NCBI GenBank assembly: GCA_025964675.1
Contig: JAOPYI010000033.1
Span: 1 to 64,000 of the forward strand
Length of the DNA: 64,000 nucleotides
Origin: Sphaerisporangium sp.
GTDB taxonomy: Bacteria > Actinomycetota > Actinomycetes > Streptosporangiales > Streptosporangiaceae
Reading direction: 5' to 3'
Part shown: positions 1 to 64,000 of the stretch, one piece after another
Layout: every line of letters begins with the position of its first letter
Numbering within the stretch: the first letter of the stretch is position 1
The notes under the pieces: generated by a model
Database searches by the model: none
What the model was told of the DNA's origin: nothing
The model's input: the letters and a program-made list of their open reading frames with translations, nothing else
Position numbers and translations under genes: made by a program

Positions 1-870
1 CGCGGCTGGCCGACGATCCTGCTGCTGAGCGCGGCCTTTGGGCTGGTCCAGGCCGGGCTGATCGACCAGAGCCTGTTCCACCTGGAGTTCGCTGCGGACG
101 ACCCCGCTTGGGCGACCGAGCAGCCGGCGACCCCCATCCCCGGACTGCGGATCGACGCCCGGAACCTGCTGAACTTTGTCGGCGGCCACATGATCTGGAG
201 CTTCGCCGCGCCGATCGCCGTGGTCGAATCCTGTGTCCCACGGCGGGCCGACCGCCCGTGGCTGGGGCGGGTCGGTCTGTCCGTGATGGTGGTGCTGTAC
301 CTGGGGGCTGCGGCCATCATCTTCAGCGAGTCCAACTCCCCTCTCGGCGCCACCCCTGCACAGATGATCGGCACCTCAGCGGCCGTGCTCGCCCTGGCCG
401 TGGCCGCTTTCGCGATCCCACGCCGATCCGCGCCCGTGCCGGGGCGGGTCCCGCCCCCATGGCTGATCGGCTGCGGCGCCGCAGCGGTCCTCGCGGGCCA
501 TCAGCAGCTGCCAGGGACGTGGGCCGGTGCTGCCATGGATGTCTTGGCGCTGGGAGTGCTCGGTGCGCTGCTGCTGTTCTGGTCCGGGCGTACCCGGTGG
601 GGGCGCAAGCATGTGCTGACGGTCGCCGGTGCCGCACTGGTGGTCAACGCGGTGACGTCGTTCTGGGTCGAGCCGCTGGGCAACCCGTCGTACGCCGCCA
701 AGTACGCCGCCAACACCGTGATGACGCTCGGCGTGCTGGCGTTGCTGGCCTGGGCGTTCCACCGGCTGCGCCACCCCGAAGCCACGACCGGGACCGAAAG
801 CGGTGCCGCTGCGGACAGCGAGAACGCGGCCCAACCGCAGACGGTAGCGCGCAACAGGAGCATCAAGTGA
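1..870 (+). CDS. Multi-pass membrane protein, 5' end missing
   Basis: The reading frame is already open at base 1 and stops at TGA 868-870, so the N-terminus lies outside the window; 289 residues are visible. About eight hydrophobic segments can be counted (for example around residues 4-20, 64-80, 88-108, 122-139, 180-197, 205-222 and 238-255), followed by a short hydrophilic, Ala/Glu-rich tail. I recognise no family motif, so the function is unknown. It is followed after about 50 bases by a second membrane gene in the same direction. An apparent ATG at 190 is internal: the in-frame upstream sequence is also membrane-like, so the gene starts earlier. Confidence 0.75.
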   Translation, partial: RGWPTILLLSAAFGLVQAGLIDQSLFHLEFAADDPAWATEQPATPIPGLRIDARNLLNFVGGHMIWSFAAPIAVVESCVPRRADRPWLGRVGLSVMVVLYLGAAAIIFSESNSPLGATPAQMIGTSAAVLALAVAAFAIPRRSAPVPGRVPPPWLIGCGAAAVLAGHQQLPGTWAGAAMDVLALGVLGALLLFWSGRTRWGRKHVLTVAGAALVVNAVTSFWVEPLGNPSYAAKYAANTVMTLGVLALLAWAFHRLRHPEATTGTESGAAADSENAAQPQTVARNRSIK

Positions 871-919
871 ATAGGAAACATGAGCGGAGCGACGAGCCCA
901 CTGTGCTCGCTGAACCGGC

Positions 920-1555
920 GTGGATCGCGCTCTCTTTGTCGTGTTGGGAGCCGGGATCGGCTGGCTGGTCAAGCTCCTCGCGAACTGGCTGGTGACCCTG
1001 CCCTGGTCGCCGCTCGAGGGACCGGCCAAGCTCCTGACCTCGATCCCGGAGCCGTGGTTCACCATCGTGGTCGTGGTGGCGGGCGCGGTTCTGGGCCTGC
1101 TGGTGGCATTCGGCCATCTGCACGAGTCGCTTTCCGTCAGCGTTTCCGGCAGTCGCGTGGTGCTCACCATCAGGGACGAACCCCGGGAGTACGCGCACGA
1201 TGAGATCGGCCTGGTGTTCCGCGACGGCAAGCAACTCGTGCTGCTCGGCCGCACCCGCGAGGAGATCGCGAGGGAGGACTGCGACGTGGACGCCCAGCGT
1301 CTCGCCGACGCCTTCTCCGGACACGGCTACCCCTGGGCCGAGGAGGATCCGCACAAGGACGAATTCCGGCGCTGGGTCCCGGTGACCCCGGGCCTGCCTA
1401 AGGGGGCGAACGCCCTGTTGAAGACTCGTGCTCAGGCACTGAACAACACGGAGACCGCCGAGGACGCCCGGGAGTTGCGCGAGGAGTTGGCGAGGCTCGG
1501 AGTCGTCGTGCGCGACGAGAACAAACGACAGTACTGGCGGATGACCCAGCAATAG
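920..1555 (+). CDS. YqeB-like membrane protein
   Basis: Predicted 211 residues. An in-frame TGA at 911-913 makes GTG 920 the first possible start. Two hydrophobic helices (about residues 4-24 and 44-64) are followed by a soluble domain with beta-rich, PH-like character (segment ESLSVSVSGSRVVLTIRDE and a following VFRDGKQLVLLG strand pair) and a charged helical C-terminus. This layout matches actinobacterial proteins annotated as YqeB family, whose role is not established. The gene runs in the same direction as the preceding membrane gene and could be cotranscribed. It ends about 60 bases before the left inverted repeat of the neighbouring mobile segment. Confidence 0.7.
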   Translation: MDRALFVVLGAGIGWLVKLLANWLVTLPWSPLEGPAKLLTSIPEPWFTIVVVVAGAVLGLLVAFGHLHESLSVSVSGSRVVLTIRDEPREYAHDEIGLVFRDGKQLVLLGRTREEIAREDCDVDAQRLADAFSGHGYPWAEEDPHKDEFRRWVPVTPGLPKGANALLKTRAQALNNTETAEDARELREELARLGVVVRDENKRQYWRMTQQ

Positions 1556-1608
1556 GGACCGCGGCAGCACCGTTCACCCTGATACGGCAGGCACTGTGAA
1601 CACATACA

Positions 1609-1628
1609 GGACTTAGACGAGTAAGTCC
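1609..1628. repeat. Left terminal inverted repeat inside a palindrome
   Basis: Bases 1614-1628 (TAGACGAGTAAGTCC) are the exact reverse complement of 4449-4463. The copy also lies in a small palindrome, GGACTTA, six bases, TAAGTCC (1609-1628). Similarity to the right end continues inward for a few bases with a one-base gap (AATG then a G). The stop codon of the mocR-like gene overlaps the last base of this repeat. I read it as the outer left end of an IS982-like element whose remnant transposase lies by the right end. Confidence 0.7.
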
Positions 1629-3082
1629 TAATGCGGTTGGGAGCAAGTCGCGCTGACGTAGGCCCCTTCACTGGCAGGAGCACCGACTCTGTCGGAGGTC
1701 AAGGCTGTGAACAAGGTGTCGAGGGCGGCCGGGTAGGCGTGTTCTGACGAGGCGGCGAAGCCGATCAGCAGGCCCTGGGGGCGGTCGGCAGGGTCGTAGT
1801 GGAGTTCGGTGAGGCCGCGTAGGGCGAGGCCGTGGCGAGCGCAGCTGGTCAGGAGTTGCTGTTCGGTGGGACCGTCGGAAGGGAGGGTGATGAGGGTGTG
1901 CAGGCCGGCGGGGACTCCGTGGGGGGTAAGGCTGGGGATGGCGGCTACGCGGTCAAAGAGAAGTTCGCGACGGCGACGGTAGCGCAGGCGGGCGGTACGG
2001 GTGTGTCGGTCGTATGCGTGGGTGGTGATCAGGTCGGCGAGGATGAGTTGACCCAGGGTCTCGGTGTACAGGTCTGCTTCCTGTTTGGCCCGCACCACCG
2101 GTGGCACCAAGTGGTGCGGTAGGACCATCCAAGCCAGGCGGATGGCGGGGCCGAGGGTCTTGGACGCGGTGCCACAGTACACGACCTGGTCGGGAGCGAT
2201 GCCCTGGAGGGCGCCGACGGGTTGGCGGTCGTAGCGGTACTCGCCGTCGTAGTCGTCCTCGACGATCAGGCCGCCCGTGGAGCGCGCCCATGCGGACAGG
2301 ATCTGACGGCGGCTCGGATGCAGCGGAACGCCGGTCGGGTACTGGTGCGAGGGGGTGAGGAACACGGCTCCCGCCTCCTGTGTCAGGGCCTCCACGCGGG
2401 CGCCGTGGGAATCAACGGGCAGGGCAAGGGTGGTGAACCCGGCGCGTTGGACGACGTCGCGAAAGACGTTGTGGCCCGGGTCCTCAACGGCTGCGGTGCT
2501 GGTGCCGCCCGCGGCCAGCACGCCGCAGAGAAGGCCCAGACCCTGGTAGTAGCCGGAGGTGATCACTATTCGGTCCGGGGTCGTGATCACGCCGCGGGTG
2601 CGGCCCAGGTAGTCGGCGAGCGCGTTGCGCAGTTCGATGCGGCCCTGCGGGTCTCCGGCGCCGAAGACCTCGGGGCGGGCGTGGGTGAGGACCCGGCGTG
2701 TGGAGGCGAGCCAGGCTCGGGTGGGGAAGGCGCTGACGTCGGGGAGCCCGGGGCGAAGGTCGTGGCGGGGAATCGTCAGCGCCGGTGCGGGGCGTGCGGG
2801 GACGGGGTCGCATGGCGGTACCTCGACCACGGTGGTGCCCGATCCCGGCCGAGTGGTCAGGTAGCCCTCCTCGACAAGCTGGTCGTAGGCGGCGCTGACC
2901 GTGCCGCGCGAGAGTCCGAGTTCCTGGGCCAGCCCACGGGTGGACGGCAGGAGCGTCCCCGCGGCCAGCCGCCCCTGGCGAATCGCCGCCCGCAGCGCGG
3001 ACTCCAGGCTTGAGCGCCGCCCGCCTGTGGCATCGAGCTCGATATGCAGGTCAAGCCGGGAGCTGGACCAAGAATTCAGCAT
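1628..3082 (-). CDS. MocR/PdxR-type GntR-aminotransferase regulator
   Basis: 484 residues, a full-length MocR-family protein. Residues about 22-90 form the winged-helix GntR DNA-binding domain (PSTRGLAQELGLSRGTVSAA). Residues about 110-470 form a fold-type-I aminotransferase domain with the conserved DDYDGEYRY (about 276-284) and the PLP-binding lysine K308 in GTASKTLGP. Family members sense pyridoxal phosphate or an amino compound and control a neighbouring, usually divergent, gene. Here the divergent neighbour is a wrecked dehydrogenase gene followed by a phosphodiesterase, so the original target may be lost. The stop codon sits on the edge of the left inverted repeat, so the extreme C-terminus may have been set by an insertion junction. 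Confidence 0.9.
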   Translation of the reverse strand: MLNSWSSSRLDLHIELDATGGRRSSLESALRAAIRQGRLAAGTLLPSTRGLAQELGLSRGTVSAAYDQLVEEGYLTTRPGSGTTVVEVPPCDPVPARPAPALTIPRHDLRPGLPDVSAFPTRAWLASTRRVLTHARPEVFGAGDPQGRIELRNALADYLGRTRGVITTPDRIVITSGYYQGLGLLCGVLAAGGTSTAAVEDPGHNVFRDVVQRAGFTTLALPVDSHGARVEALTQEAGAVFLTPSHQYPTGVPLHPSRRQILSAWARSTGGLIVEDDYDGEYRYDRQPVGALQGIAPDQVVYCGTASKTLGPAIRLAWMVLPHHLVPPVVRAKQEADLYTETLGQLILADLITTHAYDRHTRTARLRYRRRRELLFDRVAAIPSLTPHGVPAGLHTLITLPSDGPTEQQLLTSCARHGLALRGLTELHYDPADRPQGLLIGFAASSEHAYPAALDTLFTALTSDRVGAPASEGAYVSATCSQPH

Positions 3083-3149
3083 AGAACTGGATCTTAATCC
3101 TGGTCCGGTAAGCCTCTAGGTTCGAGGCCGAGGCCTGATCGAAGGGGGC
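3083..3149. promoter_or_regulatory. Divergent promoter region of the mocR-like gene
   Basis: This 67-base gap separates two divergent starts. It is less GC-rich than its surroundings and contains CTGGATCTTAATCCTGGTCC (3087-3106), in which CTGGATC and CTGGTCC form an imperfect direct repeat. MocR regulators typically bind direct repeats in the divergent promoter, so this is the natural place for their site. The assignment is inferred from position only. Confidence 0.35.
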
Positions 3150-3364
3150 ATGAGCGTGAAACGCGTCGCTGTCATCGGACTTGGCGCGATGGGCGCCGAT
3201 CGCCCACCGATTGCTGGGCACTGGATGCCGGATCACCGTCTGGAATCGCTCGCCGCAGCGGGTGGCGGCGTTGGAGGAGGCGGGCGCTGGGCCGCGCCCA
3301 CCAGGACTACTCGGCCGTCCTCGCCCACATCCTGCACACCGCGACGAAGGGACTCCAGCGATGA
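3150..3364 (+). pseudogene. Decayed NAD-binding beta-hydroxyacid dehydrogenase-like gene
   Basis: ATG 3150 (preceded by AAGGGGG) opens MSVKRVAVIGLGAMG, the Rossmann NAD(P)-binding start of the 3-hydroxyisobutyrate/6-phosphogluconate dehydrogenase superfamily. Near 3193 the sense continues in another frame (APIAHRLLGTGCRITVWNR, then SPQRVAALEEAGA). After that the sequence jumps, in a third frame, to what looks like the family C-terminus (ALGRAHQDYSAVLAHILH) and stops at TGA 3362-3364. About 70 codons remain of a normal gene of about 290, so it carries one frameshift and a large internal deletion. The stop overlaps the ATG of the next gene by four bases, suggesting the two were once translationally coupled. 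Confidence 0.75.
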
Positions 3365-4116
3365 TCGTGATCGCCCACCTCAGCGACACTCACCTCGACG
3401 GCGGCCGGCGCAGTGCGCAGCGCACCCGGACCGTTATGCACTACCTCGAAGACCTCCCGTATGACCTGGACGCGATCCTGGTCACCGGAGACATCACCGA
3501 CCACGCCCTGCCCGCCGAGTACGAGCAGGCTAGACGCCTGCTGACGTCCCGACACCCGGTCGTGGTCTGCCCCGGCAACCACGACGAGCGTGCCGCATTC
3601 CGGCAGTACCTGCTGAAGCAGCCGGGATCGGCGGCACCGATCAACCAGGTGCACCACGCCGCCGGAGTCGTCATCGCACTGTGCGACTCCTCGGTTCCGG
3701 GCAAGGACGAGGGCTCCCTCGAGGACCAGACGCTGGCGTGGCTGGAGGACATCCTGGCTCAGGCCCCGGACGAGGTCCCCGTACTGGTCGGCTTCCACCA
3801 CCCGCCGGCCCCGCTGCACGTCCCCTTCGTCGACGGCATCCGTCAGTTCGGAGCAGAGCGGCTCTCCGCGCTCGCGGACCGCCACCCCAACCTCACGGCC
3901 TTCCTGTCCGGCCACGCGCACACAGCGGCGGCGACCACCTTCGCGGGACGCCCGCTGCTGGTGGCGCCGGGGGTGGTCTCCACGACCCGGCTCCCCTGGG
4001 AGCACCACGCCCACCCCAAGGACTACGTCCATCTCGACCAGCCGCCCGCACTCGCCTTCCACGTCCTGGACGACGAGGGACGGCTGACCACCCATTACCG
4101 GTGCGTGAACGACTGA
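3361..4116 (+). CDS. Calcineurin-like metallophosphoesterase (CpdA-type)
   Basis: 251 residues. It has all hallmarks of the class III cyclic-nucleotide phosphodiesterase group of metallophosphoesterases: DTH near residue 9, GDITDH near 43, GNHDE at 72-76, GFHHPP in the middle and GHAHT near the C-terminal third, together giving a dinuclear metal site. Family members hydrolyse 2',3'- or 3',5'-cAMP or related phosphodiesters in the cytoplasm; the substrate here is not known. I chose ATG 3361 because it opens MIVIAHLSDTHLDGG, the normal family N-terminus. The longer open frame upstream is the remains of the decayed dehydrogenase. The gene lies inside the inverted-repeat-bounded segment as apparent cargo. 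Confidence 0.85.
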   Translation: MIVIAHLSDTHLDGGRRSAQRTRTVMHYLEDLPYDLDAILVTGDITDHALPAEYEQARRLLTSRHPVVVCPGNHDERAAFRQYLLKQPGSAAPINQVHHAAGVVIALCDSSVPGKDEGSLEDQTLAWLEDILAQAPDEVPVLVGFHHPPAPLHVPFVDGIRQFGAERLSALADRHPNLTAFLSGHAHTAAATTFAGRPLLVAPGVVSTTRLPWEHHAHPKDYVHLDQPPALAFHVLDDEGRLTTHYRCVND

Positions 4117-4120
4117 TCAC

Positions 4121-4441
4121 GTGGCGACAGACATTGAGACCCTGACCTCGCTCTACGTAAAGATCGACGAGGTCGTAGGAACCCGATGGATGGGGCGGCC
4201 ACCCCGGCTCACTTCAAGCGCATGATCCGGGAACTGGCTGTGGACAAAGGGCCGCCAGCTGATGGAGTGGGTCAACGACACCCTCAAGGGCCAGCTCGAC
4301 CTGGAACAACACGGCGGATGGACCTTCGAAGGCTTCGCGATCTGGGTCGCCCAGCGCATCCTCGCCATGGCCGCCGCGATCTGGCACAACAACAAGACCG
4401 CAGCCCCGGTCACCCGATCACTGATCGCCTATGAACACTGA
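4121..4441 (+). pseudogene. Internally deleted IS982-family transposase remnant
   Basis: GTG 4121 begins VATDIETLTSLYVKIDEV and a following RPPRLT segment, the usual start of actinobacterial IS982 transposases, and hits TGA at 4223. From 4262, in the same frame, the typical C-terminus resumes (EWVNDTLKGQLDLEQHGG, then VAQRILAMAAAIWHNNKT and SLIAYEH) and ends at TGA 4439-4441. About 200 central codons, including the expected catalytic core, are absent, so the protein cannot be active. The right inverted repeat lies eight bases after the stop, as in an intact element. The left end of this copy is not found next to the start codon; the matching repeat is instead 2.5 kb away at 1614. Confidence 0.8.
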
Positions 4442-4448
4442 TCACATT

Positions 4449-4463
4449 GGACTTACTCGTCTA
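4449..4463. repeat. Right terminal inverted repeat
   Basis: GGACTTACTCGTCTA is the exact reverse complement of bases 1614-1628 and sits just downstream of the transposase remnant, where the right end of an IS982 element is expected. No obvious target-site duplication is seen when the bases outside the two repeats are compared. Confidence 0.75.
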
Positions 4464-4608
4464 GCGGACGATCGCCCCCGCTCAGCAACGCCGCCGCCAT
4501 GGCGCTGCTCTAGGTGAGCTCACCAGAAGGAAATATGCCTGAATTGGGGTATTTTATCCCGAATGCAAGGGCATACCGGTGAAAACCTGTCGGTAGCCCA
4601 GAAGCTGG

Positions 4609-5976
4609 GTGAGGCTCATGGCAGCGCATCCTCCACGGGACCAGAACGAGGACGCTTCCGACCGCGTCGAGGAACTCTCGTCCGAGGCGGCGTGCTCACG
4701 CCGCTGGTTCCTCATGTACTCGGCGGCGGGTGCCGCGGGATCGTTCCTCATCAGCGGCGGGCCTGCCGGTGCCGGCACTGTCGTACAGCCATCGTCCGAG
4801 CGGACGGACTTCGTCGTCCAGCCGACGCCGTCCTGGTACTTCATCCACCGCGAGAACGGCTCGGAGGAGATGAAGTGGGGCCCGGTCGGCAGGTCCGTCC
4901 TGCACGGCCCGCCGCAGGAGTATGGGGACACGATTCCCAGTGACCGGTTCTACATCCACAACCGGGCGCGCCCGCCCGACATCGACCGCCGGACGTGGCG
5001 GCTCAAGCTCACCGGCGACGCGATCGCCCGCCCCCGGTCATTCACCTACGAGGACCTGCTGGCGCTGCCTCAAGTGACGTTGCGCCGCACGCTCGACTGC
5101 GGCGCCAACTGCGCGGCCTTCTTCCCCAAGCTCCCGCCCTCCGGGCCCGACAACCGATGGCTTCCGGTGGGCTACACGCAGTGGCACTTCGGCGCGGTGG
5201 GAGCCGCCGAATGGACCGGCGTACGGGCTAAGGACGTGCTCGCCGCAGCCGGGGCCGACCACCCCGTGGACGTCAAGTTCACCGGCCTGGACACCATTTC
5301 CGACCCCGGCTATCCCGTCGCGAAGGTCCACTACTCGCAGGTCATCTCCGCCGACAAGGTTCTCAAGGACGACACCCTGCTGGTGTACCGCATGAACGGG
5401 TCGGACCTGCCCATCGACCACGGTTACCCGATGCGCCTCCTCGTCTCCGGATGGGGCGGCAACACCATGGTGAAGTGGCTCGGTGAGATCGAGGCGTCCA
5501 AGCAACCGATTCCAGCGGCTTATCCGCAGAAGAACCAGGTGCTCACCGGACCCGCGTACCCCAACCCGATCCGTCCCACCGTCGGCCGCGTCCGCAGCGC
5601 CATCGAGCACAACCCGGAAATCACCCTCATACCCGGCGACATCACGCTGCATGGGCGCGCCTGGTCCGGCGCCGGGGCGATCGATCGAGTCGACGTCGCT
5701 GTGGAGAAGCTCGTCAGGCCAGGACGGTGGGTCTCGGAGATGCCATGGCGAGCGGCCAAGCTCCTGACCACGCCTGAGCCCTACATGTGGGTGCGCTTCG
5801 AAGTACCGTGGCAGGGAGTGAAACCGGGACAGTACCGGGTGATGTCGCGTGCCAAGGACAAGGCCGGGAACGTCCAGCCTCGCCCCGAGGACGTCGCCTG
5901 GAATCAACACGGGCTTGGTTACAACGGACACTTCCCCCTGGATGTGATCGTGGTACCGGCCAGCGACATGCCGTAG
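4609..5976 (+). CDS. Tat-exported sulfite-oxidase-like molybdoenzyme
   Basis: 455 residues from GTG 4609 (an alternative ATG lies three codons later). A twin-arginine signal is visible: SRRWFL with R31-R32, then a hydrophobic Ala/Gly stretch to about residue 57. The molybdopterin domain (about 120-320) carries the cofactor-ligating cysteine C164 in the LDCGANC context and conserved stretches such as DHGYPMRLLVSGWGG. A C-terminal Ig-like Mo-co dimerisation domain follows (about 330-445). Proteins of this layout oxidise sulfite or related oxyanions, or act as exported molybdoenzymes with an unknown donor. No haem or electron-acceptor gene is adjacent. A strong two-way terminator follows. Confidence 0.88.
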   Translation: MRLMAAHPPRDQNEDASDRVEELSSEAACSRRWFLMYSAAGAAGSFLISGGPAGAGTVVQPSSERTDFVVQPTPSWYFIHRENGSEEMKWGPVGRSVLHGPPQEYGDTIPSDRFYIHNRARPPDIDRRTWRLKLTGDAIARPRSFTYEDLLALPQVTLRRTLDCGANCAAFFPKLPPSGPDNRWLPVGYTQWHFGAVGAAEWTGVRAKDVLAAAGADHPVDVKFTGLDTISDPGYPVAKVHYSQVISADKVLKDDTLLVYRMNGSDLPIDHGYPMRLLVSGWGGNTMVKWLGEIEASKQPIPAAYPQKNQVLTGPAYPNPIRPTVGRVRSAIEHNPEITLIPGDITLHGRAWSGAGAIDRVDVAVEKLVRPGRWVSEMPWRAAKLLTTPEPYMWVRFEVPWQGVKPGQYRVMSRAKDKAGNVQPRPEDVAWNQHGLGYNGHFPLDVIVVPASDMP

Positions 5977-6058
5977 CCCGGCACCGCGTCGTACGGTCTC
6001 TTCATCCTGAGCCGAGCCTTCACCTGAAGTCCGAACGGGCACCCGGGCTGCGTACACA

Positions 6059-6093
6059 ATGGGGGTGTCCGGCACGCAGCCGGACACCCCCAT
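6059..6093. terminator. Bidirectional intrinsic terminator
   Basis: Perfect 15-bp stem (ATGGGGGTGTCCGGC at 6059-6073 pairing with 6079-6093) with a five-base ACGCA loop. It lies between two convergent genes (plus-strand molybdoenzyme ending at 5976 and minus-strand secreted protein ending at 6104), so it can stop transcription from both sides. A short T-rich run (CTGTTT) follows on the plus side. Confidence 0.85.
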
Positions 6094-6103
6094 AGCCCCT
6101 GTT

Positions 6104-6463
6104 TCAGTGCTGGTGCCGGTAGTCGGAGCCGCCCTTCACGCGCACCCAGCCATGATGGGTCAGGCGGTAAAGACGGCCGTCGATGTAACGGTAGACGTGG
6201 CCCTGCTTGTAGCGGTCACCGTGCTGCTTGTAGCTGTCACCCTGCTTGTACCGGTCACCCTGCTTGCCGCGGTCGCCTTCACTGGCGTAACGGTCCTTGT
6301 AGTTGTCGGCCTTCTTGACGACGTGCACGGTCGAAGTCGTCCCCTTGACTTCGCCGGCCCCGCTGGTCGCCGCTGAGGCGGAACCGCCGGCCCCGACAAG
6401 AGCACCGCCCCCGACCGCCAACGTAGCGGTAGCGATGGCGACGCGTCTCATGATGTTGTTCAT
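6104..6463 (-). CDS. Small secreted protein with GDxYKQ repeats
   Basis: 119 residues from ATG 6463, with a good ribosome site (AAGGGGG, eight bases upstream). A signal peptide is clear: RR near the N-terminus, a hydrophobic core (VAIATATLAVGGGALVGAGG) and ASAA before the likely cleavage site near residue 32. The mature part carries four short degenerate repeats of the type GDRGKQ/GDRYKQ/GDSYKQH/GDRYKQ (about residues 63-87), then an aromatic, basic tail rich in Tyr and His. The repeat is also visible as about 24-base units in the DNA. I do not recognise a family. A wall-associated or polyanion-binding role would fit the Lys/Tyr pattern but is only inference. Confidence 0.75.
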   Translation of the reverse strand: MNNIMRRVAIATATLAVGGGALVGAGGSASAATSGAGEVKGTTSTVHVVKKADNYKDRYASEGDRGKQGDRYKQGDSYKQHGDRYKQGHVYRYIDGRLYRLTHHGWVRVKGGSDYRHQH

Positions 6464-6726
6464 GGTGTTGCCCCCTTGGTGCGCCCTCTGTCCGATGACT
6501 CTGGACGGTGGGCGCGTGGTTGTTACAAGGGGGTTAACTTCACATCAGCGCACATCTATCCCAAAACACCACAAATGTGACTTTTCGCACTGGAGTTACA
6601 CGGTGAGGGGCCGTGCGTGATCTCGGCGCCATCGCCAACCTGCTGCTCAGCTCGCTGCGATACGGGTGCCGATCACGTCGAAGAAGGGCGTCTCGACCGG
6701 CCGAGGTCAAGTAGGCGTGATCCACA
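6464..6726. promoter_or_regulatory. Intergenic region with promoter of the small secreted protein
   Basis: 263 bases between two minus-strand genes. The part next to 6464 is less GC-rich (6525-6605) and contains a CACAAATGTG imperfect palindrome (6571-6580) and the ribosome site of the secreted protein gene. I see no convincing -35/-10 pair and no gene in the rest. Confidence 0.35.
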
Positions 6727-7911
6727 TCAGGCGATCGCGCGCCGTGCGGCGAAGGCGGCGGCGATCTTCTGAAGGTGCGCTGGGTCGGCGGGGTCGAGGC
6801 CGATCAGCTCTGCGGCCCGGCGGAGGCGGTAGTCGACGGTGTTGGGGTGGATGTGCAGGGAGGCGGCGGTCCTGCGGCGGGCGTTGCCGTACTGGAGGTG
6901 AACGCGCAGCGTGCCGAGCAGCTCGGGATGGTCGTCCAGGGCGTCGAGGACGGCTGCCAGCTCTGGGGTCGCGGCCGAGGGGCGCGTGAGCTGGTACTCG
7001 ACGAGGACGTCCGACAGCCGATACACCCCGGGACCGCGGCCGAACGCCTGCACGACGTGCAGGATCTCCTGTGTCTGGCGCACCTGGGCGGGCACCTGGT
7101 CGGGGGTGGCCTCTGCCACCGCCGCGGTCACGTGAGTACGGCTGGCGGTGGACAGCCGCTCCACGAGCGTGCCGACGTCCCCCGAGAGGGGGCACGGGAC
7201 CAGTACGGTGCCACCGGCGGCGTCGAGGAGCGACAGGACCGGCTCGTCGCCGAACCCGTCGAGCTCGTGCTGCATCCGGTGGAGCCTGCGCCGTCCGGCC
7301 AGCGTGCCGCTCTCCTCGATCGCCAGGTTCATCACGAGGTAGGAAGGGGCCAGGCTGAGCCCGGCCCTGGCCGCCAGGCCCTCGCTCGGCTCGCCGCTCA
7401 GCAGCGCCGAGATGAGCCGGTAGCGCGCGTCCTGGTCCTCGCTGGACATGCGGCGGCGCTCCTCGAAATACGTGGCCGACACGGCCTCGGTGACCCGCCG
7501 GAGGTACTCGAACACGAGATCGGTACAGGCGAGCACGTCGGGGAGGTCGTCGGGACCGGCGTCGGCCACCAGGGCGCGCCAGGTCTCGGCGAAGGCGAGA
7601 TGGTAGGCGCTCAGCAGGGCCGCCGGGGGCATCCCCTGCTCCGCACCGCGGGCCGCCGACTCGGCGATCTGCCCGCCGAGCTCGCCTGGCTGGGGCACCC
7701 GCCTGTCCCTGATCACCGTGGCGAGCGCGTGGAGGTTGTCCTCGACGATCGCGACGATGTCCTCCGCCAGCTCGGACGGGGGCAGCCGGCGGTACTGGGC
7801 TATGTCCGAGACGAACCGGTCGACGAGGTGCCGGGCCAGCCGGCCCCGCATCCGCGTGAGCCGCTGGTGGGCAGGGACGCCCCCGATCGTCAGGACTTTG
7901 TCACGCGTCAC
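6727..7911 (-). CDS. PucR/CdaR-family transcriptional regulator
   Basis: 394 residues when started at GTG 7911, chosen because a GGGGG ribosome site lies six bases upstream and it leaves 128 bases for a divergent promoter; an upstream in-frame GTG at 8007 would leave only 32. The C-terminus has the PucR helix-turn-helix (RTAASLHIHPNTVDYRLRRA, about residues 345-364). The middle resembles the GGDEF-like sensor region of the family, and the N-terminus is helical and rich in Glu/Ala. Relatives control purine, sugar-acid or sugar catabolism. The divergent operon with a sugar symporter, a GH78 enzyme and an esterase is the obvious target. Confidence 0.85.
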   Translation of the reverse strand: MTRDKVLTIGGVPAHQRLTRMRGRLARHLVDRFVSDIAQYRRLPPSELAEDIVAIVEDNLHALATVIRDRRVPQPGELGGQIAESAARGAEQGMPPAALLSAYHLAFAETWRALVADAGPDDLPDVLACTDLVFEYLRRVTEAVSATYFEERRRMSSEDQDARYRLISALLSGEPSEGLAARAGLSLAPSYLVMNLAIEESGTLAGRRRLHRMQHELDGFGDEPVLSLLDAAGGTVLVPCPLSGDVGTLVERLSTASRTHVTAAVAEATPDQVPAQVRQTQEILHVVQAFGRGPGVYRLSDVLVEYQLTRPSAATPELAAVLDALDDHPELLGTLRVHLQYGNARRRTAASLHIHPNTVDYRLRRAAELIGLDPADPAHLQKIAAAFAARRAIA

Positions 7912-8039
7912 AACAAACCCCCGGAACTTCTGCGAAGGCGTCCAATAGATTCCCGGTTCGCCGGTCCTCAGTATGTAACCCAAACCAATCGTTAACGCGT
8001 TCGTCACAAGATTTAAATCGATTCAACAGGAGGCGACCC
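7912..8039. promoter_or_regulatory. Divergent promoter, PucR regulator / rhamnoside operon
   Basis: 128-base gap, AT-rich toward 7975-8030 (GTAACCCAAACCAATCGTTAA, then ATTTAAATCGATTCAACAGG). ATTTAAAT (8012-8019) is a perfect 8-base palindrome and AGGAGG lies before the symporter ATG. The stretch should hold both promoters and the PucR site; the exact operator cannot be told. Confidence 0.4.
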
Positions 8040-9380
8040 ATGCACGGAAGGGTCGGTGCCGCCGAGAAGGTCGCCTTCTTCGGCGGCAACGTCGGCAACA
8101 TCATCTTCAGCACCACGATCAACACGTTCCTGCTGATCTATCTCACCGACGAGATCGGCCTCACCGCGGCGGCGGTGGGCACGCTGTTCCTCGTCGCCCG
8201 GATCACCGACGGCGTCAGCGACCCCCTGATGGGGTATGTCATCGACCACCTGCCCGCCACCCGCTGGGGCCGGTTCCGGTCGTACCTCGTCCTTGGCGGG
8301 TTGCTCGCGGCGGTCAGCTTCGCGGCGCTGTTCCTCGCCCCGGCCTGGGCGGGGGCTCCGCTGGTCGCGGTGTGGATCGCGTACCTCGTGTGGGGGTTCG
8401 CGTTCGACCTGATGGACATCCCGCTGAACTCGCTGATCCCGGCGATGACCGCCGACCCCGGCGACCGCAGGCAGCTCTCCGGGATCAAGGCGTTCGGCTA
8501 CCTCTTCGGCGGCGCGATGGTCACCGCGGTCACCCTGCCGATCGTGGACCGTACCGGCTGGCCGGTGTTCGTGTGCGGCCTGGCCGTACTGTCCGTGCTG
8601 CTCACCGCGACCGCGGCGTCCCGGGTGCGGGAGCGCGTCCGGCCGATGGGCGACGATCGGTACAGCCTGCGGGACCTCCGCCGGATCCTCCTCAGCAACC
8701 GGGCCGTGGTCACCTTGTTCGTCGCGGTCATCGCGCTGACGGCGGCGGGGGGCGCGCGCAGCGCCGGGATGGCCTACTACTTCACCTACAACGTGGGCAA
8801 CCGGGCCCTGATAGGCGTCGCCGCCATCGCCGTCGTGATCCCGACGGCGCTCGGCACGATCGTCTTCCCGTGGCTGGCCCGGTTCTTCGGCTACAAGGCG
8901 ACGTTCGTGGGCGCGCTGGTCCTGGAGGCCACGGGGATCACCACGCTGCTGCTCATCCCGTACGACGCGGTCCCGCTGATCCTGACGGCCTTCGTGGTGA
9001 CCGGCCTCGGCAGCGGCGGTGCCCTGACGCTGATCTACGTCATCGTGGCCGACCTGGTCGACTACTGCGAGTGGGCCCACGGGTATCGGGTCGAGGGGGC
9101 GATCGCGTCGCTCGGCTCGTTCGCCGCCAAGGCGGGCGGCGGCATCGGCGCCGCACTCACCGGCTACACCCTCTCGCTCACCGGGTACGCCGCCGGCCGG
9201 GGGCAGACCGCCGAGGGCATGCGCGGGATCCTGGTGGCGCAGTCCGTGCTGCCCGCCGCGCTGGCCATCGTCGCCGCCCTGGTCTTCATGCTCTACCCCG
9301 TCTCCCGTGAGCTCAGCGCGCGGGTGGCGGCCGATCTGGCCCGTCGCCGAAGGGAGTCCGATGAGCTTCTCGCCCGGTAG
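8040..9380 (+). CDS. GPH-family (MelB-like) sugar:cation symporter
   Basis: 446 residues, about twelve hydrophobic segments. The start is ATG 8040 after AGGAGG. The first helix carries FFGGNVGNIIFSTTINTFLL and the loop after helix 2 has RITDGVSDPLMGYVID, the glycoside-pentoside-hexuronide symporter pattern with the Asp residues that bind the cation. A conserved RWGRFRSYL motif follows. It would import a sugar or glycoside together with sodium or protons across the cell membrane. The stop overlaps the next gene by 20 bases, so it is the first gene of an operon with a GH78 rhamnosidase and a carboxylesterase. Confidence 0.9.
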   Translation: MHGRVGAAEKVAFFGGNVGNIIFSTTINTFLLIYLTDEIGLTAAAVGTLFLVARITDGVSDPLMGYVIDHLPATRWGRFRSYLVLGGLLAAVSFAALFLAPAWAGAPLVAVWIAYLVWGFAFDLMDIPLNSLIPAMTADPGDRRQLSGIKAFGYLFGGAMVTAVTLPIVDRTGWPVFVCGLAVLSVLLTATAASRVRERVRPMGDDRYSLRDLRRILLSNRAVVTLFVAVIALTAAGGARSAGMAYYFTYNVGNRALIGVAAIAVVIPTALGTIVFPWLARFFGYKATFVGALVLEATGITTLLLIPYDAVPLILTAFVVTGLGSGGALTLIYVIVADLVDYCEWAHGYRVEGAIASLGSFAAKAGGGIGAALTGYTLSLTGYAAGRGQTAEGMRGILVAQSVLPAALAIVAALVFMLYPVSRELSARVAADLARRRRESDELLAR

Positions 9381-11826
9381 GTGGAGGGGGCAGTGGATCT
9401 GGGCCGAGCGCATCGCGATCGCGCCCGGCACCTCGGCGTCCCCGATCGGCACGCTGGACCCGGCGGCGTTCGACCGGCGCGTGCTGTTCCGCCGGACGTT
9501 CGACCTCGCCTCGGTGCCAGAGAGCGCGCCGTTCCGGATCACGGCCGACTCACGCTACGTGCTCTTCGTGAACGGCGTCGAGCTCTCCCGCGGTCCCGTA
9601 CGGCATGGCCCGCGGACCCTTCAGTACGACCACGGGGACGCCGCCGCCGCGCTCCGCCCGGGTCGGAACGTGATCGCCGTGCTCGCCCGCTTCTACGGCC
9701 ACCGCACGCCCTGGTGGGAGCCGTCCCCTTCGACGTTCACGCTCGGCGGAGGGTCACTCGTGGCCGAACTCCGACTCGGCTCCGGTGACGGCGAGGGCGA
9801 GGGCGACCAGTGGATCGTCACGGACAGCTCGTGGCGGTGCCTGGAGTCCGAGGCGTGGACGCCCTGCGAGCCGCGCACGCTCCTGCTGTCGCAGCTGCCC
9901 GAGATCTTCGACGCCCGGCTGCTCGATCCGGAATGGAATCGGCCGTCGTTCGACGACCGGGACTGGCCGAGCGCCCGGGTCCTGCCCGCGCTGGCCGTGG
10001 TGGGGTCCGGTGACGCGCATCCGCCCTCGGAGCCGTTCGGAGCCCTGCCACCCCGGCCCATCCCGCCGCTCGCAGCCGAGGTTCGCGTCGCGGCGACGTA
10101 CACGCACGACGGGCTGCCCGGCCGGGACCCGGCCGGCCTCAGCCGGTCGGCGAGCCCGTCGGCAAATCTCACCGAGAGCCTCGTGGCCGACCTGCGCGCG
10201 GCCGGCGCGGGCGTCGACACCGGCGCCGAGGGTGCGCGGCTCATGGTCGCCGACTTCGGCCGGATCGTCAGCGGACACCTCCGCGTGGAACTCGACGCCA
10301 CCTCCGGGGCCGCCGTCAGCGGCGCCTTGCTGGAGGTCGTGCGCGAGGCGGCGCTGGAGAGCGCGGCCCCGTTCCGGTACATCGCGCGCGGCGGCGACGA
10401 CGTCTTCGAGAGCTCCGACCCGATGGGCGGCCGGTTCGCTGTGCTGTCGGTGCCCGCGGGCTGCGCCGTACGGAGGGTTGAGATCGTCGAGCGCCTCCGG
10501 CCACGCCCGGCGGGGCCGTACTTCGCGTGCGGCGACCCGGAGCTGGAGGAGATCCACCGCGTCGGCCTGCGGACCGTGGACCTCACCGCGCACGACGCCT
10601 ACCTGGACTGCCCCACGAGGGAACAGCGGGCGTGGACCGGCGACTCGGTGGTGCACCAGTCCGTGGACCTGGTCGCCAACCCGGACTGGAGCCTGGCCCG
10701 GTGGCATCCGCGCCTGGCCGCCCAGCCACGCCCCGACGGGATGCTGCCCATGGTGGTCGCGGGCGACTTCGCGGCGTCGTTCGTGCCGGCGATCCCGGAC
10801 TGGGCGCTGCACTGGATCCGCTCGGTGCACAACCTCTACCGCTACACGGGCGACCGCGCGCTGGTCGCCGAGCTGCTGGCGACCGCTGAGGGGGTGCTGC
10901 GCTGGTTCCTGCCCTTCCGGGATCCGCACGGCCTGGTTCGCGACGTCACCGGGTGGGTGCTCATCGACTGGTCGCCGGTGCAGGTCACGGGCACGAGCGC
11001 GGCGCTCAACGCCCTGTGGGGACGGGGTCTGGCCGACTTCGCCGAGATGGCCGAGTGGCTGGGCGACCTCGGCCGCGCCCGGTGGGCCCGCGACCTGCTC
11101 GACGAGCTGCGCGGCGGCTTCGAGGTGTTCTGGGACGACACGCGTGGGTGCTACCGCGACCATATGGTCGACGGGGAGGTCCGGCCCGCGGTCAGCGAGC
11201 ACACCTCGGCCGCCGCCGTCTGCGCGGGCCTGGTTCCCGCTGGGCGCCTCGACCGGATCCGGGACTTCCTGCTCCACCGGGCGGCCATGTTCACCGCATC
11301 CCCGCTGGCCGACCACGGCAGCGACGCGGTGGGGCCGACGCAGGGCGCCGCCGTCGGCGTACGGGACGAACCCGACTGGGACGTGCACTCGCGGGTGGTC
11401 GGCGCGCAGCCGTTCTTCAGGTACGTCGTCCACGACGCACTGGCTCTGCTGGGGGCGGCGGACGAGATCGCGGGGCTCTGCCGGGACTGGACCGCCTTGC
11501 TGCAGAGCGGGCCCACGGCCTTTCGCGAGTGCTGGGAGGGCGGCTCGTTCTGCCACGGCTGGTCGTCCACCCCGTCACGGGACCTCGTTGTCTACACGCT
11601 GGGCGTGACCCCGGCGGAGCCCGGCTACGAACGCGTCCGGGTCGCGCCCCGGCTCGGCCATCTCGCCTGGGCGCGCGGCGCCGTGCCGACCCCAGCCGGG
11701 CTCGTCACCGTCGAGGTCGAGGGAGACCGGGTCAGGGTCGACTCGCCGGTGCCGGTAGAACTGGTGCGACGGGACGGCACTGCCGTCCTCCTTCCCAAGG
11801 GCGTCGTCGAGGAGTGGATCGCGTGA
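9361..11826 (+). CDS. Glycoside hydrolase family 78 (alpha-L-rhamnosidase-like)
   Basis: 821 residues from ATG 9361 (ribosome site AAGGGAG just upstream, overlapping the symporter end). N-terminal beta-sandwich domains (about 1-370) carry the Bac_rhamnosid_N-type segment RITADSRYVLFVNGVELSRG. The (alpha/alpha)6 catalytic barrel (about 390-720) contains LDCPTREQRAWTGDSVVH, the GH78 signature with the metal/substrate acidic residues, and EHTSAAAVCAGL. A C-terminal beta domain ends the protein. No signal peptide is seen, so it probably acts inside the cell on imported rhamnosides. Its place between a symporter and an esterase suggests stepwise breakdown of acylated plant or bacterial rhamnosides. 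Confidence 0.88.
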   Translation: MSFSPGRWRGQWIWAERIAIAPGTSASPIGTLDPAAFDRRVLFRRTFDLASVPESAPFRITADSRYVLFVNGVELSRGPVRHGPRTLQYDHGDAAAALRPGRNVIAVLARFYGHRTPWWEPSPSTFTLGGGSLVAELRLGSGDGEGEGDQWIVTDSSWRCLESEAWTPCEPRTLLLSQLPEIFDARLLDPEWNRPSFDDRDWPSARVLPALAVVGSGDAHPPSEPFGALPPRPIPPLAAEVRVAATYTHDGLPGRDPAGLSRSASPSANLTESLVADLRAAGAGVDTGAEGARLMVADFGRIVSGHLRVELDATSGAAVSGALLEVVREAALESAAPFRYIARGGDDVFESSDPMGGRFAVLSVPAGCAVRRVEIVERLRPRPAGPYFACGDPELEEIHRVGLRTVDLTAHDAYLDCPTREQRAWTGDSVVHQSVDLVANPDWSLARWHPRLAAQPRPDGMLPMVVAGDFAASFVPAIPDWALHWIRSVHNLYRYTGDRALVAELLATAEGVLRWFLPFRDPHGLVRDVTGWVLIDWSPVQVTGTSAALNALWGRGLADFAEMAEWLGDLGRARWARDLLDELRGGFEVFWDDTRGCYRDHMVDGEVRPAVSEHTSAAAVCAGLVPAGRLDRIRDFLLHRAAMFTASPLADHGSDAVGPTQGAAVGVRDEPDWDVHSRVVGAQPFFRYVVHDALALLGAADEIAGLCRDWTALLQSGPTAFRECWEGGSFCHGWSSTPSRDLVVYTLGVTPAEPGYERVRVAPRLGHLAWARGAVPTPAGLVTVEVEGDRVRVDSPVPVELVRRDGTAVLLPKGVVEEWIA

Positions 11827-13247
11827 TTGCCGACACGCCGCACGGCAAGGTCCGCGGCCGGACCGTGGACGGGGTCACCGCGTTCCTCGGCATCCCGTAC
11901 GCCGCCGCGCCCTTCGGGCCGAACCGGTTCGCCCCGCCGGCGCCGCCGGAGTCGTGGGACGGCGTGCGTGACGCCCTGGCGTACGGGCCGACCGCGCCGA
12001 AGGTCTCCTACGACCCGCCGCTGGACCGGCTGCTCGCCGACCCCGCGGTCCCGGGCGACGAGTGCCTCAACCTCAACGTGTGGACGCCCGGCGGGAGCGG
12101 GCTGCCGGTGATGGTCTGGTTCCACGGCGGGTCGCTACGGTACGGCTCGTCGGCGGTCCCCGTCTACGACGGTACGGCCTTCGCCCGTGACGGGGTGGTC
12201 CTGGTGTCGGTCAACTACCGGCTCGGGATAGAGGGCTTCGGGGTGTTCCCCGACGCCCCGGCCAACCTGGGGCTCCTCGATCTGCTGGCCGCGCTCCGGT
12301 GGGTCCAGGACGGCATCGCCGCGTTCGGCGGCGACCCGGGGAACGTCACGGTGTTCGGCGAGTCGGCCGGGGCCATCGCCATCGGCGCGCTGCTCGCCTC
12401 CCGACGCGGCGAGGGCCTGTTCGGCAGGGCGGTGCTGCAGAGCGGCGCGCCGGTGGCCAAGCCGCTCAAGGAGGCGGGGCGCGTCACCCGGCTGATCGCC
12501 AGGCGGCTCGGTGTGCCCGCGACGGCTGCGGCCTTCACCGCCGTCGACCGTGACCGACTGCTCGCCGCGCAGGTCGAGGTCACCAGGTCGGGCGCCGCCC
12601 TTGGAGACGGCAACGGGTTCCAGATCGCCGCCGACGGAGACCTCATCCCGGAAGTGCCGCTGACGACACCCGCCGGCGTCGACCTGATGGTGGGATACAA
12701 CAGCGAGGAGTACCGCCTCTGGTTCGTCCCGACCGGCGCCGTCGACCGGATCGGGAACACCACGCTGCGGCTCGCGCTGATGAAGTTCCGCGTGCCCCAG
12801 CGGGCCCCCCGGATCTATCGCGCCAACCGGCCCGGCGCCAAGCCGGGCGAGATCCTCGGGCACATCGCGGGAGACCTGCTGCTGCGCGCGCCGCTCAACC
12901 GGATCGCCGACGCCCGCGGGCCTGGGCGGACGCACATGTACGAGTTCGCCTGGCCCTCCCCGGTGGAGGGCCTCGGCGCCTGTCACGCAATGGAGATCGG
13001 CTTCGTGTTCGACACGCTCCGGTCCCCCGCCGCCACCGCGCTCGCCGGTCCGGACGCGCCGCAGGGGCTCGCGGACGAGATGCACCGGGCCTGGATCGCC
13101 TTCGCGGCCACCGGAGACCCCGGCTGGCCGGGCTGGGACTCCACCCGGCCGGTCATGCGCTTCGGCACGCCCTCCGAGCTCATCCGCGCCCCGCTGGACG
13201 ACGAACTGGCCCTCTGGCCCGGAACCGAGCGAAGAGGTCGTCGGTAG
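11823..13247 (+). CDS. Type-B carboxylesterase
   Basis: 474 residues from GTG 11823, which overlaps the TGA of the rhamnosidase (GTGA), a sign of translational coupling. Alpha/beta-hydrolase of the carboxylesterase type B / p-nitrobenzyl esterase family: GIPYAAAPFGPNRFAPP near the N-terminus, oxyanion motif WFHGGSLRYG, nucleophile S181 in FGESAGA, and the active-site histidine H388 in GACHAMEIGFVFDTL. No signal peptide. In this operon it would most simply deacylate imported or partly degraded glycosides. The much longer open frame that runs upstream through the rhamnosidase gene is an overlap artefact. Confidence 0.9.
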   Translation: MIADTPHGKVRGRTVDGVTAFLGIPYAAAPFGPNRFAPPAPPESWDGVRDALAYGPTAPKVSYDPPLDRLLADPAVPGDECLNLNVWTPGGSGLPVMVWFHGGSLRYGSSAVPVYDGTAFARDGVVLVSVNYRLGIEGFGVFPDAPANLGLLDLLAALRWVQDGIAAFGGDPGNVTVFGESAGAIAIGALLASRRGEGLFGRAVLQSGAPVAKPLKEAGRVTRLIARRLGVPATAAAFTAVDRDRLLAAQVEVTRSGAALGDGNGFQIAADGDLIPEVPLTTPAGVDLMVGYNSEEYRLWFVPTGAVDRIGNTTLRLALMKFRVPQRAPRIYRANRPGAKPGEILGHIAGDLLLRAPLNRIADARGPGRTHMYEFAWPSPVEGLGACHAMEIGFVFDTLRSPAATALAGPDAPQGLADEMHRAWIAFAATGDPGWPGWDSTRPVMRFGTPSELIRAPLDDELALWPGTERRGRR

Positions 13248-13269
13248 TCTGAGGTCAGGGTTTGGCGGG

Positions 13270-13293
13270 ATTGTGCTCGGTGTCACAATTGTG
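13270..13293. promoter_or_regulatory. Palindromic operator candidate before formamidase gene
   Basis: ATTGTG (13270-13275), eight bases, CACAAT (13284-13289) forms one inverted repeat. CACAATTGTG (13284-13293) forms a second, perfect palindrome sharing its half site. It sits 73 bases before the ATG of the formamidase-like gene. Such overlapping TTGTG half sites look like a site for a dimeric repressor or activator, but no regulator gene is adjacent. Confidence 0.4.
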
Positions 13294-13365
13294 CTGGTCC
13301 CTCGCCCCCAGGGGCTGTCGCCCGATCAGCTCACCCGATCGACACCGAAGGAGAGCCGCGCGCTG

Positions 13366-14373
13366 ATGGAGATCCTGGAATTCACCCCGCAGCCCGAGCA
13401 GTATGCGTGGACTTTCGGCGGGACCGCACCCACGCACCGGATCAAACCGGGAACCGTGCTGCGGCTGTGGAGCGATGACGCGTTCGCCGGCCGGCTGCGC
13501 GATATCACCGATCTGCCCAGCGCCGCGCTCGACGCGCGCTACCTCAACCCTCAGACGGGCCCGTTCTACGTGGATGGCGCCGAACCGGGGGACACTCTGG
13601 CGCTGCACTTCGTGGAAATGACACCCGCTCGCTCGTGGGGTGCCTCGGCGACCATTCCGTTCTTTGGAGGGCTGACCAGCACCGACCGGACGGTGACGCT
13701 ACAGGAACCACTGCCCGAGCGAACCTGGATCTACCAGGTGGATTCCGCCCGCAACACCGTTACGTTCGAGGCGCGAAGCAACGGGCTGAGTCTCGAATTG
13801 CCGATCGCGCCGATGCTGGGCACGGTCGGCGTCGCGCCTGCCGCGGGTGAGGTTCGAACCTCCCTCGTGCCGGACAAGTTCGGGGGGAACATGGACACCC
13901 CGGAGATGCGCCCCGGCTCCACCTGCTACCTCGGCGTGAACGTGGAGGGCGCGCTGTTTTCCATCGGCGACGGCCACTACCGCCAAGGGGAGGGCGAGTC
14001 CTGCGGCACCGCGGTGGAGGGCGCGATGAACACCACCCTGGTGGTGGAACTGATCAAGGGCGGAGCCCCGGTGTGGCCGCGCATCGAGGACGATGAACAC
14101 CTGATGGTGATCGGGTCGAGCCGTCCGCTTGAGGATGCCTGGCGGGCGAGCCAGGTGGACATGGTGCTGTGGTTCTGCGAATTGTTCGGACTGGACAAGC
14201 TCGACAGTTACCAGCTGCTGACCCAGATCAGCCAGGTGCCCATCGCCAATGTCGTGGACACGAACTACAGCGTTGTGACGAAAGTCGCCAAATCCCTGCT
14301 CCCGCCGACCCAGGTATACGGCGGCATGCACCGCCACCTGCGCGAGTCGGCCGGACTCATCAGCCCGCGCTGA
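13366..14373 (+). CDS. Acetamidase/formamidase family protein
   Basis: 335 residues from ATG 13366, chosen because AAGGAGAG lies upstream and the length then equals the family norm; an upstream TTG frame extension (13273) would add unrelated sequence and cover the palindrome. FmdA/AmdA-type beta-rich protein: GPFYVDGAEPGDTLALHF near residue 64, GGNMDTPEMRPGSTCYLGV, and GDGHYRQGEGESCGTAVEG, which holds the conserved GDGHxxQGxGE metal/substrate motif. It hydrolyses short amides such as formamide to the acid and ammonia; the true substrate is unknown. Two further small metabolic genes follow in the same direction with gaps of 100 and 33 bases. Confidence 0.88.
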   Translation: MEILEFTPQPEQYAWTFGGTAPTHRIKPGTVLRLWSDDAFAGRLRDITDLPSAALDARYLNPQTGPFYVDGAEPGDTLALHFVEMTPARSWGASATIPFFGGLTSTDRTVTLQEPLPERTWIYQVDSARNTVTFEARSNGLSLELPIAPMLGTVGVAPAAGEVRTSLVPDKFGGNMDTPEMRPGSTCYLGVNVEGALFSIGDGHYRQGEGESCGTAVEGAMNTTLVVELIKGGAPVWPRIEDDEHLMVIGSSRPLEDAWRASQVDMVLWFCELFGLDKLDSYQLLTQISQVPIANVVDTNYSVVTKVAKSLLPPTQVYGGMHRHLRESAGLISPR

Positions 14374-14474
14374 TCCCGGCTCCGAGGCGGTCCCCACGGC
14401 AGCGACACCGCATATTCGCCGCCCAGCCGAGGCCGTGAGCGGCAAGTGACAGGCAACGAAAGAGGTTGACAATC

Positions 14475-15236
14475 GTGGATCTTCAGCTGGCCGGGCTGCG
14501 TGCCCTGGTAACCGGTGGCACCAAGGGTATCGGCCGGGCGATCGTGGAAGTACTGGCTGAGGAGGGCGCCTCGGTGGCGTTGTGCGCCCGGACCGATTCC
14601 GACGTCGTCGCGGCGGCGGAGCGGCTACGAGGGCGGGGCGCCACGGTCACCGGCAGTGTGGTCGACGTCGCCGATGGCCCGGCCCTGACCCAGTGGGTCA
14701 GCGACAGCGCCGCCGAGCTCGGTGGCGTGGACATCGTTGTGGCCAACGTGAGCGCCTTGGCCATCGGCGAGGGCGAAGAGAACTGGCGTAAGAGCTTTGA
14801 CGTGGACATGCTGGGCACCGTCCGGCTGGTCAACGCCGCGCTCCCGCTGCTAGAGAAGAGTTCGGCGCCGTCCATCGTGACTGTGTCCAGCGTGTCCGGT
14901 CGTGAGATCGATTTCGCCGCCGGCCCCTACGGCACGTTCAAGGCCGCGATCATCCACTACACCCAGGGCCTTGCCCACCAGCTGGCCGGAAAGGGCATTC
15001 GGGCCAACAGCGTTTCGCCGGGCAACACCTACTTTCCAGGCGGGGTGTGGGAGAGCATCGAGCAGAACGACCCCGAGCTGTTCGGCCAGGCGCTGGCGCT
15101 GAACCCGACCGGGCGGATGGCCAAGCCGGAGGAGATCGCCCGCGCGGTGGTGTTCCTGGCCAGCCCGGCAGCCAGCTTCGTCACCGGCACGAACCTCGTC
15201 GTCGACGGCGCGTTGACCCGCGGCGTGCAGTTCTGA
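14475..15236 (+). CDS. Short-chain dehydrogenase/reductase
   Basis: 253 residues from GTG 14475. AGAGG stands nine bases upstream, whereas the earlier TTG 14466 directly abuts it and leaves no spacer. Classical SDR: TGGTKGIG cofactor motif (about 15-22), VANVSA in place of the usual NAG, catalytic serine in TVSSVSG and YGTFK as the YxxxK pair, with VVDGALTRGVQF at the C-terminus. It should oxidise an alcohol or reduce a ketone with NAD(P)(H); the substrate is unknown. It lies between the formamidase-like and CoA-binding genes. Confidence 0.9.
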   Translation: MDLQLAGLRALVTGGTKGIGRAIVEVLAEEGASVALCARTDSDVVAAAERLRGRGATVTGSVVDVADGPALTQWVSDSAAELGGVDIVVANVSALAIGEGEENWRKSFDVDMLGTVRLVNAALPLLEKSSAPSIVTVSSVSGREIDFAAGPYGTFKAAIIHYTQGLAHQLAGKGIRANSVSPGNTYFPGGVWESIEQNDPELFGQALALNPTGRMAKPEEIARAVVFLASPAASFVTGTNLVVDGALTRGVQF

Positions 15237-15269
15237 CTGCCGCCTCCCTCCGCGGGAAGCTGTGAGGTA

Positions 15270-15710
15270 GTGACCGCGTTGACGGACGACATGGACGGTC
15301 GTTTCGCGGATCAGCGTGTTATCAATCGGCTGCTCGAGAATTCAGAGACATGGGCGTTCGTCGGGCTCGGCGACGACCCGCAGCGTACGGCCTACGACCA
15401 GGCACGCCTGCTCCAGATGAGGGGCAAGCGGATCATCCCGGTCCACCCGGCCGCGAGGACCGTGCTGGACGAGCCGGGATACGCGTCTCTGGCCGACGTG
15501 CCGGCGAAGGTGGACGTCGTCGGCGTGTACCGGCGGTCGGAGCACGCCGGGCAGGCGGTCGACGAGGCGATCGCGGCGGGCGCCGGCGCCGTGTGGCTCC
15601 CGCTTGGCGTGATCGACGAGGCCGCCGCCCAGCGTGCCCTGGACGCCGGGCTCGACGTTGTGATGAACCGCTGCCCGGCGGTCGAGTGGGCGTTGCTCCG
15701 ACGCGTTTAG
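15270..15710 (+). CDS. CoA-binding domain protein (YccU-like)
   Basis: 146 residues from GTG 15270 (GAGG very close upstream; ATG 15291 is an alternative). The sequence TWAFVGLGDDPQRTAYDQAR, then GKRIIPVHP and VWLPLGVIDEAAAQRALDAG, is the Rossmann-like CoA_binding_2 fold of YccU/YneT-type proteins, about 140 residues long as expected. Relatives bind CoA or acyl-CoA; their cellular role is not settled. It closes the three-gene set with the amidase and the SDR. Confidence 0.85.
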   Translation: MTALTDDMDGRFADQRVINRLLENSETWAFVGLGDDPQRTAYDQARLLQMRGKRIIPVHPAARTVLDEPGYASLADVPAKVDVVGVYRRSEHAGQAVDEAIAAGAGAVWLPLGVIDEAAAQRALDAGLDVVMNRCPAVEWALLRRV

Positions 15711-15763
15711 TGCCGTTCGCCGGAGGCCCCCAGGCTCGTATGCGGTTGATCGCGGGCTGAGTA

Positions 15764-15792
15764 TTGACACCCATTATTCCTACCTGAATAGT
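15764..15792 (+). promoter_or_regulatory. Promoter with inverted repeat before ABC importer operon
   Basis: TTGACA (15764-15769), a 17-base spacer and AATAGT (15787-15792) make a good sigma70-type promoter about 75 bases before the substrate-binding-protein ATG. TATTC (15775-15779) and GAATA (15786-15790) form an inverted repeat across the spacer and the -10 box, where a repressor could block transcription. The stretch is clearly less GC-rich than the coding DNA. Confidence 0.55.
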
Positions 15793-15867
15793 GTGGATAT
15801 GTCCTGGCCGCCCCGGATGTGGCCCAGGGACACCAATCGTCACCCGTGAGCACGAGGAGATCCCCCA

Positions 15868-17523
15868 ATGTCGGCACCCTCCGAGCGGAAGATCGTCGGT
15901 CTTTCGGCCCGTGATCAGCTCGACGGCGGCGTACTGTCCCGGCTGCCAGGTCCCTCACGGCGCCTGTTCCTGAGCGGAGCGGGCGCTGCCGCGCTGACCG
16001 GCCTGCTCGCCGCCTGCGCCGGCGAAAGCGGCACGAGCGGCGCCGTCCGGTCCTCCGCGGCCACCGCTCCCGCCGCGCCAAAGCGCGGTGGGATCCTGCG
16101 CGCCGGCTCTCCCCCGCCACCGACCGCCGTGGACCCGCTGACCATGTACGACGGGTCGGCGATCGCCATCGTCCAGCTGGTGGCGGACTACCTGATCTGG
16201 CTGGACAAGGACTTCAAGCTGGTGCCGCGCCTGGCGGAGAAGTGGACGGCGGAGGAAGGCGGCAAGCGTTGGGCCTTCAGCCTGCGCCAGGGCGTCACCT
16301 TCTCCGACGGCACCCCGCTTGACGCGGAGACCGTCAAGGCCTCCTTCGACCGGTTGCTCGACCCGGATGGCAAGTCCGCCGCGCTGTCGGCGTTCGACAC
16401 GGTCCTCGCCGCGGGCGGCGTCAGCGTACGGGACGCCTCGACGGTCGTGTTCACCCTGGAACGCTCGTTCTCCGACTTCCCCTATCTCGTCTCGGCGGGC
16501 AACTACAACGCGCTGATCCTCAAGAAGGACTACAAGGGCGACTTCACCAAGAAGCCGATCGGCACCGGCCCCTTCCTGCTGGAGTCCTACGACCCCTCCG
16601 CGGGAGCCACGCTCACGCGCAATCCCAAGTACTGGGAACCCGGAAAGCCGTACCTGGACGGCGTGCAGATCAAGTTCTACGCCGACGACCAGGCCGATCT
16701 CCTGGCGCTGCAGAGCGGCGAGATCGACACCCAGATCCTCAGCCGGCCGGCCCTGGCCGGCCCACTCAAGGGACTCGGGGACATCGTCGTCGACCAGGTG
16801 GCCGGCACCGGGCTCACCGCCTTCACCCTGCGCGTGGACAAGGCACCCTTCGACAGGAAGGAGGTGCGGCAGGCGATCGCGTACGCCCTGGACCGCCCGG
16901 GCGTGAACACCACGGTCTACGACGGTGTCGGGGCCCTGGGCAACGACCACCTGCTCGCCTCGCTGTTCCCCGTCGCCCCGAAGGACATCCCGCAGCGGGC
17001 CAAGGACCCGGCGAAGGTCGCGACGTTGCTCGGCGGGCAGAAGCTGTCCTTCGCCCTGACCTACGACCCGCCCAGCAAGGACTACGCGCTGACCATCCAG
17101 AACCAGCTCAAACAGGTCGGCATCGAAGTCACCCTCGACCAGCGCACGTCCGCCGACTTCTACGGGGGCGACCAGGCCAAGGACACCCCGTGGCTGTTCA
17201 GTGACGCCAACCTCGTGGGCTGGGCCGGTCGCGCGGTGCCCAGCCAGTTCATCATCCCCATGGTCAAGAGCGGCGGCGTGTGGAACGGCTCCAAGTACGC
17301 CAACCCCACGCTGGACGCGGCCGCGAAGACCTACGACTCGGCCACCACCGATGAGGAGCGGAAGGCACAGGCCGAGATCATCGCCAAGGCGCTCAACGAG
17401 GACGTCCCCGTGATCATCACGGTCTGGAGCGGCGCCATCCGGGCGTACAACGGCAAGCGCTTCACCGGAATCACGGCACATCCGGCGAGCTATGTCGACT
17501 TCAGCTCGGTCTCCCGGCTGTAG
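15868..17523 (+). CDS. ABC importer substrate-binding lipoprotein (SBP family 5)
   Basis: 551 residues from ATG 15868. The N-terminus has a twin-arginine motif (SRRLFLSG, R31-R32) and a lipobox LLAAC with the lipidated cysteine at 50, so it is probably a Tat-exported lipoprotein. The body is of the peptide/opine/nickel-binding type: YLIWLDKDFKLVPRLAEKW, LRQGVTFSDGTPLDAETVK and KKPIGTGPFLLESYDP are typical. It would capture a peptide-like or opine-like solute outside the membrane and hand it to the two permeases encoded next. The ligand cannot be predicted; the downstream genes point to an uncommon small molecule rather than general peptide feeding. Confidence 0.92.
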   Translation: MSAPSERKIVGLSARDQLDGGVLSRLPGPSRRLFLSGAGAAALTGLLAACAGESGTSGAVRSSAATAPAAPKRGGILRAGSPPPPTAVDPLTMYDGSAIAIVQLVADYLIWLDKDFKLVPRLAEKWTAEEGGKRWAFSLRQGVTFSDGTPLDAETVKASFDRLLDPDGKSAALSAFDTVLAAGGVSVRDASTVVFTLERSFSDFPYLVSAGNYNALILKKDYKGDFTKKPIGTGPFLLESYDPSAGATLTRNPKYWEPGKPYLDGVQIKFYADDQADLLALQSGEIDTQILSRPALAGPLKGLGDIVVDQVAGTGLTAFTLRVDKAPFDRKEVRQAIAYALDRPGVNTTVYDGVGALGNDHLLASLFPVAPKDIPQRAKDPAKVATLLGGQKLSFALTYDPPSKDYALTIQNQLKQVGIEVTLDQRTSADFYGGDQAKDTPWLFSDANLVGWAGRAVPSQFIIPMVKSGGVWNGSKYANPTLDAAAKTYDSATTDEERKAQAEIIAKALNEDVPVIITVWSGAIRAYNGKRFTGITAHPASYVDFSSVSRL

Positions 17524-17529
17524 GCCGGC

Positions 17530-18486
17530 ATGAGGCGATTCCTGCTCCGGCGACTGGCGGCAACACCGCTCACCCTCCTCGCCGTGTCCGTGCTCGTATT
17601 CACGGCGACCGAGCTCATCCCCGGCGACGTCGCCCGTACGATCCTCGGCCGCGAGGCGAGCGACGCCACGGTGGCACGGTTGCGCATCCAGCTCGGGCTC
17701 GACCGGCCGGTCGCGACCCGCTACGCCGACTGGCTTGAGGGCTTCGTCACCGGCCGGTGGGGTGACTCCACGCTGCTGCGCGTGCCGGTGCGGGACCTCG
17801 TGCTCACCCGGCTCGGGGACTCGCTGCTCCTTGGGGCACTGGCGTTCGTGCTGCTGGTGCCGGTCGCTCTGACCCTCGGGCTGGTCGCGGGCGTCAACCA
17901 CGACCATCCGGTCGACCGGATCCTCAGCGTCAGCGGCCTGACCCTCGGGGCGATCCCCGAGTTCGTGACGGGGGTGATCCTGCTGGTCGTGTTCGCGGTG
18001 AAGCTCCGCTGGTTCCCCGCCTCCGCCCAGGCACCGGAGGGCGCGGCGCTCGCCACGCGGCTCGGCCATCTGCTGCTTCCGGCACTGTCCCTGGTCCTGC
18101 TGTGCACGGGGTACGTGGCCCGGCATGTACGGGCGAGCACCGTGGCCGCCGTGGAGAGCCCATACGCGCGGGCCACCGAGCTGCGCGGATTCACCCGCGG
18201 CCAAATGGTGCGCCGGCATGTGCTGCGCAACTCCACGATCCCCGCCACCAGCGCGCTCGGCGTGCAGCTCCAGTTCCTGCTGGGCGGCCTGGTCGCCGTC
18301 GAGCTGCTGTTCAACTATCCCGGCATCGGCGCCCTGCTGCTCCAGTCGGCGACCGAGAAGGACCTGCCCACGCTGCAGGCCAGCGCGATGGTGCTGGGCG
18401 TCCTGTACATGCTCATCGTTCTGGCCGCCGACGTGGCCTACCGGCTGCTGGATCCGCGGATCCGGCTCGGGGCGGTGGCCTCGTGA
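17530..18486 (+). CDS. ABC importer permease, DppB type
   Basis: 318 residues from ATG 17530, six bases after the binding-protein stop. Family features: MRRFLLRRLAATPLTLLAVS as first helix, ELIPGDVAR and LGLDRPVATRYADWL in the external loop, and the cytoplasmic EAA loop with ATELRGFTRGQMVRRHVLRN that docks to the ATPase. About six transmembrane helices. It forms half of the membrane channel together with the next gene product. Its stop overlaps the next start (GTGA). Confidence 0.92.
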   Translation: MRRFLLRRLAATPLTLLAVSVLVFTATELIPGDVARTILGREASDATVARLRIQLGLDRPVATRYADWLEGFVTGRWGDSTLLRVPVRDLVLTRLGDSLLLGALAFVLLVPVALTLGLVAGVNHDHPVDRILSVSGLTLGAIPEFVTGVILLVVFAVKLRWFPASAQAPEGAALATRLGHLLLPALSLVLLCTGYVARHVRASTVAAVESPYARATELRGFTRGQMVRRHVLRNSTIPATSALGVQLQFLLGGLVAVELLFNYPGIGALLLQSATEKDLPTLQASAMVLGVLYMLIVLAADVAYRLLDPRIRLGAVAS

Positions 18487-19322
18487 ACGCGGTCACCCTC
18501 CCCGTGCGGCATGCCACGCGCCCCCGTTTCCGCGTCGCCCTCGGGGTCGGCGTCGTGATCGTCGTCTTCTGGGCGGTGGTCGCAGTGCTCTGGCCGCATC
18601 TGGCGCCCTACGATCCCGAACTCCAGGACCCCCTGCACCGCTTCGTGCCGCCCGGCGCTGGGCACTTGCTGGGCACCGACCAGTTCGGCCGTGACACCCT
18701 CTCACGGATGCTCGCCGGGGCCCGCCCCGTGCTGCAGGTCGCCCCGCCCGCCACAGCGCTGGCCGTGATCGCCGGCACCCTGGTCGGCCTGATCGCGGGA
18801 ACTCACGGCGGGCTCGTCGACGAGATCGTCATGCGGGTGCTCGACGCGGTCGTGGTCTTCCCCGCGATCATCGCCGCGGTGCTCCTCGTGGCGCTGTCGG
18901 GCCGTTCCGTGACCATCCTGGTGCTGGTCATCGCGGGGTCCTTCGTACCGATCGTCGCCCGTAGCGTCCGGGCCGCCACGCTCGTCGAACGGGAGAAGGC
19001 CTACGTCGAGGCGGCCCGGCTTCGCGGGGAGCCGTCCTGGTCGCTGATGCTGCGCGAGATCCTCCCCAACGTCGTCACGACCGTCCTCGTAGAGGCGACG
19101 TCCCGGTTCGGCGACGCCATATTCGCGGCGGCCACGCTGTCGTTCCTCGGACTCGGCCAGCCGCCCGGCTCGCCCGACTGGGGTGCCTCGGTGTCGGACA
19201 ACCGGCTCTGGCTACAGCTCGCCCCGTGGACCGTGCTCGCGCCCGCGCTGGCCATCGCCTCGCTCGTCGTGGGCATGGCGCTGGTCGCCGACTCGCTTCG
19301 CGGGCGCTGGGAGGCCTCGTGA
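18483..19322 (+). CDS. ABC importer permease, DppC type
   Basis: 279 residues from GTG 18483, overlapping the previous stop. The N-terminal segment after the first helix shows the DppC pattern DPLHRFVPPGAGHLLGTDQF and GRDTLSRMLAGAR. The EAA loop EAARLRGEPSWSLMLREILP and the C-terminal SFLGLGQPPGSPDWG are also diagnostic. It pairs with the DppB-type permease. The stop overlaps the ATPase start by three bases. Confidence 0.92.
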   Translation: MNAVTLPVRHATRPRFRVALGVGVVIVVFWAVVAVLWPHLAPYDPELQDPLHRFVPPGAGHLLGTDQFGRDTLSRMLAGARPVLQVAPPATALAVIAGTLVGLIAGTHGGLVDEIVMRVLDAVVVFPAIIAAVLLVALSGRSVTILVLVIAGSFVPIVARSVRAATLVEREKAYVEAARLRGEPSWSLMLREILPNVVTTVLVEATSRFGDAIFAAATLSFLGLGQPPGSPDWGASVSDNRLWLQLAPWTVLAPALAIASLVVGMALVADSLRGRWEAS

Positions 19323-21382
19323 CGACCACCCCGGACGGGAGCGCGGCCGGCCTCACCGTCGAAGGGCTGACCGTCGCCTACCGGACCGCACGTGGCGAGG
19401 CCGCCGCGGTGACCGGGATGTCGTTCCACGTCGCACCGGGTGAGACCTACGGCCTTGTGGGCGAGTCCGGATGCGGCAAGACGACGCTGAGCCGTGCGCT
19501 GGGCCGCCACCTGCCGCCGAACGGCGCCGTCACAAGCGGGCGGGTGCGACTCGACGGCGTTGATGTGCTCGACCTCGCGCCGGCGGACCTCAGGAAATGG
19601 CGGGCCACATCCCTGGCCGTCGTCCACCAGGACGCCGGCAGCTCGCTCGACCCCACGATGCGTGTCGGCCCGCAGTTGGCGGAGATCCTCCGGCTGCGGG
19701 GCCTGAGCCGTGCCGGGGCGCGAGAGGAGGTCCCCCGGATGCTCGCCCGGGTGCGGCTGCCCGACCCGGCGTCGATCGCGCGGCGCTACCCCCACCAGCT
19801 GTCGGGCGGCCAGCAGCAGCGCGTCGTCATCGCCGCGGCTCTCACGGCCCGTCCCCGCCTGCTCGTCCTAGACGAGCCCACCACCGGTCTCGACGCCACG
19901 GTCGAACGCGAGATCCTCGACCTCATCTGGATGCTGCGCGCGGAGATCGGCGCGGCCGTCGTGCTGATCAGCCACGACCTGGGCCTGGTCGGACGCCTGT
20001 GCGACCGCGTGGGAGTGCTGTACGGGGGGCATCTGGTGGAGGAGGGCAACGCGCGGGACGTGCTCGCCGCGCCTAGGCACCCTTACACCTCGGCGCTGCT
20101 CGCGGCGGTTCCCCGGCTCGGCGAGTCCCGGCACGCACGCAGGCTCGCCGCCATTTCAGGACATCCCCCCGCTGCCGGCGAGAATGTCGCAGGTTGCCCC
20201 TTCGCCCCTCGCTGCGCCCTCGCCGACGGGCTCTGCGCGCGGACCCTGCCCCGGCTCGAAGCCGCCGGAACCCGGCACGAGGTCCGCTGCCACCACTCCG
20301 ACCGGCTGTACCACCCGTCGTCCGCAGTGGACGTCCAGACGCCGGCCAGGCTCCGGGACGATCCCGGCCTTTCGCCCACCGCGGCCGACCCCGCACCCGA
20401 GCTGCTCCAGATACGCGGTCTGACCAGGAAGTACGGCAGGACGACCGTCGTCGATGACGTCAGCCTCTCCATCGGGCATGGTCAGGTGCTCGGCCTTGTC
20501 GGCGAATCGGGCAGCGGCAAGACGACACTCGCACGCGCCGTGGCAGGGCTCGGCCCCCGAGGGACCGGGACGATCAGCCTGGACGGGCACGCGCTGCCGG
20601 CGAGCTTGAGACGGCGTGACGCGCGAACCAGGCGCCGTGTCCAGATGGTCTTCCAGAGCCCGGACGCGTCGTTGAATCCGAGCCATACGGTGCGCACGAT
20701 CCTGGCCAGAGCCCTGCACACCCTCCGGGGGTCCGTGAGCCCGCAAGAGCTCGCCGCCCGCGCCGACCTGGACGGCCACCTGCTGGACTCTCGCCCCGAC
20801 CGCCTGTCCGGCGGCCAGAAGCAGCGGGTCGCCATCGCCCGCGCGTTCGCCGGCGAGCCTGATCTGGTGGTGTGCGACGAGCCGGTCTCGGCCCTCGACG
20901 TGAGCGTGCAGGCGGGGGTTCTCCAACTGCTGTCCGACCAGCAGCGGGCAACCGGGACGTCTTACCTGTTCATCTCGCACGACCTCGCCGTCGTCGGTTA
21001 CCTCGCCGACCGCGTCGCGGTCATGTACCGGGGCCAGATCGTGGACGAAGGTCCCGCCGGCCGCGTGCTCCAGGGCCCGCACCACCCCTATACCGCCTCA
21101 CTGGTCGCCGCGTCCCTCGCCCGGCTCGGCGAACCCACCGAGCAGGACACCGGCATGGTGCAGCCCGGTCGTCCTACCGGACCAGGGTGCCGGTTCGCGC
21201 CCCGCTGCCCGCGCCGGATCGACGGGCTGTGCGACTCCGAGAACCCCCCGGTGCGCACCGAGGGAGGCGACCACACGGTCCGCTGCCATCTCGGCATCGG
21301 GGACCTGCCCCGGAGAGCCGTGCCGGTGACGATCGGCGTCGCCCCGGGCGCAACTGAGGAAAAGGAGGACCCCTCGGCATAG
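19319..21382 (+). CDS. Fused DppD-DppF ATPase of the ABC importer
   Basis: 687 residues from GTG 19319 (GTGA overlap with the permease stop). It contains two complete nucleotide-binding domains in one chain. The first has Walker A GESGCGKTT, signature LSGGQQQR and Walker B LLVLDEPTT; the second has [17 protein letters not shown] and LVVCDEPVS. Each is followed by an oligopeptide-type C-terminal extension with cysteines (GCPFAPRC, and GCRFAPRCPRR) that may bind an iron-sulfur cluster. In most bacteria DppD and DppF are separate genes; the fusion is known in actinobacteria. It energises the importer encoded just upstream. Confidence 0.93.
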   Translation: MTTTPDGSAAGLTVEGLTVAYRTARGEAAAVTGMSFHVAPGETYGLVGESGCGKTTLSRALGRHLPPNGAVTSGRVRLDGVDVLDLAPADLRKWRATSLAVVHQDAGSSLDPTMRVGPQLAEILRLRGLSRAGAREEVPRMLARVRLPDPASIARRYPHQLSGGQQQRVVIAAALTARPRLLVLDEPTTGLDATVEREILDLIWMLRAEIGAAVVLISHDLGLVGRLCDRVGVLYGGHLVEEGNARDVLAAPRHPYTSALLAAVPRLGESRHARRLAAISGHPPAAGENVAGCPFAPRCALADGLCARTLPRLEAAGTRHEVRCHHSDRLYHPSSAVDVQTPARLRDDPGLSPTAADPAPELLQIRGLTRKYGRTTVVDDVSLSIGHGQVLGLVGESGSGKTTLARAVAGLGPRGTGTISLDGHALPASLRRRDARTRRRVQMVFQSPDASLNPSHTVRTILARALHTLRGSVSPQELAARADLDGHLLDSRPDRLSGGQKQRVAIARAFAGEPDLVVCDEPVSALDVSVQAGVLQLLSDQQRATGTSYLFISHDLAVVGYLADRVAVMYRGQIVDEGPAGRVLQGPHHPYTASLVAASLARLGEPTEQDTGMVQPGRPTGPGCRFAPRCPRRIDGLCDSENPPVRTEGGDHTVRCHLGIGDLPRRAVPVTIGVAPGATEEKEDPSA

Positions 21383-21424
21383 CCACGCCCTCACTCGGCC
21401 ACCCTCTGCCCATCTGGAGGCACC

Positions 21425-22306
21425 TTGTCATCGAAGCTCACCGTACCCGCCCACGAGTTCGCCGCACTTCCCGAGATCGCCCAGAGCATCGGGGTGTCCG
21501 CGCCCGATCCCCGCCTCATCCAACGCCGCTGGGTCACCACCGTGAGCGGCGGCCACGTCAGCGGTGTCACCTGGGGCGACGGTCCGGCGGAAACGGTCCT
21601 GCTGCACGACGCCCGCCGTAGCGCCCGTTCCTGGGACCGGCTGCTGATCCTCCTCGACCGGCCCGCTCTGGCGCTGGACCTGCCCGGTCACGGCCGGTCC
21701 GGCTGGCGCGGGAACGGCGTCTACTCCCCGCGCCGCCTCGCCCCCGCTGTGAGCGAGGCGATCCGCTCGTTCGCCCCCAAGTCGAAGGTCGTAGCCGGCG
21801 CCGGGTTGGGCGCGCTGGCGGCGATCGCGCTCACCATCCGCTCATCCGAGCTGGTACGCGCGCTCGTCCTGGTGGACACCCTGCCCGGCTCGCTCGAAGC
21901 CGGCCAGCACGGCCCGGGGCGCCACGCCTCCCAGGAGGAGGCACTGGAGTGGCTGCGCAAGGCCCGGCCGCATGCGTCGGAGGAGGATCTGGTCACCGAT
22001 GTGCGGTACGAGACCGCCACGGATTCCGAAGGCGTCTGGACCTGGCGCCACCATCTGGGGAACCTGCCCGGCGACGCGGCGGCACAGCTCGACGACGAGA
22101 CGTTGTGGGAGCAGCTCACCGTCCTCGCCGACCGCCAGTTGCCGATCTACCTGGTCCGGCCGGCGGAAGGCAGCCGCCTGAGCGACCCCGCCGTGCGGGA
22201 GCTCCACCGGCGCGCGCCGGCCGCCCGGCTCGTCACCGGCGAAGACAGGGAACTCGCCGGACTGCTGCGAGAAGTGCTCGACACGACCCGAAGGAGTGAC
22301 TCATGA
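21425..22306 (+). CDS. Alpha/beta-hydrolase-fold protein lacking the catalytic residues
   Basis: 293 residues from TTG 21425 (CTGGAGG five bases upstream). The overall pattern is that of an alpha/beta hydrolase: WGDGPAETVLLHDARRSARS, ALALDLPGHGRSGW and ALVLVDTLPGS are all in the right order. However, the nucleophile elbow reads GAGLG at 125-129, with glycine at 127 where serine (or Asp/Cys) is needed. The region expected to carry the catalytic histidine reads VTGEDREL, without His. It is therefore probably not a hydrolase but a binding, scaffold or accessory protein. It overlaps the following dioxygenase gene (ATGA), so both are made together. Confidence 0.8.
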   Translation: MSSKLTVPAHEFAALPEIAQSIGVSAPDPRLIQRRWVTTVSGGHVSGVTWGDGPAETVLLHDARRSARSWDRLLILLDRPALALDLPGHGRSGWRGNGVYSPRRLAPAVSEAIRSFAPKSKVVAGAGLGALAAIALTIRSSELVRALVLVDTLPGSLEAGQHGPGRHASQEEALEWLRKARPHASEEDLVTDVRYETATDSEGVWTWRHHLGNLPGDAAAQLDDETLWEQLTVLADRQLPIYLVRPAEGSRLSDPAVRELHRRAPAARLVTGEDRELAGLLREVLDTTRRSDS

Positions 22307-23325
22307 CCACCCACGTCCCCGTCATCGACCTCGAACTGGCCCTGAGCGACGACGCCCCGGAGGAGCTCATCGCCTCCGCCCGTGAGGCGGCCGAGCAGAT
22401 CGGGATCATCCAGGTCGTCAACCATGGCGTGCCCGAGGAACTGATCGACGACTTCCACGACAGCATCGGCCGCGTCCTCGCCCTGCCCAGGCAGGAGAAG
22501 GCCAAGCTGGCCAGCCCGACCGGCCACCCCTACCGAGGATGGCGTCAGTGGCCGGACGACTTCGGCCGGCTGGAGCTGGAGCGCTTCAACATCGGCCAGT
22601 TCGACTCGGTCGAGGACGCGCTCGCGTCGGGGCTTTCTGAGGAGTACGCGCAGCTGTACGCGCACGCGAACGTCTGGCCGCCGCAGGAGCCCGGCCTGGC
22701 GGAGGTGGCCCGGCGCTACCACGACGCCTCGGCCAGGGTGGCCGAGCGGGTGCTCGAGCTGTACGCCCGCGTGCTCGGCGTGCCTCTTTCCACGTTCCCG
22801 ATCTCCGGACGGCCGTACTACACGAGTTTCGTCGTCAACGACTACCCGACCTGGACCCACGACGACAGTACGCGCGACGAGGACAAGCTTCTCCTGCTGG
22901 AGCACGCCGACGGCTCGGCGCTGACCGTCCTGCACCAGCGCGGCGACTACGCGGGGCTGCAGGGCCAGCTCCCCGACGGCGGCTGGACCCCGGTCCCCAT
23001 CGTGCCCGGCGCACTGCAGGTCTTCTCCGGCCACATTCTGACCAAGTGGACCAATGGACGGTTGCGGCCGGGGCGCCACCGGGTTGTCGCCGGAGGCAGC
23101 GTGACCCGGCGCTCCACTGGCGTCTTCTGGCATCCGAGCCTCGACACGGTGATCGAACCGCTGGCCCCGTTCGTCGGCGAGGACGGCACCGACTTCGAGC
23201 CCGCCCTGCTCTGGGACCAGGCCAGAGGGCAGGTCGAGGAGTACCTCCAAGTCTTCGGCAGGCCGGACCAGATCGCGGCATGGCGCGAGGGCCGGCCGTA
23301 CGTCGCGGAACTGGCGGAGGCGTAA
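22303..23325 (+). CDS. Isopenicillin-N-synthase-like 2OG/Fe(II) dioxygenase
   Basis: 340 residues from ATG 22303, overlapping the previous stop. N-terminal DIOX_N-type region (VPVIDLELALSDDAPEE, GIIQVVNHGVPEELIDDF). The double-stranded beta-helix carries the iron ligands H201 and D203 (LEHADGSALTVL) and H259 (GRHRVV); R269 and S271 (RRS) match the RxS motif that binds 2-oxoglutarate or the substrate carboxylate. All metal ligands are present, so the protein should be active. Relatives make rings, hydroxylate or desaturate amino acid-derived substrates. Being encoded with an importer suggests it oxidises the imported compound. Confidence 0.9.
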   Translation: MTTHVPVIDLELALSDDAPEELIASAREAAEQIGIIQVVNHGVPEELIDDFHDSIGRVLALPRQEKAKLASPTGHPYRGWRQWPDDFGRLELERFNIGQFDSVEDALASGLSEEYAQLYAHANVWPPQEPGLAEVARRYHDASARVAERVLELYARVLGVPLSTFPISGRPYYTSFVVNDYPTWTHDDSTRDEDKLLLLEHADGSALTVLHQRGDYAGLQGQLPDGGWTPVPIVPGALQVFSGHILTKWTNGRLRPGRHRVVAGGSVTRRSTGVFWHPSLDTVIEPLAPFVGEDGTDFEPALLWDQARGQVEEYLQVFGRPDQIAAWREGRPYVAELAEA

Positions 23326-23328
23326 CCG

Positions 23329-24102
23329 ATGCCCGCGTCCGGCACGTTCAATTGGGAGCCGGGCGAGCGCTGGGTCCGCGGCGTCAAGGGCGACGTCACC
23401 GTCGTCGACAGCCGCCGCCCAGTCCTCGTCTGGGAGCCAGGCCACCCCATACCCCGCTACGCCTTCCCCGAGGCGGATGTCCGCACCGACCTGCTACAGC
23501 CCAGCGCCAACCCTCCCTCCGGCGTCCACGAGGGCGCGACGGTCTTCCACGATCTGGTGGTCGAGGCCGAGACCGTCGGCAATGCCGCCTGGACCTACCC
23601 CGGCCTGCCGGGGCACATCGCGTTCGAGTGGTTCCTGCACCCCACCAAGGTGCTCGACCACTGGTACGAAGAGGAGGAGGAGATCTTCGTGCACCCCCGC
23701 GATCCGTACAAGCGGATCGACCCGATCCCCAGCTCACGCCACGTCCGGATCGAGATCGAGGGCCAGGTCGTGGCGGACACCCACAAACCGGTGCTGCTGT
23801 TCGAGACAGGACTGCCCATCCGCTATTACATACCCCCTGCCGACGTGCGATTCGACCTGCTTGAAGCGACCGACAGCCACACCCGCTGCCCGTACAAGGG
23901 CATCGCGTCCTACTGGTCGCTCCGCGGTGGCGGAGACACCGTTCCGCCCGACGTGGCCTGGGCCTACCCCGACCCGATCCCGGCCTCGGCCCAGATCAAG
24001 GACCACGTCGCCTTCTACAACGAGGCCGTCGACATCATCGTGGACGGGGTGAAGCTCGACCGGCCCGACACCCTGTTCTCCAAGCGCCTGACCGTCGCCT
24101 GA
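23329..24102 (+). CDS. Tandem DUF427-domain protein
   Basis: 257 residues from ATG 23329; GGAGG lies at the very end of the dioxygenase gene. Two copies of the DUF427 fold are visible: residues about 20-115 (RPVLVWEPGHPIPRYAFP, then VRTDLLQ) and about 140-250 (KPVLLFETGLPIRYYIPP, VRFDLLE, TRCPYKGIASYWSLR, AWAYPDP). Only the second repeat keeps the full CPYKG-type centre; the first is divergent. The family has no established reaction. A strong terminator follows, so this is the last gene of the importer-dioxygenase operon. Confidence 0.88.
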   Translation: MPASGTFNWEPGERWVRGVKGDVTVVDSRRPVLVWEPGHPIPRYAFPEADVRTDLLQPSANPPSGVHEGATVFHDLVVEAETVGNAAWTYPGLPGHIAFEWFLHPTKVLDHWYEEEEEIFVHPRDPYKRIDPIPSSRHVRIEIEGQVVADTHKPVLLFETGLPIRYYIPPADVRFDLLEATDSHTRCPYKGIASYWSLRGGGDTVPPDVAWAYPDPIPASAQIKDHVAFYNEAVDIIVDGVKLDRPDTLFSKRLTVA

Positions 24103-24113
24103 CGCTCTCCAAA

Positions 24114-24146
24114 GGGCCCGGCGCGGGGCGGGGCGGCGCCGGGCCC
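24114..24146 (+). terminator. Intrinsic terminator of the importer-dioxygenase operon
   Basis: Perfect 11-bp GC stem: GGGCCCGGCGC (24114-24124) pairs with GCGCCGGGCCC (24136-24146) across an 11-base loop, 11 bases after the DUF427 stop. No U-tract follows, as is common in actinomycetes. Confidence 0.75.
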
Positions 24147-24237
24147 CTGCGGGCCGCCGCCCGATCCGACCAGCCGGGCGGCGGGAGGTGCGCTGGTCTG
24201 GCTGGACAGAACAACCCGGACCGGCTGGGCAGCGGCC

Positions 24238-24269
24238 AACCGTAACTTACGCTAGCGTAGGTTACGGTT
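24238..24269. promoter_or_regulatory. 32-bp palindromic operator before acyl-ACP desaturase gene
   Basis: The 32 bases from 24238 (outer arm AACCGTAAC, centre TACGCTAGCGTA, outer arm GTTACGGTT) equal their own reverse complement except for one symmetric base pair, 30 of 32. The centre is 29-60 bases before the desaturase GTG 24298 and would overlap its promoter. The length and symmetry are typical of a TetR-type repressor site; lipid-desaturase genes are commonly under such acyl-CoA-sensing repressors. No regulator gene is next to it. Confidence 0.75.
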
Positions 24270-24297
24270 CCGTAGCCAAGGCGTGGGGAGAAGTGCT

Positions 24298-25230
24298 GTG
24301 CGAGTGTTCACTGACACCGAATTGCTGCTTGAGCTTGAGCCCGTGGTAGCCGGGGAGCTCGACCGGCATCTCAAGGTGGCCAAGGAGTGGTTTCCCCACG
24401 AGTACGTCCCGTGGTCGCAGGGTCGCGACTACGACGGCGTCTTCGGCGGCGAGGCCTGGGCCGAGACCGATTCGGCGATCCCCGAGGAAGCCCGGGTCTC
24501 CCTCATCGTCAACCTGCTGACCGAGGACAACCTCCCCAGCTACCATCACGAGATCGCCACGACCTTCGGTCGCGACGCGGCCTGGGGCACCTGGGTGCAC
24601 CGGTGGACCGCCGAGGAAGGCCGGCACGGCACCGCCATCCGCGACTATCTGACCGTCACGCGGGCGGTCGACCCTGTCGCCCTCGAGCGGGCCCGGATGC
24701 TGCACATGGGCGAGGGATTCAGCAACTCCTACGAGGGCGTGCTCCAGTCGCTGGCCTACGTCTCCTTCCAGGAGCTGGCCACGCGCGTATCCCACCGCAA
24801 CACCGGCAAGGCCTCCCAGGACCCGAACTGCGAGCGCCTGCTCGCCAGGATCGCCGCCGACGAGAACCTGCACATGCTCTTCTACCGCAACCTGCTCAAC
24901 GCGGCCTTCCAGCTCGCCCCGAGCCAGACCATGCGCGCCGTCACCGACGTGGTGACCACCTTCCAGATGCCCGGCACCGGGATCGCCGGCTTCACCCGCA
25001 AGGCGATGACCATCGCGAACGCCGGAATCTACGACCTGCGCCTGCACGTCGACGACGTCCTCATGCCCGTTCTGCGCCAGTGGGCCGTCTTCGACCTAGC
25101 CGACCTCGACGGCGAGGGAGACAAGGCCCGCGACGAACTGTCGGAGTTCCTCGCCCGCCTGGAGGTCTCCGCCTCCCGCTTCGTCGAACGCCGCGAGGCC
25201 CGCCGCACCCGCCAGACCAGCTCCGCCTGA
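24298..25230 (+). CDS. Acyl-ACP desaturase (diiron)
   Basis: 310 residues from GTG 24298, chosen because GGGGAGA lies eight bases upstream; GTG 24283 would cover that site. Soluble ferritin-like diiron desaturase: the ligand motifs are TEDNLPSYHHEI (E76, H83), EEGRH (106-110) and ADENLHMLF, in the usual order. It introduces a double bond into an acyl chain carried on acyl carrier protein, in the cytoplasm, using oxygen and electrons from ferredoxin. It is monocistronic: an operator palindrome precedes it and an opposite-strand operon converges on it. Confidence 0.92.
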   Translation: MRVFTDTELLLELEPVVAGELDRHLKVAKEWFPHEYVPWSQGRDYDGVFGGEAWAETDSAIPEEARVSLIVNLLTEDNLPSYHHEIATTFGRDAAWGTWVHRWTAEEGRHGTAIRDYLTVTRAVDPVALERARMLHMGEGFSNSYEGVLQSLAYVSFQELATRVSHRNTGKASQDPNCERLLARIAADENLHMLFYRNLLNAAFQLAPSQTMRAVTDVVTTFQMPGTGIAGFTRKAMTIANAGIYDLRLHVDDVLMPVLRQWAVFDLADLDGEGDKARDELSEFLARLEVSASRFVERREARRTRQTSSA

Positions 25231-25406
25231 ACCGCTGGAAGTCCGTGCCTCCCACGAGGGGGGCTGACCGCTGCGGGCATGGACCCATTGAGCCGCCTTC
25301 AACGCCGCGACTCTCGCCCGGCTCGTCGACTTTCCCGGCACCTTGCCCGTCGCGGATCGGGAGGCCGGGGAGTCTTCGCATCGGGTGATCCGGAGGTGGT
25401 GGGGGG
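25231..25406. other. Intergenic gap between convergent genes
   Basis: 176 bases between the desaturase stop and the end of the minus-strand operon. I see no convincing hairpin terminator, promoter or small gene here. Confidence 0.4.
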
Positions 25407-26864
25407 TCAGGTCTGGAGGGCGAGGTATTTGATCTCCAGGTATTCGGCGATGCCCTCCTCGCCGCCTTCGCGGCCCAGACCGGAGTGCTTCACCCCGCCG
25501 AACGGGGCCGCGGGGTTGGAGACGAGGCCCCGGTTGATGCCGACCATGCCGGTCTGCAGTGCCTCTCCCACGCGCATGGCCCTGCTCAGGTCCCGGGTGT
25601 AGGCGAACGCCACGAGCCCGGCCGTGGTCGCGTTGGCCGCCGTGATCATGCTGGGCTCGTCCGGGTACGTCGCTATCGCCGCCACGGGGCCGAAGATCTC
25701 CTCGCTGGTCAGCGACGCGTCCTCGGGGACTCCTGTGACGACGGTCGGAGCGTAGAAGAAGCCGGGACGGTCGAGCGTGGAACCGCCTACCTCGATGGTC
25801 GCGCCCTTGTCGTCCGCGTCCGAGACCAGGCTCGCCACCTTCGTACGGGCGGCCTCGTCGATCAGCGGGCCTACCTGTGACTCCGGGTCCAGCCCTGGGC
25901 CGACCCGAAGCGCGGCGAACCTCGCGCGCAGCCCGGCGCTGAACCGTTCCGCCACCGCCTCGTGGACGATGAACCGGTTCGCGGCCACGCAGGATTGGCC
26001 CATGTTGCGCATCTTCGCGAGCATCGCCCCCTCGATCGCGGCGTCCACGTCCGCGTCGTCGAAGACAAGGAATGGGGCATTACCCCCCAGCTCCATGGAC
26101 ACTCGCAGCACGTGCCGCGCGCTCTGCTCCAGCAGGGCGACGCCGACGGCCGTCGAGCCGGTGAAGGACAGCTTGCGCAGCCGCCCGTCGCCCAGCAGCG
26201 CGTCGGTCAGCCGTGCCGGGTCGGCGGTCGGCAGCACGTTGACGACGCCGTCCGGCACGCCCGCCTCGGCGAGCAGCGCGGCGAGCGCGAGCCCGCACAG
26301 CGGGGTCGCCTCGGCCGGCTTCAGGATGACCGTGCAGCCCGCGGCCAGGGCCGGCCCGATCTTGCGGGTGAGCATCGCCAGCGGGAAGTTCCACGGCGTG
26401 ATCAGGTAGCACGGCCCAACCGGTTGCCGGGTGGTGACGATGCGGAAGTCGCCGCCCGGCGCCACCCGGTAGTCGCCGCCGATCCGGACGGCCTCCTCGG
26501 CGAACCAGCGCAGGAACTCCGCCGCGTACGCCACCTCGGCGCGCGACTCGGCCAGTGGCCTGCCCATCTCGAGCGTCGCGAGCCGGGCGAGCTCGTCGGT
26601 GCGCTCGGCCATCAGCTCGTACGCCCGGTGCAGGATCTCCGAGCGAACCCGGGGCGCCGTCGCCGCCCACGACTCCTGCACGGCCTCGGCGGCGTCGAGG
26701 GCGCGGACCGCGTCCGCCGGGCCCGCGTCGGCGACCAGGGCGAGTCGCTCGCCGGTCGCCGGATCGACGACACCGAACGTCGCGGCCCGCCCGGACGCCC
26801 CCTCGGACCAGGAGCCGCCGATGAACACGCCGCGCGGTACGTCCGCCGGGACTGTGTTGGACAT
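25407..26864 (-). CDS. NAD(P)-dependent aldehyde dehydrogenase, succinate-semialdehyde type
   Basis: 485 residues from ATG 26864. Aldehyde dehydrogenase superfamily of the GabD/succinate-semialdehyde group: PWNFPLAMLTRKIGPALAAG, general base Glu in MELGGNAPFLVF and the catalytic Cys in MGQSCVAANR. The C-terminus has PFGGVKHSGLGREGG, typical of this group. It oxidises an aldehyde to an acid in the cytosol. It is the last gene of the ten-gene operon, 12 bases after the iron alcohol dehydrogenase. An alcohol dehydrogenase followed by this enzyme suggests alcohol to aldehyde to acid steps, possibly ending in a C4 acid. Confidence 0.9.
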   Translation of the reverse strand: MSNTVPADVPRGVFIGGSWSEGASGRAATFGVVDPATGERLALVADAGPADAVRALDAAEAVQESWAATAPRVRSEILHRAYELMAERTDELARLATLEMGRPLAESRAEVAYAAEFLRWFAEEAVRIGGDYRVAPGGDFRIVTTRQPVGPCYLITPWNFPLAMLTRKIGPALAAGCTVILKPAEATPLCGLALAALLAEAGVPDGVVNVLPTADPARLTDALLGDGRLRKLSFTGSTAVGVALLEQSARHVLRVSMELGGNAPFLVFDDADVDAAIEGAMLAKMRNMGQSCVAANRFIVHEAVAERFSAGLRARFAALRVGPGLDPESQVGPLIDEAARTKVASLVSDADDKGATIEVGGSTLDRPGFFYAPTVVTGVPEDASLTSEEIFGPVAAIATYPDEPSMITAANATTAGLVAFAYTRDLSRAMRVGEALQTGMVGINRGLVSNPAAPFGGVKHSGLGREGGEEGIAEYLEIKYLALQT

Positions 26865-26876
26865 GTGCGCTCCTGG

Positions 26877-28019
26877 TCAGTGGGCGGCGGTGAGGATGGC
26901 GTGGACGTCGTCCGCGCTGGGCGGGCGCGGCGTGTTCGCCATCACCTCGTCGTCGAGCGCGTCCCGGGCGAGCAGCGCGAAGTCCATCTCCGAGATGCCG
27001 TGGTCGGCCAGGCGGCCGGTGAGGCCGACCCGGGCACCGAGTCCGGCCACCGCGTCGATGGCGGCGTCCGCGTTCCACTCGTCCGTCCTGGCGGTGTCGC
27101 CGACCCCCAGCGCGAAGGCGACCTGGGCGGTGCGCGCGAGCCGTACGGGAAGGTTGAACCTGAGCACGTGCGGGAGCAGCATGGTCAGCGCGACCCCGTG
27201 CGCGATGTTGAACCGGCCCCCGAGCGGGTGCCCGATCCCGTGGCAGATGCCGAGGCCGGTGGCGGCCATGCCGACCCCGGCCATGTGGGCGGCGAGAAGC
27301 ATCTGGGCGCGCGCCTGCAGGTCGCCGCCGTCGTCGTACGCCTGGGGCAGGTGCCGGGAGACCATCCTGATGACCTGGAGCGCGATCCCGTCCGACCAGG
27401 GGTTCGCCCGGATGGACGAGAACGATTCCAGCGCGTGGGTGAGCGCGTCCATCCCGGTGGCGGCCGTCGGGCCCTTCGGGAGGCCGGTGGTCAGTTCGGG
27501 GTCGAGTACGGCCGCGCGGGGCAGCGAGGTGGCGTGGCCCACGTAGAACTTGCGGTGGCTCTCCACGTCGGTGATCACGCCGAAGGCGTTCGTCTCCGCG
27601 CCGGTTCCGGCCGTCGTCGGGACCGCGATGATCTGCAGTGCGGGAACGGCGAAGTCGGCGCGGTAGTCCAGGTCACGGCCGCGCTGAGGGTTCACCGCCG
27701 CGACCGCGATCCCCTTGGCCGCGTCCAGGGCCGAGCCTCCGCCGAGCGCGATGATCAGCTGTGACGCCGCCTGCTCGGCGACGTCGGCGCCCTCGGCGAT
27801 GTCCTGGGTGGTGGGATTGGCGTGCACGCCGGCGTACACGGCGGTCTCCAGGCCGGACAGCGCGTTCCGCACCGTGTCCAGCACGGGGGTGGCCGCGATA
27901 CCGGGGTCGGTGACGATCAGCACGCGCTCGGCGCCGGCCTCCCGGGTCAGCGCGCCGAGCGTTCCGGCCGCGCCCTCGGCGAGGTGGGCGGCCGGCATCG
28001 GGGTGAGGGTCAGGTTCAT
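26877..28019 (-). CDS. Iron-containing alcohol dehydrogenase
   Basis: 380 residues from ATG 28019, which overlaps the stop of the preceding gene (ATGA). Group III alcohol dehydrogenase/maleylacetate-reductase-like fold: dinucleotide motif GGGSALDAAKG, PTTAGTGAE, and the metal-binding residues in TGMDALTHALES (Asp, His) and LGICHGIGHPLGG (two His). It interconverts an alcohol and an aldehyde or ketone with NAD(P). The substrate is set by the pathway and not known. It is part of the tightly coupled catabolic half of the operon. Confidence 0.9.
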   Translation of the reverse strand: MNLTLTPMPAAHLAEGAAGTLGALTREAGAERVLIVTDPGIAATPVLDTVRNALSGLETAVYAGVHANPTTQDIAEGADVAEQAASQLIIALGGGSALDAAKGIAVAAVNPQRGRDLDYRADFAVPALQIIAVPTTAGTGAETNAFGVITDVESHRKFYVGHATSLPRAAVLDPELTTGLPKGPTAATGMDALTHALESFSSIRANPWSDGIALQVIRMVSRHLPQAYDDGGDLQARAQMLLAAHMAGVGMAATGLGICHGIGHPLGGRFNIAHGVALTMLLPHVLRFNLPVRLARTAQVAFALGVGDTARTDEWNADAAIDAVAGLGARVGLTGRLADHGISEMDFALLARDALDDEVMANTPRPPSADDVHAILTAAH

Positions 28020-28915
28020 GCCGTCTCCTTCAGTCGCAGTGGGGTGCCGGTGAGGTCTTCCCACAGCTTGACGGGGGTCATCTCGCCCGCCAGGTCGCCG
28101 TAGGCGGCGCGGGCGCGGCGGTACACCTGCTCGACGATGGCGGAGAGCTCGACGGGTACGCCCGTGGCGCGGGCGAGGTCGACGGCCAGCCCGAGATCCT
28201 TGCAGGCGAGGGCGATCGCGAACGACTCGTCGTAGTCCCCGTGGAGCAGGACCGACAGCACGTCGCTCTCCAGGAAGTTGCTGTTCGCCGGGCTCGCGAT
28301 CAGCGCGCGGCGCAGCACGTCCAGGTCGACGCCGGCCTGGACGCCGACCGTGAGCACCTCGGTGGTCGCGACCAGGTGGCAGAACCAGAGCAGGTTGATC
28401 ATGAGCTTGACCGCGTACCCCGCGCCGTTCGCGCCGACGTGCAGGACGCGTTCCGGGTCGCCCATGACGTCCAGGACCGGGCGTACCCGGTTGAAGACGG
28501 CCTGGTCGCCACCGGCGAAGATCTGGAGCGTTCCGGCGCGGGCGCCCTTGGCCATCCCGGAGACCGGCGCGTCCAGTACGTGTACGCCGTGCGCGACGGC
28601 GGCCTCGCGGACCTTGTCGTCCGGGACGCTGGTCGACATGTCGATCCAGACGGCGCCGGGCGCGAGGCCGTCGAGCAGGCCGTCCGGGCCGAGCAGCACC
28701 GACTCCACGTGCCGCGGCGTGGGGAGCATGGTGATCACCACCTCGCGGTCCGCCCCGGTCGCCCGGGGAGTCGCCCGCCAGGTCGCGCCCAGGCTCACCA
28801 GCTCCCCGGCCGTCTCCTGCCGTACGTCGTGCACCGCCACGTCGTGGCCGGCGGCGAGCAGGTTGCGGCTCATCGGGCCGCCCATGTTGCCGAGGCCGAT
28901 AAAACCGATCTTCAC
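28016..28915 (-). CDS. Beta-hydroxyacid dehydrogenase (3-hydroxyisobutyrate type)
   Basis: 299 residues from GTG 28915, which overlaps the stop of the upstream aldehyde dehydrogenase (GTGA). VKIGFIGLGNMGGPMSRNL is the N-terminal NAD(P) motif, DAPVSGMAKGARAGTLQIFAG the substrate-binding signature, and GYAVKLMINLL carries the catalytic lysine. Members oxidise 3-hydroxyisobutyrate, tartronate semialdehyde, L-serine-like or other beta-hydroxy acids. The surrounding dehydrogenases suggest it handles a hydroxyacid produced by the enolase-superfamily step. Confidence 0.9.
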   Translation of the reverse strand: MKIGFIGLGNMGGPMSRNLLAAGHDVAVHDVRQETAGELVSLGATWRATPRATGADREVVITMLPTPRHVESVLLGPDGLLDGLAPGAVWIDMSTSVPDDKVREAAVAHGVHVLDAPVSGMAKGARAGTLQIFAGGDQAVFNRVRPVLDVMGDPERVLHVGANGAGYAVKLMINLLWFCHLVATTEVLTVGVQAGVDLDVLRRALIASPANSNFLESDVLSVLLHGDYDESFAIALACKDLGLAVDLARATGVPVELSAIVEQVYRRARAAYGDLAGEMTPVKLWEDLTGTPLRLKETA

Positions 28916-30393
28916 AGGTTGATCCAAGTCGTCTTGAGAGCCGAGTAGGCGTCGAGCGCGTGCAGGGACTTGTCGCGACCGTGCCCGGAGTCTTTGAAGC
29001 CGCCGAAGGGGGTCATCACGTCGCTGGCGTCGAAGGTGTTGACCCACACGGTGCCGGCGCGCAGCGAGCGGGCGACGCGGTGCGCGGTGGAGAGCCGCGA
29101 CGTCCAGACGGCGGCCGCGAGGCCGTACCTCGACTCGTTGGCGAGCCGGACGCCTTCCTGCTCGCCGGTGAAGGTGATGGTGGACAGCACCGGGCCGAAG
29201 ATCTCCTCCTGGCCGATCCGGCTGTCGTTGCGCACGCCGTCCAGGATGGTCGGGGCGACGAAGTAGCCGCCGGACTGCTGCCTGATCCGCCCGCCGCCGG
29301 TGACGACCTCGGCTCCTTCGCCGCGGCCGATGTCGAGGTAGCCGAGCACGCGGTCGAGCTGGGCCGCGTCGACGATGGCGCCCATCTCGGTGGCGGGGTC
29401 GAGCGGGTCACCGACGGCGATGCCCTCGGCGACCTTGACGACTTCGGCCAGCAGTTCGTCGTGGATCCGGGCGTCCACCACGAGGCGGGATCCGGCGTTG
29501 CAGGTCTGCCCCGCGTTGTAGAAGATCCCCCAGGCGATCGCGGACGCGACCGCGGGGAGGTCCTCGGCGTCGGCGAGCACGAGCTGCGGGGACTTGCCGC
29601 CGAGCTCGAGGGAGACCTGCTTGCCGTTGGACTCGGCCGAGTAGGCCAGGAAGCGGTGGCCGACCTCGGTGGACCCGGTGAATGCGATCTTGTCAACGCC
29701 GGGATGGCGGCCGAGCGCCGCCCCCGTGACGGGGCCGAGGCCCGGAACGACGTTCAGTACGCCGTCGGGGACGCCCGCCTCGGCGGCCAGCTCGGCCAGG
29801 CGCAGCGCCGACAGCGAGGACTGCTCGGCCGGCTTGAGCACGACCGAGTTGCCCATGGCCAGCGCCGGAGCGATCTTCCACATGGTGATCATCAGCGGGT
29901 AGTTCCACGGGACGACGGCGCCGACCACACCCAAGGGCTCACGGGTGATCATCGCGAGGGCGTCCCGGGAGGTGGGCGCTATCTCGTCGTAGGTCTTGTC
30001 GAGCGCCTCGGCGTACCACTGGAGGCAGCCGGCCGCGCCGGGCACGTCGACCCGCAGCGACTCGCCGATCGGCTTGCCGACGTCGAGCGTCTCCAGCAGC
30101 GCGAGCTCCTCCAGGTTCTCCCTGATCAGCTCGGCGAGACGCAGCAGCACGGCCTTGCGGTGGCGGGGCGCGGCGTTCGCCCACCCGCCGTCGTCGAAGG
30201 CCGTCCTGGCGGCCACCACGGCCCGGTCCACGTCGTGGGCCGCCGCCGCGGACACCTCGGCGATGACCGTGCCGTCACGCGGGCTCACCGTGGTGAAGGT
30301 GGCTCCATCGGCGGCGCCGGTGAACGCGCCGTCGATGAACAACTCGGTTCGCGGCGCGATCCTCGCCGCCCTCTCATGCCACTGTCCGGACAT
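28912..30393 (-). CDS. Aldehyde dehydrogenase, PuuC/betaine-aldehyde type
   Basis: 493 residues from ATG 30393, chosen because AAAAGG lies six bases upstream; ATG 30399 directly follows that site and has no room. PWNYPLMITMWKIAPALAMG, SLELGGKSPQLVLADAED with the general-base Glu, and GQTCNAGSR with the catalytic Cys place it in the class that includes gamma-glutamyl-aminobutyraldehyde and betaine-aldehyde dehydrogenases. With an osmoprotectant-type importer in the same operon, an amino- or ammonio-aldehyde is a reasonable but unproven substrate. Confidence 0.9.
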   Translation of the reverse strand: MSGQWHERAARIAPRTELFIDGAFTGAADGATFTTVSPRDGTVIAEVSAAAAHDVDRAVVAARTAFDDGGWANAAPRHRKAVLLRLAELIRENLEELALLETLDVGKPIGESLRVDVPGAAGCLQWYAEALDKTYDEIAPTSRDALAMITREPLGVVGAVVPWNYPLMITMWKIAPALAMGNSVVLKPAEQSSLSALRLAELAAEAGVPDGVLNVVPGLGPVTGAALGRHPGVDKIAFTGSTEVGHRFLAYSAESNGKQVSLELGGKSPQLVLADAEDLPAVASAIAWGIFYNAGQTCNAGSRLVVDARIHDELLAEVVKVAEGIAVGDPLDPATEMGAIVDAAQLDRVLGYLDIGRGEGAEVVTGGGRIRQQSGGYFVAPTILDGVRNDSRIGQEEIFGPVLSTITFTGEQEGVRLANESRYGLAAAVWTSRLSTAHRVARSLRAGTVWVNTFDASDVMTPFGGFKDSGHGRDKSLHALDAYSALKTTWINL

Positions 30394-30426
30394 GTCCATC
30401 CTTTTCTGGAAGCATCCTCATGCGAC

Positions 30427-31536
30427 TCAGGTCAGGGACCAGCGGCGTACCGCGTCGTGGTCGATCCCGGCGCCGAGTCCCGGAGCGTCGGGCACGTTCA
30501 GGTAACCGTCCGGGTCGACCTCCAGCGAGCGCGTGAGGAAGAAGTCACGGCGCTGCGGGGTCCACCCCGGCGGGTCATAGGGGAACTCGACGTACGGCCC
30601 GCCACCCACGCCGGCGACGACGTGCAGGTTGGCGAGCACGCCAAGGCCGTTGCTCCACGTGTGGGGCGTGAACCAGCGGTGCTTGGAGAAGGCGAGCTCC
30701 GCCACCGTACGGGCACGCAGCATGCCGACCGACAGCACCACGTCCGGCTGGTACACATCCAGCGCGTCCGATTCGAGCAGGTGCAGAAGCTCGGGCATCG
30801 TGCGTACCATCTCGCCGCCCGCCACCCGGATGCCGGTCTGGGCGCGGACCATGCGCATGCCCGGGATGTCGTACTGGGGAAGCGGCTCCTCCAGCCAGAG
30901 CACGCCGAGTTCGGACAGCTCCTCGGCGAGCCGCCGCACGGAGGCGAGGTCGAGCGCCGCGTCGATGTCACCGGCCATCCGCCAGAGCTGGTTGAGGTCC
31001 ACCATGATCTCGATGTCGTCGCCGACGGCCTCGCGGGTGGCCCGTACCGCGGCGACTCCCTCACCGGTCCGCTCACGTGAGATACGGATCTTCATGGCCT
31101 TGAAGCCCGCCTCTTTGGCGGCGAGCGCGGCCTCCACCCGGGCGCCCGGCGGTTTGAGCTCGCCGAACGAGGCGTAGGCGGGCAACCGGTGTGCGGCGCC
31201 GCCGAACAGCGTGGCCACCGGCTGGCCGCACACCTTGCCGAAGATGTCCCAGAGCGCGGCCTCCAGCGGCCAGTAACGTCCCGCGTGGAAGTTCACGGTC
31301 TCCAGCGTCTTGACGTGGTTGACGATCGCGAGGGGGTCACGGCCCACGAACAGGTGCTCGTAGGCCGCGAAACCGTCCATCGTGTCGCCCGACCCGTATC
31401 CGGTGATGCCCTCGTCGGTCTCCACGGTGACCAGGGTCGCGTCGAACCAGGTGCGGGGCACGGGATCCCAGGCGGCGTTGAACGGCGGGTCCAGCGGTAA
31501 CCGCATCCGGTCCAGGCGGATCTCGGTGATCTTCAC
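30427..31536 (-). CDS. Enolase-superfamily enzyme (mandelate racemase/MLE group)
   Basis: 369 residues from ATG 31536, which overlaps the stop of the Fae homologue (ATGA). The capping N-domain is followed by a TIM barrel with metal ligands in MVDLNQLW (Asp), WLEEPLPQ (Glu) and AGGEM (Glu). In the usual KxK position it reads MKIRIS, a Lys followed by Arg. QPDVVLS and FTPHTWSNG provide the Asp-His dyad of the mandelate-racemase branch. Such enzymes abstract a proton next to a carboxylate and then racemise or dehydrate, commonly an acid sugar. The exact reaction cannot be told from motifs. Confidence 0.88.
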   Translation of the reverse strand: MKITEIRLDRMRLPLDPPFNAAWDPVPRTWFDATLVTVETDEGITGYGSGDTMDGFAAYEHLFVGRDPLAIVNHVKTLETVNFHAGRYWPLEAALWDIFGKVCGQPVATLFGGAAHRLPAYASFGELKPPGARVEAALAAKEAGFKAMKIRISRERTGEGVAAVRATREAVGDDIEIMVDLNQLWRMAGDIDAALDLASVRRLAEELSELGVLWLEEPLPQYDIPGMRMVRAQTGIRVAGGEMVRTMPELLHLLESDALDVYQPDVVLSVGMLRARTVAELAFSKHRWFTPHTWSNGLGVLANLHVVAGVGGGPYVEFPYDPPGWTPQRRDFFLTRSLEVDPDGYLNVPDAPGLGAGIDHDAVRRWSLT

Positions 31537-32036
31537 ATGCTCCCCGAAGCCGTGTAGAAGGGGTTGGCGGGCGCGTGCCGGGCGGCCAGCGCCTCGTCGA
31601 GCGAAGGTGTACGGCTCGCGCCCGCGCGCAGCGCGGCGTGAGTCGCCTCCCGGTTGTTGGCGTAGACGGTGTCAGCGTCGGCGGCCTTGGGGTTGACCCA
31701 CACCGCGGCGATGAGGACGAGATCGTCGACCTCGGCCGGCGGGATGACCCCCTCGGCCACCGCATCCATGACGCCGGCGGCCACGCCTGCCTGCGCGGCG
31801 CCCCACGTCAGGTCGGCGTGGGTTTCGGATTCCACGGCCGCCTTGTTGACGAAGAGCGTCATCGGCTTGGCGGGCAGGCCCGGGCGCAGCACGGCGACGA
31901 ACGGCACGTGGCCGGCCGAGGGGGTGGCGAGGGCGGTGGCCCACGCCGTGCCGGCGGGGCCGTCCCGGTGGCCGATGACCGTGTTGACGTGCGCCGCTTC
32001 GGCCCCGTCGCCGATGAAGCTCTCCCCGATGTCCAC
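31533..32036 (-). CDS. Formaldehyde-activating enzyme (Fae) homologue
   Basis: 167 residues, the normal Fae length, from GTG 32036. It aligns end to end with methylotroph Fae from memory: GESFIGDGAEAAHVNTVIG (Fae has GEALVGxGNEVAHIDLIIG), AGHVPFVAVLRPGLPAKP (HTPLLAVLxPNxPCKP), GAAQAGVAAGVMDAVAEG and NREATHAALRAG. The catalytic histidine is kept (H16), but the Asp two residues later is Asn. True Fae joins formaldehyde to tetrahydromethanopterin, a cofactor not expected in actinomycetes, so this protein may use another carrier, scavenge formaldehyde, or do a different chemistry. It is the first enzyme gene after the importer. Confidence 0.88.
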   Translation of the reverse strand: MDIGESFIGDGAEAAHVNTVIGHRDGPAGTAWATALATPSAGHVPFVAVLRPGLPAKPMTLFVNKAAVESETHADLTWGAAQAGVAAGVMDAVAEGVIPPAEVDDLVLIAAVWVNPKAADADTVYANNREATHAALRAGASRTPSLDEALAARHAPANPFYTASGSM

Positions 32037-32050
32037 TTGATCAGCACCTA

Positions 32051-32096
32051 CCGCTTCTCTTGATGAGACCCTGACGCTTCACTTGATGAGGCCCTG
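32051..32096 (-). repeat. 23-bp imperfect tandem duplication at gene end
   Basis: On the minus strand CAGGGCCTCATCAAG (32096-32082), the last codons of the binding protein gene, recurs as CAGGGTCTCATCAAG (32073-32059) after its stop codon. The repeat unit is 23 bases with about 20 matching. The first copy holds the TGA stop; the second has AGA there. Confidence 0.7.
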
Positions 32097-33047
32097 CTTG
32101 ACGAGCCAGTCGTGGGCGACCGTCCGCGGCTCGAGACCATCGGCGTCGACCTTGGCGTTCAGGCTCTGCATCACCTGGTCGGTGAGCTTCTGCGCCACCG
32201 GGGCCATGATCGTCTCAACCTGCGGGTACTTGGCGTTGGTCTCCTGGCGCATGGTCAGGGCCGCGTTGTAGACGGGGAAGAAGTGCTTGTCGTCCTCCAG
32301 CACGGTGAGGCCGAGGGAGGCGATACGGCCGTCGGTCGCGAAGACCTCGCCGAAGTTGCAGGTCGAGCCCTTCTTCGTCTCGGTGTAGATAAGGCCCGTG
32401 TCGACGGACTTGACGTTCTCCTTGGGCACGTCGATCCCGTACGCGGCGGCCACGCCCGGCCAGCCGTCGTCCCGGGTGGAGAACTCACTCTCGATGCAGA
32501 ACGTCGCCTCGGCCGGCTTGGACTGCACCAGTCTGGCCAGGTCGGAGAGCTTGGTGACGCCGAGCTCGGCCGCCTTCTCCTTGCGGATGGCGAACGCGTA
32601 GGTGTTGTTGAGCGGAGCTCTGGTCCCCCAGAAGACCTTGTTCTGCGCCAGGTCGTCCTTGGCGACCGCGGCGTACTGCTGCTCGGGGTCCGCAAGCGGC
32701 TTGGTCTGCTTGAGGTAGGTGACCCAGCCGGTGCCGGTGTACTCCCAGTACATGTCGATCTGGCTCGACGTCAGGGCGGTGCGCGTGTTGGTCGAGCCCT
32801 TGATGTTCGTCTTGTCGACGACTTCCGCGCCGTGCGCGCGCAGCATCTCCATGGTGATCTGGCCGAGGATGATCGACTCGGAGAAGTCCTTGGAGCCGAC
32901 GATGAATTTGGCGGCCTTCAGTTCCTGGCCGAGACTGCCCTGCTCGGACGCGGACGCGGAGGTGCCGCCGCCGCATCCGGCAAGTGCCGTGACTGCGGTG
33001 ATCGCTGCGATCCCGGCCAGGATCGTGCGCCGGGTGGGTGTGTACAT
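32079..33047 (-). CDS. Osmoprotectant-type ABC substrate-binding lipoprotein
   Basis: 322 residues from ATG 33047. The N-terminus has TRRTILAG then a lipobox ending LAGC near residue 25, so it is a lipoprotein. The rest is OpuAC/ProX-like (type II binding fold): FIVGSKDFSESIILGQITMEM, GSTNTRTALTSSQIDMYWEY, GTGWVTYL and SLGLTVLEDDKHFFPVYNAA. Homologues bind glycine betaine, choline, carnitine or related solutes. A catabolic rather than osmotic purpose is likely here because enzyme genes follow 42 bases downstream. Confidence 0.92.
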   Translation of the reverse strand: MYTPTRRTILAGIAAITAVTALAGCGGGTSASASEQGSLGQELKAAKFIVGSKDFSESIILGQITMEMLRAHGAEVVDKTNIKGSTNTRTALTSSQIDMYWEYTGTGWVTYLKQTKPLADPEQQYAAVAKDDLAQNKVFWGTRAPLNNTYAFAIRKEKAAELGVTKLSDLARLVQSKPAEATFCIESEFSTRDDGWPGVAAAYGIDVPKENVKSVDTGLIYTETKKGSTCNFGEVFATDGRIASLGLTVLEDDKHFFPVYNAALTMRQETNAKYPQVETIMAPVAQKLTDQVMQSLNAKVDADGLEPRTVAHDWLVKQGLIK

Positions 33048-33092
33048 GGTGAGCCCTCCGAAGGGATCAGGGGGGTTTGCGGATGTCTTGGG

Positions 33093-33899
33093 TCAGATAC
33101 CTCTGGGGCGCAGGGCATTCTCGGTGACGCTGCCGAGCCAGTCGACGAAGAACGCGATGACCGCGGTCAGGACGCCACCGGTGACCAGCACCGGAGTTCG
33201 CTGCAGCTTGATGCCGTTAACGATGATGTCGCCCAGGCCGCCCGCGTTGACGAAGGTCGCCAGCGTGGCCACGCCCACCGCCATCACGAGCGCGGTGCGC
33301 AGCCCTGCGAGGATCACCGGCACCGCCAGCTTGATCTCGACCCGCCATAGCACCTGACCGCGGGTCATGCCCATGCCGCGTGCGGCCTCGATCAGCGTCG
33401 GATCCACCTGCTGGATACCGATGATCGTGTTCCGGAGCACCGGAAGCACCGCGTACGCGATCAGACCGATCAGCGCGATCTTGAATCCGATGCCGAACTG
33501 GATCGTCAGCAGCGCGAGCAGGCCGATCGCCGGAGTCGCCTGGCCGAGGTTGGCGAGGCCGAGCACGACCGGGCTGAGCCACCGCGCTCCCGGCCGGGAG
33601 AGGAGTATCCCGACGGGTATCGCGATGATGACGACGAGCAGCGTCGCGACCGCCGTGAGCTGGAGGTGTTCCAGGACCCGGGTGTGGATGTACTCCCAGT
33701 TCAGGGTCCGCTGCTCGATGCTGTCGAGGGTCCGGCCCAACACCCACAGGTAGAGGACGAGCAGGACGGCCGCGAGCGCAAGCGGGGTGCCGAGGTACCG
33801 GAGCGCCGGCCGCCGCCGGCCGCCGGGCTCGGCCGCCGTGGCGCCCGGAGAGGAGATGGCCGAGGGGGGAGCGGACGCCGTCCGCGTTTCACCGGACAC
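33093..33899 (-). CDS. Osmoprotectant-type ABC permease (second)
   Basis: 268 residues from ATG 33899, overlapping the ATPase stop by 11 bases. A hydrophilic N-terminal tail rich in Ala, Ser and Pro (about 35 residues) precedes six hydrophobic helices. The BPD-transporter EAA loop IEAARGMGMTRGQVLWRVEI is plain, and so is AVLPVLRNTIIGIQQVDPTL, typical of OpuCB/OpuCD. It forms the channel with the permease at 34910. Confidence 0.92.
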   Translation of the reverse strand: MSGETRTASAPPSAISSPGATAAEPGGRRRPALRYLGTPLALAAVLLVLYLWVLGRTLDSIEQRTLNWEYIHTRVLEHLQLTAVATLLVVIIAIPVGILLSRPGARWLSPVVLGLANLGQATPAIGLLALLTIQFGIGFKIALIGLIAYAVLPVLRNTIIGIQQVDPTLIEAARGMGMTRGQVLWRVEIKLAVPVILAGLRTALVMAVGVATLATFVNAGGLGDIIVNGIKLQRTPVLVTGGVLTAVIAFFVDWLGSVTENALRPRGI

Positions 33900-34917
33900 C
33901 GGACACCGGCCGCTCCCCGGCGGCGCCTGCCTGCTCCCTGGTGACGGACGCGCAAATCTCGGCGAACGTCACCACCCTCCCGTCGGCCACGATCTCCTGA
34001 CGGCCGTGGGCGACCATCGCGTCCAGCGCCTGGCGGAGCGTCGCGCTCCCCGCGATCTGGGGAAGGCCGTCGGTCGCGACCGTACTGGTGCCTGTGGTCG
34101 TGTCCTTTCCCGTGGACGGGGAGAGAACGGAGACCGGGATCAGGGCGAGCCGTTTCAGCGTGGCGTCGGTTCCGATGAACCCGGCGACGTAGTCGTCCGC
34201 GGGGGCCGCGAGGATGCGCGCCGGGGTGTCGTACTGCGCGATCCGGGAGCTCTCCCGCAGCACCGCGATGCGGTCACCCAGCTTGATGGCTTCCTCGAAG
34301 TCGTGCGTGACGAAGATGATCGTCTTCCTGAGCTCTCGCTGGAGCCTTAGGAACTCGTTCTGCAGCCGCTCCCGGGTGATCGGGTCGGTGGCTCCGAAAG
34401 GCTCGTCCATGAGCATGACCGGCGGGTCGGCGGCAAGTGCCCTCGCCACCCCGATCCGCTGTTGCTCGCCGCCGGAAAGCTGCCGGGGGAAACGGCCGCG
34501 AAACGCCGCGGGATCGAGCCCCACCAGTTCCAGCAACTCGTCCACCCGGCGGGCGATCTTGTCCTTGCTCCACTTGAGCAGCCCAGGTACGAGCCCGACG
34601 TTCTCGGCGATCGTCAGGTGCGGGAAGAGGCCGATCTGCTGGATGACGTAGCCGATGTGGCGGCGCAGCTCGTCCGGGCGCATGGCCAGCACATCGGTGC
34701 CACCGATGCGGATCGCGCCCGAGGTCGGCTCGATCAGCCGGTTGATCATTTTCATCGTCGTGGTCTTGCCGCAACCGGAGGGGCCGACGAAGACGACCAG
34801 CTCCCCCGCGGGTATGTCAAGCGTGACGTTGTCGACCGCGGGCTCGGCCTGGCCGGGATAGCGCTTCGTGAGCCCGTCAAGCTCGATGCGTGCGCCGCCG
34901 GAAGTGGTGTCAAACAC
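33889..34917 (-). CDS. Osmoprotectant-type ABC ATPase (OpuCA/ProV type)
   Basis: 342 residues from GTG 34917 (GAGGGG five bases upstream, overlapping the preceding permease by eight bases); ATG 34956 would overlap far more. Walker A GPSGCGKTT, Q-loop VIQQIGLFPHLT, signature LSGGEQQR and Walker B PVMLMDEPFGATDP with FVTHDFEEA mark the glycine-betaine class. The C-terminal about 85 residues (LPQIAGSATLRQALDAMVAH region) look like a single degenerate CBS-type domain, where OpuCA has two for ionic-strength sensing. Loss of one may fit a nutritional rather than osmotic role. Confidence 0.9.
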   Translation of the reverse strand: MFDTTSGGARIELDGLTKRYPGQAEPAVDNVTLDIPAGELVVFVGPSGCGKTTTMKMINRLIEPTSGAIRIGGTDVLAMRPDELRRHIGYVIQQIGLFPHLTIAENVGLVPGLLKWSKDKIARRVDELLELVGLDPAAFRGRFPRQLSGGEQQRIGVARALAADPPVMLMDEPFGATDPITRERLQNEFLRLQRELRKTIIFVTHDFEEAIKLGDRIAVLRESSRIAQYDTPARILAAPADDYVAGFIGTDATLKRLALIPVSVLSPSTGKDTTTGTSTVATDGLPQIAGSATLRQALDAMVAHGRQEIVADGRVVTFAEICASVTREQAGAAGERPVSGVR

Positions 34918-35557
34918 GGAGACCCCTCGCGGTGGTGAGACGACGGATGACGACATAGAAGAGGTCGAAGACGAGGGCCAGGACGACCACGCCGAGGGTG
35001 CCGGCGAGCGCGGAGTTGAGCGCGTTGACCGAGCCGAGCCGGGAGAGCCCGTCGAAGATCTGGTTGCCCAGGCCGGGACCCGCGACGTAGGCGGCGATGG
35101 CCGCGATACCGATGATCATCTGGGTCGAGACCCGGATGCCGGTGAGGATCACCGGCCAGGCCAGCGGGAGCTGCACCCGGGTCATCACGCCGACGGCGCT
35201 CATCCCGACGCCGCGCCCCGCCTCCACGATCGCAGGATCGACGCCCTTCAGTCCGACGACGGTGTTCCGCACGATCGGGAGCAGGGAGTAGAGGACGAGC
35301 GCGACCACCGAGGGTCCCCAGCCGAGGCCGAGGATCGGGATGAGCAGGCCCAGCAACGCGAACGAGGGGATCGTCAGGAACCCGCCGGACGTGCCGATGG
35401 CGAACGCCGCCCAGCGTGGGCTCCGGTAGGTCAGCATTCCGATCCCGACGCCAATGATCGTCGCGATGACCAGCGAGATGGCGACGACGAGCGCGTGCTC
35501 CAGCGCCGCCTGGGTCAGCAGATCCCATCGCGAGGCGATGTATTCGCTGAGGCTCAC
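34910..35557 (-). CDS. Osmoprotectant-type ABC permease (first)
   Basis: 215 residues from ATG 35557. Short OpuCB-like permease: about five hydrophobic helices with LYSLLPIVRNTVVGLKGVDP and the EAA loop IVEAGRGVGMSAVGVMTRVQ. It is the first gene of the ten-gene minus-strand operon; the divergent IclR gene begins 128 bases away, so the operon promoter should lie directly upstream. Confidence 0.92.
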   Translation of the reverse strand: MSLSEYIASRWDLLTQAALEHALVVAISLVIATIIGVGIGMLTYRSPRWAAFAIGTSGGFLTIPSFALLGLLIPILGLGWGPSVVALVLYSLLPIVRNTVVGLKGVDPAIVEAGRGVGMSAVGVMTRVQLPLAWPVILTGIRVSTQMIIGIAAIAAYVAGPGLGNQIFDGLSRLGSVNALNSALAGTLGVVVLALVFDLFYVVIRRLTTARGLRV

Positions 35558-35684
35558 AAGCTCCTCCTCCCGGTCGTTGGTAACGGAACGGTAGGACGGA
35601 GTTCTTCTGAGTGCAATACTAGTTGCGATGAATGCAATCGATTATCCATGGTCGAGTAGACGGCCAGCGGCTAACCTGCCTCCC
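35558..35684. promoter_or_regulatory. Divergent promoter and IclR-type operator candidate
   Basis: 127 bases between the importer operon and the iclR-like gene. Two TGCAAT copies (35612-35617 and 35633-35638) stand 21 bases apart, two helical turns, and TTGC (35623-35626) with GCAA (35634-35637) form an inverted repeat next to them. The stretch 35611-35650 is locally AT-rich. A repressor of the IclR family bound here could control both directions. Confidence 0.5.
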
Positions 35685-36512
35685 ATGGCACCTCCTGCGT
35701 CGAGTGAACCAGATCGTTTGGGCAGCTCACGGACCCAAGCCCCATCCGCGGGGCTGCGAAGGGACCTGGAGATCCTCGAGTTGCTGGCGAACGCCGACAC
35801 CCAGGGCGGGCTGGGAGTGAGCCGGATCGCCGAGATTCTCGGCCGCGAGAAGAGCCAGATGTCCCGCGCGCTCAAGGCGCTGGAGGCCGAGGGCATGGCC
35901 GAGCGCGACAGCGAGACCCTCGAATACCGCCTCGGGTGGCGGCTCTACGCTCTCGCGGCGCGTGGCGGGGAGACCCGGCTCGTCCAGATCGTCACGCCCT
36001 ACCTTCGCCGCATGGTGGGTGCGCTCAACGAGACGACCCATCTTTGCGTGCTACGCGGCTCGGCGGTGCTGACCTTGCGCTCGGTGTCGCCTTCGCACGC
36101 CTTCCGCGGTCTCGGGTGGGAAGGGGTGACCGTGCCGGCGCCGATGACCTCCGCGGGGCGGGTGCTGGTGTCGGACTGGGAACCCCAGGCGCTGCGCTCG
36201 CTGCTGGCGGAGGCCGGCACCCTGCCGGCCGGGCCACGCGCACGCGCCGCCGATGATCTGCTCACCGAGATCGCGGGCATCCGCAGGCGTGGTTACGCCG
36301 CGGTCAACGAAGAGTTCGAGGAGGGGCTGGTCGGCGTCTCGGCACCGGTACGGGACTTCAGGGGCGCCATCGTCGCCGCGATCAACGTTTCGGCGCCGAA
36401 GGGCCGTCTTGCAAGCCGGCTCGACGAGGCGGGACGGCTGACACTCACCGTCGCCCAGGAGCTGTCCGCCGAGCTCGGGTTCCACCCCCCAGGCGGACGG
36501 CCACTCCGGTAG
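35685..36512 (+). CDS. IclR-family transcriptional regulator
   Basis: 275 residues from ATG 35685. The upstream ATG 35628 lies inside the repeat region that looks like the operator, and the added residues are unlike the family. N-terminal winged helix-turn-helix (ISRIAEILGREKSQMSRAL-type segment with GVSRIAEILGREKSQMSRAL at about 47-66), then the effector domain (GSAVLTLRSVSPSHAFR, APMTSAGRVLVSDW, GYAAVNEEFEEGLVGVSAPV). IclR proteins bind a small catabolic effector. Its divergent position makes it the likely regulator of the importer-Fae operon. Confidence 0.9.
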   Translation: MAPPASSEPDRLGSSRTQAPSAGLRRDLEILELLANADTQGGLGVSRIAEILGREKSQMSRALKALEAEGMAERDSETLEYRLGWRLYALAARGGETRLVQIVTPYLRRMVGALNETTHLCVLRGSAVLTLRSVSPSHAFRGLGWEGVTVPAPMTSAGRVLVSDWEPQALRSLLAEAGTLPAGPRARAADDLLTEIAGIRRRGYAAVNEEFEEGLVGVSAPVRDFRGAIVAAINVSAPKGRLASRLDEAGRLTLTVAQELSAELGFHPPGGRPLR

Positions 36513-36676
36513 CGGTCACCCCGGCGGTTCACGCGAGCCGGCCGCCCGGGTAGGTCTCGCCTGCTGCTCGCCATGGACGCGTCCTGGTCCAGGCGGAAAA
36601 GTGAGAGCCGAGGATCAGGTCACCTTCCCGCATCACCCGGGCGATGGGTCGCACTTCCGTTCCTGCCGCATACCGT

Positions 36677-37930
36677 TCACCGCGTGGCCCATGCTGTCTG
36701 GCGCGCTTGAAAGGCGGCCTGCCACATCGCGGGGCGGATGAGCAGTAGTTGCAGCAGGAAGAGGAAGGGGGTGCCGAGCAGCCAGATACCGAGGCGTTCG
36801 GCGACGGTGGCGTCAGGATGTCGCAGTACGTACCGGATGCCGATGACATAGGTGAGGCCGAGCCAGTAGGCAAGCCCTTCCCAGGGAATCACTGAGCCGA
36901 ACACGAATGCCACGCCGAGCCAGGCCAGAGTGATGGGGGCCAGCGCGGACATCACCAGGGTGTAGGTGCGCCAGAAGACAGGGAGCTTGCGCAGCTCCGC
37001 GACCTCCCAAAGGGCGTAGAGCCAGTACGAGCGGTACCAGCGGACCCGCTGGCGGTAGGCGGTTCGCAGCGTCTCGGGCATGTCGGTGTAGACGTAGGCC
37101 TCATCGACGGCGACGGTCTGGCCCCGCTGGAGTGAGTAGTGCGTCAGGCGGCGATCGTCGCCGACGGTACCACTCACGACGTAGTCGTCCAGGTTGTCCA
37201 GCACTACATCTGCCCGATAAAGGCTGAGCGCACCCGAACAGGGAGCGACGGCGCCCATCCGCGACTTCGCCGCCCGCAGCGTCAGGCAGGCGGACACCAT
37301 TTCGAGGTCCAGCAGCCTGGTGAGCAGGTTCTTACGGCGGTTCCGCAGCAGCGGGAGACCTGTCGCGGCCATGACGCGAGCGTCGGACATGGCGCGCAGC
37401 AGATGCCGGATCGCCCGCCGGTCCACCACCGAGTCGCTGTCCACGGTGAGGATGAAGTCGGCGCGCTTGCGGCCCCGATCCCGGTCGTAGCGCAATTCGT
37501 AGAGCACCAACGACTGGGCCTCACGCTTGCCCCCGTTCGGCTGACGGTGCCAGAAGACGCTTGGGTGGCCGTAGGGCATCGCCAACGGCTCGGAACCGTC
37601 GTCGACTACGTGGACCTCGTCGGGGGGCCGGCTGCTGTTGAGCAGTGCGGCGATGGCCAGATGGAGCGCCACGCGATTTTCGTTGTAGCTGGGCACTATG
37701 GCGACGACCCGCCCCCTGGCGACCGGCAGGTGGTGGAACTGCCGCGGCCACATTGTGATGACCAGGCAGAACAGTAGTACTCCCGTGGTCAGCGCGTAGA
37801 GCACGACGGCACTGGCCGTATGCGTCCCGCCGACCTGAGTGCGATAACTGTAGGCCCAGAACCCGGCGGCGACGGGAACGACCACTCCGGCCGCCGCGAT
37901 GCTCAGGAGGTTATGCCGCCTTCTAGCCAC
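36677..37930 (-). CDS. Processive GT2 glycosyltransferase, membrane-bound
   Basis: 417 residues from ATG 37930. Two N-terminal helices (about 8-28, 40-60), a GT-A catalytic domain (about 70-300) and three or four C-terminal helices. The D,D,D,Q(Q/R)XRW pattern is complete: VVDDGSE, TVDSDSV, VGDDRRLT and RQRVRWYRS. This is the layout of hyaluronan, chitin/NodC or cellulose synthase-like enzymes that polymerise and export a polysaccharide. The product is unknown. The preceding tiny membrane-protein gene overlaps it by eight bases, and a tiny Cys-rich gene precedes that, so the three form an operon. Confidence 0.88.
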   Translation of the reverse strand: MARRRHNLLSIAAAGVVVPVAAGFWAYSYRTQVGGTHTASAVVLYALTTGVLLFCLVITMWPRQFHHLPVARGRVVAIVPSYNENRVALHLAIAALLNSSRPPDEVHVVDDGSEPLAMPYGHPSVFWHRQPNGGKREAQSLVLYELRYDRDRGRKRADFILTVDSDSVVDRRAIRHLLRAMSDARVMAATGLPLLRNRRKNLLTRLLDLEMVSACLTLRAAKSRMGAVAPCSGALSLYRADVVLDNLDDYVVSGTVGDDRRLTHYSLQRGQTVAVDEAYVYTDMPETLRTAYRQRVRWYRSYWLYALWEVAELRKLPVFWRTYTLVMSALAPITLAWLGVAFVFGSVIPWEGLAYWLGLTYVIGIRYVLRHPDATVAERLGIWLLGTPFLFLLQLLLIRPAMWQAAFQARQTAWATR

Positions 37931-38075
37931 GGCGATCCCGTCGTTTGGCGCGCCGGTACATCCACAAGCCGGCGAGCACGATCGCGCCGGTGACGAGGAG
38001 CACCGTGGGGAGGTTGATGGTGAACCCCGCCGGGCTGACGTCCGCTCTTGTCATAGGCAGCGCGTCGTTGAACAT
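37923..38075 (-). CDS. Small single-span membrane protein
   Basis: 50 residues from ATG 38075, with GAAAGGA seven to eight bases upstream. One hydrophobic helix (LPTVLLVTGAIVLAGLWMY, about 23-41) is followed by a strongly basic tail (RRAKRRDRRG), predicting N-terminus out, C-terminus in. The stop overlaps the glycosyltransferase start by eight bases. It could be an accessory subunit of the synthase, by analogy to small partner proteins of other polysaccharide synthases, but no family is recognised. Confidence 0.7.
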   Translation of the reverse strand: MFNDALPMTRADVSPAGFTINLPTVLLVTGAIVLAGLWMYRRAKRRDRRG

Positions 38076-38103
38076 GCGAGAAGTCCTTTCCAGGCATGGG
38101 CAG

Positions 38104-38135
38104 GTACGGCCGGCCCATGCTGGTGCCGGCCGTAC
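38104..38135 (-). terminator. Hairpin between the two small genes
   Basis: GTACGGCCGGC (38104-38114) pairs perfectly with GCCGGCCGTAC (38125-38135) over a ten-base loop. It lies between the Cys-rich peptide gene and the small membrane-protein gene on the minus strand, so it may act as an attenuator or protect the upstream message, giving more of the peptide than of the synthase. Confidence 0.55.
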
Positions 38136-38154
38136 TGATACGTGTGGATCAGGT

Positions 38155-38250
38155 TCAGTGGCCGCTGTCGGCGCAGGAGCACCTGTTCTCGCTGCACATG
38201 TCATGCCGGTCGTTGTTGCAGGCGTTGCACGTCCCGTATCCGTTGCCCAT
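38155..38250 (-). CDS. Tiny Cys-rich peptide
   Basis: 31 residues from ATG 38250, with an excellent ribosome site (GAGAAAGGTGA) five bases upstream. Sequence features: CNAC near residues 8-11, then single Cys at 19, 24 and 26 with His and Asp/Asn between (five Cys in all), ending ADSGH. The CxxC start and the spacing look like a small metal-binding knuckle; disulfides or modification are also possible. There is no signal peptide. It heads the operon with the small membrane protein and the GT2 enzyme. Confidence 0.65.
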   Translation of the reverse strand: MGNGYGTCNACNNDRHDMCSENRCSCADSGH

Positions 38251-38404
38251 CAGGGTCACCTTTCTCCGTAGTTGGCCGTGAGCAGTACAGCAGATGTGAA
38301 TAAGATGCACAAGTAGTAGAACGGTGCCACAAGGCATCCTGTACTATGATCTGCACACAAGGGTGAATTTCGCCTAAGTCGTACTGAATCCCCTCGGAGG
38401 GTGC

Positions 38405-40225
38405 GTGCAGCCGCTGTCAGCGGGCGATCCGCATGAGATCGGTCCATATCGGGTCGTTGGACGCCTCGGGGCAGGTGGCATGGGGCTGGTCTACGCCGGT
38501 GTGGACAGCGCGGGACGGCGGGTCGCCATCAAGCTTGTCCACGAGGCGCTGTCGACCGACCTGGAGTTCCGGCGCAGATTCAGCAGAGAGATCTCCGTGC
38601 TGACCGAGGTCGACGGAGCCTGCGTCGCGCGAGTGCTGGGCTCCGACTCCGGCACCGAGCGGCCGTGGCTCGCCACCGAGTTCATCCCGGGCCCCACGCT
38701 GGAACAGCATGTGCGCGCGGAGGGCCCGCTGACCGGCGACGCGCTGTACGGCCTTGCCGCCGGGCTGGCGGAGGCGCTGGTGGCCATGCACGCCGCGGAT
38801 GTCGTTCACCGGGACCTGAAGCCGACGAATGTGATCCTGTCCCCGCAGGGGCCGCGCCTGATCGACTTCGGCATCGCCAAGGTCCTGGACGGCACCGCGA
38901 TGACCCACACCGGAACACTGATCGGCTCTCCCGGATGGATCAGCCCCGAGGAGTACGGCGAGGGCCCGGCGGGAACCCCTGCCGACGTGTACGGCTGGGC
39001 CATGCTCGTGCTCTTCGCGGTAACCGGCGAACCTCCCTATGGCACCGGCCGCCCGGAGGTGCTGGCCTACAAGGTACGGGAGGAGATTCCGGACCTCGAG
39101 GCGGTGCCGGAGGGCTTGCGCGAGCTCGTGGGCCGCGCGCTGGACAAGGATCCCGACAAACGCCTGGCTGCCGACGACGTGCTCGCGGCGGTGACCGAAA
39201 CCTGGCGCGGGGAGGAGGGCGAGCGAGAACCGGCCGTGCCCGACATCACTTCATTGATCCAGCGCACCTGGCTGATGCCGCAGGAGGAAACAGCTGACTG
39301 GCTTGAGCCGGCCGACGCCGCGGCGCTCCCGCCCGCGGCGGCGACCGGCCCGGCCGCGCTCGTGTCCTCGGCCACTCCCACCGGTCCGGTCGCACTCCGG
39401 GTCCCGGGGGCACTCCAGGTTCCGGGTGCCGGCCAGGTGATGGTCGTCGCCAAGCGGCACGGCTCGTCCTGGTTCCATGCCTACGCGGTCACCGCCGCGG
39501 CGGTGACCGCGATCGCCGTGACCGCGATCATCGTCAACTCCGCCTCGGAACGTTCCACGCCGGTCGCCGCGCCGACGGCACTTCACCCGGTTCGGGCGAG
39601 GACGGCGACGACTCCCATCCCGGCTCCGATGAAGACGGCCCTGAAGAAGCCGCGATTCACCGGCAAAGCCGTGTCGTTCAAGGGCATCAGGATGACCTTG
39701 CCGAAGGATTGGCGACTGCTGAGGATTCGCCGCGATCTCGCGTGCCTTGAGTCGCCGAATGCTCGGGGAGAGAGCGGGCCGTGGGAGTTCGCATGCCGCC
39801 CGGACTCATTGATCATTAGAACTGGTTCCGGCGCTGATCGCTGGCCGGGCTCATCCCTGGACGACCCTGTCTCGGGGTGGGTGCTGGGTGACCCGATGCC
39901 TTGCCTGACAGGTGGAAAAGTGTGGCGAGACTGGAGTGGAACCTACGGCAATGATTTCGGCGCGTACGGCTTCTACGTGGCGGCATACAACGCCACGCTT
40001 GCGCGCTCCAGCCTGGCGAAGATGGCGGACGGCCGCAAGGCCGCCTACCGGGAATGGCGGGTGACATGTGCGAACAATGACCAATACACAATGAAGATCT
40101 GGCACCTGCCGCTGTCGAAGGTCTCCCTCTTTGTGCTGAGTGCCCGTCCCGAGGACTCCAAAGGCTACAAACAGATCATCGCCTCCACCGACCTACTCGA
40201 CTACAAGCATGCCGCCAAATTGTGA
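38405..40225 (+). CDS. Membrane Ser/Thr protein kinase with extracellular domain
   Basis: 606 residues from GTG 38405 (GGAGGG three bases upstream). Kinase domain about 13-270: LGAGGMGLVY, ATP-binding K43, HRDLKPTN with D137, DFGIAK with D154, then SPGWISPEEYGEGPAG and TPADVYGWAML. A linker rich in Ala and Pro is followed by one transmembrane helix at about 358-380, and then an external domain of about 200 residues with several Cys and Trp (SFKGIRMTLPKDWRLL). That domain is of a type common in Streptosporangiales kinases but has no known ligand. The gene is divergent from the Cys-rich peptide/GT2 operon, which might be one of its targets. Confidence 0.9.
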   Translation: MQPLSAGDPHEIGPYRVVGRLGAGGMGLVYAGVDSAGRRVAIKLVHEALSTDLEFRRRFSREISVLTEVDGACVARVLGSDSGTERPWLATEFIPGPTLEQHVRAEGPLTGDALYGLAAGLAEALVAMHAADVVHRDLKPTNVILSPQGPRLIDFGIAKVLDGTAMTHTGTLIGSPGWISPEEYGEGPAGTPADVYGWAMLVLFAVTGEPPYGTGRPEVLAYKVREEIPDLEAVPEGLRELVGRALDKDPDKRLAADDVLAAVTETWRGEEGEREPAVPDITSLIQRTWLMPQEETADWLEPADAAALPPAAATGPAALVSSATPTGPVALRVPGALQVPGAGQVMVVAKRHGSSWFHAYAVTAAAVTAIAVTAIIVNSASERSTPVAAPTALHPVRARTATTPIPAPMKTALKKPRFTGKAVSFKGIRMTLPKDWRLLRIRRDLACLESPNARGESGPWEFACRPDSLIIRTGSGADRWPGSSLDDPVSGWVLGDPMPCLTGGKVWRDWSGTYGNDFGAYGFYVAAYNATLARSSLAKMADGRKAAYREWRVTCANNDQYTMKIWHLPLSKVSLFVLSARPEDSKGYKQIIASTDLLDYKHAAKL

Positions 40226-40270
40226 ACGTGATCCGGCATCGTCCTCCCGGAACGTGTCCTTCGTAGGTGC

Positions 40271-40286
40271 TGGTCGGAACCGACCA
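40271..40286 (+). terminator. Weak hairpin after the kinase gene
   Basis: TGGTCGG (40271-40277) and CCGACCA (40280-40286) form a short stem followed by ACCTTTTG. It lies 46 bases after the kinase stop and may terminate it. The stem is short, so confidence is low. Confidence 0.4.
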
Positions 40287-40469
40287 ACCTTTTGTAAGTT
40301 CCCGTCACCAGGCGCTGGCTTGCGTAGCCTGCGGTAGTGCTTGATCGACTCCCGCAGGCGGTCACGGCCTTCCCGTGTTGCTCTACGGACGCGGTGACTG
40401 AGATTGACGTTGGGCGTGCACGCCCGTGCCGGCTATACCTAGGCGCCGTGACAACCGAGCGCCAAATCG

Positions 40470-41347
40470 TCAGGAGAAGAGATCCTCGATCGCCACGGCG
40501 GTCGAGGCGCGCTGGATCCACTCATCAAGCTGCCCCACATCCTGCAAGCCAGGATGCGGCTTCGCGTTTCCACCGAAATCGGGATTCCGCGACCGGACAG
40601 GATTATGAAGATCGCCTCCGCCTTCCCCTCGGCTCTACCCTCGACCTTCCCCTCGGCTTTGCCCTCGGCGACGTATTTCTTCGCGAAATCGCTCTGGTAC
40701 TCGTAGGTCCCCGTAGCCATCAATACCTCCATATGCTTTCGAGCCACCTCAGGGAGCGTCATCAGCACAAAATCAGCGTACAGCCGGGCCCGCTCGTCGT
40801 CGACGACCGCCAGGGCGGCCAACAAGGCCTCCAAAATCGGCTGAGCGTCGATGTCACCGCCGTGAGCCACCGCCGACAGCACCGCCAACTCCGGCGCGCG
40901 GGCCGCCTCAGCGGGATCGGTCACCACCGGAACCACCCCTGGACCGGCGACCATCGGAGCGAGCCTCCAACCCGGATGACCCATGTCGATCGGCACCGCG
41001 CACCATTTCGCGGTACGGGCATCGGTACAGACCACCAGCAGAACCGCAGGACAACGCATCCGCGCCCGCACCGACGCCAGATACACCGGCCAGCTCCACC
41101 GCTTGCCCGAGTCCCGGCCCCGCTGCACCTCCACCACGACCGCGAGCACGGGATCCCTGTCCGAGAACACCACCACCGCATCCGCCTGATACTCAACCGG
41201 CGGGCACTCGGTCAGATCACCCGACTCGATCCTGGCCTCACGGTAGCCCGGCACCGGCACTCCCAGTGCCTCAACCAGCAATTCAGCAGCCAATTCCGGA
41301 CGATTTTTGAAAAGCAGGATCAATGCTTCATGTTCTTGCGATGGCAC
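40470..41347 (-). pseudogene. Frameshifted Rpn-family (PD-(D/E)XK) nuclease-like gene
   Basis: From GTG 41347 the frame encodes an actinobacterial Rpn/transposase-like protein: PSQEHEALILLFKNRPELAA, QADAVVVFSDRDPVLAVVVE and VEVQRGRDSGKRWSWPVYLA (the ExxQ part of the nuclease core), DDERARLYADFVLMTLPEVA and a charged KAEGKVEGRAEGKAEA coil. Near 40540-40548 the frame slips by one base. The expected ending (DVGQLDEWIQRAS, then AVAIEDLFS) is perfectly readable in the next frame and ends at 40470. In the unshifted frame the protein runs on with unrelated sequence to 40439. A single base loss is enough to explain this; a sequencing error cannot be excluded. Confidence 0.7.
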
Positions 41348-41644
41348 TGACCGGGACGTTACTACAGAGCTAAAGAACAGGCAAAACATTGCCAGAATCG
41401 CCCCGAACAAATCCGGACACCCCGCAAGCTATATTTTTCATTCAAATTCGCCTTTAATTCCGCCATTTAGACTTTCCGGGGAGGTTCGAGCGGCACATGC
41501 GCGAGGGGGCAGCGCCTTGCGGTGGCCGTACGAGCGATCACGCAACGGGCAACCGTCCTCAGCGGCACACCAGTCATGGATGTACGCCTCCTCTGGCAGA
41601 CCGCGAGCCGCATGCTTGACTCACCGGGTGCACGCTGGTCTTTT
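41348..41644. other. Intergenic region without recognisable gene
   Basis: About 300 bases between the Rpn-like gene and the exporter permease. The part 41390-41480 is unusually AT-rich and probably holds the Rpn promoter. The remaining sequence has short open frames with no recognisable family or ribosome site. Confidence 0.4.
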
Positions 41645-44094
41645 TCACAGATAGGCCAGCGCTTCACGGACGGTGAGGCGAGAGGCGCGGGAGGCCGGTG
41701 CTCGGGTGGCCAGCGCCGCGCCGATGACGGTTGCCCCTATCCAGATGCCGATCGCCGGCGCCGAGAGGCGGAAGGGTAGTGGCGTGTAAAGGAACAGGTT
41801 GCCCAGGCCCGCGCCCATGACGGCGGTGAGGATCAGCGTGGGGACGATCGCGGCCGCGCAGCTGGCCAAGGCGATGAAGATGCCTTCGGTGATCACGATC
41901 CGGCGTACGGCGGACGGTCGGGCTCCGATGGCGTGCATGATGCCGAACTCTCGGGTGCGCTCGAGCACATTGGCGCTCATCGTCGAGGCCAGCCCGATGC
42001 ACCCGACCACAGCCATGGCGCCGGCGATCACTAGCAAGATCATGATGATGGGCAGCATGTGGCCGCTGCCGGCCGCCTCCATCCGCCCGACGGAGGTGGA
42101 GGAACCGACCTTGATCGACGCGTTGGCAAGTGCCCGCTCGACCGCGCTGGCGACCGAGGTGCGGGTGCCCTCATCGTGGCCGCTGGTGGCGATTCGGAGA
42201 TCGTTGGTTTGGTCTGCCAGGCCCGTGGCCTTCGCCAAACCCTCCTGCGATACGTACACACCGGTGCCGACAAAGGCCTCCCGGGCAACGCCAACGACCC
42301 GCCATCTGGTGGGCCGGCCCGCTATCGACAGCTGGACGGTGTCGCCGATGGCGACGCCGGGGATGGACTGGGCGCGGGCGATCTGGTTGAGGACGACGGC
42401 GTCCGTTTCGCCGGGGCGTAGCCAGCGGCCTTCCAGGAGCGAGGAGGGTTTCAGCATTGTGGTGCCGGTGGGCAGGGCGGTCACGGCGATGCTGCCGTGT
42501 GCCTGGTCGGGATAGGTGTGGGTGACGGCGATCTGTCCTGGTTGGGTGACCGCCGAGGGCGCCACGTTCCACGCCTCCACTCGGCGTACCCCGGCGACTT
42601 GCTGTACCAGGCTGGTCAGGGCCGTGGCCGGCTGCGGGCCTGTGAGCTGGATTTCGATGTCCCATCGGCGCTGGTTTTGGGCCTGGTCTGGTATCGCCTG
42701 CACGCTGGCCAGGGTGGACATTCCGGCGACGAACAGGGTGCCGGCGCTGGCCAGGAGCCCGACGGACAGCAGGAAACGGGCCCGGCGCCGGACGGTGTTG
42801 CGCAGTGCCATCAGCATCGTTGTGCTCAGGCCACGAAGGCGGCTCAGCCAGGCGTCCAGGCGGGTCACGGCGAGCATCTTCGGAGCGGTGCCGTGGTGGT
42901 CCAGTGCCGCCCTGACCGTCGTACGGCTGGTCTTGATCAGGGGAACCAGCGCCATGAGGGGCGGCAGCCCGATGCCGAAGGCCAGGACCAGCGGGTAGGT
43001 CCACCACCCGGGTGCCAGGCTGGTTGCGTTCACACCGAGCAGGCCCATAAGGATGGTGGGAGCCCAGGTGCGGCTGATCAGGAGACCCGGCAGGAACGCC
43101 AGCGCGGTGGCGGTCACGGCCATCAGCAGCGTCATCAACAGGTACAGCCGCAGGATCGCGCTGGATCGTGCGCCGATCGCCTTCATGATGCCGATCTGCG
43201 GGATCTGCTGGGCGAAAAGCCCGTTCAGCATGGTCGCGACCAGGACGCCACTGAGCAGCAGGGCAGCCGCGCCGAAGACGAGCAGCGCCACGAGCAGGGC
43301 GTCCAGCTGGCCCTGGTGGGGGTGGGCATAGGGCTCGGGGACCTGCACCTCGCGGACGGCCAAGCCGTAAGTCTGCTGCAACCAGCTGGCGAGGCTTCGG
43401 CCCGTGGCAGTGACGGCATCCCGGTCGTGAGTGGGTGTGCCGTTTCCCACCTGGATTTTCAGCTGATCCATAGCAACGTTCTCGCCCAGTGTCCGCAGCG
43501 TGGACGCGGAGATGAAGCCGTACCCTTTCTGCTCCTGGGCTGCGGGTGCCAGGCTCGGATCGTACGCCACCCCGCTCACGCGTAGTTGTGCCGCCTTGCC
43601 GCTGGGCGTCTTGACCATCACGGTGTCCCCGACGGCCAGGTCCAGCAGCTGTAGCGTGCCCCGCTCGATCAGGATCTCGCCAGGGGCGGGAGGCCAGGAT
43701 CCTTTCTCGATCTTGAAGGTGGCAATGCGCAGCGGGTCGCCGGGACCGGCGATGAAAACTTGGAGGGGGTTGGTCTGCCAGCCGCCTCCATCTCGGCGGA
43801 TCTGGGTGGTGAACTGGGCGCGGGCGGCGGCGTCGAGCACGCCTGGCCGGGTGCGGGCCGCGGCGGCGATGGCGGCCATCCGGTCTGCGTCGACCCCGCC
43901 CTCGATCTGGAGGGTGGCCGAGGCGGGGTGGGTACTCAGATAACTGCGAAGGATCTCCCGGTCGGTAATGGTGCGGGTGTATAGCACGGCGCTGAACACG
44001 GTCAGGCTCACGCTGATGGCGATGACCATCAGCAGCAGCCGAGCCCAGGTGCCCCGTAGGTCTCGCAGCAGTTTGACCAGCAGCAATCGGCTCA

Positions 44095-44095
<1 letters not shown>
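41645..44095 (-). CDS. MacB/FtsX-type ABC transporter permease
   Basis: 816 residues from ATG 44095, overlapping the ATPase stop (TGATG). It shows a duplicated layout: an N-terminal helix (LLLMVIAISVSLTVFSAV), a large external domain, three helices around 265-400, a second N-terminal-type helix near 430, another external domain, and three more helices in the last 150 residues. The second half has the FtsX-like pattern MEAAGSGHMLPIIMILLVI, VLERTREFGIMHAIGARPSAV and VREALAYL. With the ATPase encoded upstream it should form an exporter or mechanotransmission pump for peptides, lipoproteins or drugs. Confidence 0.9.
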
Positions 44096-44799
<704 letters not shown>

Positions 44800-44802
44800 A
44801 AA

Positions 44803-44952
44803 TTTGGCTCCTTTGGTTGTGGAGGGTCTGGGAACGGTGAGGGAGCAGCGCCGCCACCGGCGGCAGCGCGACCCGATCTGCCGCAGCCGCAGGGCCGCCG
44901 ACAAGCCGGCGATTCCCGCGCCTACGGTGATCGCCCGCCTGTGAGTCGTCAT
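44803..44952 (-). pseudogene. N-terminal remnant of an FAD-dependent oxidoreductase gene
   Basis: ATG 44952 with GGGAGG seven bases upstream opens [20 protein letters not shown] and LRLRQIG, the beta-alpha-beta FAD-binding start of UbiH/PHBH-type monooxygenases (GxGxxG). After about 29 residues the sense turns into Arg-rich low-similarity sequence, and the frame runs without a stop into the ABC ATPase gene. It seems an oxidoreductase gene was cut after its first 29 codons and the transporter genes placed behind its promoter and leader. Confidence 0.65.
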
Positions 44953-44974
44953 GGCTACGACCTCCCGCGCTAGA

Positions 44975-44991
44975 ATGAACGTTGCGTTCAT
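44975..44991. promoter_or_regulatory. TetR operator copy 1
   Basis: ATGAACG-TTG-CGTTCAT is a perfect 7-bp-arm palindrome. It lies in the 103-base gap between the divergent TetR gene and the leader of the exporter operon, 23 bases centre-to-centre from a second related palindrome. The shared half site is ATGARC. Confidence 0.7.
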
Positions 44992-44995
44992 AAAG

Positions 44996-45016
44996 GTATG
45001 AGCATAGTGCTCATAC
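44996..45016. promoter_or_regulatory. TetR operator copy 2
   Basis: GTATGAGCA-TAG-TGCTCATAC is a perfect palindrome with 9-base arms. With the neighbouring copy it defines the consensus ATGARC, seven bases, GYTCAT. Two sites in a divergent promoter suggest the TetR protein represses both itself and the exporter operon. Confidence 0.75.
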
Positions 45017-45055
45017 TTCAACCCCTCCGCGGGTGGAGAGATTGGCTGGAGCCTC

Positions 45056-45652
45056 ATGTCGCCGCGTGGCGTAGCGTTTCCCGAGCTCAAAGAGCAGCTC
45101 TTCACAGCAGCCGAGCGCGTGCTCCTGCGTGAGGGGCCGGGCGGACTCACCGGCCGTGCGATCACTCGCGAGGCGCGGGTCGCCACCGGCCTGCTCTACA
45201 ACCACTTCACCGACATCGAGGAGTTCCTCGCCGAGCTTGTCCTGGATCGCGGTCGTCTCGCCGCAGAAGGCGTGACGAGGCTCCGCTCACGAGTCGGAGA
45301 GGACACCGTGATCGGAAACCTGACGGAGGCCGCCCTCGGGTTCGGAACGAAGGTTCCCGCGCTGGCTACTCTCGTGAGATCCCGGCCGGCCCTGGCCAAC
45401 CGGCTCCACGAACAATCCCCTGCGGGGGCTCCCGTACTTTCTGAGATCGAAGGAGCCTTTGCCACCTATCTGGAGGCGGAGAAGGAGCTCGGCCGGATCG
45501 CGGCAGGCGCGGACACCCAGACGCTGGCCTTCGCGCTGGTCGCCACCGTGCACCGCCTCGTCACCGATCCAGCCGCCGGCTCGGCAGATCTCCCCGGCCG
45601 TGTGCAGCAGGTAGTCGCTGCGCTGACCCTGGGCATTTCTTCGTCCGCCTAG
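45056..45652 (+). CDS. TetR-family transcriptional regulator
   Basis: 198 residues from ATG 45056 with TGGAG five bases upstream. The N-terminal helix-turn-helix is typical ([20 protein letters not shown], then [20 protein letters not shown]); the C-terminal ligand domain is Ala-rich and unassigned. It is divergent from the MacB-like exporter and its FAD-oxidoreductase leader, and two palindromes lie between them. It probably senses the compound that the exporter pumps, or that the lost oxidoreductase once attacked. Confidence 0.9.
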
Positions 45653-45984
45653 CCGGAGGTTTCGTGACAGCACGCACCAGGTCGTCAGGAGAATGATTGT
45701 GCACTTGATTCACATGTGCTTTACTGAAGGCCAGCACCACTGATTCGATTCCAATCAAAGGACGCCGTGATGCACGCAGGCGACTCCTGAGTGGACGCGC
45801 TCGGGCCTTCGATCGCGGGGAGCAGAGCGGCGGTGACAGAGCCGCACAATGACCCGCGCTAAATGCACGACGTAGGCGCGAAAGCTTGATTCGTCATCAC
45901 AACGTCCCTTGAACGTCTCACGCAAACAGGGCTCCTCGGCCACTCCGACCGCGTGATCACCTTCCCTTCACAAGGAGTTTTGTC
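45653..45984. other. Intergenic region, 332 bases
   Basis: Lower GC than average around 45685-45760 and 45860-45910. Short open frames exist on both strands but none has a family resemblance or a good ribosome site. AAGGAG (45971-45976) is the ribosome site of the next gene. No clear terminator or operator is seen. Confidence 0.4.
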
Positions 45985-46629
45985 ATGCACGGAAACGAGC
46001 CACACGACATGTCGCCGCAGTACGGCCACGCGCAGCCGTACCCGCAGACCGTGATCGTCCAGAAGAAGGGTGGCGGCTGCCTGCGCGCGTTCTTCATCGG
46101 CGCCGCGGTGATGGCCGGCCTCATCCTCGTCGGCTCGCTCCTCAGCGGAGGCGGCGGTGGTTCGTCCGACGGCACGGGGAGCGACACCGCCGCGGCATCC
46201 CCGCCCGCGAGGAAGGAGTCCAAGCCCAAGCAGGCCGGGATCGGCGACGTCGTCAAGGACGGCAAGTTCGCCTTCAAGGTCACCAAGGTGGAGAAGGGTC
46301 TCGCCCAGGTCGGCGAGGGCCTCTTGGTCTCCAAGGCACAGGGTCAGTACGTGCTGGTCCGTCTCACCGTGAAGAACATCGGCGACGAGGCCCAGCTTTT
46401 CGACGACTCATCACAGAAGCTCATCGACACCAAAGGCCGCCAGTACGACGCCGACTCCGGAGCCGCCGCCCTGGGCCTGAAGGACTCCAACGCCTTCCTC
46501 AACAACATCAACCCCGGCAACTCGGTAAAGGGGATCCTGCTCTTCGACGTCCCGAAGGGCTTCGATCTCAAAGCCGTGGAGCTGCACGACTCCATGTTCT
46601 CCGGCGGCGTCACGGTCGCCTTGTCCTGA
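45985..46629 (+). CDS. DUF4352 membrane-anchored protein
   Basis: 214 residues from ATG 45985 (AAGGAG eight bases upstream). The first 31 residues are hydrophilic with Pro, Tyr and Gln (SPQYGHAQPYPQTVIVQKK), then one helix (AFFIGAAVMAGLILVGSLL, about 36-54), a Gly/Ser/Ala linker, and a DUF4352 domain (about 88-210: GKFAFKVTKVEKGL, VLVRLTVKNIGDEAQ, VKGILLFDVPKGF). This Ig-like domain occurs in many actinobacterial surface proteins with unknown role. It probably sits on the outer face of the membrane. Confidence 0.85.
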   Translation: MHGNEPHDMSPQYGHAQPYPQTVIVQKKGGGCLRAFFIGAAVMAGLILVGSLLSGGGGGSSDGTGSDTAAASPPARKESKPKQAGIGDVVKDGKFAFKVTKVEKGLAQVGEGLLVSKAQGQYVLVRLTVKNIGDEAQLFDDSSQKLIDTKGRQYDADSGAAALGLKDSNAFLNNINPGNSVKGILLFDVPKGFDLKAVELHDSMFSGGVTVALS

Positions 46630-46861
46630 CGCTCCCCCGAACTGCGCGCTCCGCAGGCGCTGGTACGGCAAGCGCGTCTCCAAAGAGGCCCTAGCGAGCT
46701 GGCACCGCCGCACCCGCAAACGCAGCCGCCCCACCGTTGAGCCCGGCGGTCTGTCCGACAGGACTGATGATGTGCGGCCGGCGCCTTACGCGCTCACGCG
46801 TTGCCTGATTGACGTATTTCACCTACCCGGCGCAAGCCATCCCCCGTCGAAGGAGAACCAC

Positions 46862-47473
46862 ATGCTCCGCCGTTTGCTAGCCGTACTGACCCTGGCCGCC
46901 GTCGCGTTCACCACCGCCGGTGTCAGCGCGACCGCCGCTTACGCCGACAAGAAATACAGCGGCGAAGGCGACGAGGTCCTGCGCATCCGCGCCACCAAGA
47001 CGCCCGGCATCATCCGTTTCACCCACGACGGCGAGTCCAACTTCATCATCTACACGGTCAAGGCGAATGGGAAGAAGGACGAACTACTGGTCAACGAGAT
47101 CGGCCCGTACAACGGCAGCGTTCTGTACAACGCGTATTCCAGCAAGGGGACGATCGGCCTGGAGATCAAGGCGGACGGCGCCTGGACCGCGACCTTCAAG
47201 CCGATCTCCGGCGCCCGCTGCTGGTGCTCCGCGACGTTACGCGGTACCGGCGACCAGGTCCTCAAGCTGACCCCCACCCGAGGGATTCGCACCATGCGCG
47301 CCACCCACAACGGTGAGTCGAACTTCATCGTGTACGGCTACGCGCGCATCGGCTCCTACCCCGACCTACTCATCAACGAGATCGGAACCTACAAGGGCAA
47401 GGTGCTGCTGCCCACCGGCACCCGCCTGGTCACCGTGAAGGCCGACGGCTCCTGGACCCTGATCCGCCGCTGA
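46862..47473 (+). CDS. Secreted protein with two tandem domains
   Basis: 203 residues from ATG 46862 (AAGGAG seven bases upstream); an earlier in-frame ATG at 46772 has no ribosome site and would bury the signal peptide. Signal peptide LRRLLAVLTLAAVAFTTAGV with cleavage near AYA (about residue 28). The mature protein has two similar domains of about 80 residues: SGEGDEVLRIRATKTPG with HDGESNFIIY, and RGTGDQVLKLTPTRG with HNGESNFIVY; each ends in a KADG(A/S)WT strand. Two Cys lie at the junction (RCWCS). Family function is unknown to me; the beta-rich tandem suggests binding. Confidence 0.75.
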   Translation: MLRRLLAVLTLAAVAFTTAGVSATAAYADKKYSGEGDEVLRIRATKTPGIIRFTHDGESNFIIYTVKANGKKDELLVNEIGPYNGSVLYNAYSSKGTIGLEIKADGAWTATFKPISGARCWCSATLRGTGDQVLKLTPTRGIRTMRATHNGESNFIVYGYARIGSYPDLLINEIGTYKGKVLLPTGTRLVTVKADGSWTLIRR

Positions 47474-47568
47474 TGTTCCCTCGTAACACCCGGACACCGG
47501 CCTCACCGGTTCACCCGCCGTGAAGCACACCGTGCGGTTGGTGAATCAGATACACATGTTTGGGCTTC

Positions 47569-49503
47569 GTGGTCGCCACCGGTACGCTTCCTCAACTACG
47601 TTGGCAACGACACGCACCTTGGCTGACATGGGAACAGAGGAGGCCGGCGATCAGCGGAGATGGGGCGACCGTCACCTCGGCCGACATCGCGCGCATGGCG
47701 GGGGTCGGGCGCGCTGCTGTGAGCAACTGGCGGCGGCGGCACGAGGACTTTCCCGAGCCGGTCGGCGGGACGGCGACCAGCCCGACGTTCTCCCTGAAGG
47801 ACGTCGAGACATGGCTGCTCGGCCAGGGCAAGGTCGATGAGCTGCCCTTACAGGAACGGGTCTGGCAGCAGATCAGGGCGGCCACTGACGAGATCCGGCT
47901 GGGCGAGGTCGTCGCCGAGGCGACCGAGCTGCTGCGCGGCCAGGGGAAGCCCCACCTCGTCCCACGCCCCGCGTGGAAGCTCATCAAGGAGTACGGGGAA
48001 GACAAGGGCGCCGCCGAGGCCACCCGGTTCCTGCTGGACCGCTACGCCGAGGTCCACTCCCGCCGGCTGGTCGAGACGCCCATCGAAGTGGCGGACTTCA
48101 TGGTTAAGCTGGCCGGCCCTGACGTCCAGACGGTTCTGGATCCGTCGTGCGGCATCGGCATCCTCCTGGCCGCGATGAGCGAGGTGGACAGGGCGTACGG
48201 GCAGGAGTATGACGACTCGCTCGCCCGGCTGGCGCAGACGCGTCTTTCGCTCACCGAGGTCGACGGCGTGGTCAGGACGGGTGACTCCCTCCGCCAAGAC
48301 GCGTGGCCTGGCGTGACCGTGGACGCCGTGGTGTGCCATCCCCCGTTCAACGAGCGTAACTGGGGATACGAGGAACTGACGAGCGACCCTCGCTGGGAGT
48401 ACGGCCTGCCGCCCAAGTCGGAGTCGGAGCTCGCCTGGGTGCAGCATGTGCTCGCCCACCTGAACCCCGGCGGTATCGCGGTGATGCTCATGCCCGCCAT
48501 CGCCGCCAACCGGCGTTCCGGTCGCCGGATTCGCAGCAATCTGCTGCGCCGCGGCGTCATCCAGGCCGTGATCGGGCTCCCGCCGAAGATGGCGTCCGGC
48601 ACCGGGCTTCCCGTGCACATCTGGGTACTGCGCAAGCCCACGAGCGACAGTCGTACTCCTTCCCGAGTGCTGATGTCCGAGGCCGAACCGGCCACCTTCG
48701 ACACGATCGTCGAGCGGTGGCGTGCCTTCCAGGCCGACCCCGACCACGAGGTGGACCACCCCGGCGAGAGCCGTACCGTCCCGATCATCGACCTGGTCGA
48801 CGAGGACATCGACGTGACCCCGGCACGGCACGTGGGCATGGCGGAAGAGTCGGGAGGCGACTATCTCTCCTTCCGCGACCAGTTCGTCCGCCGCATCGAA
48901 CGCCTCTCGATGCTGGTGCCCGACGCGCTCCCCGGTAAGACCCGGGAGATGCCGGCGGTGCCCCTGTCCGAGCTGGAACGGACCGGAGCGCTCACGATCC
49001 ACCAGTCCGGCCGGTACGACATCGAGGGCTCGGGTCAGCTTGTACTCGATGCCGGATATCTGCTCACGGGAGGGCCTGTCGCGACGCGCGCGCAGCCCGA
49101 GAACAGGATCGTGATCCAGCCGGGTGACGTGGTCGTCGCAACGCGTGATCGGGAGATCGCGGCCGAGGTGATAGAGGACACCGGCCTCCTCCTCGGCCCA
49201 CGTCTCACCCTTCTGAGGCCCGATCCCGACCGTCTCGATCCATACTTTCTCGCGGGGTTCGTACGGACCTTCTCAAGGATGTCGACGAGCGGCACGCAGT
49301 CGGGCATGACGCGTTTCGATCCGCGTCGTACGCAGGTGCCCCGGCTCTCCCTCGATGAGCAGCGCCGGTACGGGGAAGCCTTCCGGAACCTCTTCGCCTT
49401 CGAGGCGGAGCTACGCGAGGTGAACGGTTCCGGCCTGATGGCGGCCGTGTCCGTCGCCATGGGGCTCGTCAGCGGTGCGCTGAACCCCTTGCCGCCGGCA
49501 TGA
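47569..49503 (+). CDS. Orphan HTH-N6-adenine DNA methylase with TRD-like tail
   Basis: 644 residues from GTG 47569; start uncertain. The only good Shine-Dalgarno (AGAGGAGG, 47636-47643) stands six bases before an in-frame ATC at 47650, which would give the family's usual N-terminus. Domains: winged helix (SADIARMAGVGRAAVSNWRR), type I HsdM-like helical and Rossmann methylase core (motif I DPSCGIGILLA), and a C-terminal HsdS-like target-recognition half domain (PGDVVVATRDREIAAE). Motif IV reads VVCHPPFNE: the Asn (NPPF) that holds the target adenine is His. No restriction subunit is nearby. It could be a solitary methylase or, given the change, a DNA-binding regulator. Confidence 0.85.
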   Translation: MVATGTLPQLRWQRHAPWLTWEQRRPAISGDGATVTSADIARMAGVGRAAVSNWRRRHEDFPEPVGGTATSPTFSLKDVETWLLGQGKVDELPLQERVWQQIRAATDEIRLGEVVAEATELLRGQGKPHLVPRPAWKLIKEYGEDKGAAEATRFLLDRYAEVHSRRLVETPIEVADFMVKLAGPDVQTVLDPSCGIGILLAAMSEVDRAYGQEYDDSLARLAQTRLSLTEVDGVVRTGDSLRQDAWPGVTVDAVVCHPPFNERNWGYEELTSDPRWEYGLPPKSESELAWVQHVLAHLNPGGIAVMLMPAIAANRRSGRRIRSNLLRRGVIQAVIGLPPKMASGTGLPVHIWVLRKPTSDSRTPSRVLMSEAEPATFDTIVERWRAFQADPDHEVDHPGESRTVPIIDLVDEDIDVTPARHVGMAEESGGDYLSFRDQFVRRIERLSMLVPDALPGKTREMPAVPLSELERTGALTIHQSGRYDIEGSGQLVLDAGYLLTGGPVATRAQPENRIVIQPGDVVVATRDREIAAEVIEDTGLLLGPRLTLLRPDPDRLDPYFLAGFVRTFSRMSTSGTQSGMTRFDPRRTQVPRLSLDEQRRYGEAFRNLFAFEAELREVNGSGLMAAVSVAMGLVSGALNPLPPA

Positions 49504-49504
49504 T

Positions 49505-49529
49505 GGGAGCGCCTTTACGTCACGCTCCC
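49505..49529 (+). terminator. Terminator after the methylase gene
   Basis: GGGAGCG (49505-49511) pairs with CGCTCCC (49523-49529) two bases after the stop codon, with an 11-base loop. A second stem, GGACGCG with GCGTCC (49572-49586), may serve the convergent reductase gene. Confidence 0.55.
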
Positions 49530-49605
49530 GAGGTTCTACCCGCGCCTGACATGCGGGACGCGTGACGGAAAGGACGCGACGCGTCCAGTCACAGGACGCG
49601 ACTCA

Positions 49606-50466
49606 TCACGCCGCGTCGAGGCGGGCCAGTTCCTCGGTGGACAGCTTCAGGTCCACCGCGGCGACCGAATCGCGGATGGTCTCGGGGCGTGAGGAGCCCG
49701 GGATCGGGATCAGCACCGGTGATTTGGCGAGCATCCACGCCAGGGTCACCTGGTGCGGACTCACCCCATGTGCCTTGGCCACGTCCGCGAAGGTGGCGAA
49801 GCGCGAGCCCAGCTCGCCCGAGCGGGTAATGCCGCCGAACGGGCTCCACGGCAGGAACGTGATGCCCAGATCCGTGCACAGCTCCAGCTCCGGCTCGCTG
49901 GAGCGGAACGCCGGTGAGAACTCGTTCTGCACGCTGACCAGACGCCCGCCGAGAATCTCGTTGGCAAGGCGGATCTGGCCGGGGTCGGCGTTCGAGACGC
50001 CCGCGAAGCGGATCTTTCCGGCGTCCAGCAGGTCACGGATGGCCCCCACCGACTCCGCGTAGGGCACCTTCGGGTCCGGCCGGTGGAACTGGTAGAGACC
50101 GATGGCCTCGACGCCGAGCCGCTTCAGCGACGCGTCACAGGCCTTCTTCAGGTAGTCCGGTGAGCCGTTCAGGGTCCACGAGCCGTCACCGGGACGCAGG
50201 TGGCCGCCCTTCGTCGCGATCAGCACGTCGGATGTGTCGCCACCGTAACCCGCCACCGCGCGGGCGATCAGGGATTCATTGTGGCCGACCTCGTTGGCGT
50301 GCAGGTGGTAGGCGTCCGCGGTGTCGAACAGCGTCACGCCCGCGTCCAGCGCGGCGTGGATGGTCGCGACCGAACGCTGCTCGTCGGGGCGCCCCTCGAT
50401 CGACATCGGCATCCCGCCGAGCCCGATCGCGCTGACCTGGACATCGCCGATGCGGCGAGTCTGCAT
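49606..50466 (-). CDS. Aldo/keto reductase
   Basis: 286 residues from ATG 50466, with GAGGAG eight bases upstream. AKR family: LFDTADAYHLHANEVGHNE holds Asp and the catalytic Tyr, LIATKGG the Lys, LYQFHRPD the His; ITFLPWSPFGG and PIPGSSRPE bind the cofactor. It reduces aldehydes or ketones with NADPH. It is divergent from a LysR gene, the usual sign of being its target. The intergenic 107 bases should contain the regulator site. Confidence 0.9.
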   Translation of the reverse strand: MQTRRIGDVQVSAIGLGGMPMSIEGRPDEQRSVATIHAALDAGVTLFDTADAYHLHANEVGHNESLIARAVAGYGGDTSDVLIATKGGHLRPGDGSWTLNGSPDYLKKACDASLKRLGVEAIGLYQFHRPDPKVPYAESVGAIRDLLDAGKIRFAGVSNADPGQIRLANEILGGRLVSVQNEFSPAFRSSEPELELCTDLGITFLPWSPFGGITRSGELGSRFATFADVAKAHGVSPHQVTLAWMLAKSPVLIPIPGSSRPETIRDSVAAVDLKLSTEELARLDAA

Positions 50467-50573
50467 GGGAGTTCCTCCTCGGAGATGAGTTCGTACACCT
50501 TCAGTCTTCACTCTCCCGATTAAGCTGTCCAACAGAAGATGCTGATCCCATCTAGCAGCCCTGGTGATGAATC

Positions 50574-51473
50574 ATGGAACTCCGGCAACTCGAATACTTC
50601 GTCGCCGTCGCGGAGGAGTGCCACTTCACGCGGGCGGCCAAGCGTTTGCACGTCGCGCAGTCCGGGCTGTCGGCCTCGATCCGCTCGCTGGAACGGGAAC
50701 TCGGCGCCCCGCTGTTCCTCCGCAGCACCCGGCAGGTCGAGCTGACCCCGGCCGGGCGGGCACTACTGGGCGAGGCCCGGCGGGCGCTGTCGGCCACCGA
50801 CGCCGCCAAGGACGCCGTCGCGGCGGTCCAGGGTCTGCTTCGCGGCACCCTGGCCATCGGATCGCTGCAGTGCCTGCACGCGGTGCACCTGCCGGCCGTG
50901 CTCGCCGGCTTCATAGCCGCACATCCCGGTCTGGAGATCAGCTTGCGTCAGGGGGGATCCGGCGAGCTGATCGAGCAAGTGCACGCGGGGCGGCTTGACC
51001 TGGCGTTCGTCTCCCGCCCGGCCCGTTACCCGGACGACGTCGTGGTGGGTCCGCTCGCCAGCGAGCCTCTCGTGCTCGCCTGCGCACCTGAGCATCCGTT
51101 CGCGGCACGGGGAGAGGTCGAGTTGATGGAGTTGCGGGCGGAAGGATTCGTGGACTTTCATCCGGACTGGGGCACCCGGGACCTGGTCGACGATGTGCTC
51201 GCCGCCGCAGGGGTGGACCGCCGCGTCTCGCTGGAGGTGACCGACGTGCACTCGCTGCTCGATCTGGTGACCTTCGGGCTCGGCGTGGCGCTGGTGCCGC
51301 AGTCCTTCGCGGTCAAGACCGATCGGGTGCGCTTCATCGGGCTTGCCGGGATCGTACCGGCCTGGGAGATCGTCACCGTAACGGGTGATCCGACAAGCGC
51401 GGCCGCGGCCGCGCTGCTACGCGAGGTCCACGAGGCCAAGAGCGGCCGCCGGTTGGCCACCATGATCGGCTGA
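50574..51473 (+). CDS. LysR-family transcriptional regulator
   Basis: 299 residues from ATG 50574. N-terminal LysR helix-turn-helix (MELRQLEYFVAVAEECHFTR, then AAKRLHVAQSGLSASIRSLE), followed by the effector-binding periplasmic-type fold (GTLAIGSLQCLHAVHLPAVL, LDLAFVSRPARYPDDVVVG). Length is the family norm. It is divergent from the aldo/keto reductase and probably controls that gene and itself in response to an unknown metabolite. Confidence 0.9.
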   Translation: MELRQLEYFVAVAEECHFTRAAKRLHVAQSGLSASIRSLERELGAPLFLRSTRQVELTPAGRALLGEARRALSATDAAKDAVAAVQGLLRGTLAIGSLQCLHAVHLPAVLAGFIAAHPGLEISLRQGGSGELIEQVHAGRLDLAFVSRPARYPDDVVVGPLASEPLVLACAPEHPFAARGEVELMELRAEGFVDFHPDWGTRDLVDDVLAAAGVDRRVSLEVTDVHSLLDLVTFGLGVALVPQSFAVKTDRVRFIGLAGIVPAWEIVTVTGDPTSAAAAALLREVHEAKSGRRLATMIG

Positions 51474-51527
51474 CAACCGCCCCACAGGCAACGACCCTAG
51501 ATGCTCCCGGCAGATGGCCTGGTATAT

Positions 51528-51542
51528 TTGGACATAGTCCAA
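51528..51542. promoter_or_regulatory. Fur-box-like palindrome
   Basis: TTGGAC-ATA-GTCCAA is a perfect palindrome with 6-base arms, set in an AT-rich stretch 30 bases before the Fur-family gene start. Size and sequence fit an autoregulatory Fur-type site. It would also control the iron exporter gene that follows. Confidence 0.7.
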
Positions 51543-51572
51543 GTACAACCAAGGCATACCAGGGGATGACGG

Positions 51573-52043
51573 GTGGCGGGAGAGCTCACGAACGAGACCG
51601 TGGCGCGCTTGCGGGCAGCCGGACTGCGGGCCACGCGCCCCCGGCTCGCGGTGACCGAGGCGCTGCGGGCGATGGGCGGACACCACACGGCCGACGATGT
51701 ACACGCGCACCTGGTGGAGCACGGCATCGCGCTGCCCCGCACCAGCGTCTACAACTCGCTGGTGGCGTTGGCAGCCCTCGGCGTCGTCCTGCGCGCTGAT
51801 GTGGGGCCGGGTGCGGCGGTCTACGAGGTCGCCGACATCTGGCACCACCATTTCGTCTGCCGGCGGTGCGGCCGTGTCAGCGACGTGCCCTGTCTTGCCG
51901 GCGCGAAGCCCTGTCTCACCCCGGGCGACGACGTGGGCCAGATCGACGAGGCGCAGGTGATCTTTCGCGGGACCTGCCGCCACTGCCTCGCCGAGAGCGG
52001 CCCGGCCGGCCCCGACGAACCACGATCGGCGCCGAGTGGCTAG
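51573..52043 (+). CDS. Fur-family metal-dependent repressor
   Basis: 156 residues from GTG 51573. Winged helix (LRAAGLRATRPRLAVTEAL and TSVYNSLVALAALGVV) with the YN(S/T)L signature of the family. Metal sites: HHHFVCRRCGRVSDV (His cluster and CxxC) and the second CxxC (GTCRHC) that complete the structural zinc site. It may sense Fe, Mn or peroxide. It sits behind a palindromic box and directly ahead of a ferritin-like iron transporter gene, so iron or manganese detoxification control is likely. Confidence 0.9.
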   Translation: MAGELTNETVARLRAAGLRATRPRLAVTEALRAMGGHHTADDVHAHLVEHGIALPRTSVYNSLVALAALGVVLRADVGPGAAVYEVADIWHHHFVCRRCGRVSDVPCLAGAKPCLTPGDDVGQIDEAQVIFRGTCRHCLAESGPAGPDEPRSAPSG

Positions 52044-52073
52044 CACACGGTGGCCGGGCAGGAGATCCAAGCC

Positions 52074-53246
52074 ATGAACGCCGAGACCCACGACGCTGAC
52101 ACTCACGACGACGGCGCCCGCGATGACCGGCACGCGGCCGCACGCTTCCGCAATGCACTCGACTCGGAGCGACGGAGCGCGGCCCTATACCGGGGGCTCG
52201 CCGCGGGTGCCACCGGAGAGCGACAGCAGATCTTCCTGGAGCTCGCCGCGGTGGAGGAACGGCACGCCGCGCACTGGGCGGACAAGCTCACAGCCCTCGG
52301 CGAGCGCGTCCCCGAACCCGGCGGACCTGGACTGCGTACCCGGCTGCTGTCCTGGCTGGCCCGCCGGTTCTCCGTCGACACGGTGCTGCCGTTCGTGGAG
52401 CGCGCCGAGCATGCCGACGCCGGCCTGTACGACGCTGACCCCGACGCCGCACCGGGGATGGCCGTCGACGAGCGCTCGCACGCCCGCGTGCTCACACGAC
52501 TGCGCGACGAGGAACCGGGTGACACCGCCGAGGGCGGCCGGGGTATCGCCCGGCGTGAGCGCTGGCACCGCAGCGACCGCTCCGGCGCACTGCGTGCCGC
52601 CGTGTTCGGCGTCAACGACGGCCTGGTCTCCAACACCTCCCTGGTGATGGGGTTCGCCGGATCCGGAGCCGCCCGCACCACCATCCTGTTCGCCGGGCTC
52701 GCCGGGTTGCTCGCCGGCGCCTTTTCGATGGCCGTTGGCGAGTACATCTCCATGCGCAGCCAGCGGGAGGCCTACGAACACGAGATCGCCCTGGAGGCCG
52801 AGGAACTCCGCGACGATCCCGAAGCCGAGGCCGAAGAGCTGGCGCTGATCTACCGGGCCAAGGGCCTGGAGGCCGAGGAGGCCCAGCGCGTCGCCACGAC
52901 GATCATGAAGAACCACGAGACCGCTCTTGCGACCATGGCACGCGAGGAACTCGGGCTCGACCCCGAGGAACTCGGTTCGCCGTGGTCGGCGGCCGTGTCC
53001 AGCCTCATCGCCTTCGCCCTCGGCGCCGTCGTGGTCGTCATTCCCTACCTGTTCGGCGGGGGCACGACCGCGCTGGTCACCGCGGTCTTCCTGGCCGCCG
53101 GAGCCCTGTTCACGGTCGGCTCCGCCCTCGGGCTGCTCAACGGAAGGGCACCCCTGCGCTCCGGTGCACGCCAGCTCTTCATCGGCGGAGCCGCCGCCCT
53201 GGTCGTGTACTTCATCGGGCACGCGGTGGGCATCAGCGGCGTCTGA
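52074..53246 (+). CDS. Ferritin-like/VIT1-CCC1 iron-manganese transporter
   Basis: 390 residues from ATG 52074 (CAGGAG nine bases upstream; GTG 52050 is an alternative). The N-terminal ferritin-like helices (about 20-150) carry Glu/His metal-site patterns, LYRGLAAGATGERQQIFLEL with AAVEERHAAHW and AVDERSHARVL. The C-terminal VIT1 domain has RAAVFGVNDGLVSNTSLVMG, SMAVGEYISMRSQREAYEHE and about five helices. Such fusions (membrane-bound ferritin A-like) bind and export iron or manganese. It lies 30 bases after the Fur gene, in one operon. Confidence 0.92.
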   Translation: MNAETHDADTHDDGARDDRHAAARFRNALDSERRSAALYRGLAAGATGERQQIFLELAAVEERHAAHWADKLTALGERVPEPGGPGLRTRLLSWLARRFSVDTVLPFVERAEHADAGLYDADPDAAPGMAVDERSHARVLTRLRDEEPGDTAEGGRGIARRERWHRSDRSGALRAAVFGVNDGLVSNTSLVMGFAGSGAARTTILFAGLAGLLAGAFSMAVGEYISMRSQREAYEHEIALEAEELRDDPEAEAEELALIYRAKGLEAEEAQRVATTIMKNHETALATMAREELGLDPEELGSPWSAAVSSLIAFALGAVVVVIPYLFGGGTTALVTAVFLAAGALFTVGSALGLLNGRAPLRSGARQLFIGGAAALVVYFIGHAVGISGV

Positions 53247-53304
53247 GTCGGCCTTGTCCCACCATGCCGCAGGCTCCACCAGCGGGCCCGCGGGAGATGT
53301 GCTG

Positions 53305-53342
53305 AAGGCGTCCCGGTGAGAATGTTCTCAGCGGGACGCCTT
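53305..53342. terminator. Strong bidirectional terminator
   Basis: An 18-base stem with one mismatch: AAGGCGTCCCG plus TGAGAA (53305-53322) pairs with TTCTCA plus CGGGACGCCTT (53325-53342), with a TG loop. It separates the convergent VIT and Asp-box protein genes and can stop both. Confidence 0.85.
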
Positions 53343-53426
53343 CAGCCGGCGACTGTCAAAGACGGCCGGTTTCAGGGTCGGCCGGGGGCCGCCCCGCGAG
53401 GGCGGTCTCCCGGGATCGTCCCTCGG

Positions 53427-55859
53427 TCAGCCTTTCGCGATCGGCAGCTTCCATACGCTGCGGCCGAACGTCGCGGCGTAGATGCTCTGGTCATCACCGG
53501 TGATCTTGATGTCCAGGACCGGGGTGTTGGGAAGGCCCGTACCGAGGGTCTTCCAGTTCTTCTTGCCGTTCTTGTCGTAGAAGACGCCGAAGTCCGTGGC
53601 CGCGTACAGCTGGTCGTGCGGCTGGTCGTAGACGATCATCTCGACCGGCGCGTTGGGCAGCTTGCCGCTGATGTTGTGCCAGCTGCTGCCGCCGTCGGTG
53701 GTCTCCCACACGTTCGCCGCGTCGTATCCTTCGCGGTAACCGGAGAAGGCGACGTACACGTGGCCGGCGTCGGTGGGGTCGACCACGATGGCGTTGACCC
53801 ACCGCTGGGGCAGGCCCTTCCCGGTGAACTCCGTCCAGTGGGCACCGAGGTCGCTCGTCTTCCAGACTCGTCCGGTGTCGGTGCCAAGGTAGATCGTGTT
53901 GGGGTCGGTCTTGGCGGGGGCGATCCAGGAGATCGTCGAGTACTGGTTGGAGTAGAACGGCCCCTTGTCATTCTCCTCGGGCGGCACCGGTCCGGTCAGG
54001 TAGTCCGGGTCCGGAGGGCTGATCTGGGTGAACGTGGCGCCCCGGTCGGTGGAGCGGTCGAGCACGTTTCCGCCGAAGTACACGACGTCGGGGTTGGTCG
54101 GGTCCAGCACGATCGGCGCGTCGGTGGTGATCCGGGACGAGTGCCGGGTTCCGAAGCCGAACGTCTTGGACACCCCACCGGCGTCCTCGTGCCGGCGACA
54201 CGATCCCACCTGCGAGCACTCGTAGTAGACATTGTGATCGGTGTAGTCGATGAGCACCTCGTGGCCGTCACCACCACCGTAGGCGTTCCACTGCGACAGA
54301 TCCGACGGGGGCGAGGTGTTGGTCCACGTGCGCACGCTGCCGTTGTCCTGCAGTCCGGTCGCGAGCCTGGTCGGGTCGTCGGCGGCCACCGCCAAGTGGT
54401 ACGACTGGTTCCACGGCTCGTACGACGCGTGCTTCCAGGTCCTGTTGGCACCGTTCCCTTCCGAGCGGTAGATGCCACCGTCATTGCCGAGGTAGACCCG
54501 GTTCGCGACGTTGGGGTCCCACTGCATCGCGTGCTGGTCGGCATGCACGCTGCCGGAGTTGTGCCAGGTCTGGCCGCCGTCGTTCGACTCACGCAGGTTC
54601 ACGTCGGCGGAGAACAGATGCGTCTGGTCCTTGGGGTCGACCCAGATGCGCCCGAACCACCACTGGTAACCACCAGAGCCACCTGGCCGCCCGCCGCGCA
54701 CGAAGGAGTCACCGCCGTCGTCGGAGACGTAGAAACCCTTGTCCGGACCATACGGCGTGCCGAACACGATGTAGACGCGGTCGGGGTTGGACGGTGCCAG
54801 CGCGAGGCCGATGCGTCCGAGACTCGCGTCGCTCTTCAGGCCCGTGCCGGTCTGGTCGTAGTCCGACAGCGGCCCGACGATGTTCTCCAGCCGCTTCCAG
54901 GTGTCACCGCCGTCATCGGAACGGAACAGTCCAGAACCGACACCGCCGTACGTACGGGCGCCGTTGTTGCGCTTGTGATCCCACAGCGCGGCGAAGACCC
55001 GGTTGTGGTTGGTCGGGTCGATGGCCAGGTCGATACCACCGGTCGTGTCGTTGACCGGGGCGAGCACCAATTTCCAGTCCTTACCGCCGTCGCCGACGCG
55101 GTAGATGCCGCGCTGGGAGACCGACTTCGAGATCGACCCCGACGCCGCGACGAAGATCCGGTTCGGGTCCGTGGGGTCGACGACGATCCGGCCGATCGCC
55201 GCACTGTCCACGAGACCCCACTGCTGCCACGTGGTCCCGCCATCGGTGGATTTGTAGATGCCGTTGCCGAAGTAGGTGAGGCCACCGCCTGACGGGTTCG
55301 CCTCGCCGGTGCCCGCCCACAAGGTGCCGTCCTGACCGATGGCGAGAGCACCCATCGTCTGCGTCACGTCGTTGGGCCAACTCGGCCGCCACGTGTCGCC
55401 GGCGTCGGTGCTCTTCCACACCCCACCACCGGACACGGCCGTGTACAGGGTGTCGGCGTGGCTCGGGTCGACGACCAGGTCGACCACCCGGCCACCGACG
55501 TTCGACGGCCCGATCGGGGCCCAGGCGCCACCGGTGCCCTTACCGAGCGCCTTCGCCTGCTTGATCGATTGCGCGACCTGCTCCTGGGTCACGTTCTGAC
55601 CCGAGGTCCACTTCAGGGTGAGGTAGTCGGCCGGATCCTGAGGTCCGCCCTCCCCTTCCTCGCCCTCTTCGTTGTTCTGCTGCCCGGCATCTCCCTCGAC
55701 TTGTTTCTTGTCTTGGGTCATCCCCGCGGCTTGAGGAGTGGCCTGAGTATCGGCAGAAGCCACCAGCCGCTGTATCCCGAACGCCGCCATGGCGAGAACC
55801 AGGCATGCGGCCAAGGCGATCGGTAGCCATTTCGTGCGGGAAGTCGTTGTCCGCTTCAT
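53427..55859 (-). CDS. Secreted Asp-box (BNR/sortilin-like) beta-propeller protein
   Basis: 810 residues from ATG 55859. N-terminal signal or anchor helix (WLPIALAACLVLAMAAFG, about 10-28), an acidic Gln/Glu/Gly linker, then two or more beta-propellers. At least eight Asp-boxes of the S-x-D-x-G-x-x-W type are seen: STDAGDTW, STDGGTTW, SDDGGDTW, SDDGGDSF, SNDGGQTW, STDRGATF, TSDLGAHW, TTDGGSSW. This is the pattern of sialidase-fold/VPS10-like glycosyl-hydrolase-annotated proteins. No sialidase catalytic RIP/Tyr set is evident, so ligand binding is as likely as catalysis. It follows the propeller-phosphoesterase gene on the same strand with a 480-base gap. Confidence 0.88.
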   Translation of the reverse strand: MKRTTTSRTKWLPIALAACLVLAMAAFGIQRLVASADTQATPQAAGMTQDKKQVEGDAGQQNNEEGEEGEGGPQDPADYLTLKWTSGQNVTQEQVAQSIKQAKALGKGTGGAWAPIGPSNVGGRVVDLVVDPSHADTLYTAVSGGGVWKSTDAGDTWRPSWPNDVTQTMGALAIGQDGTLWAGTGEANPSGGGLTYFGNGIYKSTDGGTTWQQWGLVDSAAIGRIVVDPTDPNRIFVAASGSISKSVSQRGIYRVGDGGKDWKLVLAPVNDTTGGIDLAIDPTNHNRVFAALWDHKRNNGARTYGGVGSGLFRSDDGGDTWKRLENIVGPLSDYDQTGTGLKSDASLGRIGLALAPSNPDRVYIVFGTPYGPDKGFYVSDDGGDSFVRGGRPGGSGGYQWWFGRIWVDPKDQTHLFSADVNLRESNDGGQTWHNSGSVHADQHAMQWDPNVANRVYLGNDGGIYRSEGNGANRTWKHASYEPWNQSYHLAVAADDPTRLATGLQDNGSVRTWTNTSPPSDLSQWNAYGGGDGHEVLIDYTDHNVYYECSQVGSCRRHEDAGGVSKTFGFGTRHSSRITTDAPIVLDPTNPDVVYFGGNVLDRSTDRGATFTQISPPDPDYLTGPVPPEENDKGPFYSNQYSTISWIAPAKTDPNTIYLGTDTGRVWKTSDLGAHWTEFTGKGLPQRWVNAIVVDPTDAGHVYVAFSGYREGYDAANVWETTDGGSSWHNISGKLPNAPVEMIVYDQPHDQLYAATDFGVFYDKNGKKNWKTLGTGLPNTPVLDIKITGDDQSIYAATFGRSVWKLPIAKG

Positions 55860-56339
55860 TTACGAAACCCCTGTCCGTTAAGCCGCCAATGGCGGCCGTC
55901 AGGCGGCTTGGTGGCAGGGAATCGCTACTCAGTGACGCCTTGCCGCCGAAACCACCGAAACATGGGGCCTTTCACCGTGCTGGAGCTGGCTGGTCTTCCC
56001 GGAACAGCACAGATACCTTCAGATGTAAGCAAGCCTCTCAATAGCTAATAAAAGGATTTAAGACCCCATAAGGGTCAAGTATGTGGATACTCCATAAAGG
56101 TTGCATATCGGTCACGTAACCGGCTGGCGACGATGTCGATCTTCACGGCCGAGGATGTGCAACTACATACCCTTTTAGTGCTATTAGTCACAAAACATAA
56201 CAAATGTCTGTTTCAATGCCCACGCCGACAGGTGAAGACGCGTGCGGAGCCGCTGGTAGGGCACCACAGGCGTGGGGCCGGCGTTCCTCTCGGTACGCCG
56301 GCCCGTCGCGGGGGTCGTCAGATGCTCACCCTGCCCGGC
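55860..56339. promoter_or_regulatory. AT-rich intergenic region with promoter of the Asp-box protein
   Basis: 480 bases without a gene. The stretch 56020-56110 is the most AT-rich in the window; within it CCATAA-x-GGT occurs twice (56066-56075 and 56092-56101, 26 apart). Also present is AAAAGGATTTAAG (56050-56062), which resembles AAAAGGATATTAG (59009-59021) upstream of the partner gene. These may be a regulator's direct repeats; none matches a motif I can name with confidence. Confidence 0.4.
56275..56304 (-). terminator. Terminator of the propeller-phosphoesterase gene
   Basis: GGGCCGGCGT (56275-56284) pairs with ACGCCGGCCC (56295-56304) over a ten-base loop, about 35 bases past the stop codon on the minus strand. 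Confidence 0.65.
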
Positions 56340-58868
56340 TCAGTCGCCTTTCGCCTTCTGGCCACCGTGGCCGAACACGTTGTGCTGCGGCGCGGGGACC
56401 TTCGCGTTCGGTCCGTAGACCGACCGGTAGATCTCCTGGTTGAGAACCTCTTCCGGCACGCTGTCCGGGGTGCCGGACATGTTCTGCGGCTTCATCTGGG
56501 ACTGCGCCTTCGCCGGATTCTTCTCGGTGAGCGGCTGCGCCGGTGTCAGTGCGGTGTACTGCGTCAGGTTCGGCTTGGCGCCGAACGACCAGATCATGGG
56601 CATCGCGGCGGAGTCGTACTGTGTCAGCGGGCCAAGGCCCACCAGCAGCTCCATGGTCCGCAGCATGGAGACCTGACTGTAGAAGTGCGAATCGACGGTC
56701 CCGCGCTGGGTGTAGGGGCTGATGACCAGCCCCACCGAACGGTGCGAGTCGACGTGGTCGGGCCCGTCCTGTGCGTCGTCCTCGGTGACGAAGATGGCTG
56801 TGTCGTTCCAGTACTTCGAGTGCGACACCGTCTCCACGATCTTGCCGAGGGCAAGGTCGTTGTCCGCGACCATCGCCTTCGGGCTCGACGCACCCGGGGC
56901 GAGGCCCGCGGTGTGGTCCCGCGGCAGGTCGACGAACTGCCACGTCGGCAGGTTGTCGTGCGCCACGTAGGAGTCGAACTCCTTCTTCCACTCCTGGTAT
57001 CGCGACTGGTCGGTGATGTTCATGTCGAACCACGGGTAGGCGTGGTCGGTGTTGTGGTCGAGCAGCGGCTCGTAGGCGCAGTACTGACCGGCCGGGCACT
57101 TCACCTGGTTGGCAGAGCTGAACCAGCTCGAAGGCACCGAATGCATGCCGTAGTGGCGGATGCTCTGGCCGGCCGCGTGCGCGGCGTCCCAGAGGAACGC
57201 CTTCGTCGGGTCGGCGTTACCGGCCGTCACCGCGGAGTCCAGGTAGCCGGAGGAGTCATAGACGGCCCCGTTGCCGGCATAGCCCTGGTGGGTGGCCAGC
57301 TGGTTGAAGGGGTTGGAGTTGGCCTCCGTCGCCCAGTCCCAGCCGTCCTGGCTGACCTCGCCGTCCATGTAGTAATTGTCCAGGGTGACGAACTTTCCGG
57401 CGAGCGCGTGCTGGTTCGGCGTCACGTTGTTGCCGAAGACCGCCAGCTTCGGATCGCCGTTGCCCTTGCCAAGGTCGCCGAAGACCTGGTCGTAGGTCCG
57501 GTTCTCCTTGACGACGTAGATGACGTGCTTGATCGGCGACTTCTGGCCGGCGTGCCGCGGCACGATCGTGCCCGGGTTCGCGCCGGTGAAGCCGCGGACC
57601 TTGTCACGCTGCTGGGTGTCGTTGTTGGCCTGTACCTGGCGCGTGTACTTTTCCAGTTGCGCCGAGGCGGGCATCGGTACGACCTGCAGGAAGCCCTTGA
57701 GCTGGCTCTCGATGTAGGGGAAATCGGTCGGGTCGCCGGCGGCATTTCCCACGTTCGGCCCGGTGCCCAGTCCCTTGGCGTCAGCGATCAGCAGCCGGGA
57801 GCCGTCCTTGGGGACCTGGACGCCGGTCGGGTACCAGGCGGTCGGGATCAGGCCCTTGACCCGCCCGAACTCCCTGCCGACGTCGATCAAGGCGACGTCG
57901 TTGTTGCCGGAGTCGGCGACGTAGAGCGTGTTCCCGTCGGCCGACAGGTCCAGCCCGGTGGGTGAGGTGCCCGCCTTGGCGCCGCGGTACGGCGCCACCG
58001 AAATCGTGCCAGTGACCTTGTTGGCCGTGGTGTCGATGACCGAGACCGAGTCGCTGTCGCCGTTGGAGACGAAGACCCGATGCCGCGGGGCGTCGGTGAG
58101 CAGGAAGTTCGGGTGGGTGCCGACCTTGATCGTGCCCTTCGGGGTGACGGTCGCACCGTCCACCGCGAAGACCGACACGGTGTCGCCGGCCTGGTTGGAC
58201 ACGTATGCGGTCTTGCCGTCACCGGACAGGGTGACGCCGAACGGGTACTCCCCGGCCGGAGCCGACGTGGTGGTGCCCGAGGCGACGTCGATGGCGTACA
58301 GCTTGCCTGCGTACTGTCCGACGACGTACACGATCTTGTCATCCGGGGATGGCGCCACCGACTGCGGTTCCGTGCCGTCCGGCAGGGCCAGCGTTCGGCT
58401 CAGGGCCAGTTTGCGCGCCGCGGCGTCCCACGTGAAGACGAGAACCGAGTGCTTGCCCGCCGTGGCGAGGAACACCTTGGTGCCATCGTGGCTGAACGCG
58501 ATGCCGGGCGAGGTGCCCTCCTGCTTACCCGAGGCGTCCGGGTCGAGTTCGTACTCCTGCAACGTCTCGCCGGTCCTGGCGTCGAGAACCTCGACGGCCT
58601 GGCGATTGTTCGCGTTTCGGATGATGGACGGCAGGAGGACCGCCCGCTCGTCCGGGGAGAGTACGGCGTTGGCGGGAAAGAAGCCGGCCGGCTTCGTGAC
58701 GCCCGCGGGTGTCACGCGCCAGCCGGAGGGGGTGAAAGCGGTGCCGTCGGGGCTGGGGCCAGGATGGTCGCCGGATCCGGCGAGACCGGACGCGACGCCG
58801 ACTCCAGCGATGAGGGTCACCCCGAGGACGGCCGCGAGCATGCCCGGCCGATGTATGCGGAAAGCCAC
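56340..58868 (-). CDS. Secreted beta-propeller plus phosphoesterase protein
   Basis: 842 residues from GTG 58868 (GGAGG nine bases upstream). Signal sequence with PGMLAAVLGVTLIAGVGV; the stretch to about residue 400 is a YVTN/SMP-like propeller (LPDGTEPQSVAPSPDDKIVY, YPFGVTLSGDGKTAYVSNQA, VFVSNGDSDSVSVIDTTANK). The C-terminal half (about 440-840) is the phosphoesterase (phospholipase C/acid phosphatase) fold: IKHVIYVVKENRTYDQVFGD, the Asp/Glu-Asn-Arg metal and Thr nucleophile site, and FVTEDDAQDGPDHVDSHR. It probably cleaves extracellular phosphomono- or diesters. The next gene downstream on the same strand encodes an Asp-box propeller. Confidence 0.88.
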   Translation of the reverse strand: MAFRIHRPGMLAAVLGVTLIAGVGVASGLAGSGDHPGPSPDGTAFTPSGWRVTPAGVTKPAGFFPANAVLSPDERAVLLPSIIRNANNRQAVEVLDARTGETLQEYELDPDASGKQEGTSPGIAFSHDGTKVFLATAGKHSVLVFTWDAAARKLALSRTLALPDGTEPQSVAPSPDDKIVYVVGQYAGKLYAIDVASGTTTSAPAGEYPFGVTLSGDGKTAYVSNQAGDTVSVFAVDGATVTPKGTIKVGTHPNFLLTDAPRHRVFVSNGDSDSVSVIDTTANKVTGTISVAPYRGAKAGTSPTGLDLSADGNTLYVADSGNNDVALIDVGREFGRVKGLIPTAWYPTGVQVPKDGSRLLIADAKGLGTGPNVGNAAGDPTDFPYIESQLKGFLQVVPMPASAQLEKYTRQVQANNDTQQRDKVRGFTGANPGTIVPRHAGQKSPIKHVIYVVKENRTYDQVFGDLGKGNGDPKLAVFGNNVTPNQHALAGKFVTLDNYYMDGEVSQDGWDWATEANSNPFNQLATHQGYAGNGAVYDSSGYLDSAVTAGNADPTKAFLWDAAHAAGQSIRHYGMHSVPSSWFSSANQVKCPAGQYCAYEPLLDHNTDHAYPWFDMNITDQSRYQEWKKEFDSYVAHDNLPTWQFVDLPRDHTAGLAPGASSPKAMVADNDLALGKIVETVSHSKYWNDTAIFVTEDDAQDGPDHVDSHRSVGLVISPYTQRGTVDSHFYSQVSMLRTMELLVGLGPLTQYDSAAMPMIWSFGAKPNLTQYTALTPAQPLTEKNPAKAQSQMKPQNMSGTPDSVPEEVLNQEIYRSVYGPNAKVPAPQHNVFGHGGQKAKGD

Positions 58869-59077
58869 GTCTGCGAACCTCCATGGATCAGTGGGAGGGC
58901 CCCGAAGCGAAGGCCAAGAGTCAAAGATCGTGGAGATGCGTGGCATGCCGATGTGCGGAGTCTTACCAATCGATAGCCGCTATGGAAAAATCAGCGCTTT
59001 CCACCACCAAAAGGATATTAGGGAACATCTTTCCTGATGACGGACAAACCACCGGTAAATCGCGGCAGCAGGTGCCC
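58869..59077. promoter_or_regulatory. Promoter region of the propeller-phosphoesterase gene
   Basis: 209 bases between two minus-strand genes, AT-rich at 58960-59030. It contains AAAAGGATATTAG (59009-59021), similar to a 13-mer upstream of the Asp-box protein gene. No clear -10/-35 is seen. Confidence 0.35.
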
Positions 59078-60976
59078 TCATGCTCGGCCGGGGTGGTTCA
59101 GGTGGTCGCGGAGTTCTTTCTTGCGGACCTTCCCCAGCTCGTTGCGGGGCAGGGCGTCCACGCATTCGAGGCGGGTGGGCAGGTACCACTCCGTCATGCC
59201 GCGCTGGAGAAGGTGGTCTCGCAGGCCGTCCAGGGTCGGCGGGGTGCCGTCGGGGACCACGACGGCGCACACGATCTCCTTGCAGTCGGTGTTCTGGTAA
59301 CCGACGATGGCGACGTCCGCGACGGCGGGGTGTCCGAGCAGCTCGTCCTCGACCTCCAGAACCGGGATCGGTTGCGGGCTGCCGATCCGGTCCGCTACCC
59401 GTGAGAGATAGCGCAGCCCACCACGTCCGTCCTCGCTGACGAGGTCTCCGGTGTCGTACCAGCCGTCCGTGGCGTCCGGGTCCCACGTCAGCCGCCGTCC
59501 ACGAAGCTCGAACGTACCCACGCAGACCGATGGACTGCGCACGTGCAGCCGGAACACCGAACCGTCAGCGGCCTCGGTAGGACGATCGCACGTAGGACTC
59601 TCGGCAAGATCGCCGGGGTTGGCGGCCTCCGTACGAGGGTCGCGCTCGGTGGCGGGTTCTGTGGTGTCAGGGAGGAGGCGGATCTCCCGGCCTGGTGTCG
59701 GGCGGCCGATGCTGTATCCCGGCCAGTCGGGCGGATCGTCGACCGCCGTCACGGTGAGCCCGCCTATCTCCGTCATGCCGAAGCCGTTGAGCAGTCGCGG
59801 GCACAGGAACTCCTGCACCTGACCGACGACGGAGGCGGGCAGCGGAGCGCCGGTGCTGGTCACAACGCGCAGGTGGGGCAAGGGACGGCGCCGGCGCCGC
59901 TGGGCTGTGACGAGGCCGCTCAGCATCTCGGGGGCGCCGAGGAAATGGGTGACGTGGTGCCGGACCAGGAGGTCGAGCCAGGTCTCCGGGTCGCGCGTGT
60001 CGGCGAAGACCGAGGTACACCCAGTGACCATGGGGATCAGGACGTTGGTCCGCATTCCCAGCCCATGGGTCAGGTTGGCCGGCGTGCCGATCCTCGGGTC
60101 GGGCACATCGCGCAGAGCGTTCCGCCTCGGCCGGGCGGAGGCGTACAGGGTGTTGGGGGTGTGCAGGACCCCCTTGACCTCGCCGGTCGTCCCCGAGGTG
60201 AACAGGACCAGCGACACATCGTCACATCCCCCTGGCACACGATCATCGCTCGTACGCCCTGGTGGCGGGCGGGCGGTTCTGCCAGTCGGACCCTCGTCGG
60301 GCACGGCGGGGCCGAGGAGATCGGTGAAGGGTGCCGCACCTGTCGTACGGGCGTCGCCGATGACCACGCGGTGGTGGAGCCCTGGCAGGCGCGTGCCGAG
60401 GTCGGCCAGGAGCCGGGCAGGACGCGACGCGTCCCAGTGGTCGACGACCACGCACACCCTCGCGTCGGTGCCGGACAGTATCCGCTCCATCTCGCGCGGG
60501 CCGAGCGTCATCATCATCGGCACGGCGACCGCTCCGGCATGCAGGCACGCGAGGGTCAGGGCCGCGGTCTCCCACCAGTTGGGGAGCTGGAAGGCGACCG
60601 CGTCACCGGGACATACCCCGAAGCCCCGTAGCCCGGCCGACAGGCGGTCCACGTACGTGGCCAGCTCGCCGAACGTCACGATGACCTCGCGTCCCTCTTC
60701 CCGGCGCCAGTTGACGAACGCCGTGCGGCCGGGCGTCGCCGAGGCCACGGCACGCAGATCGTCTACGAACGAGTCCCGGCGCCACCAGCCTTCCGCGTAG
60801 TACCTCTCAGCCCGCGTCGTCGTCGCTCTCTGTGATGTGACCAGGTCACGCATGCTGTGATGCTCCCCTGGAGCATCGGTGTGCCCGTCTACGGTCAAAG
60901 GGCCCCTATTCATTGAAGCGTCGGCCGGAAGGTGCCGTGTCTCTCCATTGACCTGGCCGCGCGTGTCCTTGTTCAT
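59078..60976 (-). CDS. AMP-forming acyl-CoA ligase-like enzyme
   Basis: 632 residues from ATG 60976, which overlaps the sulfotransferase stop (ATGA); ATG 60853 (MRDLVTSQRA) is another plausible start closer to the family N-terminus. Adenylate-forming family: phosphate loop LVLFTSGTTGEVKGVLHT, FGMTEIGG, GWYDTGDLVSEDG, and the C-terminal catalytic Lys in LPRNELGKVRKKEL. An insertion rich in charged residues separates the A5 motif from A7 (about residues 440-475). It activates a carboxylic acid to an acyl adenylate and probably CoA thioester, resembling cyclohexanecarboxylate/acyl-CoA synthetases. Coupled expression with a sulfotransferase is unusual. Confidence 0.85.
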   Translation of the reverse strand: MNKDTRGQVNGETRHLPADASMNRGPLTVDGHTDAPGEHHSMRDLVTSQRATTTRAERYYAEGWWRRDSFVDDLRAVASATPGRTAFVNWRREEGREVIVTFGELATYVDRLSAGLRGFGVCPGDAVAFQLPNWWETAALTLACLHAGAVAVPMMMTLGPREMERILSGTDARVCVVVDHWDASRPARLLADLGTRLPGLHHRVVIGDARTTGAAPFTDLLGPAVPDEGPTGRTARPPPGRTSDDRVPGGCDDVSLVLFTSGTTGEVKGVLHTPNTLYASARPRRNALRDVPDPRIGTPANLTHGLGMRTNVLIPMVTGCTSVFADTRDPETWLDLLVRHHVTHFLGAPEMLSGLVTAQRRRRRPLPHLRVVTSTGAPLPASVVGQVQEFLCPRLLNGFGMTEIGGLTVTAVDDPPDWPGYSIGRPTPGREIRLLPDTTEPATERDPRTEAANPGDLAESPTCDRPTEAADGSVFRLHVRSPSVCVGTFELRGRRLTWDPDATDGWYDTGDLVSEDGRGGLRYLSRVADRIGSPQPIPVLEVEDELLGHPAVADVAIVGYQNTDCKEIVCAVVVPDGTPPTLDGLRDHLLQRGMTEWYLPTRLECVDALPRNELGKVRKKELRDHLNHPGRA

Positions 60977-61683
60977 CGGACTGCCGTGTGGTGGCTGGTG
61001 CCGGGGCCGCGCAAGGTCAGGACCCGGTGGCGGCGGCGGGACATCATCCGCTGGAACGACAGCGTGTCGTTCAGGTGGGGGAACGGCTCGTCCGGTACGG
61101 GGACGCCGAGGAACGCGCAGAGCGGGGCCCAGCCCTGGTCCACCTCGTACACCAGGACCCGATCGGCCGGCAGCGCGGCCAGCACGTGGGCGGTGTGCCA
61201 TTCGAAAACCTGGATGGCGAAGTCCGGGTCGCCGAAGCGAGCGCCGAAGGTGCCCTCCCAGATCACCCGCTCGCACATCCGGCGCCGGCACCGGAGCCCT
61301 CCGCAGGCCAGGTCCTCCAGGCGCATCACCAGGCCGGCCCGTCCCGGCTGCCGGTGGCTGGACCGGTAGATCGTGTCGCGCACGCTGGCGTACCACCGGC
61401 CGGGGTCACGCACGGTGAGGATGACTCGCGCTTCCTGGTACGCGTCGGCGAGCTCCTGCCAGAAAAAGCACGACGGCCAGTCGACGGTGGCGTGGTATCC
61501 CTCCAGCAGCTCGTCCCACGCCGCCCGCTCGCCGCGCGCCGCCGCCTCCCAGCCTCTGATCCGGTCGAGATCCCCGCCCAGCGAGGACATGTGGTGGCAG
61601 GGCCCGTGGCCGAGATGCTCCAGAGCCACCTTCAGCGAGTACGTGCCGGTGCGACCCATGCCGGCCCCGATGACTTCCAGCAT
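60973..61683 (-). CDS. Sulfotransferase family protein
   Basis: 236 residues from ATG 61683. The PAPS-binding 5'-phosphosulfate loop is GAGMGRTGTYSLKVALEHLG at the N-terminus, and the 3'-phosphate site is VRDPGRWYASV. Other hallmarks: WPSCFFWQELADAY and an acceptor-site HH (CHHMSSL). It would transfer sulfate from PAPS to a hydroxyl group, in the cytosol. It is the first gene of a pair with the AMP-forming ligase (ATGA overlap), so both may modify the same small molecule or lipid. Confidence 0.88.
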   Translation of the reverse strand: MLEVIGAGMGRTGTYSLKVALEHLGHGPCHHMSSLGGDLDRIRGWEAAARGERAAWDELLEGYHATVDWPSCFFWQELADAYQEARVILTVRDPGRWYASVRDTIYRSSHRQPGRAGLVMRLEDLACGGLRCRRRMCERVIWEGTFGARFGDPDFAIQVFEWHTAHVLAALPADRVLVYEVDQGWAPLCAFLGVPVPDEPFPHLNDTLSFQRMMSRRRHRVLTLRGPGTSHHTAVR

Positions 61684-62130
61684 GTGATCTCCCTACGCGG
61701 GGTGCGGTTCAGGGTGCCCGTTCGCCGGTCGCCGGGATGCCCGGGGCCGCGGGCGAGGTGGACATCGCCACGCGCTTCTCGTCTTTCATCCTGACACGGC
61801 CGCGACCTGGCACGGAGACCGGGGAGGCTGACGCCCGATACTCCTTGACACGCCGCATTACAAGAATGGGAACGCGCGACAAGATCCCGTAAGGTGACCG
61901 TCGTGATCCCCGGCTTGGTCTTCCGCGCGGACCCGCTGAAGTCGCGATGTGTAGAGCCGCAGGCGCGAGCCGTACGGGACCTCGGCGGAGCCGCACACCG
62001 CCCAACGGATCCGATCGCGGCGTTCCCTACACGTTCCCCGCATCGGGACATTCCCGTGATGACCGGGCTGAGCGCCGTACGACCACGGATCCGGTACAGG
62101 AGCGCGTGCTCTAGTGAGAAAGGGTCCTTG
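61684..62130. other. Intergenic region, 447 bases
   Basis: It separates the sulfotransferase gene from the amidase gene, which run in opposite directions. AAAGGG (62119-62124) is the ribosome site of the amidase. The rest, 61684-62100, shows no clear gene, hairpin or palindrome; both promoters should be here. Confidence 0.4.
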
Positions 62131-64000
62131 ATGCGTAGAACGCTGGCGGTCGCCGCCTCGATGGCGGTGTCCCTGCTTGTCGCCCTTCCCCCCGCCCACG
62201 CCGATCCGTCCGGCACCAAGGCCGGTCAGGCGCCCTCCCGGCAGGAGGCTTTCAGGGCCGCCGCCGCCAAGTACGGCGTGCCGGAGAACGTCCTGCTCGG
62301 CGTGTCCTACCTGGAGTCCCGCTGGGACGCCAACCTCGGCCTTCCCAGCGTCACGGCGGGGTACGGGCCGATGCACCTGACCGACGCGCGTACGGCCCTC
62401 GCGGTCGGCCTTCCCCATCACAGCGACGGCACCGAGGACCCCCGCGGCGACGACGCGAGACCCTCGAAGCTCCCCAAGCAGCCAGAGCCGTTGCAGCCCC
62501 AAAGCCAAGATCAGCAGACCGCCGACGAGGCGGCCAGGCTCACCGGGGTCCCGGCCGACAGGCTGGTGAAGGATCCCGACGCCAACGTGCTCGGCGGAGC
62601 CGCACTGCTCGCTCAGTACCAGAAGGACCTGAAGCTCCCGGATAGCTCAGATGCCGCCGACTGGTACGGCTCGGTGGCCCGCTACTCGGGCGCCGAGGAC
62701 GCCGAGACCGCCCGGCAGTTCGCCGACGAGGTGTTCTCCATCCTTAAAGACGGCATGAGCAGGGTCACCGACGACGGGCAGAAGGTTTCGCTGTCCCCAT
62801 CGCCGGAGATCGCTCCGCGCATGGAGCAAGTGGACCGCCTGGGCCTGCGCGAAGCCGAAGGCAAGAGCGTGGAGTGCCCGAAGACGCTGGCCTGCGAGTG
62901 GCTTCCGGCGCCCTACCAGAAGCTGGGGGACGCCCCGGGCGGCTACGGCAACCACGACCTGTCCGACCGGCCGCGCAACCAGAAGATCGACTACATCATC
63001 ATCCACGACACCGAGGAGACCTACGACAAGACGCTCAAGCTGGTGGCCGACCCGACCTACGTGAGCTGGCACTACACCATCCGCTCGGCCGACGGTCACA
63101 TCGCCCAGCACGTCAGGACCAAGGACGTCGCCTGGCACGCGGGGAACTGGTTCGTCAACGCCAAGTCGATCGGCATCGAGCACGAGGGCTTCCTGGCGAA
63201 GGGCGGCGCCTGGTACACCGAGGCGATGTACCGCAGCTCGGCCCGGCTGGTCCACTACCTCGCCAAGCGGTACGACATCCCGCTGGACCGCGCGCACATC
63301 CTCGGCCACGACAACGTGCCGGGCACGACTCCCGGGACCGTGCCGACCATGCACGTGGACCCGGGGCCGTACTGGGACTGGGGCCATTACTTCGAGCTCA
63401 TGCATCATCCGTTCAAGTCCACGGGCGGGGCGCACAGCGGCATGGTGACCATCAGGACGGACTACGCCGGCAACCAGCCGCGCTACACCGGCTGCGACAA
63501 GGCGGGCGTGGACTGCCCGCCGCACGGCTCCGCGTCGGTCTGGCTGCACACCGAGCCGAGCGAGGACGCGCCGCTGGTCAAGGACATCGGGCGCAGGCCC
63601 GGCGGGGAGTCGACGTACGACGTCTCCGACCACGGCGCCCGGGCCACCACGGGCCAGCAGTACGCCGTCGCCGGCAGGCAGGGCGACTGGACGGCCATCT
63701 GGTACCTCGGCCAGGTGGCGTGGTTCCGCAACCCGCACGACGACCCCACCGCGGTCAACGCCACCGGGCTGGTCGTCACGCCGAAGCCCGGGTCCACGAG
63801 CGTGCCGGTGTACGGCCGGGCCTACCCGGAGCCGGAGGCGTACCCGAAGGGGGTGCCGGTCCAGTCGATCGTCCCGCTGCAGTACTCGATCCCGCAGGGA
63901 CAGAGGTACGCCGTCGGCCTGGCCACGCGCGGCGAGTATTACTACGCGGTGACCTTCGACCAGGCCACCCACACGGTCGTCAGGGGCCGGACGCTGTACT
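62131..64000 (+). CDS. Secreted lytic-transglycosylase-like plus amidase, cut at window end
   Basis: The frame from ATG 62131 (AAGGG six bases upstream) runs past the last base without a stop, so the C-terminus is missing; 623 codons are visible. Signal peptide MRRTLAVAASMAVSLLVALP, cleavage near AHA-D (about residue 28). Residues about 40-180 look like an SLT-type lytic fold (FRAAAAKYGVPENVLLGVSY with LESRW, the likely catalytic Glu). Residues about 285-440 are an Amidase_2 (PGRP-like) domain: DYIIIHDTEET, AWHAGNWFVNAKSIGIEHEG, ILGHDNVPGT and HVDPGPYWDW, giving the zinc His residues. SH3-like segments follow. It should hydrolyse peptidoglycan, cutting glycan and stem peptide. Confidence 0.85.
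   Translation, partial: MRRTLAVAASMAVSLLVALPPAHADPSGTKAGQAPSRQEAFRAAAAKYGVPENVLLGVSYLESRWDANLGLPSVTAGYGPMHLTDARTALAVGLPHHSDGTEDPRGDDARPSKLPKQPEPLQPQSQDQQTADEAARLTGVPADRLVKDPDANVLGGAALLAQYQKDLKLPDSSDAADWYGSVARYSGAEDAETARQFADEVFSILKDGMSRVTDDGQKVSLSPSPEIAPRMEQVDRLGLREAEGKSVECPKTLACEWLPAPYQKLGDAPGGYGNHDLSDRPRNQKIDYIIIHDTEETYDKTLKLVADPTYVSWHYTIRSADGHIAQHVRTKDVAWHAGNWFVNAKSIGIEHEGFLAKGGAWYTEAMYRSSARLVHYLAKRYDIPLDRAHILGHDNVPGTTPGTVPTMHVDPGPYWDWGHYFELMHHPFKSTGGAHSGMVTIRTDYAGNQPRYTGCDKAGVDCPPHGSASVWLHTEPSEDAPLVKDIGRRPGGESTYDVSDHGARATTGQQYAVAGRQGDWTAIWYLGQVAWFRNPHDDPTAVNATGLVVTPKPGSTSVPVYGRAYPEPEAYPKGVPVQSIVPLQYSIPQGQRYAVGLATRGEYYYAVTFDQATHTVVRGRTLY

What the first reader, a model, noticed from the sequence alone, without database searches (positions are those of the whole stretch)
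25407..36512. Osmoprotectant-type importer wired to a Fae homologue, an enolase-superfamily enzyme and four dehydrogenases under an IclR regulator
Ten genes on one strand, most overlapping or with short gaps, join an OpuC-like importer to Fae and an enolase-family/aldehyde/alcohol/hydroxyacid dehydrogenase set. Fae is a methylotroph enzyme of the methanopterin pathway. Finding it at the head of a catabolic operon in an actinomycete suggests a route in which an imported, possibly N-methylated, solute is broken down with release or capture of a C1 aldehyde, or that this Fae branch has a different reaction. I know of no described pathway with this gene set.
Basis: partly seen in the sequence, partly recalled or inferred. 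Interest (0 to 1): 0.75.

Follow-up and report, generated by a model that had tools for sequence, protein, structure and literature searches.

The report
Betaine breakdown operon with repurposed Fae
A soil-type bacterium carries a conserved set of genes that probably imports and breaks down a positively charged, betaine-like compound, using a protein whose relatives handle formaldehyde in methane-related metabolism but which here has probably taken on a different job, possibly in consuming the head groups of phosphorus-free membrane lipids.

Summary
The gene cluster is real: an OpuC-type importer, a Fae homologue, a mandelate-racemase-type enolase (ENO), two aldehyde dehydrogenases, a beta-hydroxyacid dehydrogenase (HIBDH) and an Fe-alcohol dehydrogenase on one strand, with a divergent IclR gene and a conserved operator between. 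The Fae lies in a separate clade (100/100) in genomes without methanopterin genes (Mch 0 of 24, Ftr 0 of 24). In actinomycetes the clade comes with a core (Fae, HIBDH, succinate-semialdehyde-type dehydrogenase) plus one of two unrelated three-gene modules: A (ENO, ALDH1, Fe-ADH; this window) or B (SDR, alkyl-DHAP-synthase-like flavoenzyme, FGGY kinase). Among 27 genomes or records searched, 14 hold the A marker, 8 the B marker, 0 both, 5 neither. Module type changes three times on the core tree. Both modules can be read as ways to cleave a glyceryl ether, and the binding protein keeps a cation-pi tyrosine cage. The best-fitting substrate is glyceryl-trimethylhomoserine, the DGTS betaine-lipid head group, degraded to pyruvate (or DHAP), fumarate and trimethylamine. 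Substrate and reactions, including the Fae step, are inference; co-occurrence, exclusivity and missing Mch/Ftr are shown. No such pathway appeared in the listings seen.

The parts
34910..35557 (-). permease A of OpuC-type importer (GTG start, 215 aa)
   Evidence: frame read; orthologues 54-97% at the same place in related loci
33889..34917 (-). ABC ATPase, ProV/OpuCA type (start codon chosen by me; an ATG at 34956 is also open)
   Evidence: PF00005; TIGR01186 proV 304 bits, below its cut-off of 327
33093..33899 (-). permease B of the importer
   Evidence: PF00528; ProW 88 bits, below cut-off
32079..33047 (-). substrate-binding protein, OpuAC family; aromatic positions Y100, Y150, W196, Y221, Y260
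   Evidence: PF04069; PDB relatives incl. OsmF, ProX, OpuBC/OpuCC, EgtUC; conservation in 47 sequences
31533..32036 (-). Fae-like protein of a methanopterin-independent clade (core gene)
   Evidence: PF08714, TIGR03126; tree; model mean pLDDT 92.3
30427..31536 (-). module A: MR-subgroup enolase-superfamily enzyme (ENO), proposed O-alkylglycerate lyase
   Evidence: PF13378, PF02746; K149, R151, D180, N182, E216, E217, E242, D265, H292, E317 invariant in 16 aligned sequences
28912..30399 (-). module A: aldehyde dehydrogenase 1 (KauB/PuuC/BADH-like)
   Evidence: PF00171; PDB relatives
28016..28915 (-). core: beta-hydroxyacid dehydrogenase (HIBDH); best PDB relative 2-hydroxymethyl glutarate dehydrogenase 3cky
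   Evidence: GTG start overlapping the ALDH1 stop codon
26877..28019 (-). module A: Fe-dependent alcohol dehydrogenase (lactaldehyde reductase / NAD-methanol dehydrogenase type)
   Evidence: PF00465; TIGR02638 291 bits, below cut-off 523; PDB relatives
25407..26864 (-). core: aldehyde dehydrogenase 2, succinate-semialdehyde-dehydrogenase type
   Evidence: closest PDB chain 3jz4, succinate-semialdehyde dehydrogenase, 490 bits; C292, R167, R297, S449 invariant in 49 of 49 aligned
35628..36512 (+). IclR-family regulator, divergent; the true start may be downstream because the operator overlaps the first ATG
   Evidence: PF01614, PF09339
35611..35638 (-). conserved operator-like site ATTGCATTCATCGCAACTAGTATTGCAC (family pattern GTTGC-N7-GCAAC-N5-TTG)

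Best explanation
A catabolic operon for a glyceryl-ether betaine, most likely glyceryl-N,N,N-trimethylhomoserine (GTS, the deacylated head group of the betaine lipid DGTS). (1) The OpuC-type importer, beside an IclR gene, binds the trimethylammonium group through a tyrosine cage and takes the compound up. (2) Module A opens the glyceryl ether oxidatively: Fe-ADH turns the terminal diol into an alpha-hydroxyaldehyde, ALDH1 makes the 3-O-alkylglycerate, and the MR-type enolase takes the alpha proton and expels the ether oxygen at C3, giving pyruvate and homoserine betaine. In relatives module B does the same job by running ether-lipid synthesis backwards: SDR to the ketone, FGGY kinase to the alkyl-DHAP, AGPS-like flavoenzyme to DHAP and homoserine betaine. 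(3) The core finishes: HIBDH oxidises CH2OH to the semialdehyde, trimethylamine is eliminated (proposed role of the Fae-like protein) to fumaric semialdehyde, and ALDH2 makes fumarate. Shown: the genes, synteny, an operator-like site in the same place in many loci, A-or-B exclusivity, restriction of A and B to Fae-clade genomes in one sample, absence of Mch and Ftr, conserved cage and catalytic residues. Inferred: substrate identity, each reaction, the order of steps, and the Fae step.
For: Exclusivity: of 27 genomes or records, ENO orthologues (52-100% identity) in 14 and flavoenzyme orthologues (60-100%) in 8, both in 0, neither in 5; at locus level 22 A-only, 24 B-only, 0 both, 16 neither, of 62. 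The modules stay whole when unlinked: SDR+FADox+FGGY in S. clavuligerus and Leucobacter, ENO+ALDH1+FeADH in G312. Linkage: of 394 class genomes 10 have Fae; ENO is in 8 and the flavoenzyme in 1, all nine within those 10, none in the other 384. HIBDH (E<=1e-55) is in exactly the 22 of 27 with the A or B marker. Module type changes three times on a Fae+HIBDH tree, at least two forced by well-supported branches. Ether chemistry: the flavoenzyme is closest in the PDB to alkyl-DHAP synthase (163 bits; glycolate oxidase 96, D-lactate dehydrogenase 70), and all 22 aligned rows (21 distinct copies) have GGSMxHHHGxGKxR. Cation: Y100 47/47, Y150 46/47, Y260 47/47; the aligned tyrosines make cation-pi contacts in sensors built on the X513 protein (PMC8820738, passages). 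C4 semialdehyde acid: ALDH2. GTS is a real compound (PMC11711679, passages), and DGTS/DGTA-type lipids occur in soil (PMC9969633, passages).
Against: No biochemical datum; the substrate is chosen by fit. The closest PDB relative of HIBDH acts on a 2-hydroxymethyl acid, which fits the DGTA head group better. A Fae-fold trimethylamine lyase has no precedent known to me. ALDH2 is close to other SSADH-type copies: 16 of 27 genomes or records hold two or more matches at E<=1e-120, and in G062, G195 and G312 the best match is not in the Fae cluster. The FGGY kinase is nearer to xylulokinase and AI-2 kinase models than to glycerol kinase, all below cut-off. Five of 27 with the Fae clade have neither marker (G079, G398, G408, G621, and the single plasmid record W02). 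No convincing operator was found at the unlinked modules (L106, L107, L111) or in the proteobacterial or oxygenase-type loci, and a chance-like site of 18.1 bits inside an Ensifer gene (L067) scores as high as the weaker expected sites.
Confidence: 0.42

Rival explanations
1. Same architecture, but the solute is the DGTA head group, a glyceryl ether of 2-(hydroxymethyl)-N,N,N-trimethyl-beta-alanine. HIBDH acts on its classical substrate type, and the Fae-like protein removes the hydroxymethyl carbon as formaldehyde, which mycothiol-dependent formaldehyde dehydrogenase oxidises.
For: HIBDH best PDB match is 2-hydroxymethyl glutarate dehydrogenase; the Fae family handles formaldehyde; mycothiol-dependent FDH in the window's genome, 683 bits over a cut-off of 512.9 (other genomes not searched); soil DGTSA lipids include DGTA.
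Against: ALDH2 keeps the residues recalled to bind the succinate-semialdehyde carboxylate, pointing to a C4 chain; DGTA is, from recall, mainly marine/algal.
Confidence: 0.15
2. Another quaternary-ammonium or sulfonium solute with a vicinal diol or polyol part; A and B are equivalent modules for that part, and the Fae-like protein does a further C-N or C-O lyase step.
For: The exclusivity and cage evidence does not name the compound; SDR and FGGY resemble sugar enzymes.
Against: The AGPS-like flavoenzyme suggests an ether on a glycerol-type carbon; from recall, betaine-lipid head groups are the only abundant natural compounds with both features.
Confidence: 0.28
3. One reading: an N-methylated solute is demethylated and the Fae-like protein captures formaldehyde on another carrier such as folate or mycothiol.
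For: Fae family; in Acidimicrobiaceae and other actinobacterial MAGs the same clade sits next to a 2OG-Fe(II) oxygenase gene that could release formaldehyde.
Against: No demethylase recognised in the clusters; Mch and Ftr absent in 24 of 24; 30 positions switched between canonical Fae and the actinobacterial rows; does not explain the A/B modules.
Confidence: 0.1
4. Ordinary osmoprotectant uptake beside an unrelated sugar-acid catabolic operon.
For: Importer and enzymes have separate precedents.
Against: Importer, Fae and core stay together across several actinobacterial families with an operator-like site in the same gap; in the loci without the importer (L044, L071, L072) an MFS gene is found.
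Confidence: 0.04

Closest known systems
Methanopterin-linked formaldehyde-activating enzyme Fae (M. extorquens, PDB 1y5y)
   Same: Family and length; the histidine at window position 16 (recalled as the acid/base residue) is invariant in all 75 rows compared
   Different: Canonical plasmid-borne Fae are 32-38% identical to the window protein; separate clade; 30 switched positions; no Mch or Ftr in the 24 genomes tested
OpuC/ProX/OsmF and EgtU-type betaine importers
   Same: OpuAC binding protein, ProV-type ATPase, two permeases, tyrosine cage
   Different: Sits in a catabolic operon with an IclR regulator; further residues invariant in the 47 sequences (W101, C184, E186, C230)
Mandelate-racemase-subgroup acid-sugar dehydratases
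   Same: Barrel residues incl. a His-Asp dyad
   Different: KxR motif; conserved WDPxPR and DPPxW stretches; beside a betaine-type importer
Alkyl-dihydroxyacetone-phosphate synthase (AGPS) ether-lipid pathway (module B, relatives only)
   Same: Flavoenzyme relation and HHHG motif; SDR partner
   Different: Here with an FGGY kinase and a betaine-type importer; proposed to run in the cleaving direction
trans-4-hydroxyproline-betaine pathway HpbD (recalled, not tested)
   Same: Enolase-superfamily enzyme beside a betaine importer
   Different: No Fae, no glyceryl-ether module; epimerase chemistry

Membership tests
Fae family (PF08714 / TIGR03126) | profile score over curated cut-off | tested here: met
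   189.2 bits vs 27; 165.8 vs 118.05
Methanopterin-linked Fae | genome holds other pathway enzymes (Mch, Ftr) | tested here: not met
   0 of 24 genomes each; control genomes positive: 3 for Mch, 2 for Ftr
Methanopterin-linked Fae | clusters with characterised Fae in a tree | tested here: not met
   10 canonical rows split from 65 others, 100/100, branches 2.03 and 0.41 either side of the drawn midpoint root
Methanopterin-linked Fae | formaldehyde + H4MPT activity | not testable with these tools
   needs assay
OpuC/ProX-type quaternary-ammonium importer | OpuAC-family binding protein with ProV-type ATPase and two permeases | tested here: met
   (scores below the NCBIfam equivalog cut-offs)
OpuC/ProX-type quaternary-ammonium importer | aromatic cage residues | tested here: met
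   Y100 47/47, Y150 46/47, W196 43/47, Y221 47/47, Y260 47/47; Tyr65/Tyr357 from passages of PMC8820738; my count lands one residue off for Tyr357
MR-subgroup enolase superfamily | metal ligands and His-Asp dyad | tested here: met
   invariant in 16; roles assigned by comparison and recall
Succinate-semialdehyde dehydrogenase | closest to SSADH; carboxylate-binding Arg/Arg/Ser (recalled) | tested here: inconclusive
   met (49 of 49), but below the NCBIfam cut-offs (547 vs 646 for TIGR01780)
Alkyl-DHAP synthase (module B, relatives only) | best PDB relatives and HHH motif | tested here: met
   22 of 22 rows, 21 distinct; that HHH marks AGPS is recalled
Alkyl-DHAP synthase (module B, relatives only) | predicted fold matches AGPS | not tested
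   structure prediction not accepted
Betaine-lipid head-group catabolism | growth on or turnover of GTS | not testable with these tools
   needs experiment

The most novel reading that the evidence does not exclude
This is the first pathway for breaking down betaine-lipid head groups: two evolutionarily unrelated ether-cleaving modules (an enolase-superfamily O-alkylglycerate lyase, or an alkyl-DHAP synthase run backwards) feed one core in which a methanopterin-free Fae acts as a trimethylamine (C-N) lyase, in Actinobacteria from small-genome lineages to large actinomycetes, with a version of the core in Burkholderiaceae and Ensifer.
Probability: 0.3. Interest if true: 0.9.

Novelty: new variant of a known kind. 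Interest (0 to 1): 0.7.

Why it matters
Phosphorus-free betaine lipids (DGTS/DGTA) were identified in soil and were mostly more abundant in dry soil (PMC9969633, passages). A 2024 paper on an algal enzyme that releases glyceryl-trimethylhomoserine says that it remains to be tested whether another enzyme, GHL1, hydrolyses that product (PMC11711679, passages); I saw no bacterial route in the listings. If right, the fate of a pool of organic carbon, nitrogen and trimethylamine becomes testable gene by gene. Even if the substrate is another betaine, the work shows that proteins annotated 'formaldehyde-activating enzyme' in these actinomycetes should not be read as a sign of methanopterin-based methylotrophy, and it predicts a new activity in that fold. 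The strict exchange of two unrelated modules on one core is a directly testable case of functional replacement.

Tried and rejected
Methanopterin pathway: rejected for the genomes tested. 'Minimal core' loci (S. clavuligerus, Leucobacter): first taken as a third type, then found to carry module B elsewhere. DMSP, carnitine, choline, trigonelline, vitamin B6 pathway II and pantoate routes were weighed by reasoning only: none explained both modules. 2,3-Dihydroxypropyl-trimethylammonium would explain module A but leaves the core without a role. The promoter/terminator scan was uninformative (0 promoter-like, 5 terminator-like against 2.6 expected). The operator search found no convincing site at unlinked modules. 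A wider order search added nothing (1 of 248, already known). Literature listings showed no account of this Fae branch, but most were capped: 30 of 11,934 papers listed; 15 of 15; 15 of 55; 10 of 1,050; 25 of 1,489; 12 of 439; 15 of 31; 12 of 74; 5 of 5. The two papers that hold both Fae-like and DGTS terms concern the unrelated glutathione-dependent Gfa (passages).

Dropped or hand-set. Tree: of the places found, L001-L010 (short duplicates of other rows or genomes) and L060, L064, L074 (under 140 aa matched) were left out; identity cut-offs were set by me after seeing the tables; 17 of 27 have a match at E<=1e-40, but only 8 are >=60% identical; the rest are 28-35% and were treated as paralogues. 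L058, L059 and L077 were labelled A, and L019-L023, L044 and L065 B, partly from unlinked or partial modules; L075 and L077 have long branches; 16 training sites were picked by eye from the 20 sequences (L028, L047, L050, L063 not used). The figure 3.1e-6 takes no account of kinship. In some searches only the top 4-5 candidates per genome were scored.


Full report
What is there. On the minus strand of window 25407-35557 lie ten genes: permease A, ATPase, permease B, binding protein, Fae-like protein, MR-type enolase (ENO), aldehyde dehydrogenase 1, beta-hydroxyacid dehydrogenase (HIBDH), Fe-alcohol dehydrogenase and aldehyde dehydrogenase 2; an IclR gene diverges. Gaps are -11 to 45 nt.

Who else has it. 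A scan with the Fae protein fetched 54 loci from named genomes (it depends on the peptide patterns used). The nearest is Sphaerisporangium perillae, 98% identical. IclR / importer / Fae order is kept in Actinomadura, Lentzea, Umezawaea, Microbacterium, Arthrobacter, Kibdelosporangium, Nonomuraea, Subtercola and others. In the Leucobacter locus and in G057 and G225 an MFS gene is found where the importer is missing; in Caballeronia, Burkholderia and Ensifer plasmid records the clade sits as Fae + aldo/keto reductase + an ALDH2 relative of 50-52% identity, with an MFS gene in the four Burkholderiaceae records looked at. In 394 genomes sampled from the class, 10 have Fae.

The Fae is not the methanopterin enzyme. 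Ten canonical rows (six from annotated H4MPT gene clusters; three from two plasmid records where the stretch shown has no such annotation; and M. extorquens Fae) form one side of a 100/100 branch; the 65 other rows including the window form the other. The histidine at window position 16 is in all 75 rows. At 30 positions one residue that is near-invariant in the canonical rows gives way to another in the 60 non-proteobacterial rows, e.g. F to W at window 32, 78 and 113, Q to H at 73, Y to R at 129; the five proteobacterial rows share some of these (W78, W113, H73) and mostly not others (32, 129). Mch was found in 0 of 24 and Ftr in 0 of 24 genomes with this Fae. The window's genome has mycothiol-dependent formaldehyde dehydrogenase. 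The AlphaFold model has mean pLDDT 92.3; its fold search was not accepted.

Core and two modules. The companion genes sort into a core (Fae, HIBDH, ALDH2) and two modules. Module A is ENO + ALDH1 + FeADH. Module B is an SDR (KduD-like), a FAD enzyme and an FGGY kinase. Of 62 Fae loci, 22 hold only A genes, 24 only B genes, 0 both, 16 neither, some of these on short contigs. Searches of 27 whole genomes or records gave ENO orthologues in 14, FAD-enzyme orthologues (60% or more) in 8, both in 0, neither in 5; weaker FAD-enzyme matches of 28-35% also occur, among them in the window's own genome. S. clavuligerus and Leucobacter hold a complete module B away from Fae, and G312 a complete module A on another contig. 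In the 394-genome sample ENO occurs in 8 and the FAD enzyme in 1, all nine among the 10 Fae-positive genomes. HIBDH occurs in exactly the 22 with the A or B marker. ALDH2-type matches at E<=1e-120 occur in 24 of 27, often in several copies, so ALDH2 is a less specific marker. On a Fae+HIBDH tree of 49 loci the module type changes three times, at least two forced by well-supported branches. The simplest reading is that the modules do the same job for the same core.

One operator. A site GTTGC-N7-GCAAC-N5-TTG lies between iclR and the importer. A matrix built from 16 such sites scores 38.9 at window 35611-35638 (a training site); the next best in 64 kb is 13.1, and five shuffles reach up to 17.1. 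In loci not used to build it, a site lies in the expected gap with 24-34 bits in L044, L075, L076, L077 and L108 (five shuffles each reach at most 11.4), and with only 14.7-18.1 in L071, L072 and L073 (one shuffle of L072 reaches 18.7). In L071 and L072 a second site lies by the ALDH2-MFS unit, and in L108 by HIBDH. Against this, an Ensifer gene far from Fae (L067) gives 18.1, so the weaker sites alone would not convince; S. clavuligerus (L065) has 14.1 in front of its importer (shuffles to 11.4). No convincing site was found at the unlinked modules, at proteobacterial Fae loci or in the oxygenase-type loci.

What is imported. The binding protein is OpuAC-type. Across 47 sequences Y100, Y221 and Y260 are invariant, Y150 is 46/47 and W196 43/47. 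Y100 and Y150 align with the tyrosines (Tyr65, Tyr357) that make cation-pi contacts in sensors built on the X513 choline/betaine protein (PMC8820738, passages only; my residue counting is off by one for the second). E. coli-type OsmF has W, L and K at positions 150, 196 and 221. A quaternary ammonium (or similar) solute is therefore likely.

What the modules do. The module B flavoenzyme is nearest in the PDB to alkyl-DHAP synthase, 163 bits, ahead of glycolate oxidase, 96, and D-lactate dehydrogenase, 70 (the printed matches cover the FAD domain), and all 22 aligned rows (21 distinct copies) carry GGSMxHHHGxGKxR. With an SDR and a sugar-type kinase this reads as ether-lipid synthesis in reverse on a glyceryl ether. 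Module A reads as the oxidative alternative on the same terminal diol: FeADH of the lactaldehyde-reductase type, ALDH1, and an MR-type enolase with its catalytic set invariant, a type of enzyme that takes a proton next to a carboxylate and can expel a group from the next carbon. ALDH2 is of the succinate-semialdehyde type with C292, R167, R297 and S449 invariant in 49 of 49, including five proteobacterial copies. A glyceryl ether of a quaternary-ammonium C4 acid is glyceryl-trimethylhomoserine. The DGTA head group is the close rival, favoured by HIBDH's resemblance to 2-hydroxymethyl glutarate dehydrogenase.

What remains inference. No enzyme here has been assayed on these compounds. The Fae step is assigned by elimination: the route needs one C-N cleavage (or one formaldehyde-releasing step) and the Fae-like protein is the only core gene without another role. 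The clade also occurs beside a 2OG-Fe(II) oxygenase gene in Acidimicrobiaceae and other actinobacterial MAGs (seven loci; family of the oxygenase checked on two); the three genomes of this kind that were searched lack HIBDH, ENO and close flavoenzyme matches. That would fit C-N chemistry or formaldehyde handling.

Literature. The listings (most capped, open-licence library only) showed no description of this Fae branch or of bacterial breakdown of betaine-lipid head groups. PMC11711679 (passages) reports that ABHD1 releases glyceryltrimethylhomoserine from lyso-DGTS. PMC9969633 (passages) reports DGTS/DGTA-type lipids in soil. PMC10132767 (passage) mentions DGTS only as a lipid made under phosphorus starvation.

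Noticed in passing
L024, L025, L032, L049, L060, L062, L064 (upstream of Fae): In Acidimicrobiaceae and other actinobacterial MAGs the same Fae clade lies next to a 2OG-Fe(II) oxygenase gene (HalD-like PF23169 in the two checked); the three genomes of this kind that were searched (G398, G408, G621) lack HIBDH, ENO and close flavoenzyme matches.
   Followed up: partly
window 35611-35638 / 35628: The conserved operator-like site overlaps the first ATG of the iclR frame, so the regulator probably starts at a later codon.
   Followed up: no
L075 (G062, 1.4 Mb genome) and G364 (1.3 Mb): A small-genome actinobacterial genus has the Fae clade and ENO in both genomes; L075 shows importer, Fae, ENO, ALDH1, HIBDH and FeADH together, which suggests that the solute matters in its habitat.
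   Followed up: no
L096-L099, G000:C311:35461-36771: Distant (28-35%) alkyl-DHAP-synthase-like flavoenzymes occur in several of these genomes; the four looked at (L096-L099) have an HHHG motif.
   Followed up: partly
L038, L054: Fae-clade genes in MAGs labelled Binatia and Deltaproteobacteria, with none of the core or module genes recognised nearby on short contigs; a peroxiredoxin gene lies upstream of Fae in L038.
   Followed up: no
L074 / L112 (G079): A divergent Fae-clade gene (only 125 aa aligned by tblastn, though the HMM match covers 1-155 of 159) in a genome with neither module marker nor HIBDH.
   Followed up: partly
PDB 8ub7: A chain named Avd that carries a Fae-like stretch is one of only two distinct PDB sequences matched by the window's Fae at E<=0.001.
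   Followed up: no
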